Source: Sphaerolaimus hirsutus (Eukaryota; Nematoda; Chromadorea; Monhysterida; Sphaerolaimidae). From it: a stretch of DNA of 64,000 nucleotides. The number at the start of each line of letters is the position of its first letter. Position 1 is the first letter of the stretch. The stretch spans positions 24,142,352 to 24,206,351 of the forward strand of contig OZ038453.1 of assembly GCA_964036195.1 (NCBI GenBank). Direction: 5' to 3'. The notes under the pieces are model-generated. The model was given only the letters and a program-made list of their open reading frames with translations, was not told the origin of the DNA and searched no databases. Positions 1 through 64,000 of this stretch are shown in pieces. A program made the position numbers and the translations under genes.

Positions 1-1608
1 ATATACTTTATTTACAAAATAATACCATTTATGTAATTAAAATTGGACACATCAAATTTATTATATTCACGCCTTAAGTGAAAATTATCTGACCGATTTT
101 TTTCCTCGCTCGTCTAACAGGGGGAATTATTCAAGGGGGAAAGTGGCATTATTTAAGGCGGGAACTACTCGAGAAAATACGGTAGATAAATATGCGCATG
201 GAAACCATGATGAAAAATTATTCCTCCACTCAAATAGCCCCCTCTGAATATTTCCTCCCTCAAAAAAGCTCCAACCACAAAAAAAAATCCCCCAGGGGCA
301 CTAATCGAAGGTATACGGTAGATATATACACGAGTGAGGTAAATGTGAGTCCGTAAGCATGGATGCATGCAAAAGTAACGCAATCATCATCATGGACTAG
401 TATGTAACATGTGGCGCGTCCGAGAAATAATGACTTTAATAGGGTACTAGTAGATGGATACTTATGTACCTATAAATAATTATGTACTTATCGAGGCATG
501 TAGACTATATTTTTCGTTTTTATTTCACATTCACATGCCTCTGGATTTCTGGATTCATACACATTATAAAAGTGATAGCATTCTGTTCAGATTGTCACTT
601 TTGATGAGGCACCTAGCTAATTAGCTCAAACCGATTTATGCAGTTCCTACGTGAGTGAAAATGGATTTCTATTCACGACTATACCGTATTCCCTCTAATA
701 GAAGAACGCCGTTATATTTTTTTGGTCAAAGTTTTTACGTGTCGTTGTATTGCAGGTTGCCGTTTTATTTTTGACCAGATTATTCACACATGTTTCATTT
801 GAACATATCGTATTTCATCGAAATACCACAAGGAGGTTTGTTATTTTCGTCACCACATTTATTACGTCAATTTTAGTTTGTTATTAATTAGTTTTTTTGA
901 ATTCAGACCCAATCATTGCAAGTGTTGTAGCTATTATTATAAGTTTTTAAGTTTTATATTAATTTTTTAATGACATTACATGACAGCATTTATTGCACAG
1001 ACAGATTCCGGTGTGTTCACAGCGCTATTGTAAACCTTATACATATAAAATGGGTGAAAAATGTGATAAAGTGTGTGAGTTGAGAATGAGGTGTATTTAA
1101 TGAAATAAAAAATTATGTCAACTCATAAACCAATTTTGAATGGCATTCGAGTTTACTGGAATGAGTAATTTTTAATCTCCGTCAACTGTAGTCAATGAAC
1201 ACCCAATTCCTGTCAACTCAGATGCCATTCAAAGTTGGTTTATGAGTTTACTAAATTTTTAGTTTACCGTCAGTAAACTTGTGTGTGCAGCTCCAATCTG
1301 TGTTGATCAATTCCATGAAATAAATAAATACTTTCTTTAAAACCCACAAAACTTTCTCACAAAACTTTTTAAGAAAAGTTTATAAAGACCCTGCTGCCTG
1401 TACATTTACAAAACAAACAGAAAATCGGCCATATGCATTAGGCATTTCCTTTGCTTAGCACCTCGGAGCTTTTATGCATGGAGCATTCAGCTTTTCAACA
1501 ACTTTCTTTGTGTCAGCGCGCCCGTCTGAATTCCATTTTCATTCCATTTCCTCTTGCCTTCCAGCGTATTTAGGCGTTCTTGTATTCATTAGTGATTGGA
1601 ATGGCGCC

Positions 1609-2470
1609 CTGGGGGCTACCAGACTGTGTAGAATGTAAAATGTCATTTGAAGTGTCAAAAGTCATGTAAAATGCTATGTAAAATGACAAATGTAAAAAGT
1701 CACATAAAATGTAGTGCAAAATGTCAAATGTCATGCAAAGTGTCAAAAGTCATGTAAAATGTAAAATGTCATTTGAAGCAGGGGTCTCCAGGATTTTGGC
1801 CCTCGCGGGGGCTGGATAGATAGCAAATCGCTCCTCCGGAAGGATAGATAGCTGGAAAATTTTTCTGGGGAGGGCTGGGGGGGGGCTTGGGGGGGGGGCT
1901 GGCGGGGGCACAATATATAGGCTTTTTCAAGGTTCAGAAGACAGAAAGGGGAAAAAATTGCTAATAATCAGTTAAAAGTAGCCAAAAGTAGGTATAAAAT
2001 GGCTAAAAATAGGTATATAACCATGTATATAGCCGGAAAGCACGATTTTGAAGGTTAAAAACTATAAAAAGGTGCGAACATTAGTGATTTTGAGCGAAAA
2101 TTGGGGCAAAATTTCTCAAAAACCACTCCAGATAGATAGATAGCTGAGCGATTTGGGGGGGGGGGTCTTTTGGGGTAGTAGCCAAAAATTTTGCCTCGGG
2201 ATAGATAGATAGCTGAGCGGCCTCCGGGATAGATAGATAGCTGGCCGATTTGGGGGGGGGCAGCCCCCCCCCCCAGCCCCCCCCCCCCTAGGAGACCCCT
2301 GATTTGAAGTATCAAAAATCATTTAAAATGTCATGTAAAATGTCAAAGTGTCAAAAGTTGTGTAAAATGTAGAATGCACATTCAAAGTGTCAAATGTAAT
2401 GTAAAATGCACTGGGGAATGTTAAATGTCATGCAAAATGTCAAAACTTGTAAAATGCATGACATAATGCA
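1609..2470. mobile_element. Degenerate introner-family element interrupted by a hAT MITE
   Basis: The left end CTGGGGGCTACCAGACTGTG is followed by tandem variants of AAATGTCAAATGTCATG, the interior typical of this family. The interior resumes after 2302 and reaches CATTTTACAGG near 2477, but the right tip is eroded. It lies outside the coding region. Confidence 0.6.
1779..2301. mobile_element. hAT-like MITE with perfect 8-bp target duplication
   Basis: The termini CAGGGGTCTCC and GGAGACCCCTG are inverted, and ATTTGAAG stands on both sides (1771-1778 and 2302-2309). The TIR and the 8-bp duplication are hAT-type features. The interior has G-runs and repeats of ATAGATAGATAGCTG and no transposase frame. 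Confidence 0.85.
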
Positions 2471-4642
2471 TTTTACAGGACTGAACACTTCATTCATTCA
2501 TAATAAACATTTCATTTCATACCAATTGAAAAATGATTTGTAAAAAGTTGATTAAATGAAGTGAGAAGTCAAAACAAAGTAATTAAATGCCTCATAAGAA
2601 GCATGCCAGATAAAAGTTTATTTCGCACTCTATAATAATGCTTTAACTATATTTCCTGGTGCCAAAGGCTTATAATAATTATCTCATGGCACTCTAAAAG
2701 CTCTAAGACAGCATAACAGTCTGCATAAAAATGTAAATTTTCAATCACTTTCATTATGTTGCGCTCTAAATAAAATGTATAAACTTATGTGAGGTAAAAT
2801 TTATGTGAGGTGGCCAAAATCATGGGGGGGGGGTTAAATTCAAGTAAATATGGTAAATCATACATCTCCGTTTTCAATCCAAATTAAGGTGCGCTATTTA
2901 TCATGTTAAAATCTCATGAGACTAATCTGAAATGACCGTTGAGCTCAAATGGGAAAAGCACCAGTTATACGATGCAAAACTCGTCCATTTTTGAGAAATG
3001 TTCATTGCCATTTTTGGTGGCATATGTTTTATAAATGGTTCAAACCATCAGATAAAGTACTTTCTTGACAGGTTAAATGATTGTTTAATTGAGAATTTCC
3101 TGTTCTTTTTCGCAAAATATATCTTGTTCTTGACTACATATAATGTGTGAATTTCCTTTAATTGTTATTTTTAATACTATTTTCACTGCTATTGTTTAAA
3201 TGTGCAGATAAATTTTTTTAAATCAAGCTTTTTACATTTTGTTATCATTTATAAAACAAAACTTGTAAAAACAGAGAAATGTAGAATTTGAAAATCGGGT
3301 GGATAAAATAACATTTTTGAACAACCATTCCAATGACATTTTAATAAAAGAAGTTTTTTAATACAACATTTTGAAAAAATCATCTGATAGAAATTTACTA
3401 ACACGTCGTATAAATTTATGTCGTCTTTTTTTATGTCTTTGCGGTCAGTATTGATGGCAAACTAACTCAAAATGTATTTGATATCTGTTCTTTTTGGAAT
3501 GTCGCTGCGCACACCAGTTAAATAATGAAATTCAGGAATTTGGTAAACCTATAAATCAATCTTGAATTAGGTTACTGGACTGAGTTGTATGGAATGTATT
3601 GGTGCTGCACACACTAGTTTACTATTGGCCCCACACAAGCTGGTTTTCAAGGTTCCCTCTGTGAAAACCCATTATTTTGTTTTCAAATTCATTTAAACAG
3701 TCTGTGTAATGAGCCAAACGGCCGCCATCTTTGTTTTTTTTCTAGTTTTCCTCCGGAAGAACACATATTTGAAAACTTTGGTAAAATGCGGCAGACAAAA
3801 TATTTTTTTGTCAAATAAGTACAAATTTGTAGGACAAGCTGTAAGCGGCATGTGATGCAGAAAATTATGCTTGATTTTTGGGACTGTATTGTATATTTTT
3901 AGTGCTGTTATACATATTTAAAAAAATTAATTTGTTTTATAACTATAAATATTTTGAAAAAATTTGGTTTTACATTGTATATGATATCCGTATCAGATAT
4001 ATGTTCAGTTTTTTTTCTCTTTCATTTAATACCATGTTTCGCAATAGAAGTTCAAAGATGATGGAGAAATTGTTGTGATGCTCAAAACATTAAATAATTT
4101 TTTAAAATTACATCCCTGTATCTGTAATTATCACATTATCACAGTAACAAGCCCTTATTTTTTCACATCAAACAAAAACAAACTGAATTCAATAACATTT
4201 CTGCAAAACAAGTAATGATATTTTTATACAATCCACTTTATAATTTTTTAAAAAATCACAAGTGCAATTCAAACAGCTGAATTTGTATGTAAATGAAAGC
4301 CAAAAAAATGAACAACAAGTGAACACTGACTGAGGCGATGTCACATTCAATACCCTAGCACAAAAAATAAAAACAATTTTATTGTATTGTTTTCAGAAAT
4401 GTTTTCATTTAATATTACGATCTGTCATGAAATTTAACATAAACATGAACCTTTTTGAAAACTCAAAAGTTATCTGGATCTATCCATGAAATTGAGGAAT
4501 TGAGTGAAAGTCTTGTAAAAGAAATGTAAAGATGCAAAAAAGGCTTGGAAAAATCACATAGTCTTTTTATGTTTCCAGAGATTTTTTCAAAATTATTTAC
4601 TGTATGTGCACAACTTCCAAGTGTCAGTGCAAAGAATATAAA

Positions 4643-5063
4643 TTAACTGCCAAGCACCCAGTGGAGACCATTACAACACTCCAGCCTGCAGCAAAAACTC
4701 CAAAAACTCCAGTCCAGCTGAGCCAAGCAGTGCTCAGGAAAACTCAGCTTAGTAAATGTGATGCAAGGTGAAAGTGCACAAAATAAGACATATGTTATAT
4801 GCATAAAATCAGGTTTGGCAGCTAGCCAGATACTGTTTAGTTGTTTGGTCACCTTGGAGTGTTGATGCTGGTATTGACCTAAAGATTGTGCAAGCAGTTG
4901 GTCATACTGGATTAATTCACCAATGACTGGCAATTGAGCAGTATCTAAGTCTGCCATGAGCACATCAAAACCAGTCGTTCAGTTTCTCTGTGATGGCATC
5001 TCGAATTTCATCCCTGTGATTTGCATCTGAAATTTCATTTAGCCCATTGTACAGAGTGCCAAC
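4643..5063 (-). pseudogene. Frameshifted protein-coding fragment inside a transposon-like element
   Basis: On the minus strand one frame starts after a TAG at 5064-5066. It reads VGTLYNGLNEISDANHRDEI and onward to KLNDWF, then stops. An overlapping frame shifted by one base continues as DVLMADLDTAQLPVIGELIQ and onward to WLAAKPDF. The hand-over is at a TTTT run, so one extra T explains the break. Both parts look like ordered, conserved protein unlike the surrounding repeats. I cannot name the family. It may be a host gene fragment captured by the element or a remnant of its own gene. Confidence 0.5.
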
Positions 5064-5119
5064 CTAACTGCATGTATAAATCACTTTCACAAATATTTAT
5101 CAACTAATGAAATGAAAAA

Positions 5120-5146
5120 TTATATATATATATATATATATATATT
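5120..5146. repeat. (TA)n microsatellite
   Basis: Uninterrupted alternating T and A for about 27 bp. Confidence 0.9.
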
Positions 5147-7126
5147 TTAATGCAAGATCATGACTAACGATTGCATGGTACACACGCCACAGTGACGTTT
5201 TTAAAAACAAAATTTATTTTATTTTATATGAATCCCAAGTTTTCTACGACCCCATCAGTACATGCAGCATAAAATACTGCATGTACACTCTTAATTTTAC
5301 ATTAACCCATCCATCCAGTGTTTTTTTAAAGGATTTTGGAGTAAGTTGGCGAAAATCCATAAACTAGCGATGCCTGGCGATGATTTTGCTACTTTTTGTG
5401 TGTACAGCGACACATTTTCACATATGTTGCACAGATATTGAAAACTGGCACGTACAGCGACGTACATCGCTCTACATCAACGTCCACAAAACTTTTCACA
5501 AATGTTATGCAAATTTGAAAACTGTAATGTACATTTTTGAAAACTACATTATTCAATTTTAAGTTTTCAAAATTGTCTTCAGAGTATTATGTTGGCAACG
5601 CGTCACCGCTACAGAGGCGACGCGTCGCCGTACAGTTTTCAAAAATGTTCTGCAAATGTGAACTTTGAATGGCAAATGTGACTTGCTGAAACCAATATTC
5701 ACATATGCTATCACTATTTGAAAAATAAAATTGCAAATTGCACACTATTGAAAAGCGTACAGCGACGCGTCGCCCAGAAGAGTTTTCAAAAAGGAACATT
5801 GAAAACCAGCTTGTGTGGCCACAATGGTAAACTAGGAATTTGGTAAACTCATTTTTCAGCTTCTGAGTACATCTGAGTTTACCGAAATGAGCTGTTCCTC
5901 AACTACAGTTGATGGAGATTAAAAATAACCCATTCCGGTAAGCTCAGATGCGTGCATAAGCTAAAAAAATGAGTTTACCAAATTCGTACTTTTCCGTTAG
6001 TAAACTAGTGTGTGCCGTGGCATTAACTCTCCGAATATACTCACAGAAGTAAGTGAACTCAATTGGGTACTCATAAATTAACTTTCAGTGTACATATTTC
6101 AGTCGATCACAATGAGTTATTAAAATCTTAAACTGCAGTTGACAGACACGTCATTCTGGTAAACTCAAATGCATTCAAAGCCGATTGATGAGTTTACCAA
6201 AATCCCAGTTTTGCATATTTTTGGTTGCCAACATGGTTCAAAATTAATCATGAAAAACATGATCTGCCCCAACAAAAGTAAACTTTTTTCCTTTTGCGAC
6301 ATTCAAGTACAGTCATTCTTTTTTTTTGTAAAAATTCAGCCTTTTCTGGTGTCGTTTTTTTCCAGACATGAAGTACTTTTACGCTTTTGAAAAGGCTCAT
6401 TTCATTTTTCCGCTATTTGCACAGGGAATCTCCATTCATCCATAACAAAGCCGAAGTGTAAATGTCCACAAATTGCACTTAAGGTTTGCCATGCGAAAAA
6501 ACTTGTCATTCGAATGGAATTTGATTTTTTTAATGTGAAATATCGATGCAATAAAAAATTAAAATCTGAGACTGAAGCGGCATTTGTAAGGTGACGCTTC
6601 AGTAAAGTTGCAGGTGCAAATGTAAAACTGTAAAATTGCCAAGACACTGTAAAATTGCCGGTAAAACTTCAAATCTCAAGCAAAGTGTCAAAAGTCATGA
6701 AAAATTTCAAATGTCTGGTAAAAAGTAACATAATTTTGACATTTACAGGGCATTTTACATTACTTTTACACTTTAAACATTTCACATTTTACAGGACATT
6801 TTACATTGTCTGTGAGTGCCCGCAGAGATTTACGCAAGAAATGTGACAAATATTTACACACAACAACAAATAGAGGTCATGTTTGTGATTTGTCTCAATT
6901 TGGCTGTGTGACAAGTGGAAACGAGTAAAGCCATTCAGCTTTGTTTGCACAAGAATGACAAACATCGTGACTTCAGAAGTCCAGAAATGCTTGGAAATCT
7001 ACATCTGATTGAAAAATAAAAATGAATATTTAAATCACTTTTTATTGCAGGAAAATTTATTAAATATTCTAAAAATACTAATTATAAATCATTTAATCAC
7101 ACTTAAACCTAACTAAATTTTTATAG

Positions 7127-7395
7127 CAAATATGCAAGCTGATTCCAGTAAAGGAAACTCAATCAAAAGTGAAAATAATAAAACAGTCTCCAAAACCCGA
7201 TATTCCTCATTCATTGGCGCAAAAGTTAACGGGTCAGATTCATTAGAAACGAGTGTGGCTACAACCTCAAAAGTGGATTCAAAATTACCGCCAAAAGTTG
7301 ATGAAATTGATTTGGCTCTCAGAGTGGTTACAAGTGCATCTGATTATGAAATGTGTCAGGAAATGAGTGCCAATGATGGAGAGAAGAAGGTTATT
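7127..7395 (+). CDS. Exon 1 (first recognised coding exon)
   Basis: The acceptor is ATTTTTATAG and the donor is GTGAGT. The frame runs from the ATG at 7132 for 88 codons and exits in phase 0. The peptide is Ser/Lys/Asn-rich, then has a more ordered stretch (VDEIDLALRVVTSASDYEMC). Two bases plus one codon lie between the acceptor and the ATG. So the exon may hold the initiator codon after a 5'UTR intron, or may continue an upstream exon I cannot see. An intron of 520 bp follows. Confidence 0.75.
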
Positions 7396-10300
7396 GTGAG
7401 TTTGAAAATTGTTTTTTAATGACGATTTGTATCTTTTTGGGGGTTTTATTTGCCTAGTTTGTACTCCGCGGACACAGCGGAGTATGCAACCACATATACT
7501 TCTGTCTTCAAGCGCCAACGCACCAGAGGGATACTTATGTACTCACTTTCACAAAAAGAGATAAAAATTAACAAGCAAAAAGCAGAGTCGAGAAGGCTTT
7601 TTTCTTTTTGAAATTTTACTTTTTTTGCAAGTGTGTGCATAAGTATCCATTTAGTGCATTGGCGCTTTAAGACATAAGTATTTGCGGACGCATACTCTGT
7701 CATCTGCGGTGCGGAGTATTGTACTTTAGAGTCAGTAGAGATCACACACACACAAACACACGTTCCCTATCGCAAAAAAACCCCTAATTTTAGGTATTTA
7801 TGCACCATTTGATTTTGTTATCTATGACGCCATGAACATGATGGAGTGTTTCGTTCAAAAAAATGCATAGCATGCGGTCAGCGGTGTATACCATTTTTCC
7901 AAACACTCATTTCAGGCATCACCAAACAGTGGCAATGGATTGTTGTCACCAAACATGTCAAAATCTCGCTGCAGCAGCATAACTTCACAATCGAGTTATC
8001 ACACTGTGACAAATGTTGTGACAAATGGACCTAATAGTGACAGGTGAGAGTAATTTAAAAAAAATTTTGAGGCACTTTTTGGATGTCAATTAGAAAGTTG
8101 AACTTATCTAATGGATTGGATTGAAAATATTGTATTGTATCTTTTTGAACTCTTTGAGCATTAAAGCTAAAATTAGTTTTAACACGGTCCCGTGATCTAT
8201 GAATAGTATAAGTTGAAATAACCTAATTACCGTATTACCTCTAATATAAGGTATACCTTATATTGTTTTCGTCAGTTTTTTCGAGCCAAAAGTTATGCCT
8301 TATATTAGAGGGTGCCTTTTATTAGAGGGTACCTTCAATTATTTTCACCAGATTTTAAAGAAATTTTACCAACAGTGAACAACGATACAATTCATTCTTT
8401 TCAAATTGGAATGTACGAAATAGGTGGTACAGTATCACTACAAAATGGCAGAAGTCGACGAAGAGTTATCGCAGTGCCCTTCCGCACCATTTTCATCATT
8501 TTCCGCTATGTTTGGCGACCGTTTTTATGATTTTGCGCGTTTTGGCACGCAGCCAGCTGTGCCTTATATTAGAGGTATGCCTTATATTAGAGGGTACCTT
8601 ATATTGATTTCGTCGCGTTCAAAATAGCCAAAAGTTATACCTTATATTAGAAGGTACCTTATATTAGAGGGGTGCCTTATATTGGAGGTAATACGGTAAT
8701 ATAAATTAATGCGAAACTCATTACATTTTGGCATTTCATGGATAAAACAAATTACTTGAAATTGTAACCTGGTTACCTTAAGTGTTTACCTTACCTTAAT
8801 TACTTGTTCAAAAACTACACGTTTCAACAATTTGGCCAACTAAAATTCATATTTACAATCATAAATATGTTTCTATTGCGTGTGCACACGCTCAACTGCA
8901 AACTGTGTGCTGGTAAACTCATAAATCGACTTTGAACACATTTGAGTTTACTGGAATGAGTTATTCTTGATCCTCATCAACTGCAGTTGACAGATACATC
9001 ATTTCGGTGAACTCACATGCATTCAAAGCCGATTTATGAGTTTACCAGCACACAGTTTGCAGTTTAGCGTGTGTACCCTAGGGTGTCAAATTTCCGTTTT
9101 CCGTTTTCCGTTTCCGTTTTCCGCAGTCAAATTTTTTCCGTTTTCCGTTCCGTTTTCCGGCTGCTAAACTTTTTTTTCTGTTTTCCGTTCCGTTTTCCGG
9201 CCACCTTTTTTTCCGTTTCCATTTTTCCGGCTCATTTTCCGTTTTCCGGTGAAATTTTCAGTTTTTCTGTTTTTTTTTCTCCGTTTTCCGGCTCAATTTC
9301 CAGTTTTTCTGCCTTTTTTCCATTTTCCGCCTCAATTTTCTGCTTTCCGCCTCATTTTACCCTTTTCTGGCTCAACTTTCTCTTTTATGTTCCATATGTT
9401 TCTATTGCGTGTGCACACGCTCAACTGCAAACTGTGTGCTGGTAAACTCATAAATCGACTTTGAACACATTTGAGTTTACTGGAATGAGTTATTCTTGAT
9501 CCTCATCAACTGCAGTTGACAGATACATCATTTTGGTGAACTCACATGCATTCAAAGCCGATTTATGAAGTTTACCAGCACACAGTTTGCAGTTGAGCGT
9601 GTGCACACATTTGAGTTTACTGGAATGAGTTATTCTTGATCCTCATCAACTGCAGTTGACAGATACATCATTTCGGTGAACTCACATGCATTCAAAGCCG
9701 ATTTATGAGTTTACCAGCACACAGTTTGCAGTTTAGCGTGTGTACCCTAGGGTGTCAAATTTCCGTTTTCCGTTTTCCGTTTCCGTTTTCCGCAGGCAAA
9801 TTTTTTCCGTTTTCCGTTCCGTTTTCCGGCTGCTAAACTTTTTTTTCTGTTTTCCGTTCCGTTTTCCGGCCACCTTTTTTTCCGTTTCCATTTTTCCGGC
9901 TCATTTTCCGTTTTCCGGTGAAATTTTCAGTTTTTCTGGGTTTTTTTCCGTTTTCCGGCTCAATTTCCAGTTTTTCTGCCTTTTTTCCATTTTCCGCCTC
10001 AATTTTCTGCTTTCCGCCTCATTTTACCCTTTTCTGGCTCAACTTTCTCTTTTATGTTCCAGCCGAACTGGTAAACAGTCATGCAGATTGTCAATTATGT
10101 AAAAAATTCTGTTTCCAGCAAAATTTCAGCGAATTTGATCGTTTTTTTTTGGCAAAATTTCAGCAAATTTTTCCATTTCCATGCAAATTCCAATTTTCCG
10201 TTTCCGTTTTTCCGGCCCATTTTTTCCGTTTTCCGGTCACTGAATTTTTTTTTCCGTTTCCGTTTCCGTTTTCCGCCAAGTGCAAATTTTTTTCCGTTTT

Positions 10301-13300
10301 CCGTTCCGTTTTCCGGCCGCTGAAATTTTTTTTCCGTTTCCGTTTCCGTTTTCCGTAAAAAATTTTGTTTGACACCCTAGTGTACCCCCATTTACCCATA
10401 TCTATTCAGGTATATTTACCGTAAATCCTCGAATTAGTCCCCCCTCGATTAACTCCCCCTTCAAAACATTCTGACGAAAAAATTAACTCCCCCATGGCCT
10501 TTACGGTTGACGTAAAACTGACGATTTACGGTATTTTACTCACACTTTTTAACTCAGATATCTATCCTCAAGTGATTGCGAAAGTTGGCACACGGCACTT
10601 AGTGCTCAAAGTTCCTGCAGTCTACCCGATGCAAATAATTATCCAAATTTTCAAGATTTTGATGATTTTGAACTGGACGATATGAGGGCTGAAAATGACA
10701 CGCCGCTTCCACAAGGTGCGTAAAATTTGTTGTTGTTTTTCAGTGGTGCTACGCACACTAGTTTACTCCCAGCTAGTGATGGAAAAACGCCATGGCGCTA
10801 GCGCCAAACAAAAAAGCGCCATGGCGCTTATGGCGCTTGGCGCCATTTTGCTCTGGCGCCATTGGCGCCATGCCCATGAAAAGCGCCATCATGGCGCTTT
10901 TGGCGCTTGGCGCTATTTTTGACCAGCGCCAGGAACAAAATTCCATGCGCTGGCGCTTAGCGCCACTTTGCTCTGGCGCCATTGGCGCTTGGCGCTTAAG
11001 TTCTGGCGCTTTTCACATCACTTCTCCCAGTCTAGACTAGAAATTTAATAAACTCATATCAGTTTTGAAGGCATTTGAGTTTACCAGAATGAGGTGTCCG
11101 TCAACTACATTTGATCGAGATTGAAAATAACATACTGGTGAACTGATATATGAGTTGACAAAATTTTCAAAATCTTCGTTAGTAAACTGGTGTGAGCAGC
11201 GACAATGCTGAAATAGTATTTACTATTTGATTTGGCAATGTGCCAGTTTGCATTTCTGAACAAACATCAAAATGTAAACCAAACCGCATTTTCAAGATTG
11301 CGATCAATGTAAATATGTGTTTACTTTCTCGGAATGTAAATGTAAATAGAAATGCCAATTATGAAGCAATTTGTAAATATTGTGTAAAGTGATCATTTGC
11401 CAGATAGAAAAAGCTTAAATTTAGAAAAAATTGAAAATTGAGAAGTGAAATGCCAAGCAAAAAATAACGTTTTTAGCGTTCTCTCGGCACTTGCCATATG
11501 TCTCAACACGTTTTAATTGCCATGTCACGTCTCACTCCTCATTCTCTATGTTTTACTTTTAATTTGTTATTCATAAATTTTTTATTATCCACTTGGCACT
11601 AGGGTTCAAACGGGATTGACTTTTCGGGATCGGGATGGATCGGGATTGGTTTTTTGAGATTTCGGGATCGGGATCGGGATCGGGATTGGCCGGGATTGGG
11701 GTCACGGAATTGGGATTGGGATCGGGATTGGCATTTTTTCGGGATCGGGATTGGGGTCTTGGGATAGACATTTTGGCCAATGTTCTGGCATTCACAGTTG
11801 TTCATAAAGGACTCAAAACACTGTTGGATGCCAGAAAATGTCATTTTTTCACTTTTTATAATTTCCACTAATTTTTCCGGGATCGGGATCCCGGACTTGG
11901 GAGATTTTCGGGATCGGGATTTGAAAATATTCGGGATCGGGATCGGGATTGCTTAATCCCGGAATTTCACAGGATCCGGGATCGGGATCGGGATCCCGTT
12001 TGAACCCTACTTGTCACCCTGCCAATTGGCCCGGTGCCAAGTGGAGAAGTAACAATATGGCGGAATTGGCACTTAGCCAATCTAAATTCACAACAACAAA
12101 AAAAACAGTAACCCCTCACCAACATTCATTTTTTTACAATTATTTTTCAGAATCTATCCAACCAGTTACCCCAAAACTATCGCTAGTTCGAAAACTACAC
12201 GACCCCAGAACGAAAGAAGCAATAATTCTAAACCATGAGAAGCCTTTTGAGCAATTGTTATCATTGGCGCTTTCTACTTTACTCACCGTTTTATTGGCTT
12301 GGAGGTTTCTGTTGAATGAAAATAGAAATGGCAGAAATAGTGCGGATACTCGAGGTGCGTTTTGTTGCATTTAATTATTTCTAATTAAAAAAGACGTTTA
12401 CCGTATTTCCTCGAAATACCACCCCTCGTTTGACCCCCCCCCCTCTCGAGACCACTATGAAACAATCACACCCCCTCGAAATACCCCCCCCCAGATTGAG
12501 TGTAAAGAGAACGTACATGACAAATACTGCAGTTTGTGTTCTGCGTAGTGCAGAACACACGTTAAAACAATGTCGGAATCACGTTAGAACAGGGTTTATA
12601 CCATCTACGTACTAATATTAGTCTACAGGAGTCTTTACATGTCAGTTATTGATGCATTTTTCTACCCCAGCGCACATCACAAACAACGATTTTGTTCTAG
12701 GGTTTCAAAAAATTTCTGGCGAAACAAAACCCCCCTCCCCTCGAAATACCCCCCCCCCCTCGTTTACCCCCCCCCCCCCTCGGGAGCACTATGAAACAAT
12801 CACCCCCCGGGGGGTATTTCGAGGAAATACGGTAAATATAGTCTGTGGGCTGCACGCTATGCAGTTTTATGAAGGAAACACTTCAAATGAGGCCATCATA
12901 TTAAAACTTTTTCAAAGATGATTTCATTCAGTTCAGGCACAAAATGTTGAACGTGCTCGAATCCGTGTTTTTCTTTTTTTAATATTTTTTTTGTGAAAGC
13001 GCGTGTATTGAGCCCGTATTACAGCTCAAGCCTATTACGTAAAATCATCACGCAAAATAATTTTTTATTATCTCAAGCGTATTAAAATTATGGTAAAACA
13101 TCATATAACGCAAAATAATTGACGTAAAATAATAATGTAAAATTAAAACTGTTACCGGGAAATTCATAACTAATTAATTAAAGAAGCGCTGTAATGCAGC
13201 CTTGAAAGTGGCCCGTGTAAAATTATATTGTAAGAATTGTAAAATTCAATTCAATATACCATATAAAGACCAGTGGAAACCGCACAGGCCCTTCTGTAAA

Positions 13301-16300
13301 AAGTGGTGCACAGAAACCAACAATGATTGGCAATGTTCCAAGTATAAGCGGGGTATATAAACAGCCTATGCAAATTCAGACAGTTTCGGTGCCAATTAGC
13401 AGCTCCAAAAGACCATTAGGTTTGTGAATTTTTCGTTTTTTTTTGTCATTCTGACGATTTCATTCTCGAAAGGCAATAAAATGGCCCTACACACATCTCT
13501 TTTCGGGGCAGGCCTGATACGCACATCTGCCCGATACGCACATTTGCCCGTTTTTTTCACTTGACACTTTTTCAAGTGATTTTCAGATATGAGTGAAGTG
13601 AAAAAAGTTCACTAATGTCATTGCGCAACTTTTTTCACTTTACTCATATCTGAAAATCACTTGAAAAAGTGTCAAGTGAAAAACGGGCAAATGTGCGTAT
13701 CAGGCAGATGTGCGTATCAGTGCACCTCCCTCTTTTCTACCGAAATTTCGACAAAATTTGTATAACTGTCAACCAGCGTTGAATGCATTTGAGTTTACCA
13801 GAAATAATGTGAATACCAGTGATGTTAATTAAAAATAACTCATTCCGGTAAACCCAAATGTATTAAAATCTGATTTCGAGTTTTCCCAATTTTGTCGAAA
13901 TTTCGGTAGGCACAATATTTCCATATTTATTGCGCATTACTCTTAAGCATCATTCGATTTCAAACGCATCGTAAATACATTTTTGACCTTGGAAATCTAT
14001 TCTCTTCTGTCACGAACACTGTAGGTTTATGTTGCATAACAATACACTGTGAACATTAAATTGCATTTTTATTCCGCGGTAGTTCAAGTTCCGTGACTCA
14101 CGATTAGCATTTAAAAACTTCTGAGAGATCAATTTTTTTTAAATCAGAAAATTAAAAATATATAGTGATTTTATATTTATATTTATACCAGTATTTCCAG
14201 AGATACCGTATATCCTCGAATAAGTCCCCAGGGGAGTTTATTTTTCGTCAGCATTTTTGAGGGGGAGTTATTCAAGGGGGGGGGGGGAGTTATTTTTTCC
14301 TCAGAAAACTTGGACTTGGTTCATTGTATGAATGCATACTTACAACTCATGTAATCCAGGTATTTAACAGTTCTGCAACAACTAAAAGGTGTGTATACAC
14401 TGCGAACACATTATGTATCTGCTGTCGCTGCCATTCTTACGTTAACAATCTTTTGTATTTTCATCGATCAATTGTGTAGCATATTTTTCACCCAGAGGGG
14501 GGAATTATTCAAGGGGGGGGGTATTTTTTTCGTCAGAAGTTGTGAGGGGGGAGTTATTCTAGGGGGTCTTATTCGAGGATATACGGTATTCAATTAAATC
14601 TGAGACGTGTGACTCCTTTCCTACCCATCAAAGTGGGTGACCTATTCGAGGACATACGGTAGATTTAATTTTATTGTCTCGAAATTACCCTATTTACAAT
14701 GCTATTTGCGATGAACATAAAATTCTAAATTAGGTTCACTTAGGCATACATAGTTAAAGTATGCAATAGTTCTTTTTAATGGGGTTTCCTTCCGGCGGGA
14801 TGGATATGAAAAATATATAAAAGGTTATTCAAGAAAAAGTTATTTGTTGCTAAAATCATTCAACGGGGAGTTATTGGCGCTGCGTAAACCAGTTTACTCT
14901 CAGTCAACTGAAATTTTGTAAACTCATAAATCAACTTTGAATGGCATTTGAGTTTACTGGAAATGGATGTTCGTCAACTACAGTTGACGGAGAGTAAAAG
15001 TAACTCATTCCAGTAAACTCAAATGATGCTTGAGTAATGAGTTATGTCTGATTTATGATTTGAGTTCACTAAATTTTGAAAATTTCATTGGTGAACTAGT
15101 TAGTGTATGCAGCAAATGCATTCAAGTGTTTACGGTAGAATGCATGCATTCGCGATTTTCATACATCTGCATGCAGTTTGATAAGACGGAAACTATGTAA
15201 ACACGTTGAAATAAATGAAGGTGCATGGGAGCAGAGTTGTTAAAAGTACTTTTTAGTAAAAGTATTTTTATAAAAAAGTATTCAAAATTTACTCACTGCT
15301 GAAATACAGAAAACGTCAATGTTTTAACCTGTGAAAACGTATAATTACTTTTCCCTAAAAATGGAAAAAGAAGTATTTTGAAATTTTTTCTTTATGAAAG
15401 TTCAATCATTTTATGATTAAAATACTTAAAGGAGAAACTTTTTTAAAGGAGAAAAAAGCTTTTATAAAAAATTTTTCCATAGTGGGGTTATCCAAGCAAA
15501 TACTATTAAAGCATACTGCATTTCCTCGAATTACCCCCGGTGGGTTTATTTTTCAGAGTGAAAATTTTGAGAGAAAAACGTGAAAAATGCAACAATAACC
15601 ACCATTTATAAATTTTTACAGCCTTATATAAGGATGTACCGTATTTCCTCGAAATACCCCCCCCTCGAAATACCCCCCCCCTCGAAATACCCCCCCTCAA
15701 AATGGACACTATGAGCTTATAAACCCCCCCCCCCTCGAAATACCCCCCCCCCAAATTTAGTGTATAGAGAACATAAATGGGAAAGGCTGCGGTTTGTCAT
15801 GCCGACAATGCAGAACACGCGTTAAAAACGATGACTCTGTTATGTGAGAACAGTGTTTGTACGTCTACACACTTATAAATGTCTTTAGAGTCTTATAAAT
15901 GGCGATTTTTGTTGCATTTTTCGACGTCTGCGTACGTTTCAGACGACATTGTAGTACTGGGATTTCAAAAAATTTCTGGCGAAATAATAAACCCCCCCCC
16001 CCCCTCGAAATACCCCCCCTCGAAATACCCCCCCTCGTTTAACCCCCCCTCAAAATTCTCACTCTGAAACAATAAACCCCCCGGGGGTATTTCGAGGAAA
16101 TACGGTAGATGGTATAAACGATGTTCTAACATAACACAGTAAGTGTTTTGAACGTCTGTTATGCATTTCCCGGACCACAAATTCATAGTGCCCATTTTGA
16201 GGGGGGGGGGTATTTCGAGGAAATACGGTACTCAGAAACTTTCAAAAAGTATACAAAAGAGAGGGTAAAAGTAAATACATTTTCACAACTTTGTAAGCAA

Positions 16301-19300
16301 ATGATGAATGCCGTGCGGTTCCTTGTGGCTTATTCAAACTCGAGCGCCATGTGAGCATTGAAAAATATATTTTCTGATATTTTTAAGCTTCTCAAAAATG
16401 CCTGAAATCGAAAATAAAGCATACCGTATTTCCTCGAAATACCCCCCGGGGGGTGATTGTTTCATAGTGGTCCCGAGAGGGGGGGGGTTAAACGAGGGGG
16501 GGGGTATTTCGAGGGGGGGGGGGTGATTGTTTCACAAGAAAATTTTTGAAAACCAAGTACGAAATTGTCGTCTGAAACGTACGCAGACGTCGAAAAATGC
16601 AACAAAAACCGCCATTTATAAGGTTCTGTAGACTAATATTAGTATGTAGATGGTATGTACACTGTTCTAACGTGACACCGACAGTGTTTTAACGTGTGTT
16701 CTGCAGTACACTGAACACAAACTACAGTTATTGTCATGTACGTTCCCTTTACACTCAATTTGGGGGGGGGGTATTTCGAGGGGGGGGGTGATTGTTTCAT
16801 AGTGGTCTCGAGAGGGGGGGGTCAAACGAGGGGGGGGGTATTTCAAGGGGGGGGGGTATTTCGAGGAAATACGGTATATAAATATATATATGGTATCAAA
16901 ATCAATAAAATAAATCTCTCTGGTATGAAAAATAATAAAAAACCATGAAAAAAAATTTTCTCGATATTTTCTTCTACTTTTAATATCTAAATCTCCAAAA
17001 AGATTTGTTCAATGCTTCTGACAGTTTTTAGAGTTTAACCAGCGCCATGGCGTTGGCGCTCACGCCAAAAATTACCCATCCAAGAATTGGCGCTAGGCTT
17101 TTTTAGTCAAAAATGACGCCAAAATAGTGTTGGCATTTTCCCATCGCTTAACATGGCTTTGCTTGATTAGCTAGCGGAAAATGAACAGTATATACACGAA
17201 CAAATGAACTGCGCATTGAAATCTACCGTAACCCATCTGAATAATGGCGAAATCATACACAAATTTATCCTCACAATACATTCCTTCACTATTGTGCCTG
17301 CGCACACTAGTTTTCACACGAAATTTCGAAAACTCACATATCAGCTTAGAACGCATTTGAGTTTTCTACAATGAGGTGGCCGTCAACTACAGTTGACGGA
17401 GATTAAAAATGACTCATTGTGGAAAACTCAAACACGTACAAAGCTCATGTATGAGTTTTCGAAATTTCGTGTGAAAACTAGTGTGCGCAGAGCCATTCGC
17501 TATTTTAACCAAAAATTACCATGTCACTTTATTCATCAAATTACGGTAACAGTCTGTGAAAATCATACAGTCTGCTCAATATAAATACAAATGAAAATAC
17601 ATGACCGTGTGCAATCAACGCGATGCATGCATTGCGTGAGCTTTTCATTTCAATCCAATGATATATGATACGTGTGGGAAGGCAGGGTACCGTATTTCTA
17701 AGGAATACCCCCTCGAAATACCCCCCAAAAATACCCCCCACCCGAAATTGGCAAAAACTGCACTTTGAGATTTGTGTAATGTAGAACACACGTTAAAAAC
17801 AATCACTGAGTTAATTACGTTAGGGCAGGGCTTATGCAATTTACATACCGTATTTCCTCGAAATACCCCCACTCAAAATGGGCAATATGAATTTGTGGTC
17901 CGGGAAATGCATAACAGACGTTCAAAACACTTACTGCGTTACGTTAGAACATCGATTATATTTACCATCTACATCCTTATATAAGGCTTTAAAAACTTTT
18001 AAATGATGGTTTTGTTGAATTTTTCACGTTTTTACCTCAAAATTTTCATTCTGAAAACATAAACCCCCCGGGGGTAATTCGAGGAAATACGGTATTATAT
18101 TTTACTTGTAAATATAAGTCTATAGCCGCTTCTACATGTTGCTTATTATTGCATTTTTCTACCTCTGCGTACCTTACCTAATACCTAAATACTGGCTTCA
18201 AAAAAATTCTGGCGAAAGAATAACTCCCCTCGAATTACCCCCTCAAAATTTGCACTCATCAAAAATAAACCCCCTGGGGCTATTTCGCGGGAATACTGTA
18301 TACCACAGCGACCGCATACATATCAATTTTTATAGGTATTTATTATTATTATTATTGACTTTTTAATCACATTTAATTGGGCGCGCCGCTGCCTTTAAAT
18401 CATCGAAAATCGGTACTTTTGGTGGCCGAAATTCATGCCATTCGAAGCGCATACAAAATCACAATGCATATACGGTATTTGCTCGAAATACCCCCAGGGG
18501 GGTTATTTTTTCAGAGTGAGAATTTAGAGGGGGTTAAACGAGGGGGTATTTCGAGGGGGGTTATAAATTTATAGTGTCCATTTTGAGGGGGGTATTTCGA
18601 GGGGGTATTTCAAGGAAACAGGGTACCCAGGTACACTGGAAAAAATATGTTTGTGAAGTGTGTGGACATTAACGATGGCAAAAAAAGATTCGAAAATTCG
18701 AAAATATTTTCGAATTTTCGAATTTTTTCATAATTTTCGAATTTTTATTCCACCCCTGGAAAAAACACTTAAAAATCGATTTTTTTTTGAAAAAATTCGA
18801 AAATTCGAAAATTCTAAGATTCGGAAATAGTTTTCGAATTTTTCAGGGAATTCAAGGTGACAAAAAGCTATCTTAAGTTCAGCGTACTAAATAAAGCAAC
18901 AATTGATATGCGGTGGGTCTGAAATAGTCTAATGTAACGAAAAAAAACATTAAAAAACATTGAAATGGCATCCGCGGCGGCAGCGGATCTATTTATGACA
19001 TCTATTTAGGAATGCAGGGAGCCGCCCAAACAATTAGAACCGCGGCGCTCTACTTCCGCGGATAGAGACTACGGTCCATCAAAAAAATCGCTCGCGGGTC
19101 TTCCGAGGGGCAGTCGCACAAACGTGTTTTGGAAGGCATTCTGCCCCAGCGAAAATGGTGCTAACTGATCCACATAAATGTTTCTACCATTTGTCATGTT
19201 AAAGTGAAGTGAAACTGTCATGTCATGCTTCACTTACAGTGAAATTAAGGTTAAAAGGGGCTCAAAACATGAGAACAGTCCAAATACCGTGTTTTAAGCT

Positions 19301-22300
19301 TCAAATTCAATGTTTTTCTAAAAAAATTCGAAAATTGCCAAAAAAGATTCGAAAATTCGAAAATTCGAAAATTAAATTCGAAATTCGAAAATTAATTTGG
19401 GAAAAAATTCGAAAATTCGAAAATTCATTTTAGAAAAAACACTTAAAAATTTAAATACTTTTTTCTGGGAGGTTTGCCATCGTTAGTGGACATGGACCGG
19501 AAGAAGCCTTCGTACAGCCACATTCACGCGCTTCACGAGATTTGAGGTGAAGTGTCTTCCACACGCTTCACCTATCATCACGATGTCAAAATCCATCAAG
19601 TGCACTTCACGAACACTCGCAGCATAGGCACTTTGCATGATTTGTGAAGCATCGTGAAGCATCTAGAGGCGTTGTGAACTGTATCCATGCTGACACTGCG
19701 CGGCTGCGTGAAGTAACTTCACGACACTTCACGTGTTTCGCACACCAATTTTTGACGTGATAGTGAAGCATTTCTTAGCCCGTATTTATAATATTGTAAA
19801 TTATGTCATCTTAGATAAGTTTACCTTGAATTTATTATTAGTGAAATTTGCGACAAATTTATTAGGATTGATAGGGTACATGATGGAACATGAGGGATAT
19901 GTGAACCATCAAATACAAGATTTTTTCCGAGAAATTCTCCGTCAAAATGTCGAACGAAAATTGACAGTTTTTCAAATTGACATTTGACAAATCACGGTTT
20001 TCGTGGAATAATCGTATTTTCACTGATTTTCCGAAAGAAACATTGACTGAATTTTTAGTGATATTACATATTATTATATCAATCCGTGCACGAAATTTAT
20101 CTGCCTGAAAGTCACAAAAGTTTTTCACCCTTATTTTGTCACATCCATTTTTTCCGGGCAACAATTTTGCCCCAGGCGGGATTTTATCCTTTTTATCCGA
20201 TTTTTCCACGCATGTACGACACGCGGTGCAGCTATTTAGGTATTTTATTGAATTTCGCGCTGTTTTAGAGTTGTGAAAGTGTATTTTTTGTACCGGGTAT
20301 TGCGATAAAAAGTACCCTTTCGTCGGCAATAATGTTTTTACAATTATTCATAGCGCATTTATAACATTATAAATAGGCAAACAGTATGAAAATTAGTGAT
20401 TTTAGATGAAAATTGGGGAACAATATCTCAAAAATATACACTTTTACGTTTTCCGGTGAAAAAGTATTTTACGAACATTTACTCATGAGTAAAAGTAAAA
20501 AATTTTACTTGGGGTTCTGGGTGAGAAAAAATAAACACTTTACATTTATGTTTACTTTGAAAAATCTTTAACAATATTTTTAAAATAGTTTTTACAATCT
20601 TAACTTCTGGTTGACTAGGTTTACAATGGCAAACACTCTGAAAAAGTTATGTCAATTTCAGCTCACTTTCTCTGACGGATAACTTTTCGAATAACATATA
20701 TTTCCAAAAATACTTTTACGCAACATCAAATACTTCCGAATAGGTACTTCTCACATTTTTTCCATTTATTTATTGTATTTTCGAATTTATATGGTCAATT
20801 TTAATATACTCGGCGGACCGCATGCTCTGCATTTTTCTGAAGGAAACACTCTATCATGACGTCATCATTAATAAAATTGAAATAATTCCAGCAAAAAATG
20901 AAAAACATTCTGGGAAAAATATTCCTCGTCTGTACGCGACTCCGCCTTTTTCTTTTTTTAAATATTTTTCTTTTTGCGAAAGTGCATACATATCCAGCTC
21001 ATGTGTTATCGACAAAGACATAAGTAATTTTGGGTGCATACTTTGCGGTCCGCCGAGTATACCTACATCTTTATGTTTTGCGGCCATCCAAGCTGTTGCC
21101 GCAGAAACATTCACACCTTGTTGTTATGCGGCTACAAATATAGGTATTTTTATCCATCAGAAATTGAAACTTTTGAAATTTCTTTGCAACTTTCAATTTT
21201 TTGCCATCGTTTCACTAGGCTAAAACAGATCGATTTTAACATAGTCAAAAAGTTTCTGTTGACATTTTTCTACTCCAGTGGACCTAAAATGAAGTACGCA
21301 TTATTCCCTTGAGAAATCTTTTAGATTATGTATAAACTAAGAAATGTGCACGTGTGCGTGAAGTTTGCCCCCACTTGAAAATAAATAGACTATTTTTTCA
21401 GTGATAAAATGCGCTCAGTTTTTTCTCTCTAAATTTTAATATTTAAATATATGTTCATGACCGTAAAAAATGGTGTCAAATATTTTTGCGGTAGAATAAT
21501 TTTTGGCGAAGTCTTGATAATGAAATCAACCATCGTGAAACGAGTTCAAAATGGAAAGTATTTTATTCAAATGAGATTTTGTGTGGCATAAACGACCACC
21601 GTAAATTCTCAAAATACTCCCAGGGGGCAGTCCCAAGCCCTGTAAAGTGTAAAGTAAAGTGTCAAATGTAAAGTCAAATGCAAAGTAAAGTGTCAATCAA
21701 AACAAAAAAGAAAAGATTTTATTACTGAACAATGACAATGACAATTGACACTTTACTTTGCATTTGACTTTACATTTGACAGTTTACTTTACGTTTGACT
21801 TTACATTTGACACTTTACTTTACACTTTTACAGGGCTTGGGATTGCCACCAGGTCCCAAAGTGTTTATTTGTTCGCCAGCTAAATTTATTAGAATTTAAA
21901 GGGGATCCTAATTTGTAAATTTTTTTATGAAAGTGCATAACCAACTTATCACAATATCCTACTACTCAGGGGGCAGTCCCAGATCCTGAAATAGACCCTG
22001 TAAAATGGCAAACACTTCACAACATTCATTTCATCATTTATTTATGTGCTCACCATAATTTTTAAAGGGGTGTATTTCGAGGGGTACCTTCCACAGTTCA
22101 CTCAGAGCTGGGAGTATTTCGAGGGGGGGGGGCTTTATTCGAAGATATACGGTATACGCTATTCATGAGGTCAGTTCCATGCGGCACAACCACTATGAAT
22201 TTTTATGGATTTTTCTAAAAGTAGGAAACTATAGCTTATAACTTCATGATAATAATTTCGCATATAAATCACTATATTATTTATTTAGTCAACGGTGATA

Positions 22301-25300
22301 TCCATTTATCATTCAGCGCTCAAAAGTTTTGCATTTTTACTTTGTTCCAACTATTTATTGAGCCAAAAAAAATCCATCACAATTGAAACTGGGACATTTT
22401 AGGAATAAAAACACAACACAATAAATATCTAGTGTTGTGCAAACACTTCAGAAAATCCCATCAATATAAAATGCTAACAGATGGCCGTGTTTTTTTGTAG
22501 ATTTGAGGTTTTTCATTGTAGCAAAGTTATTTATACGCCGTGTATTTAGCGAATACTTTATTTAAAGTGCGTTCCATTTAATAAGCCCTACGCACACCAG
22601 TTGACGGAGGAAATGTCGGAAACTGATAAATCAACCTTGAAGACATTTGAGTTTACTGGAATGAAGAGACCGTCAACTATAGTTGACGGAGAATGAAAAT
22701 GATTCATTCTGGTAAACTCAAATGCACTTAAAGCTGAATTATCAGTTTCCAAATTTCCTGCCGTCAACTAGTGTGCCGTACCACATAATCTGCGAACGAA
22801 TACAATGTCACTATATACCGTATTTCCTCGAAATACCCCCGGGGGGTTTATTGTTTCAGAGTGAGAATTTTGAGGGGGGGTTAAACGAGGATGGGGGTAT
22901 TTCGAGGGGGGTGGGTTTATTATTTCGCCAGAAATTTTTTGAAAACCAAGTACTAAATTGTCGTCTGAAACGTACGCAGACGTCGAAAATGCAACAAAAA
23001 TCGCCATTTATAAGACTCTAAAGACTTGTATAAGTGTATAGACGTATAATCACTGTTCTCACATAACAGAGTCATCGTTTTTAACGTGTGTTTTGCATTA
23101 CCCGTATGACAAACCGCAGCCTTTGTCATTTACGTTCTCTATACACTAAATTGGGGGGGGGGTATTTTGGGGGGGGGGGGGTTTATAAGTTCATAGTGTC
23201 CATTTTGAGGGGGGGTATTTCGAGGGGGGGTTTATAAGTTCATAGTGTCCATTTTGAGGGGGGGGTATTTCGAGGGGGGGTATTTAGAGGGGGGGGGGGT
23301 ATTTCGAGGAAATACGGTACTCGTCGGACACCTTGTATGGAAACCTACCATAATTTGATGAATAAAATTTTGTGATAAATTTCGCAATTGATTATTCCAT
23401 AGTAAAAACGAAATATAATGATGAAAACAATGTCTAATTTTTAGTTCATTATTCAGATGGGTTATGGTAGGTTTTCATACAAGTGTGATGTCCGCCGAGT
23501 ATACCTAAATACACTCAATTGTCAATACACACGCCTGTTTCAGTAAAAATGTTTCCATCCGATTTTGTAGCGGCTTAAGCGGCACGTCATTTCATGCTCC
23601 GATGAAAGTCGAATTAAACTTAACCCACATCACTTCGCATGCGTCGTTTTGTAGAGGTGGGAAAGACACCTGGGGCCAGTTCCAGACCCTGTAAAATGTC
23701 AAATGTCACGTAAAATGCCCTGTAAAATGTCAAATGTCAAGTAAAGTGTCAAAAGTCATGTAAAATGCCCTGTAAAATTTCAAAGGAACGTGTCTCATTT
23801 TACAGGGCATGTTACAGGACTTTTGCACTTTGCATGACATTCGACATTTTACAGGGAATTTTACAGGGTCTTGGAGCGCCCCAAGGTGCCCGTGCCGCAT
23901 ATTGAGAAGTGAGACGTAAAATGGCAAATGCGAAGTGAAATGGTAAGTAATGGTAAAAGTAATTTCACTTCGCGTTTGCCATATTACTTCTCAATTCACT
24001 TCGCTTTTGCCATTTCACTTCGCTTTTGCCGTTTTCCTTCTCACTTTTTCACTTAGCTCCCAGACTATTACATTGTAAGATGCCTTGGCAAATGTCAAAT
24101 TTCTCTCAATTTTTACCGGTCACTTTGCATGACATTTTTCATAACATTTTGAATGAATTTAGACACTTTGCGCGACATTCGACAATTTCTAAGGCATTTT
24201 ACATGACTTTTGACAGTTTGCATGACATTTGGCAGGCATTTTACATCACTTTTGACACATTGCATGACATTTTTCATTTTTCAGGGCATTTTACATGACT
24301 TTGGACACTTTGCATGACATTTAACATTTTCCAGGGCATTTAGGAAAGTCTAGAAGTAGCTTCAGTATGGGCTAGATTCAATTAAAATGTAAGCCCCCCC
24401 AACACATGAGTAATTCTAGTGAAATAATGCCATTTTTTGTTTCTGGCGTTTTCAACTGAGACTATCGTTCTATTTAATTGAATTTGGGCCCAGTGTCCCT
24501 GTTTTTGTCAGGAGTTTTTGTCTGGCAAGTTAAGATTTTCAGACAGAGACACATTTCCCGATTAAAAAATTAGTAAGTGGCACCAAGATTTAATCCGTTT
24601 TCTTGCTATAGCAACATTTTAAATGTTATAGCGTCGCGCTCTGCAACAACAAATACCGTAAACCAAAATCTTTAATAAGGACCCCTTTGAACGACCCCTC
24701 TCGAATAACACCCCCCCTTTTTGATGGGTGGGAATGATGTCACTCACGGTCACGGGTTTTTAAAAAATGGTGTAATTTATGCATTGTGTTAAAACATGTA
24801 GCCTACAGCCGATAGGTTTACTAAATATTGCTGATTTCATTCCGTGAATCGTGGAAATTTTATTAGGATATATGGATTTCTAATAAGGATCAATATACCT
24901 TACTAAATTTTTTTGAAAATTTTTACGCTAATATCACCCCCCCCCCCTTGAATACACCCCCATGAATACACCCCCCTCCTTTTAAAACTGAAATGCTAAG
25001 TGGAGTCAACGTTTAATATATAATACCTAGGTGTATTGCACTAGCTAATGATTTATTTCTCCCCAACGAACAAAAAAATATTGCATGTGCTCGTGATGGG
25101 ATCTGGGCAATGAAAAATTGTCCGGATGTATGCATATATTTTTTCTCAATGTGAAATACAGCGTTTTAGCTAACATGTAAAAATTAGTTACTCTGATGTT
25201 TTCTTTTTGAGTAAAGATTGTCAATAAGGTTATGATTTCTAGGTGATGTATTTCGTTCAATACGCTACACACAATCACTAGTTTACTACTGAATTTTTGT

Positions 25301-28300
25301 AAATTATGAAAACACATAATTCAGTTTTGGCAGCAATTGAGTTTACAGAAATGTATATTTTTATCGCCATTCAACTGCAGTTGACAGCCAAATCATTCCG
25401 GTAAACTCAGATGCGTTCCAAGCTTGTTTATGAGTTTCCAAAAGTTTCGGTTGCAAACTAGTGTGTACAGAGGTAGGCTCGTTTGGCATGTAAACCCGCT
25501 TGGCATCAGACCTGTTGTGGAAGTCTCATGGGGTAGCGTTGCTCATCTTTACTCAAGATCACTAAATTTTGCTCCATTTTTTCAATTTTGATATATATAT
25601 ACACACACATATATATATATATATATACATATTTATATATATATATGTATATATATATATATGTATATATATGTATCATATGTATATATTTCGCTCCAGC
25701 GAGCCCCCAGAATAATTTTCAGCTATTAGCTCAGCTCATTTTCAGCTCTCCGGAGGAGGGATTTGTTATCTATCAAGCACCCGCTAGGGTCATAACCTTG
25801 GAAACCCTTGATCCGTTGTCTACATGCCAAACGGGTTACATGCCAATAGGCACAGGGTCATGTGTGTTTACTGTCTGTAGAGCCAATAACTCCTTCCCTT
25901 TTGCACAATACCCCAATTTGCAGGTCTGTCAACTGGACCAAGCACGTCAAAATCGATCGAAAATGGCCCTGAAAATCAGGAAATACCGGCAAAAAATTCA
26001 AAATTATCTCTAGACAATGTCAAGGCGCTTTTGTCTTGCAACGACAACGCGATTTTGTCCAGATCGAAAATCGTTTCGACCAATATAACTATGGATCCAT
26101 TAGATGACGTCATTATGGAATATTCTGAAGAAAGTGAAGGAAAATCAGTTTCCAGGTGCCAATCCCAGACCCTGTAAAGAGCCCTGTAAAATGTCAAATG
26201 TCATGCAAAGTGTCAAAAGTCATGGAAAATGCCCTGCAAAATGGCAACTCGGTTGCCATTTTGCAGGGCATTTTCCATGACTTTTGACACTTTGCATGGC
26301 ATTTGACATTTTACAAGGCTTTTTACAGTGTCTGGGAGTGCTCCCAGGGGTACTTTGCTGCACGAAAATGCTCATATGAACTTGAATGTTTCAAAGAGCG
26401 GTGGAGATTGTCTGGAAATGGTGAGTCGTTTTTGCTTGGGTGATGTAACGTAAATAAAACAGTTCCAGTGGTATTCTTGGGGCACCCCCCCCCCCATTTT
26501 TCCGCATTATTTTATTCCCCATAAAGCGATTTACACCGGCTCTACCTACCCCTTTTGAAGCTGCTAATATTGAATAAAAATATGAATAACAATGGCTCCA
26601 TTCGAAGGCTACCAAATTAAACACACTCAAATTATTTATCCACACACTCATATTTTGCTGACAGAATTACAAAACCCAGGACATATAGTATTTCCTCGAA
26701 ATACCCCCCTCAAAATACCCCCCCCCGTCAAAATGGGCACTATAGATTTGTGGTCCGGGAAATGCATAACAGACGTTCAAAACAATTACTGTGTTACGTT
26801 AGAACATCGTTTATACCATCTACATCCTAATATAAGGCTGTAAAAACTGATAAATGGTGGTTTTTGTTGCATTTTTTCACGTTTTTCTCTCAAAATTTTC
26901 ACTCTGAAAAAATAAACCCCCTGGGGGTGATTCGAGAAAATATGGTATTCCATCTTTACCGCATAAGCACTTTTCTCACTTTTTATACTCTTGGTCAGCA
27001 CACTTGGTTTATGCATCCGCACAAACTTATGTCTTACGCGCCAAAGCACAAACGCAGTACTTTTATTTACAATAACAAAAATTGAAAAAATAAAAAGGCG
27101 GAGTTGCGAACAAACAAGATACCTTTCCAGCCTGAACTCAATTTTTCTTTATTGGAACACTTGTTATTCCATTAATAATGACGTCATGATCCAGTGTTTC
27201 GTTCCAAAAACTGCATAGCATACGGCCCGCGCATCTCCATCCAAGATCACACTCAAAATACCCCCCTCAAATACCCCCCCCCCCCCCCTCACAGCCCCTA
27301 TCACCCCCTCCAGCCCTATCCCCCACGTCAATAGAATCGGATGCAAACGTGGAGGGTGGAGGGCTGCCGCCCTACTTGGACACTATTACTGAGGAGGATA
27401 CTGATGATTTGATGAGTAGTAATAATGAGAATGAGACAAGGTTGGGGGGGGGGGGGTTGAGGGGTTGCGCACACTAGTTTACTGTCAGTAAACTAAAAAA
27501 TGTGCAAACTGATAAAGCAACTTTGAATTGCACATGAGTTAACTAGAATTAGGTGTCCATCAACGGGCGTGCACTGATACTGATACTGAAAATCACTTTA
27601 AAATGTGTCAAATGAAAAACAGTGAAAAATGGCTATTTTTCACGGTTTTTTTCACTTGACACATTTTCAAGTGATTTTCATATATGAGTGAAGTGAAAAA
27701 AGTTCACTAATGTCATAGCGCAACTTTTTTTTCACTTTACTCATATCTGAATATCACTTGAAAAAGTGTCAAGTGAAAAAAACGGGCATATGTGCGTATC
27801 GGGCCTGCCCCTCCATCGGGCAACTACTGTTGATTGAGAAAAAATTCTTTTCAGACAACTCATTCCAGTAAAGTACAATTGCCGTATTACCTCCAATATA
27901 AGGCATCCCTCTAATATAAGGTACCCTCTAATATAAGGTATAACTTTTGGCTATTTTGAACGCGACGAAATAAATAAAAGGTACCCTCTAATATAAGGCA
28001 TACCTCTAATATAAGCACCGCTGGCTGCATGCCAAAACGCTCAAAATCATAAAAACGGTTGGCAAACATGGTGCCGAATGGCACTGCGATAACTCTTCGT
28101 CGACTTCCGCATTTTTTTATTTATCATGTACCACCTATTTCGTGCGTTCCAATTTGAAAAAATGAATTGTATCGTTGTTTACTGTTGGTAAAATTTCTGG
28201 AAAATCTGGCTAAAATAATTGAAGGTACCCTCTAATATAAGGCTCTAATATAAGGTATAACTTTTGGCTCAAAAAAAACTGACGAAAACAATATAAGGTA

Positions 28301-31300
28301 TACCTTATATTAGAGGTAATACGGTAGCTTAAGGCTGATTTGTGAGTTTACTATATTTTTAAGACTGGAAATGCATGTTGAGTTTTCCGGAATGAGGTGT
28401 CCGTCAACTATCGTTGATAGAGATCAAAAAAACTCATTCCAGTAAATGCATTTATCCTTATTTAAAAGTTTCCTGAATTTATCAAATTTTGTTAGTAATC
28501 ATGCGATTACTGCTCGGGCGTAAAATTGATTTTGGGCATAAAATTAATTACAGATGAATGGATAAAAATACAACATTGTTATTTCAGTCAAAGAAAGCTT
28601 CGATGCATACGTTTCTTGTGTCCAAAACTCATTTTTTAAACAGTTTATTTGAATCGTACTGGAAGTTATGAATTTTAGCACAATTTTTTCAATTATGCGC
28701 TGTAAGTTGCGTGAAATTAAGGCGTAAAATTAAAAAAAATTGTGCCAAAATTCATAACATCTAGTACAATTAAAATAAACTGATGAGCTTTGGACACAAG
28801 CAACATCTGCATGTGTGCTTTCTTTGACTGAAATTACAATGCCATATCTTTATCCATTCACCTGTAATTAATTTTACGCCCAAAAATCAATTTTACGCCT
28901 GAGCTGTAATCACAGCATAAAGTAGTGTGTGCAGGACAATGGGGGAAATGGGAAGTTTGGGGTTGATATTGCACAATTTATTGGGATAGTGCAACTAAAA
29001 ACAACAGAAAAGAGTGAAAAATCTGCCATTTTTTCTTTAAATTAGCCAGAATTTTTCAGAGAGATATAATTATATATATTTTTAAATCAGAAAATAAAAA
29101 TATATTACATTTTTTCTTTTTTCAAGCTTTTCCCACTGAACTCCAAAAAATCTTCCCCCCCAGATCCCCCTCCCCCTGCAAATCCCACATGGTAGCCTCA
29201 AAGTCCTACAATGGTGGGGCTGCCTCCTACACGCAACAACATCTACCCCCCCTCGCGCATGGCTCAGTCCTGTATCAGAGGACATTGAACCCACAGCAGG
29301 GGTTTGTGGTGGATTTGGGGGGTAGGAGACCTAGTGCACCCGGGAGACTGGATGGGGGGTTGAAGGTTGGGGGGGGGAATATTTTTGATTTTATGTATTT
29401 TTTTTAGTTGGAGGGGGAGGTGTTTTCATTTTAGGGTGATTTCAATTTTTTATGATAAAAAGATAACAGGTTTATTTAATTATATTTTCTCCAGGCTTTT
29501 TTGCTGGGGGAACAGATTATATTATAATTAGAGATTTAAGTACCTAGATTGTCGTTTTGAAGGATTTTGTGGGATAATCCAACACTAAAAGCTCCACATG
29601 CAAAATTCACTTTTTGGAGTTACAGATTTTTTGAAACTAAATGCCTCCATTTTATTTCTCCCAATACATCACGCATTTCTGGAGAGCATCAGGGACAATT
29701 TTTTCCCCAGAACTTTTGACTGAAGAGTCACTCAGTTTATTTCCATGAAAATATTCCCTTCATAATTTTACACAATAATTTTTTCTCACACAACCACCGC
29801 ACTGAACACACACCTAAATACCCCCCCCCCCAGCCGAACCCCCTCCACCTACCGTCCAACATGTGCACCGACTTTTACTCCGGCACGAGCACCACTACCA
29901 CCTCCAGCAGTAACATATCATCGGCCACTGAGCAACAGTTGCCCAGCGAGACTGGCGAAGAGACGCCCAGAAAACAGACGCACAATAATCGACGCAAAAT
30001 TAAGGGTGCCAAGGTTTGGAAGGGTGCCAATTTTAGGGAGACCGGTTTGAGCGATGATGAGTGTGAGGAGTCTGATGAAGGGGAGTTTCCCGTTCATTAT
30101 AGGTGCGGTTTTTGTTTGTTTGGATGCGAGATTGTGCGTAGTGTTGATGAAATTTCTGGCAATTTTTTTGTTTACAATTATTGGAAAATTAAAGGTTTTT
30201 ATATTTATATTTGTTCTGCGATTTCACCGAGAAATTTTATTATATTTTTTTTGAGAGATGGCGCTGCACACACTAGTTTTCTGCCAGTAAACTACCGTAT
30301 TACCTCGAAATACCCCCATGGGGGTTTATTATTTCGCCAGCAAAATTTGACGGGGGGTTAATTCGAGGGGGGGGGGGTTTATTATTTCGTCAGAAATTTT
30401 CGTATGGATCGTAGTAAAATGTAGGCATTTGTGTACCCAAAATAGGTAATAAATGTGTCCAAACAGGATATATTTGGACATAAAAAACGTAATAGTTACA
30501 CAAACTACCCTATGTGTAGCTGCAATGCAAATTAACAGTAATATACATCATGTACATCGCGTACATGACATATTTATTATGTACATGACGTACATCATTC
30601 CGAAGGGGGGGGGGGTATTTCGAGGGGGGTCTATTATTTCCCCAGCCCATTTTGAGGGGGGGTTAATTCGAGGGGGGGGGGGGTTACTCAAGGGGGGGGG
30701 ATAATTCGAGGTAATACGGTAAAAATTAGGGAAACTCATAAACCAACTTTGAATAACATTTGAGTTTACTGGAATTATTTGCCACGTGAAAATCACTCAT
30801 TCCAGTCAACTCTTATCCATTCAAGTCATCTTTATAAGTTTTGTAAATTGTCATCAATAAACTAGTTTGTGCACCCTAAAAAAAATCACATCGAACCAAT
30901 CTTAACCATCCCACATTTACCCAAATCTCCCCAGATCACCAAGTCAAGCGGACAACCAAAGTATGTCCAGTTCAGCACATTCTAGTTCCCCTACCCTGTT
31001 AGCGACTATTGGGCACCAGGGGAAAAGTTGGAAAAGTGCCAGCTCTGAGCAAATTTTACAATTTGAAGTGTGCCCAAATGAGGAGGTGTTTGATGTCAGG
31101 TGGGTAATTTTTGCATGTTTCAGTTGACTTCCACTTTTAGAGGTTGAAAAGTCTAAGTTGAAAATTTGCCACATTTGCAAAAGTTGACACATTTGCCAAA
31201 AAACATTGGGCAAGAAGTTGATAGGTCTGCTGAAAATCCAAGACAACAGGTTCACTTTTGCTGTATTTTTTGTGAAAAAATGCCAAGAAAGTCGATAAGT

Positions 31301-34300
31301 CCACTGGCGGGGAATTGGAAAATAAACTACAAATGCAATTTTTTTAAACCATTTTTGGACTTATCGACTTTCAGAAGTAGGCATCTCAATTGCGTGGTGT
31401 CTGTTGTTATTTTATTGATCTGAAGTTCTCAACAAAGCCGCACGCGCATTTAATCCATCATCTAGCACGCTATGAACATCTGTATGGCCCATTGAAGAAT
31501 ATCATGCGTATGACTTGTGTGAATGCGCTACCGCTATATACCATCTATCAAACTTGATTTATCGCACTAGTAGCACTTGATATACCACATGATTATAGTC
31601 AGAAGTGTTGCTTACAATCACACAGTTCTGAGCATACGCCTGGTGCAAAACTTGTGTCTATCAGTGTACCTGCCCATCCTTCATTAGATGTTGTACAGTA
31701 TTGGGGAAGCTATACTCCGCTGACCGCACAGTATGTATCCGCACATACTTGTGTGTTACGCGCCAACGTACCAACGCGAAACTTATGTATCTATGCACTT
31801 TAACAAAAACCGATAATTATTATATTTTAAACAGAAAAACTGGGAGCCTCGAGTGCAGCCAATAAATTTATTGTCCCTGGAATCATTTTTTTGTCTCATG
31901 AATAAATCTCATTCTATAAACGATGACGTCACGTTGGAGTGTTTCGTTCAGAAAAGTGCATAGCGTGCGGTCAGCGGAATATACCTATCTCACAATAAAC
32001 AATAATCCCGCCATAAACAGGCAATGGAATTAGCATTAGAGACATAGGCACTTTAGCCGACAAATTAGGTACCTAAATATGTGAAACCTGTGCAAGCTGG
32101 CATCCATATTTAGCTTTGCGAAACCATCGCACAAGTGCACAAATACATTTATGCACTTTACATGGGTTCTCTGTGTAAATATGGCGGCCCCCCATTTCAG
32201 TGTTTTGCAGGTATTTATGTTAAAGTATCAAATTGCACACCAGAAAACATTCTCCCACTTATTTGAATTATTTCGAATTGCATTGGCGAGAATAGACATG
32301 GAATGGCGCTGCGCGCAGTAGTTTTCTGATAGGAAACTAAAAATTTGGTCAACTCGTAATTCAACTTTGAATTGGATTTGAGTTGACTGGAATTGAATGT
32401 TTGTCAACTGCAGTTGACGAAAAGAACATCTCAAATGAATTCGAGTCTGATTCATGAGTTTATTTTATTTTCAAAACTTCATTGGTTAACTAATGTGTGC
32501 AGAAACAATACATAGGTACCGTATATCCTTGAATAAGACCCCCCCCCCTTGAATAATACCCCCCCTTGAATAACACCCCCCTGTTGGCCAGGTGAGGAAA
32601 ATATAACGCCCCCCCTTGAATAACTCCCCCCTCTTGAATAAGTCCCCCCTCTGGGTAAAACGACAATGTGTATTTAAATGATTCAGACGCCGATGAACAT
32701 GAATTTTAGGACGGATACGTTGTTTTTGTTCTTGTTGAACTGGTCATTTTCTGCATTAGATGTGTTGACGGAATGCATACAAACAATGAATAAAGTGAAA
32801 GTTTTCCTGGAAGTTCTGAGGAAAAAATAACTCCCCCCCTTGAATAGTACCCCCCCTTGAATAACTCCCCCCTCCAAAACCTCTGACGAAATAATAACGC
32901 CCCTGGGGTCTTATTCAAGGATATACGGTAGGTAGTATTGTCAACTGAATATACATAAAACATAAGGCATTCTTTGTGCCAATAGTTTTTTGTTCTCACA
33001 GCGTGTCTGTGTGATTTTAACGCATTTTTCCCAGCAATAAATAAGTAGGTATTTTCTTGACTTGATAGCAACGAAACGACAAAAACACGTTTTTTTATGA
33101 TGCTCCAAAAGTTCAGAATTTTTGTGCGTCCAAGCAAAGTAAATATGTATGCAATGTTCTCTAGTTTCTAGGACGTAAATTGTTATGTAAAAACGTACCT
33201 AGGTAAATATATGAACAACGTTTTTTCAAGGAATAGCTCCCCCAAAACATTCAAGCTATTTCATTTAATATATTTTTAATAACCGTGTATGTGCGACAAA
33301 CAGAGCTTGCAATTTTTTGTAAAATCTATACTTATATCTCGTTTAGAGATAGAGTTTCTAAACTATATCTAGTGTATCTGAGAAATAAAAATGAGTACTA
33401 AATTGTGTTGACATAGTGAATAAAACGGCTGTTTTGCTATCACATTTTAGTGGTTTTGTATGCAAATACCCAAAGTTTGCTTAATACATTCCCCCGTGGA
33501 ATTGAATTCGTAAGAATAACATCAATTCAAAAAAAGAATAAACATGCATTTTTATCAGTATAGAAGCGATACATGCTCAATTTATCCTTGTTTATGTCAT
33601 AGTTTTCTTGGGACGCCTGGATCTTTTACAGGGTGTGGGACTGCTCCACGTTATGTGGCCTGTAAAATGTCAAGTGCGTGATAAAAAAATCTTGTCATGC
33701 TCCCTGTCTGGCATTTTTCTCGTTTACATGACATTTTACAAATTCTTCTGGCATCTGGCTGGCACCTCAATCGAAATTAAATTGTTTAGGAATGATTTTT
33801 TATCAAAATTTTCTTTATATTTAATAGGATAAGTGCTCAATGTCCAATATTCAAAACTAGGTAGGTAAATATAGATATATAAAAAAGTTAAATATCAATT
33901 TATTTCAAATCCATATAAATCGCTGCATAGCAGCATTTTGCAAAATGCATCTCCATGAATCCCGGCGCCACAAAGCAAAAATTATTTATTCACATGCTCG
34001 ATAAAAATGCATTTTTTTCTTTTCAATTTGAATTCAAAACAAACATTGCAAAAATGTACCCCCTATACATGATTATAATAGCTATATCTACTATAATAAT
34101 AACGACATTAGCTATGCTAGCCATAAATTTAGTGTCTAATCTAAGTACGATTAGAGAAATTGAAGAAATTGAAATAGAAAAAGAGAAAATCCAAGAAAAT
34201 TTGATAGAAAGCGTGTCAACTTCTGAGGGAGAACAGAATGACAGAGAAATGACAGAGTTTGAAAGTGACCACAGGTTTAAAAAAGACTTTTTTCAATCAA

Positions 34301-37300
34301 AAGTATAGTGCTAGGATGTGTGATTTTTCACCACCCTGCGTTAAGTGTAATATAAAGTGTAAAATGTGATGGAAAGTTTCAATAAAAAAAATAAAAAAAA
34401 TATTTATTGCAGAACTTTTGACACTTTGCAAAACATTTGACAGTTGTAAAAAAAAATTGCATGAAATTTTACACTTCACTTCACACTTTACAGGGTGTGG
34501 GACTGCCACTCGCACCCCAGTCAACTTCCATCAATACCACAACCCCCACCCCCCGAATAACCCCCCACCCAAAAGTTACCCCCTAAAACCCCCCAACCCC
34601 TTTTTACAGTTGCTCCCAGCCGAGTACGAGCACTGCAAGCACCTCCCAAAACGCCCCGGCAGTTCGCAAAACATCAGAATCGTGTATTGCGGCCTTAGTT
34701 CGCACTTCCGCGCTGAGTACTGACTCTCAACCGGAGGAAATTGATGGCAACGATGGGGGTTTGCAGGTGAGGGGGGATTGAGTTGACGGTGCACACTAGT
34801 TGACTGATTAAATTTTGACAATTTTGTCAACTCATAGAAAACGTTTTGAGGGAATTTGAGTATACTAGGGTGAGTTATTTTCAATCTCCGTCAACTGCAG
34901 TTGACAGAAAATTCATTCTGGTAAACTGAAACGATTTCAATACTGATTTATGAGTTTACTAAATTTTCACTATACCGTTGGTCAACTAAAAGCGCAGCGC
35001 CATTTGAGTGTAAGGCGCGCGTAGCCGCCCGACGAACTTTCTACCGTATTTATTCAAATAGAACGGCATACTGATTTTGGGGCTTCGCGTATTGATTTGA
35101 GTTTTCAAATTTTGCGATTCAAAGCGAAAAAGCTGATTACCTATGTTAGATTTGATTTTACAAGAGATATTTCAGCGATCCGAATAAGCACTCAAACTAA
35201 AGAAATATCGTAGGTATTTCCATATTTTTATTTTTCTGGCTTTTCTCATGGTCATGGTGATTTAATCACATTTTAATTCTGAGACATCTTTTTTAATTAC
35301 ACTTTCTCAAAATCACCCCTTCATCGCATACACAATCACAACACCCCCCCCCCCCCACCCCCAGTCGTCAACACCAATCACCGATCGGGGCGCCACCACC
35401 AGACAACTGAACCAACCAGAAACCGACCATCCGTCAACTGAAAACCATTCCAGTCAACTCAGACTGGCGCCCAGTTCGCCGCCGAACAGCGCCGGCGGCT
35501 ACAGCACGGGCAGTAGCGCCGGCACTACTGTGGTGCTAGCGTTGGGCAGCCAGGTGTCAATTTTGGACACTGGAAAGTGACAGGTCAAGTGGCAAGTGAC
35601 AAGTGGAATGCAAAAGGAATACTGTTAAAGGTGATTGAAAATGTCAAGCGAGTAGTGAATAAAATGGAAGAAAATTTGACATTTTTATGACCTCCTCAAA
35701 GTCAACAAAGTGTCAAAGGCTATGTAAAATGTCTTGTGTAAAACTTTCTCTTATCATTTTACTGGCACTTTGACACTTTTCATTTTCATTTTCCATTCCT
35801 TCCAACCGTTTCCACGACACTTGACACTTGACAAGTCACTTGACAGTATCTGGAATTGGCTCCAGGTGCAGACTCAAAGAGATGCCGATGTAAATTGCAG
35901 TGATTTAGAGGTGCAGGAAAGGCTGGCTGATGCAGAAATTGGGGTTGGATTGGGATTGGTTGGTAATGTGAGTTGTTTTTTTTTGTAGGGGGGGGTACTT
36001 TTATGGAGGGGGGTACTTTTTTGGAGGGGGTACTTTTTTGGAGGGGGTACTTTTTTGGAAGTCTGATAAATTACTTACATGTTTTCTAACCATTGTGGAA
36101 ATGTGATTTTTGCAAAATACTTATTGTGTAGAATTTACAACAAATTCAAGTGCGGTTGCAAGTACAATTTGTGTTTGAGGTATCTACTTCTGAAAATGGC
36201 TAATTTCAAAAGTTCAAGAATTGAGTTAAGCACAGTAACGGTGGCATTTGGAAACGGCCCGCATATTTTGCACCATTTTCTAAATGTATTTCAAATATTT
36301 GTTACCCTTTTTGAAAGTGTCATATTTTGACACTTTTGTGACAATTCAGGACCAAGTTTCAGAACATCTCCGGTGTGAGTTGATCCACGCTGTATCAAAC
36401 AAATTTGGAAGATTTATGAATCAGCTTTGAAGGCATTTTAGTTTACCAAAATGAGCTACCCATCTGAAATCTCTTAAATCTCAACAGCAGTTGACAGACA
36501 CCTCATTCATGTAAACTCAAATGCCTTCAAAGCTAATTCACAATTTTCCAATTTTTTGTCAACTAGTGTCAACTTTTATCACTTTTGTCAACTTGACAGG
36601 TGCCCCTCAGCACGTGGACTGTACCCCCTCCAAAAGCGCTCAGAGACGCATACGAAAAATACTGTGCCTTGTCAAAAAGTCAGAAAGAAATCGAAGGTTC
36701 AGCGGACACTTCTGAAGTTTCATCAGATTCGGATCAATTCAAAAATACCCCAGTTTTGGGGCAAAATGAAACTGTTCAGAGTGTGCACGTTTTGAGGTAT
36801 TCAGATTTGCCTGAGATACAGATATCTTTTGATGAACAACCAGAATCTACTTCTGTGGCGGTGTGTGATATTGAAACTGGTCAGTTTTTGGCATTTTTAG
36901 AAGTTATGTTGCATTTATGTACTTTTTGTAACATTGCTTGGATGTAAGTAAGTTTATCTATAAATAATTTAATTTTAAGCTATTCTGTCTAGACCAATTA
37001 CTTTTCCACCATTTGTGAATACAACTGCAAAGAAAAAAACCCATGTGAAACGCTTTGGTCAATTGACTTCCTAATTCTCAACATTTAGATGCGTTTTTTT
37101 CACTTTCTACCATTTTAGCTTACCATAAGTATTATGAAAATGGTGTCAGCTTTTTCTGCGAACTAGTTTGCATATGCAAGTGGGATTTGAAAATTCGTGA
37201 AACATCCTACATGAAATCTGAAGAAATTGCACAAAAGTTTCCTCACAACTGAGTTTTACCCATAAAAAAGAGTGAACAATTCAAAACAATAATTTTCGAT

Positions 37301-40300
37301 TCCCTGTAGGCTTCCCGACAATCTGAAAACTGCATTTTGCATGTGTAAACTCGTTTGCAAATACACCTTACCCAATACACCTGCATATTTGCATGGAACT
37401 GTGTGTCAAATCCAATGTATATAAGTACATGTATGTATTATGTATACTGTATTTCTTCTAATAGAAGGGCGCCATTCTATATTTTCGTCACCTTGTGACC
37501 TGCCGTTCTATTGGAGGTGCCGTTTTATTGTTTTTGTGAGTGCAGAAACAGGCCAAAACCTGCCGTTCTATTGGAGGTGCCGTTTTATTAGAAGAAATAC
37601 GGTATGTTGCGCACATGCACAGTGCATGTTCCAGCTAACATTTACTCACCTGTGCTCTTTCTATTATTGCCAGATAAATATCATACCAGCATTTATTGAT
37701 TTTGACTTTGTTGAGTCACTGTGTGAGATATATTTACCTAGGCACACATACATATTTACCTATGTATTAATGATATGTATGAACTGGGTAAACAGCAATG
37801 CATGATTTCACTTGTAAAATATGTATGTTGTTCACTGATTTTCAAAATTCTATGCTGCAGTTATGTTGGATTACTTTCATGACAATTTTAGGTTATTATG
37901 TCATCATATTCTGTTTATGATTTGACCAATTTAGGTTTGCATTCAAAAGAAAACCCTAAAAACATACCCTGTAAATTTTGTAATGCCACCAATTTTCAAT
38001 TTAAGTCAACTGAACTCAACACTTTTATTGCTACTTTGTATTTTCTAAAGAACTAATTTTCTCTCCTAGCACTCCACATTGGAAATAATCTCACTTGGCT
38101 TTCATTATAAAAAATAAGCTTTATTAGGACACAGTCTTCACTTTAAATCAGGAATTTTGTGACCAATCTATTTGGTAGAGGAAAGTGCTAGGATTTTCAT
38201 GGGTCTATATGACTAAATTATATTATATAAATTTATATTTATACATATATATTTAATATATATTTATAAAAGTTCTTATCATCAGAATAAATATATGTGG
38301 ACCCTGCAAAATGGTTTTACTGTTTCACGTTTGGTAGCCAAATAATAAAGTTCTGTAAAATCCTATTTTGCTAAAATGGTTGTAAAAAGCGATAGAAAAG
38401 TTCGGTAAAATAATATTCATATCGCATGCCAAGCTGTACACAGAATAACATGCTGAAAACAGTGGGAACAAATTAAATATTTTTGATAAATTATGTATGT
38501 TCAATTTGATGAAAATAAATTTTGTTCAATAATATAAGTTTCCAGAAAATTAATACATTTTTTGTGGAAAAAAGGTTTCTTTTTACCTCATCAAAATTCG
38601 TAATAGGGTAGATTTCTGCATTGGTCAAAACACTAACAGTGCAAAACAGTAAAATGTAAAATAATTTTTCTTTTGCGTTGTGTGTTTTGGTTTTGTGCGA
38701 TCGTCGGTTTTACAAATTCTATCACGACAAACGTTTTTTAAAAAATTCCAAAAATGCACCATTTGTCGTCCTTACATACCACCAAGTAAACAAGTATTCA
38801 TTTAGGTACCCCAGTCCCATTCCCATACCCAAGCGCAAAAATGTTTTGTAATAAATAGTCACATAACCGTGCACATGCGGCGTGAACGAAATAGGTAAAA
38901 TAGGTAGACAGATTGGCAGGTAGATATGCAAAAGTATCAAGCAGCGTGCAGTTTGCATGAGATTACAGCTGCACGCTCTTACATTGGGTGCGTAGATACC
39001 GTATTTCATGTAATAGCCCCGGGGTTCAATTTTGCGGCAATGCAATTGAGGCGTCTAATTCTAAAAGTCGACAAGTCCACAAAATGCGATTTTGAGTAGA
39101 TCGCATTTTAAGTTTAAGACCTTATTCCAGGCCCATAGTGCATGTCCAATTTGGCTCTCTCATGTTAGGCATAAAGTTCCATATGTTAACAATAAAGTGT
39201 CAAATTTTCAGCCCCTAATCTCAACCTATATGTGAAAAATGGGGTGTCCATAAAATTCCATGCGGTCATAGCAAAACTGTTTTGGGGAAGGAAATGGACT
39301 TGTCGACTTCTTGCACGCGAGAACGTTTTTGTTCCTGGCAACGACGACGCTGCCTTATGGGCAATTTATGGACTTGTTGACTTTTAGAAATCGGTTTCCA
39401 CAGTGGACTTATAACATTTATTGCGTTTTCCCCCATAAAAATGGATGCGGAGGATGGACTTGTCGACTTTTAGCCCAAAACTAAGTGGACTTGTCGACTT
39501 CTTGCACATTTTTTTTTGCATTTTTCCCAAAAAATGTCAAATTTGGCACTATGCCATATGGGCATGTGAGGTAAAAAAATTTATGAAAAATTATGAAAAA
39601 TGTGCCGACGTAGCCCCAGATGACGTTTCCGGGCCTAACTAGAAATTATCATATTTTGAACTTGTCGACTTTTAGAATTGGACGCCTCATTTGTGGAAAG
39701 GTTTTTTCGAGCAGTGGGTTTATTTTCGCCCCGCCCACTTAGAGTTGGAGGAATTTTTGGGGAAGTACATTCGAGGGACTACGGTATGTATGTACATTCC
39801 ACCGTCGAATTTCCAGGACATTTTTCATTATTTATCACATGATTGCTGCAATTTCAAGGGTTTTTGTGATAGTATTTTCATTTTTCTTATATTTTTTTGG
39901 AGCGTGTTAATTCGAATATTTACGGTACATACCGATTTTGAAAATGCATGTACACTGCGGAATTAAGTGTTTGCTTGTGTGTTATTGCTGTCATGAAATA
40001 ACCACTTTTTACGGCAAGTTTTCATTATTTGAATACTGTTTATGCCTGTGTAAAAATAACAAGTTGTGTTGGCACAGAAAACTGTAAACTGTTTTAGATT
40101 GATAAGAATTTTTCACAACTGTTTTTTTCACATTTTCTCGCGTGTTATCATCAAAATGTCTATTTACGGTATAAAGAATGTAAATAGGTAGGTATTTAGG
40201 GCTCGAAACTCGATTTTTTTCAAACTCGAGTTCGAGTCGCAACCCCAATTTTTTTCCGGTTGAGTCAGCGAGTCGAGTCGGGCGAGCCAGTGAAAGGTCG

Positions 40301-43300
40301 AGTCGAGTCGGGCAAAAATCTCGAGTCGAGTCGGAACCGTTACTTTTTGACAGAGTTGGAAAAACGTATTTACGTTTACCCGAAATACCCGGTTATTCAG
40401 GTATTTTTACTTACGTTTACGTATACGTTTTCCAAAAATACCATTACGTTTTGTTACGTTTTCCTGACCAAAATACCCGGGTACTGGGGAAAACGTAAAA
40501 AAACTTGTGATCGTTCACACGTGCACATGTTCAGATGGGCCGCACCTAGTGATGTAAAGGCACCGGGGCACCGGTGCCCCGGTGCTGGGCACCGAAGGGC
40601 ACCAGCACCGGTGCTGGTGCGGTGCCATTGCAATCTTCAGGGGTGCCATGCCGGTGCCGGTGCCATTTTTTTCAGAATAGCACCGGTGCTGGTGCGGTGC
40701 GGTGCCATTTTTTTGCCGGTGCCAAAGGTGCTAGCACCAGAGCCAAAGTAAAAGGCACCGGGAAAGGCACCGGCCAAGGCTTCATGTGCTGTGCAATTTT
40801 GTCCATAGTATGTGCTTATTCATATTTCAAAAAACAGCGATATATTTACCCAACCGTTTTTGCCTATTTTGTAAACCTCCCATCAAATAAATATAACTAC
40901 TGTGAAATCCATTATACCCGATACGTGATCTGATGAGCGAATCTAAAATTTTGTTGAATTTTAAATCATTTTTATATTTTATATTTATCTTACTTTTTTG
41001 TTCAAAATTTGTTGTCAGTTTATGACAGAGATAGTTCCATTCTCTGTACAGCAACGACTCCGATCAGTAGACAATAGTGGCTATGGACATTGTAGTGAAT
41101 TAAATATTTTATCTTTCATTTGTAATCATTGTAATTGCTTCAAAAAATTGATTGTCACGTCATTCTGATCATTTTAAGTGCTCAACCATCAAAATCGGTT
41201 GAAAATTCATGGTAATATGCACTTCCAAAGGTGAGACCACTGAGAAACTGCCTGATATTTACTTCAGAAATTCCAGCCCGGTGCGGTGCCTTTCGGTGCT
41301 AGCACCGGCAACCCGCCGGTGCCTTTCGGTGCCGGTGCCATTTTTTCCAAAAGGCACCGGTGCTGGTGCGGTGCGGTGCCATTTTCTGGCCGGTGCCCCA
41401 GGGTGCCAGGTGCTCTTTTCATGCGTTGGCAAAGGTGCCGGTGCGGTGCGGTGCCATTTTTCCCGGTGCCTTTAACATCACTAGCCGCACCACGTGCAGC
41501 CAACAATATTCTTATGTTTTTGCATAAACGTACAAATGTACAAAAAAGCGGTGTATGAAAAGGTGACCGCACGCTTGCACTTGCACATTGAATACTGGGT
41601 ACATATTCATAAATGTGTTCAAATGCTGAACACAGAAACCTTGTTGTTTCTCTGGCGCCGCATTATTAATTTTTTTGTGATGAATTCCGACGACGCCACT
41701 TGCAACAACTGTGAGTAGCACACATTTTGAAACTGGCAGGGCGAGTGCAAGCTCTGGTGCCAATCCCAGTCTCTGTAGGATGCCCTGTAAAATTTCATGC
41801 AAATGTAAAAACGCCTGTAAAATGCCCTTCAAAATGGCAAAGATTTGCCATCGCCCAGGGCATTTTGCATGACTTTAGACACTTTGCATGCCATTTGACA
41901 TTTTACAAGGCATTTTACAGGGTCTGGGACTCCCCCAGAATCACCAGCGTAGCTGGATTTGGCAACACTTACAACAGAAAGTGGTGCAGATGGAGCGATT
42001 GACCCATCTAAAGGTGAAAATAATGGTATTTTCCAAAGCACCATGGCAAATACTGTGTGTAAACACTTTTACGTTTACGTTTTTTTTACGTATTCCTTGG
42101 TATTTTAAAAATACCTTACATTTTAGTATTTATACTTTTGATTTGGAAAAGGTATTTACGTTTACGTTTACATTTTCCAAAAATACCAGTATTTGCACAA
42201 CTCTGCTTTTTGATACAACTCTTGCAGTAATTTTTGATACTTTTTTCTCTACCAATGTTTTCACACACACTTAATGAAGTCTAAATGCCAACAGTTCATT
42301 CAAATATCAAGATAAAGCAAAAATATAAGTTTTTATCACTCATGTTGCTACAAATAAAGTTGCAAAAATAAAATTCTAGGGATGGAAAATCAACATCTTT
42401 TACAACATGTTTTGGATCAGTGCCAACATTGTGCCATGCATTTGAGGTGGTGTGTGTGTTTCACATGTGGCGCTGCACATGCTAGTTTACTGCCAGATTT
42501 TAGAAAACTCATAAATCAGCTTTGAACACATTTTAATTTACCAGAATGACGTATCTGTCAACTGCAGTTGATGGGGATTAAGAATAACTCATTTCAGTAA
42601 ACTCAAATGCGTTTTATCAAAGCCGATTTATGAGTTTACCAAAATCTGGCGCTAAACTAGCATGCACATGCACATTATGTAGAATTGTATGGTAATAGGA
42701 AATTTGAGTTTTAACACCATTCAATACATATGCCAAGCCAATCCACAATATATCATGCATGTGGTGTGGAAATGCGCGCTCACGCACAAAATTTTTGAAA
42801 AATATGTTTCAAATTTCATATCAAAATTGAATTTTCTAGACATTTTTCAATGGAAACCCTGACTCGAAGTTCGCCACAATTTCGAGTCGAGTCGGGCAAA
42901 AACCTCAAGTCTCGAGTTTGGGCCATATTTTTCCGGTCGAGTCAGACGAGTCGAGTCGGTACCCTGTTTTACCCTCGAGTCACGATTCGAGTCGAGTCAA
43001 GTCAGTCGAGTTCGAGCCCTATAGGTATTGTTTGGCTCAAGACACACACCAGTTTTTAACCGAAATTGCGAAAACTCATGAACCAATTTTGCTCACATCT
43101 GAGTTTACCGGAATGAAGTGTCCGTCAACTACAGTTAATTTGTATTCAAAATAACTCATTCCGGTAAACTCAAATGCGTTCAATGCTGAATTATGAGTTT
43201 TCGAAATTTCGGTTGAAAACTAGTGTATGTCTTGAGCCAAACAATACCTATAGGGCTCGAACTCGACTTGACTTGACTCGAATCGTCACTCGAGGGTAAA

Positions 43301-46300
43301 ACAGGGTACCGACTCGACTCGTCTGACTCGACCGGAAAAATATGGCCCAAACTCGAGACTCGAGGTTTTTGCCCGACTCGCCTCATTTCAGCACTATCTT
43401 TCTATGCAAAACATTTTCCCCCACATTTTTGCAGATTCATTCACGTCAGATGATAAAACAAAAGCGCCTTTAACATCGGAAAATTGCAATTGTGACAATT
43501 TAGACCAAACTTCTAATTCAAATAATTCCAATTCGAGAGATACGGAGCAAAAAATGGATATTGATCTGGACAAAAGTATGAGACGATTTGAGAGATATGG
43601 ACAGGTAAAAAATTCTATTTTTATTGTCTCTGATATTAAGAAGTCATTGGCGCTGCGCGCTCGCACTAGTTAACTGCCAGTAAACTGAAAACTTAGTAAA
43701 CTCATAAATCAACTTTGAGTGACATTCGAGTTTATTGGAATTAGGTTTTCGTCAACTACAGTTGACAGATAGCAAAAATAAGTCATTCCGGTAAACTCAA
43801 ATGCGTTCAAGGTTATCTTGAGTTGACCAAATTTTTAAAATTTCATTAGTGAAATAGTGTGTGCAGCGGCAATAGAAAAAACTATTTCATAAAACGCCAG
43901 CGTACAATGGGAGGATATTCATATTTGCATAAGTTGAAGAAATCTGTCAAATTCAGTTTCAATAGCGCATATTTTACCACCAATCCTAGATGCCTAAATA
44001 AATATTGTAAATATGTCAACACGTACAGTACAGGAGCCAATTCTGTTCCTTGACAAGTGTCAAAACTGTGTAGAATTTAAATTGACATTTTTCTACATTT
44101 TTACGTAATCTATTGAATGAATACCGTAAATCCTCGATTAACTCCCCCTGGAACAACCCCCCTCGAATACACCACCCCATATTAGCCGACTCAAGAACCC
44201 CCCCCCCCCTCGAATAACTCCCCCTTCTCATGTGTGGGAAGGATGTTACATGTATAAAACACTTTCTACGTACCTGCGTGTTCTTTAAAAACATGAATTT
44301 TTTTGCAGCCATTGTTCATTGCTCTAATTGTGCAAGTCCGATTTAATGACTTACAGAACTTATTTGACCCCATCAAAACAAAAAATAATTCATGCAATGT
44401 ACTGAAAATTCTGACGAAATATAACTCCTCCCCGAATAACTCCCAGAAAAAATCAAAAAATGATCCCCGGGGGGCTTATTCGAGGATTTACGACATGTTT
44501 TCACCCTACTTGTCTCGTTATTACCCGCTAATTATTTGTCACTTGTCAAAATACAAAATTGTTTCCAGCTGGACATAAACAAAATTTCATTGAATTTCAG
44601 CATTTCGCAAATGTAGTGCAACGTCGCAGGTGTACTTATTACGTAAGCCACGAATAAATACTCACCTAAAACACGCAAGTAGTGATGTAAAAGCGCCATG
44701 GCGCCTCTGGCGCATGGCGCCATTTTTCTGTGGCGCCATTTTGGTGCTTGACACAACGTCCATGAAAAAAACCCATAGCGTTTTTGGCGCTGGGAACGGG
44801 AACTGTTTGCACTGGTAACGATGGCAAACGAATATCCGGAATTTATTTTTGGAAAAATCGAAAATTCGAAAAGTGTTTGAAAAACACTTGAAAATTAGAC
44901 ACTTATCCATAGGTTTTGCCATCGTCGGACGCCATTTTTATCTGGCGCTTTTTGTAGGTAAACCCTTGCCGCCAAAGTGTTTTCCCTTTCTACACCACTA
45001 CACGTAAGACAAGAGTGACATTTGGAAATACATATTTATGTGTATTTTACCACGCCACATTTTTCTCTCTAATTTTTCCAAATTTTACATTTTTTTTCGC
45101 AGGTTTACAGCGACGCCCCGCCCACAACGTTGGAAGAATTTTCCCGTCCCGTTTCACTATTGGATTCAGACACTTTGCCGGAAAATCGTGCGCAAATCAG
45201 CACTGGTGCAATGAATTCTGATAGGGACAGATTGGACATTAAGCACAGATATTTGCATGATGGTGAGTGGGTGTTTATGTTTTTGGAATTGTAAAAAAAT
45301 TCGACTCCGCCTTTTTATTTAAAAAATACTTTTTTGTGAAAAAGGTGCATAAGTATCCTGTTCGCGCATTATCGACTAGGACATAAATACTTTTGGGTGC
45401 ATACTTGGCGATCAGCCAAGTATAATAACACTTTTAATTATTTCAAATTGTATTTTCATAGTCAGCGCATGAATTACTAATTGCTGTGATTTGCATAATG
45501 CTTGCTTTATAGGCATCATAGAATTTGCTTCATAGAATCCTTCATTAAATCATCACGCAGTGTTACTTGAGCTGAGGTAACATAAAAGGTACCGTATTTG
45601 CTCGAATAATTCCCCCGCCTTGAAAAATTCCCCGTGTAAGACGAGTGAAGGATGTATATTTATTTCTATTTTGAATAATCCCACCCATCGAAATATCCCC
45701 ACCCCCTTGAATAGCCCCCCCCCCCCCAAGAAGACCGATGAAAAATAATTCCTCAGGGGAATTATTCGAGCATAGGTACATGTTATAAATACAAGGGTAC
45801 ATTCATCATTCGTCACACAAAGGTACTTACTGATGTATGTACTTCACTGGTGTAGTTTACTTAAACAAGTGTAGTAATTTGAGCCTTTACTTTGGTAAAC
45901 ATCCATTAGACCTCAAAAATGTTTCAGAATACACTAGTAATAAACAACAAACTTATTTTCAAAAGCACTAATTGATTGCAGATATTTTTAGTGATATTTT
46001 TCTATCATTTTGTAGCGCATACATTTTTATGTAATTACATATTTATTTTTATCCTCGTATAAAAATTTCGCTCAGTCGAAAATTGAGGAAAACCCAAAGC
46101 CCCATTTGTATTTACACAAAACCGTTAAGGTTTTTACACACTCTTGTCTTTGTGTTTGCACATTTTGTTTTATGCCAAGTGTTTTTGAACATGTGACACA
46201 GGTAACGAAAAACGATGGCAAATTCTCTGGAAAAAGTGTCTGAATTTTTAAGTGTTTTTTTCCTAAAATTACTTCTATTTTTCTAATTTTTCCACTAGAT

Positions 46301-49300
46301 TTTGTATTTTCGTTTTTATGTGGTCAATTATGGGTAAAGTCGGCAGACGTATCGCCCTACAAACATTTGCGTCAATCTCTCCAGTGGAGAGTGCATGACG
46401 GCATTAGGAATTGTGACGCAATATTTTAACCATTGGAATAGATCGGGTCACGTATGAAAACTTGGCCCTTATCCCAGTTACCAGTTGCGTATTATACACA
46501 TGAGAGTGAAAACTCAAAGTTAGCTAAAAATCGTTAAAATTTGCTTCGCTTTGCCAATTTCCACCTTCATAATCGCTATTTTGTTTACATACATGGTTAT
46601 ATAGCTATTGTGAGCCTATTTTATTCATATTTATAGCGGATTTCGAAATTTTGGCCGGCTGCCAAGTTCTCTTCTGTTGGAACAGAGCCAACGAATGAAA
46701 AATAAAATAAAAACAAAAACGGTAGTTAGAACGGTAAAACGATAGTTTGAACGGTCAAATTCTTTCGCTTTCAACGAGCAACGTTGAAAATGTAGATAAC
46801 TAGGGCGTGGCACGCACGCACGCGGCGAAATGTCCATTTTTCTTTTAATATGATTTTCTTTTTCAATTTCTAGCGTCCGCGTGGGACACAAGTTTCGTTG
46901 TTCGCTCTATTCACGAGCGAATTCTAACTCTCCGATTTTGTAGGGTGAAATGTCCGCCGACTTTATGTATTTATATCATTATGTCTTGCGGCCTTCTTTC
47001 AAGCTGTTGCCGCAGACAAATTTTCACATTTTTGTTTACCCAGACCCACAAAAAATTTAATTTATGTATGTGGATGTGAAAGTCATGTTTTAAATTGTGT
47101 TTCTGGACATTCATGCATTGTCAACCAAAAATACCGAAAAAAGTCTTTACATGTTTAAATTTCCAACTTTTTAAAAACTTATAGAATTCTTTGAGTTTTT
47201 ATTTCCTGGGAGTGGGAATTTTTTTACGAAAGGTGCAAAAAAATGTTTTCCATCGTTAGAGTTAGGTAGTATTTACGAAATATATCTTCTTTTAGTCGTG
47301 TATACACAATTTCCAGGCAGTTTTTAAAAACATAGTTTTCGATCGATTACTGGGTAATAACATTTTTTTTTATTACATAATGAAAACGTATACTTGGGCA
47401 TTTTATGATAAGTAGTTTTTTCAGATAAATATAGTTTTCATATCGCTAAACATAAATATGACTGACATTTGAATAAATACAATGTGTGTGCAACACAAAA
47501 TTCTACATTCCACCTAAAATGTTTGTCATGTTCATGTAAAACAAAATATATTTCATGGGATTCCATATTCCATTCCACGCTCTAAATATTTTCGCACAAA
47601 CGTGAATTATGCAATTACCGTATTTCCTCGAAATACCCCCCGGGGGGTGATTGTTTCATAGTGGTCCCGAGAGGGGGGGGTTAAACGAGGGGGGGGGGGG
47701 GGTATTTCGAGGGGAGGGGGGGTTATTATTTCACAAGAAATTTTTTGAAAACCAAGTACGAAATTGTCGTCTGAAACGTACGCAGACGTCGAAAAATGCA
47801 ACAAAAACTGCCATTTATAAGGTTCTGTAGACTAATATTAGTATGTAGATGGTATGTACACTGTTCTAACGTGACACCGACATTGTTTTAACGTGTGTTC
47901 TGCAGTACACAGAACACAAACTACAGTTATTGTCATGTACGTTCCCTTTACACTCAATTTAGGGGGGGGGTATTTCGAGGGGGGGTGATTGTTTCATAGT
48001 GGTCCCGAGAGGGGGGGGTCAAACGAGGGGGGGGGGGGTATTTCGAGGGGGGGGTGATTGTTTCATAGTGGTCCCGAGAGGGGGGGGGGTCGAATGAGGG
48101 GGGGTATTTCGAGGGGGGTGATTGTTTCATAGTGGTCCCGAGAGGGGGGGGTCAAACGAGGGGGGGGGTATTTCGAGGGGGGGGGGGTGATTGTTTCATA
48201 GTGGTCCCGAGAGGGGGGGGTCAAACGAGGGCGGGGGGTATTTCGAGGAAATACGGTACCTTATTTTCTTGAATTATTTCCCATTTAATAATTACCTTCT
48301 GTTGATTACTCCCCCCTTTAAGCATGTGAAAAATTTGCTTGTCACCAATTTGAACAAAAATGGTTTATTATCTGCCGTATTTCCTCGAAATACCCCCTCG
48401 AAATACCCCCCCCCCCTCAAATTGGGCACTATGAATTTGTGGTCCGGGAAATGCATAACAGACGTTCAAAACACTTACTGTGTTACGTTAGAACATCGTT
48501 TATACCATCTACATCCTTATATAAGGCTGTAAAAACTTATAAATGGTGGTTATCGTTGCATTTTTCACGTTTTTCTCTCAAAATTTTCACTCTGAAAAAA
48601 TAAACCCCCGGGGGTAATTCGACGAAATACGGTAGTTAATAAACCATATTTCGTGAAATGAGTTGATGGAAATGCTTAGAAAGTTAGACGACAAAATACT
48701 TCCCACTTCGAATAATCCCCCCGTTGAGTTGTTCCCGCTTAAGAATGTCTGACGAAATAATAGTTGGTATAGCGAATTATTCGAGAAAATACGGTATTTA
48801 TATATAGGTAAGTATGAAAGTAGAAAAATGATCCACAATTTGGTATCCCAATTATCTTTAAAATTGCAGTATATTTTTACCTATTTGCGGTAGCGAACAA
48901 ACATTTCCAATGTAAACAAATATGTACTTAGTTGTTTGATGCGTAAAATAGTCATGAAATTTACAACAAAGTGCAAAAATGCATTGTTCAGTGACATTTT
49001 TGTCTTTGTTTTGTATTTTATCTATTGAATTTTCGTTGGGAATGTCAAACGACTTTCAAGTGGTTGCGCAGCGACGAAAATATTGATGCACACACTATTT
49101 TACTAATGAAACAAAAAAAATTTGTCAACTCATAAATCAACCTTGAGCACATTTGAGTTTACTGGAATGGGTTATTTTTTCAGTCCGTCAACTGTAGTTG
49201 ACGGACATCTAATTCTAGTAAACTCAAATGCCATTCAAAGTTGATTTATGAGTTTACTAAATTTCAGTTTACTGGCAGTAAACTAGTGTGCGCAACGCCA

Positions 49301-52300
49301 ATTTCTCATGTGAAACTTGTGAATAATGGTTGGAAATTTCGCATGTCTGCTCTTCGTACGATTGCAAAAAAATTTAAAAGACTACCTATTCGCGTCTATT
49401 TCAAATAAACTCAAAAATAGTTTTTTATGAAAATCCTTTTTCTGGTTTTTTTTTCTCATTGCCTAAATATTTCGTGACCATTTTGCAAATGAAAACGTCA
49501 ACTATGCATCTTTAAGAAATCAATTTCAAATCCTCAGAGCACAGAATAAGATGTATTCTGGTAATGGGCAAGCGCCAGTGATTTAAAAAATAGAAAATGG
49601 CGCCATATGCCCAGATATTGGCGCTGCGCACACTAGTTTACTGTCAGAAAACTAAAAATTTAGTCAGCTCATAAATTGATTTTGAATGGCATTTTAGTTT
49701 ACTGGAATGAGGTATCCGTCAACTACAGTTGACGGAGAGTGAAAAAATCATTCCAGTGAACTCAAATGCGTTCAAGACTGATTCATGAGTTCACTCAATT
49801 TTTCAAATGTTATTAGTAAACTAGGTTGTGCAGCGAGAACGGCGTGGTTTAAGAAATGGCGCCAGCGCCAGAGCCATGGCGCCATTCCATCACTACAAAA
49901 TACTCCCTATTAGTGATGGATTGGCGCTTGACGCCCTTGACATAGCAGTGATCTCTGGCGCCATCTGGCGCCTGACGCCCTCATTTGAAATGGCGCCATG
50001 GCGCCCTTGGCGCCTGGCGCTGGCGCCATTTTTTTCTGGCGCTTTTCCATCACTACTCTCTATTCACCTTGAAAACACATTAGAGGTCGATTGACCTGCA
50101 TGCAACAAGGACACGTTCCCTTGTAAAAATGTGCATTTTTATCGTTAAATGCCACCGAATATCGCCCCGATTAATGTATTTCCCCTCGTTTCGAATATGT
50201 TATCAATCAGTTTTTGAAGATGCGTAGAAAAGTTGACATTTGAAAAGGGTGGAGAGATTTCCATAGGTTTTAGATAGATAAATCTTTTGATAAAAGTGTC
50301 ACTTGAGTGAGTGTTTTTAGTTCTATTTGGCAGGTGGTCGCTGCAGTGCACACTAGTTTATAAATGAAATTTTCAAAAATTTGTCAACTCATAGATCAGC
50401 TTTGAATGCATTTGAGTTTACTGGAATGTGTCACTTTACTTCCGGTCAACTGTAGTTGACGAATCCTCGTTCCGATAAACTCAAATGGGTGATTTAGGTA
50501 TGAGATTTAGGTTTTTAAAAAATTTTGATTGTTTGCATTGGAACAAAATTTTGATTGTTTTAGACAAAAAATACCTTTAAAAAGGCAGTGTACCTTCTTT
50601 CTACTGGAGACGCCCCTCTATTGTAGACCCGCCATTCTATTAGAAGAAATACGGTATTTACAAAAATAAAATCTGACAAAGTATGATCGATATGAAAATT
50701 ACGTCTAATCCATCTTGCGTAATAGGTCAATTTCCTGCCCCATACCATGTGACATGCTGCCAATTTTTGTCATTCGCATCAAATAAAACATTGAAGTGAT
50801 CAAATGGCGCCATGGTTATGGCGCTGGCGCCATTCGATGGAATCGAAAAACATGGCGCCATAGCATATGTTTTCTGTGGCGTTTTGTCTATTCAATTACT
50901 AAATTAGGGGAAATCTTACATACATATTACGACATAATAATGTGTATACCGTAAAATCCGTAATTGAATAAGCCCATAAACTGAAATAAAATCCATCAAA
51001 CTCACGATTTTTTTTCAAATGTTTTTTTCGAAAAATTTTTTTCCAACTGTCAACTTCCAAAAATCCCCTCCTATCACAGATTCCCCCTCTACAAATTTAC
51101 CGGCAACCAGCACCAGACAAAATGCGAACTCAAATGCAACCGCGAACTCAAAATCGACCCAACCTCGTTTAGTGAGTTCGCAGGTGCTAACTAGTAGTAT
51201 GGAGAGATTGGAAACTACCACTACGAGAGAAGTTACGAAAAGTACGAAACAGTACACTTTGTTGACTTACACTGAGAGGTCTTCGAATGCAGGGCCAAAA
51301 TATGATAGGGGTTTTCAGGGAAAAGTGAGTATTTTTGAAGATTTTTGGGGATTTTTGGGATCAGTTTTTAAGTAAATACTGGTAGTTTGTTGATTAATGG
51401 CACTCCCTGTAAACTAAACATTTGGTAAACTCATAAATTAACTCTGAATGGCATTTTAGTGTTCTTGAATAAGTTTTACATTAACTTCAGTTGACAGAGA
51501 GTAAAAATAATTCATTCCAGTGAACTCAAATGCGTTCAAGACATTTGTGCATTTTTTGGGGGATTTTAGTATGATCAGTTGTTTTGCTAATTGTATGTAA
51601 TGTTGTTGATTATAAGAATTATCAGGTGTGCCTCATTTTTTCACACTTCAACTTTTATGTGAAATTTGGTTGTGTCCAAAGTTTCATTCCTATTTCCTAC
51701 CATTCAACATTCATTTTTCAACAACTCTACTTAAAATAAAATCTGCTCAGCTATAATTTTACCACCATCAAAATCCATCTCCCCCACATCCAGGCAACTA
51801 CCACATCAACCTCAAATCAATCTCCACAAAAACTCAAACCTGATCCAGAACCAAAAACATCTTCCACAACTACAAAAACACTAGAAATCTTACCTACCAG
51901 TATTAAACATGCCCCAATCGCTATGCAAAAAGCTGGAAAATATGATGATAGTAATTTGCCGCCATCATTGAGAAGATATTTGGCAAAAACTGAAGAATTA
52001 AAGGGATATTTGAGACCGATTGAGCACAGAGAAGAGGTTATTTTTAATTCTTATAAATATTTTACCATCTATCGTATCTGAAAATATAATTTCATTATTT
52101 CTGGTTATGTCAACTAAAATACGAATGGAATCCAGTTGACCCAGTTGACAACCGATGTCATTGTCAACTGGTATTTGTAGGGCCAATTTTTATAGGTATT
52201 TACCTAGGTATTTTGCTGCCAGTCCATCATTTACTACACTTTCTAACCCTGCACGTACAGTACTTTTAGGCACCCATGTAGGTATACCTATTTTCCCATA

Positions 52301-55300
52301 TCGAGAAATTTGGTAAAAATCCATTTATCTAGGTCTCCCATTATTTTCAGCACTCAATGCATATACCGTATCTCCTCGACATTCCCCCCTCCCTCAAAAT
52401 GGGCAATATGTATTTGTGGTTCGGGAAATGCATAACAGACGTTCAAAACACTTACTGTGTTACGTTAGAACATCGTTTATACCATCTACATCATTATAAA
52501 AGGCTGTAAAAATTTAAAAATGGTGGTTATTGTTGCATTTTTCACGTTTTTCTCTCAAAATTGTCACTCTGAGAAAATAAACCCTCGGGGGTAGTTCGAG
52601 GAAATACGGTAATATTCATAACCAAGAAAAATACAAAAGCCACAAATTGGAAACTAAATAAAATATCATCACTCGATTGGCTCAGCACTAGTTCACAGCT
52701 TAAATTATAGAAACTGCTTAATCAGCATTGAACACATTTGAGTTGACCGGACTAAGGAGTCTGTCAACTAGAGTTGTCCGGGATCAAAAACTATTTACTC
52801 TGGTGCCAGTTCCGCAAGTGGAAAAGTTAAGAGTTGAGTTGAGTAAAGTGACAAATGGCAAGTTAAGAGTAAAGTTAAATGATAAATGATGAGTTGAGAG
52901 ATAAGAGTAAAGTTGAATGACAAATGATTAGTTAAGAGATGAGAGCAAAGTTAAGAGTCAAGCAAGTGTATCCAAATCTTATGTTTTTGTATCCAGATCT
53001 GATGTTTTTGTATCCAAATCTTATTTTTCGACATAAGATTTGGATACAAAAACATAAGATCTGGATACAAAAAGAAAAAATTGTGCTTGACTCTTAACTT
53101 TACCTTTAACTCTTAACTAATCATTTGTCATTTAACTTTACTCGTAAATTTACTCTTGTCTCTTAACTCATCATTTATCATTTAACTTTACTCTTAACTT
53201 GTCATTTGTCATTTTACTCAACTCTTAACTTTTAACTCTTAACTTTCCCACTTGCGGAGCTGGCCCCAGGTTAACTCAAGTTTTTTCAAAACAGATTTAT
53301 CAGTTTCCAAAATTTTAGCCGTCATCTACTATTGTGACACATTCCACATTTCATGCAAATGTGACAAAACCCAAATAGAGGGAGTGGAAATGAGTCACGC
53401 ATTTACTGGGTATCTAGGATTTTACCTGGTTCAGGTGTATCCAATCCATGTAAACATGCATTTGAGTACACTGCATATGTTAGTGTTGTGTATTTATGTA
53501 TTCAGGTATATTGTGTATTTACCTCGTTGAAAGCACATTTGGCTTGTCATGTTATCTCTGCATGTGGTCTATCTAGATTTATATTTATGTACTCTGAACG
53601 TAAAAAGCACCTTTCTCGGAAATGTAACTATGGTTTTTGCGGTTGAAATTTATTAGAAAGACTTTACATGAGATTTGACAAATTTGCATGACATTTGACA
53701 CTTAAGTTTGCATTGTTTTACAAACTTCCCTCCACAAAAAACAGTCCCAAAATAATTTTCAAACACAGTGTGCAATCGAAATTAGATCCTGTAGAATGCA
53801 GTAAAATAACACACCCAGTATTACAATCTTTGTGACCTTGCATACACCTACATTTGCGCATACCCTTTTCATTTTACCTGTCCACATTCCATAGGCTTTT
53901 GTAGACAGATTCGGACGGGAAAAATACAGGGATGTTTATTTAGAGGGTGGTCCATTTTGAGGAGAATTTTCTTACTCAAATGGGTAGAAATTTCTGAGAT
54001 TTTTCAGGTACCAGTACTAAAGGAACTCAAAATAGTTTAGTGCAATACCGTGTTCTTCTAATATAAGATCGTCATTCTAATTTTTGCCAACTTTTTACCT
54101 GCCGTTCTATTTGGGGCTGCCGTTATATTTCTTCCATAAACTATTTCACCTGGCGTTTTATTACAGTCTGCCGTTCTATTTTTGTTTGGAGTGTAAAAAA
54201 GCCAAAACCTGCCATTCTATTTAAGATTCTCTTCCATTTATTAGAGGTAGGTATGTGACAGGTCGTTCCGTCAAAAAAAAAACGATATGTCACTTGACAT
54301 TTGACATGACCCACCCTGTATCTAAATCGATGTACACATCAATAAATGCACATGGCAAAGGCCACAGGTAAACATCGCACGTGTTTGTGTGGCGCTTTCA
54401 GAGGCGGAATTATTTATTCTACACCGTGTATTTTTGGATTTATAAGGTGTGTACATACGGAAACACACAAAAATTCCTTTTGTGCGCACTTTTGTTGAAC
54501 TTTTGGCATTGTATTCTTTTTATTTCGGACCTTTTTATGCGTCGAATCATAAGTCAGGTACAAAAATGAGTCATACTGATGTGCATAACGATTTTCTGTC
54601 ACATAAGGGTTCACAAATATGACATTTTTGTTAGTCGCTGACATGGCAACAATTCAATGGCCCTACACACTGGTTGACAAGGACACAAAATGTGAACTGG
54701 TTCTCATCCCAATTCAAAGCTTGATGACTAGTGAAACTTCGTCTTATTGTGTACACATAAGTATAGGTATAAGTATACTTCATGTCGACCTTGTATTTAC
54801 ATAGCAGCGCAAACCGCAATATTAGTTTCAACACTACAGCTTCATTTGCAACATGATTAAACACTTTTGCATTTGAGAGACGTTCGTCGGCTCGTCAGCA
54901 AGCTTTGAATTGGGATGAGCACCAGTTGACATTCGGTGTATAGCAAATCATTTTTTCACATCAAGATTTTTATTTCCAAAAATTACTTTCCAGACACTCC
55001 ATCAAGAGCCGTTGCAAACGAAATCATTGCACCAAGGAATAACCAAACCAACGACAACTCTACTAAAACATTCAGACATTGTTCAAACTAAAAGACCTTA
55101 TTTGGAACAGAGCCAAGTCCCAATTACTATGAGTTCATTTGAACCAGTTTGGAGAGAAACGAATGTGAGAGAATTTGAGGTGAAGCCAGATAGAGCAAAG
55201 GTGTGTATTTTTTTAATAAATATAAACATCTTTTGTTACTGTGCATATTTTGTTGAGATTTTCAAAAGTGTAAGATTTAAAGAAACTTTATGATGAGACT

Positions 55301-58300
55301 AAATCTTTGGGTGAGTGTCATTTAATGATGCTGCTTATATAGTGACAGATTAATCAAGTTGACTTCAATTGAATTGGATTTGAAAACAAAAAATGTGTTT
55401 TCCTAATTTCATTTGAATGGACCAAAATTTGTGTCCCTTATTTCATTTGAATGGACCTAATAATTGTGTTCCTTATTTCATTTGAAAAGAAAAAAGTGTG
55501 TTTCTCTGTCTTCCTGAAATAATAAAGTGACAGCTAAATAGTAGACCTCACATAAATAACTGTACAACTGTCAGCATACATTTAGTTTCATAGTTTAATG
55601 TATCATAAAATATTTATGATTTTGTTGTTAAAAAGTAAAGAAATAAGTAAATGTGGTGTGAATTTATTGTCACAAATAGTGATTTTCCAAAAAATCTGAT
55701 ATCAACATGTTTATGTAGAACAAAAATGAATTGCAGATACTAAAAGTTGTAGATTCAGTTGATGTTCTAGATGTAAGTTTCCCATCAATTTGCAACTGTT
55801 TGATATCCACCTTTAATTGTTTTGATGTTGTAACTTTCTAAGGAGACTAGGTGCCAATCCCAGACCCTGTAAAACGCCCTGTAGAACATCAAATGTCATG
55901 CAAAGTGTCAAAAGTCTTGTAAAATGACCTACATTAAGTCAAACGTATAATACATTTGTCATTTTCCAGGGCATTTTACATGACTTTGTCCACTTTGAAT
56001 GACATTTGACATTTTACAGGGCATTTTACATGACTTTGTACACTCTGAATGACATTTGACATTTTACAGGGCATTTTACAGGGTGTGCGACTGCTCCCAG
56101 GCTATCAATGTATTTATACTTCTGCTATCTACAACAATTGGAGAAATTTACACAACTATTGCATGCTTGCTGTTCAAAATGATTTACATAAATTTTTCCT
56201 TTATCCCTTCAACTTGCATATCTATATCCAATGGGGTTTATGCGGTATTTCCTTCCTAAACATTCAGGGGGTAGTACCGCACCCTATAAAGTGTAAAGAC
56301 ACGTAAGTGTCAACTGTCATGTAAAATGTTTATTTTTTTAAATGAACCTTCAACATTTTGCAAGACACTTCTATGTCATTATATGTACATTAACAGTTAC
56401 TTTACACTTTACATGGTGCGGGACTGCCACCAGGGGTGTGTGTGTACTTTCCCAGATTTCACACAAAAATTCCATGACAACAATTTTGTAAAACTTATTA
56501 TTATATGATCCAGTCAACTTACTTGTTGATCAACTGAAAAATTTCAGTAAAATTTGTGTGAAATCTTTGAAAAACCCAAAATTTAATCCATCTCACAAAA
56601 CAACCAAACAAATAACCTAAAAATTTCCAGGTAAGAGAGTACTTTGGATCAGCTGAACATTTGCAATTGCTACTGCAAGATGTGCCACAAAATACACAAG
56701 AAACAGAGAGTTTCTCACAATCAAATGTGGCCCAGAGAAGTGAAAAAGGGCTGCAAAATAGAAATGCCATTTTGTTTCCATCCAGTGATGATTTGCATAA
56801 AATGTTGCAAGAACCAAGGTACAAATCTGAGGAGAATTTGGCGCGGCAGGTATTTTGAATAAATTTAGTCCATTTCATTTGAGAGAAATTAAAGAAATTT
56901 AGTAAACTAATAAATCAACTCTGAATGCACTTGAGTTTACTTAATTTTTATCTCCATCAACTGTAATTTATGAACACATAATTCCAGCAAACTCAAATGC
57001 CTCTCAAAGTTGATTTATGAGTTTACTGCATTTTTTTAGTTTACCTCCAGTAAACTAGTGTGTGCAGCGCCACTTACCTTAGCTAGCGAGGCTTTTCTGT
57101 CGTTTTTTTTTCTATTACTTGGATCAAATGGATTACTTATTTATGACTAACGATGGCAAACTAAAATTCAAAATTAAAATTTTAAATACTTTTTTCCATA
57201 GGGTTTGCCATCGTTACTTATGACTAGTGGTCTGGGGGCAGTCCCAAGCCCTGTAAAGTGTAAAGTAAAGTGTCTAATGTAAAATCAAATGCAAAGTAGT
57301 GTCAATCAAAACAAAATTTGTCAATCAACAAGTCAATCAACAAATATTTTATTACTGAACTTTGCATGACAATTGACAGTTAACTTTGCATTTGACTTTA
57401 CATTTGACACTTTATCTTACACTTTACAGGGCTTGGGACTGCCACCCGGTGTGTACTAATGTTAACCAGACAAGAATTTTTATCACAAATGAGACTTAAT
57501 TATAGCAACTTTCATCCAAATTTTCAACTACGACATTGCATTCAGTGTCACATAAAGTCTGAGAAACCACGAAACCACCTCTCGCAGAGCGAAACTTGCA
57601 TGCCGTTATCACAGGAAAATTTAGCTGCATGGAATTCACAAGTCCCAGAAAATCAGAAAACCAGTATTGTACAGCAGTGGTTGGAGCCAAACAGGTTTGA
57701 TTTTTTAATTTTTGCAGAAAAAGTGGGGTTGTATAATGAACAGTGAAGTGTTGTGAAGTGGCTTCACGCTGACACTTCTCGATTCTTCACTAAGCGTGAT
57801 AGTGCTTACACATGAAAACTTGTGTGAAGAAAGACACTTCATTCATACTTTTTATAAGGTGATGGCAAGATAATGTATATGTTGGTGATGTTTGTGAAGC
57901 ACGGATAACGGCAAGTGCATTCCACAGTTTTGTATGCACGTGAAGTAGATGTGAAGCTAGGTGAAGCATGTTGAAGAAACCGGAACCATAAAACTTACGC
58001 TGCTTGTGAAAAATAGTGGAAGCACGCCGCGATCCATTTTTGATGATTTTTCGATTATACCATTAACAGCCATGATGAATTTTGGTGTCCGAAGCTTTAT
58101 AAATTGCGACAGCTTTTGTATAGAACGATCCATGGCTCCACCTATCAATGTGACACTTTTTGCGGTAAAAAATCTCTAGTTTAATGCCACAAAATGATTA
58201 AACATTGAAAAATTTCAATTTAAACCAAAAAATTGAACCTTAAAGAATCCATAAAAACACAGGCCATCACACTCCGCCACTGGCAACTATCAGAATCAAT

Positions 58301-61300
58301 CAGCCAAACAACAGCAAAATTTGGCACACAGCCAAAATCAAAATATGGCACAAAGAAAGTTTGAAAAACAGATTGTTAAACAGCCAGTTTTAGCCGATGA
58401 TGAATCGAGTGTTGATAATCATAATGGATTTTCCAGGGGTGCAAAAAGATCTTCAAGTAGACACCGGCAGAGAATGGAGAAAGCGCGCAGGTGGGTGGGA
58501 AATTTGTGATTTCGAAATTTTTGGGGTTTTGAAAAAATGCGTGATTTTCTTAAACACTTGAAAACATGTATGGAAACTTTGGCAAAAATTTACGAAATTT
58601 ACAGTATTCTCAAATAAGTCATCACAAAAAACACCCGCTTGAACCTTGAATAACACCCCGCCTTAAAGTGTATTTACAATGAAAAACTGCGCACAAATTG
58701 AGTGCTCTTCAGATCAATCAGTAAAATACTTTTTAATGTTAAATAAAGTGTGGTTGGATGAATTGAATAAACATAGTCAAAATGTCAAAATAAAACACCA
58801 GTAAAAATGACTAGAAAACTTCCAAAAACCGAATTTTCTCATTTCTTTACAGAGAATGGGCGGAGAAAGAGCAGAGAGAAGCCGAGAGAAAGCAAAAAGC
58901 GAATATTAATGTGGAATCAGATGTGGATAGAAGATTTAGAATCAGTATGGAGCAAATTAGACGTCCGCCACCAGAATACAGGTGCCAAATTTAATTAGCC
59001 TTACAGCACTGATTAAATTATGTTTTTTGGAGCATGTTTCACCATATTCCAAAGTTTTCAATGTCATTTCCAACTTTAAAGTGTCACATTTTGACACTTT
59101 CGGGACAATTTTCAAAAACTCTCCAGTCTCCAGCAAGAAGTCGATAAGTCCATACTGTATCCAGCAAAAGGTCGATACATCCACTGTTTTGTGGGGGAAA
59201 CTGTAATGAGAGTGTTAAGTCCATCATGGAGCATGAATTCTACAAGTCAATTTTCTTGAGATCCACTTTTAAAAGTATACACTTCAAATCAAAGTTCTCT
59301 TCCTATTACACAGGGGCCCCTTGCTGGAGAAATTCCACTCGAAAGAATGGAAATCAAAAATCGACCTTTCATGTTTGCCGCCAGCCAATTTGTACGCGAG
59401 AATGCCACAAAATCCCTATGACAAAGAATATGAAATGATTGCGGCAAATCTGCACAATTTGTGGGCTGCGTACAGGTGAAATGCTCATTTTGATTGTGAA
59501 AATGGCCCTGCACACACTAGTTTATTGCCAGTAAACTAAAAGTTTGGTAAACTCACAAATCAACTTTGAAAAACATTTGAGTTTACTGGACTTAGGTGTT
59601 GACTATAGTTGACACAGAGTAAAAATAATTCATTTCCTGTAAACTCAAATGCATTCAAGGCTGATTAATTAGTTTACTAAACATACATTGGTGCAGCGAT
59701 AATGGATATTGATTTTATGATGGAGTAATGGTTGGATTGGAACTGTGCCAAGACATTTCAAACTTCTCACCTTAGAGATGTATTTTTTCAGCGTATGCAT
59801 ATTTCAGACAAAATGCTTAACCTCAGGTCACACTCAAAGAACATAAAATGTCATGTAAACTGTAAACATTCATGTTAAATATAGAATTTTGTTTACCTGG
59901 CATTTGGCATTTTACATTAACATTTTCTGGGAATGGGCCACGATTTAGACATCGGCCATGATTCCACAAAAAAAAAAAAAATACAAAAAACCTAAACATG
60001 TCATAATATCACTCTTAAAACACCAAAACCCTCATACAAAATATAGAAAAACCCTCCCCCAACCTCACAGAAAGCGCCTGCAAACCCCAAATCTCTACGC
60101 GAAACCTCTAAGCTATTCTGAGTCCTACTTAGAAACCGACGTAGACACCGGAAACCAGACAAAATCTGGTCGTAGAATGGTTTTAGAAGAAACCGATCTA
60201 GATGAGGTGCACAATTTGGATAGATATGGTAGAAATGTGGAACCTTTTGAAAGGGCACAAAGTGCTGCCGGATATAGTTTGCGCCCTGTGAAGGGCACTG
60301 AGCAGGTGGGGAATTTTTTATTTTTTTATTTTTGGAAGGTTTTTGAAGGTTGTTTTGGAGTTTTGGAATTTTTGAGTTGTTTTAGTGGGGCTTTTTGCAG
60401 AAGGAATGTCAATTGTGAAATTTTATACTCACACAATGTGCCATTAGTGTGGCACAATCACTTGTCTGTCATAATCACTGCTGGTGTGGGCATATGTATG
60501 TCAATGGATACAGAATGTGAAAATAATGCAAAATCGGTAAAGAGGAAATTATGGCAGACAACCAGCAAATATTCCGATAGTGATATTTCACATTCCTTAA
60601 GTGGAAACGAAGTTATGAGAAGAAGAACAATGTTATGAGAAGCACTGGAATAAAACCTTTCTGTATTTTACATATACAAATTCGTAATATTTGCTTCAAA
60701 ATCACTTTCAAAATAATATTTCGATTGTTACGCACATTACTCTAGAATTAAAGCTACCCCAACCCCCAACCAACCCCCACCCTCAACCCCCAACCGCCCC
60801 CCCCCCCGCCCAACCCCCCAAAACCCCCCATCAATCAACGCAGGACCGCGGTCGTCCAGCAACTCGCGCAGCAGCCAATCACAATCACGAGACTCAGTCA
60901 CCCATGGGGGCGGAGTCGGGCGACACGTCCGCGGGGGGCGTGGCTTCGCATAGTAGAGCGAGGAGTGTGGACTATTTGATGGATCAGAGGTGGGGTTGAG
61001 GGGGGTTTGGGGGGTCTTTTTTTGGGGTGGGGGCAGAGGTGTACTAAGTCTATTTGTACACGCTGTAAATGCATGTAAAAGCAGAGTTGTTAAAAGTACC
61101 AAACTTTTTTCAAAGTATGCGTATGCGTAAAGTATTGTGTTTTTTTGCGTAAAGTAACCCTGAGTACAGAAAGTGTAAAATTGTTTGACTTTTACTCGCG
61201 AGTAAATGAGAGTAAGGTACTTGTTCTTCCCGAAAGTGTAAATGCTAGTATTTTTTCTCAGGAAAGCATAAAAGTGGGTAAAATTTCCTTTTCTTTCTGG

Positions 61301-64000: not shown

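Follow-up and report, generated by a model that had tools for sequence, protein, structure and literature searches.

The window, a 64,000-nucleotide stretch of contig OZ038453.1 of the nematode Sphaerolaimus hirsutus, carries between two presumed exons a 192-bp piece (26156–26347) that begins with GT (26156–26157) and ends with AG (26346–26347). This piece consists of a 189-bp near-perfect hairpin transposon together with a single CAG, one of the two copies of the 3-bp target duplication. The features at this locus are as follows.

25924–26155, plus strand: presumed upstream exon (exon 5), with an open frame and a TTTGCAG acceptor, without homologue
26153–26155, plus strand: left copy of the target duplication, CAG, at the very end of the presumed upstream exon (matching triplets in 43 of 60 copies, the triplet varying between copies)
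26156–26344, plus strand: hairpin transposon proper, 189 bp, GTGCCAATCCCAGACC...GGGAGTGCTCC (from the comparison of ends in 57 copies)
26156–26157, plus strand: putative 5′ splice donor GT, within the left tip (one tip GT and the other GG in 36 of 45 copies with ≥88% identity)
26160–26248, plus strand: left arm of the hairpin (inverted repeat, 94% complementary; fold)
26252–26340, plus strand: right arm of the hairpin (inverted repeat, 94% complementary; fold)
26345–26347, plus strand: right copy of the target duplication, CAG, putative 3′ splice acceptor (copy comparison; CAG versus CTG class effect)
26348–26420, plus strand: presumed downstream exon (exon 6), followed by GTGAGT (open frame; donor at 26421)

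The two arms are 89 nt each and are separated by a 3-nt spacer, and the RNA is predicted to fold over its whole length, with an energy of −153.1 kcal/mol (z = −22), a value equalled by 0 of 200 shuffled sequences. An earlier note on this DNA had described the piece as a complete terminal-inverted-repeat element, with GT first and AG last and both splice sites in the terminal repeats. The GT and the AG are present as described, but the element measures 189 bp and its supposed last three bases are the right duplication; of the two, the GT alone belongs to a terminal repeat, and the AG comes from the duplicated target. CCAGG, which had been offered as either a target duplication or part of the tips, does occur at both ends, but the duplication is the 3-bp CAG, and other copies have CTG, CCG and other triplets in its place. 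CCAGG as the target duplication is ruled out, as the copies vary as CNG triplets.

The junction codon is in phase 2, as the earlier note had it, and with the element left in, a stop is reached at the eighth codon counting from the junction codon, inside the ten codons that had been given. The claim that the frame stays open only upon removal of exactly 192 bp proved incorrect: exact removal leaves 123 codons open across the junction, against 98 when one base more is removed and 119 when two more are removed, and the frame test at this locus does not discriminate between these removals. The presumed exons had also been assigned to an active-looking gene. The exon pair does have a good acceptor in front of it (TTTGCAG before 25924) and a good donor behind it (GTGAGT at 26421), but it has no homologue and its codon use is weak. 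A search requiring shared 5-residue words found no homologue of the joined peptide of exons 5 and 6; the proposed frame is the best of six by codon use, and 80 of the 312 stop-free stretches in the window score as well. The coding nature of exons 5 and 6 is weakly indicated. None of 10 other long open reading frames in the window gave a Pfam match above the cut-off.

The genome surveyed comprises 348.5 Mb in 762 contigs. Its COX1 gene reads well with TGA as Trp, AGA as Ser and ATA as Met, which probably indicates an invertebrate with a table-5 type of code, and at least 120 COX1 matches show 57–71% identity. Allowing zero mismatches, a two-tip pattern gave 203 + 212 = 415 matches genome-wide, against 0 for the control. 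When the 192-bp piece was used as the query, 40 of 2457 first-look candidates were scored, and the full-length places among the matches listed were 91–100% identical on the better strand. The dispersed relatives that the earlier note had seen exist both in the window and across the genome, and the genome search for the tips that it had called for led to copies in conserved exons. Two samples were drawn. Sample A held 57 copies around the first set of places, 13 of which were excluded for want of a GTG or GCG tip, and sample B held 60 copies from the first 62 of 100 listed two-tip places (of the 415; contigs C1 to C3), with two C1 places omitted, one of them having letters identical to its neighbour; the combined sample amounts to 104 copies.

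The triplets to the left and right of the element are equal in 43 of 60 copies when the right border is not slid, and are mostly CAG or CTG: CTG/CTG in 19, CAG/CAG in 18, CCG/CCG in 3, CGG/CGG in 2 (L061 and L062, which share their flanks and represent one event) and CAT/CAT in 1. A 3-bp CWG duplication, CAG/CAG or CTG/CTG, is therefore present in 37 of the 60, with 6 more copies showing other matching triplets; the mismatched pairs include CAG/CTG (3), CTG/CAG (2) and CTG/CCG (1). CNG stands on both sides in 48 copies, and the middle base agrees in 42 of these. Because the triplets match on both sides, the element starts with GTGCCA and stops before the right triplet. Its tips differ, one reading GT and the other GG, in 36 of 45 close copies (≥88% identity). 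Outside the triplet, C occupies position −4 and G position +1 in 18 of 34 copies each. These two outer bases look like a preference in the choice of target, which makes the favoured site similar to CCWGG. In the tally of all 104 copies, where the right border was allowed to slide by up to 3 bases toward the left triplet (the counts for the 60 copies are unslid), CTG on the left with CAG on the right was found in 10 copies, two of which represent one duplicated innexin event, versus 4 copies with the reverse arrangement. The two arms of a copy showed no sign of concerted evolution, own-arm identity exceeding that to the best other copy in only 1 of 60.

Removal of the element together with one triplet restores the protein in conserved animal genes, including UNC13 (twice), an innexin, a glutamate receptor, PRMT5, AMPK-gamma and others. 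The queries for the homology searches were chosen by eye among the joined frames, and the hits consequently give no rate. Matches to UNC13A run through the join without a gap at the removal point both in the C1 domain region (E = 2e-38) and in the MUN domain (E = 1e-56); both copies are CAG/CAG and sit in a single locus (L013), where the neighbouring introns, inspected by eye at five donors and five acceptors, conform to GT and AG. Matches through the join were likewise obtained to GluK4, a kainate/AMPA receptor (4e-22), and innexin-6 (2e-12, with a query peptide common to two neighbouring paralogues), both gapless at that point and with CTG/CAG borders, and to AMPK-gamma (1e-38) and SLC23A1 (5e-16), both again gapless there and with CTG/CTG borders. 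The innexin paralogues (L024 and L032, on contig C7) carry the element at the same site, with CTG on the left and CAG on the right, and have since diverged, the element being identical at 185 of 191 positions and the left exon at 235 of 240.

Two batches of 10 queries each were compared with Pfam, with 1 query over the cut-off in the former and 6 in the latter (Oscp1, RsmB-F, AMP-binding, peroxidase, PRMT5_TIM and KxDL). Judged by span positions only, the match covers the join in three CAG/CAG copies, namely PRMT5_TIM (4e-10) and KxDL (1e-8), with profile and protein spans of equal length, and Lustrin (4e-6; 47 versus 46 positions), as well as in Oscp1 (4e-17; CTG/CTG) and AMP-binding (2e-12; CTG/CAG, with profile and protein lengths unequal). 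The RsmB-F match lies entirely on one side of the removal point, and the peroxidase match is counted only as exceeding the cut-off. RGS (L096) and Tudor (L080) stayed below the Pfam cut-off, and Frag1 (L011:3216) gave a weak match only. Homology running through a join indicates that the element entered a coding exon, which does not by itself imply splicing. In the exons of UNC13 (two copies), Lustrin, KxDL and PRMT5, the copies extend from CAG^GT to CAG^ (the caret marking the border), with similarity reaching both putative splice borders, and these CAG-bordered copies are presumed to be introns.

Some further copies deserve mention. The joined frame of L093 is the one that matches Pfam peroxidase (3e-8), a family unusual in animals; L094, about 5 kb from it on contig C2, gave no Pfam match and by eye resembles the same peroxidase family. 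The reverse-strand copies L044 (L044:601) and L067 look exonic by eye and have no GT on the 5′ side of the gene; we take their frames to be serine-protease-like and TMEM165-like, respectively.

Next to individual genes, the open frame across the join after exact removal was compared with that after removals 1 and 2 bases longer in 102 of the 104 copies, leaving out L032 (a duplicate) and one copy with short flanks. In CAG/CAG copies, exact removal lengthened the open frame by a mean of 17.4 codons (n = 39, p = 2e-5), as against −2.3 codons in CTG/CTG copies (n = 30, p = 0.38), and the two classes differ (p = 0.001). The CAG/CAG effect held in either of the two samples taken by itself (n = 18, p = 6e-4; n = 21, p = 0.004), was stable over flank lengths of 150 to 290, and persisted (n = 23, p = 8e-4) once 16 copies that had been chosen by eye or studied by homology were set aside, an exclusion made after the joined frames of all copies had been printed. 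No significant effect was found in antisense reading (p = 0.10 to 0.15), and the remaining mixed classes gave +5.8 codons (n = 20, p = 0.16). The CTG/CAG copies, in which an AG is present, showed no frame effect as a class (+1.2, n = 9, p = 0.5), which goes against a simple AG rule, although three CTG/CAG genes are conserved ones. The frame effect is the expected trace of selection for AG at the join, and GT and AG appear to matter in the CAG class; borders not conserved as GT-AG, a feature of nonconventional hairpin introns, do not characterise this class, given the CAG-specific effect.

Taken with the independent copies in conserved genes, the test over 102 copies supports the DNA-transposon-derived introner family that the earlier note had proposed. 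We consider it highly probable that a hairpin DNA transposon enters exons at CWG and that a CAG target turns it into a removable GT-AG intron. Points that count against this reading are the CTG/CTG copies in three conserved genes, the CTG/CAG class with its lack of a frame effect and the two reverse-strand copies that look exonic. A short, non-autonomous, palindromic hairpin would be moved into exons by a transposase that duplicates its 3-bp CWG target, of a type seen in the NuwaI group of the PIF/Harbinger-related PHIS superfamily. One tip presents GT immediately inside the duplication, and at a CAG target with this tip upstream on the coding strand the product would read CAG^GT...hairpin...CAG^. 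The transposon tip would then act as the donor and the duplicated target as the acceptor, and removal, presumably by the spliceosome, would restore the original reading frame. A CTG target leaves no terminal AG, and such exonic insertions would mostly be lost. As for candidate transposases, scoring 150 of 306 candidates gave at least 163 DDE_Tnp_4 matches genome-wide, none linked to the hairpins. Many of the DDE_Tnp_4 matches listed have near-equal scores and take up 633 bp for 147 positions (e.g., C7:3244940-3245572); the excess is 192 bp, mostly with 4 TGA, and has the same length as the introner. The excess may reflect an introner inside the transposase. By eye, none of the listed introner places (100 of the 415 two-tip places, on C1 to C3, and the places found with the 192-bp query) overlapped the listed DDE_Tnp_4 matches.

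Exonic copies could instead be recent gene-breaking insertions that are left unspliced. At least one stop is met in all 17 inspected copies when unspliced, and CTG/CTG copies do lie within conserved genes, both of which suit such damage. However, one UNC13 locus holds two separate copies, two innexin duplicates that have diverged since share a site, and a CAG-specific frame effect is expected only if the AG matters, which makes this explanation very unlikely. The stops also bear on the idea that the element is translated in frame, which is ruled out in these 17 copies, each having at least one stop in the assumed frame. RNA-based copying of spliced introns by reverse splicing, in place of DNA transposition, would agree with splice borders that coincide with the ends of the exonic copies; it is hardly credible in view of the terminal inverted repeats, which point to DNA transposition, and of matching triplets that vary between copies and include CTG, CCG and CGG, without AG.

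For the window copy at 26156, membership of the introner family makes splicing probable. At this locus only, the piece might be an ordinary hairpin MITE that lies by chance in a non-coding stretch or a larger intron, with exons 5 and 6 unreal. The host peptide without homologue, the weak codon score, the frame almost as open after a removal 2 bases longer and the many copies with unrecognisable coding flanks keep this reading a serious one, if on balance unlikely, since family copies interrupt conserved exons, CAG/CAG copies as a class give longer frames on exact removal, and the acceptor and GTGAGT donor at the window flanks suit an exon pair.

The CTG/CTG copies found in three conserved genes, AMPK-gamma, SLC23 and OSCP1, terminate in TG and lack the AG. 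With the tip as donor, AMPK-gamma has AGs 18 and 30 bases upstream that are in frame and open, and OSCP1 has one 45 bases upstream; in SLC23, no AG within 75 bases upstream is open in the phase of the gene. These copies may reflect cryptic-site splicing, another mode of removal or recent damage. One such mode would be hairpin-guided removal without need for AG, which has been proposed for Amoebophrya hairpin introns and described in euglenids. The end-to-end fold of the window intron, the occurrence of CTG/CTG copies in these three genes and the want of an open in-frame product from the upstream AGs of SLC23 argue for it; the CTG/CTG class has no frame effect, however, AMPK-gamma and OSCP1 have open in-frame upstream AGs, and internal donors are also possible, so that we regard it as improbable. 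A more specific version, in which the three copies are removed exactly by the 89-bp hairpin joining the borders and later CTG-to-CAG changes make ordinary introns of them, is decidedly doubtful; in its favour are the 10 of 104 copies with CTG on the left and CAG on the right, as against 4 with the reverse. If it is true, new introns would depend on structure at first and become GT-AG introns later.

Introners are a leading candidate for bursts of intron gain, and a later paper on their horizontal transmission may cover this lineage. An introner family is here found in an invertebrate genome, and introners are rare in animals. A hairpin landing at a CAG site in genes is a likely route for the origin of new introns. 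The system has a built-in control, as the same hairpin lands at CAG or CTG and a terminal acceptor follows CAG landings only; through this contrast, what the lack of an AG costs, and any removal guided by structure, can be measured directly in an animal.

Several known systems resemble this family in part. Among the papers searched, one, on fungi, names introners and Harbinger elements together. The large survey of Gozashti et al. 2022 (PMC9860276) places introners in only two animal groups, and its account of Chrysochromulina combines the plan seen here, an element-borne 5′ site and a co-opted 3′ site, with a 4-bp duplication and no inverted repeats. The introners described there are likewise repeated introns made by DNA transposons, some families with terminal inverted repeats and target duplications, whereas the present family has a 3-bp CWG duplication, a near-complete palindrome and an animal host. 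CWG target duplication is shared with the NuwaI group of PHIS (PIF/Harbinger, ISL2EU, Spy), which the relevant part of PMC4482050 places only in animals. NuwaI tips usually start with GGG according to that part; here, one tip starts with GG and the other with GTG; the NuwaI passages do not mention introns, and the hairpins here are without a linked transposase. Introner elements of Amoebophrya, in the portion of PMC7789003 devoted to them, are also hairpin introns with inverted repeats and 3–5 nt direct repeats at the borders, but have non-canonical borders and inverted repeats of 8–20 nt, compared with GT-AG in the CAG class and 89-nt arms here. The non-canonical introns of Fritillaria borealis, as outlined in PMC13326754, are animal introns with a similar triplet at both borders (YAY there); 95% of introns in that species escape GT/AG, whereas the ordinary UNC13 introns here fit GT-AG. 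In euglenid nonconventional introns, by the descriptions in PMC4770533 and PMC6221363, RNA structure also joins the intron ends, but those introns lack conserved borders, while GT and AG appear to matter here.

Related hairpins elsewhere in the window are the following.

23673–23886, strand unassigned: related copy with GGG-type tips, GT donor absent
35554–35865, plus strand: second introner-like hairpin of a diverged family, 312 bp, CAG/CAG ends (removal joins a 120-codon open frame)
41757–41938, plus strand: related copy, CTG on the left and CAG on the right, without coding evidence
52803–53269, plus strand: larger element that belongs to another family but shares the tip plan, with CTG on the left and CAG on the right
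55851–56100, plus strand: related copy with a longer right arm, without coding evidence

The joined 120-codon frame at 35554–35865 is proline-/serine-rich and has a higher codon-use score than the other two forward frames. The window is also filled with many C-rich long inverted repeats (TACCGTATTTCCTCGAAATACCCCCC) and with a second family that has TTGAGTTTACTGGAATGAG in its arms; examples of these repeats lie at 12471–12770, 15731–16030 and 62992–63291.
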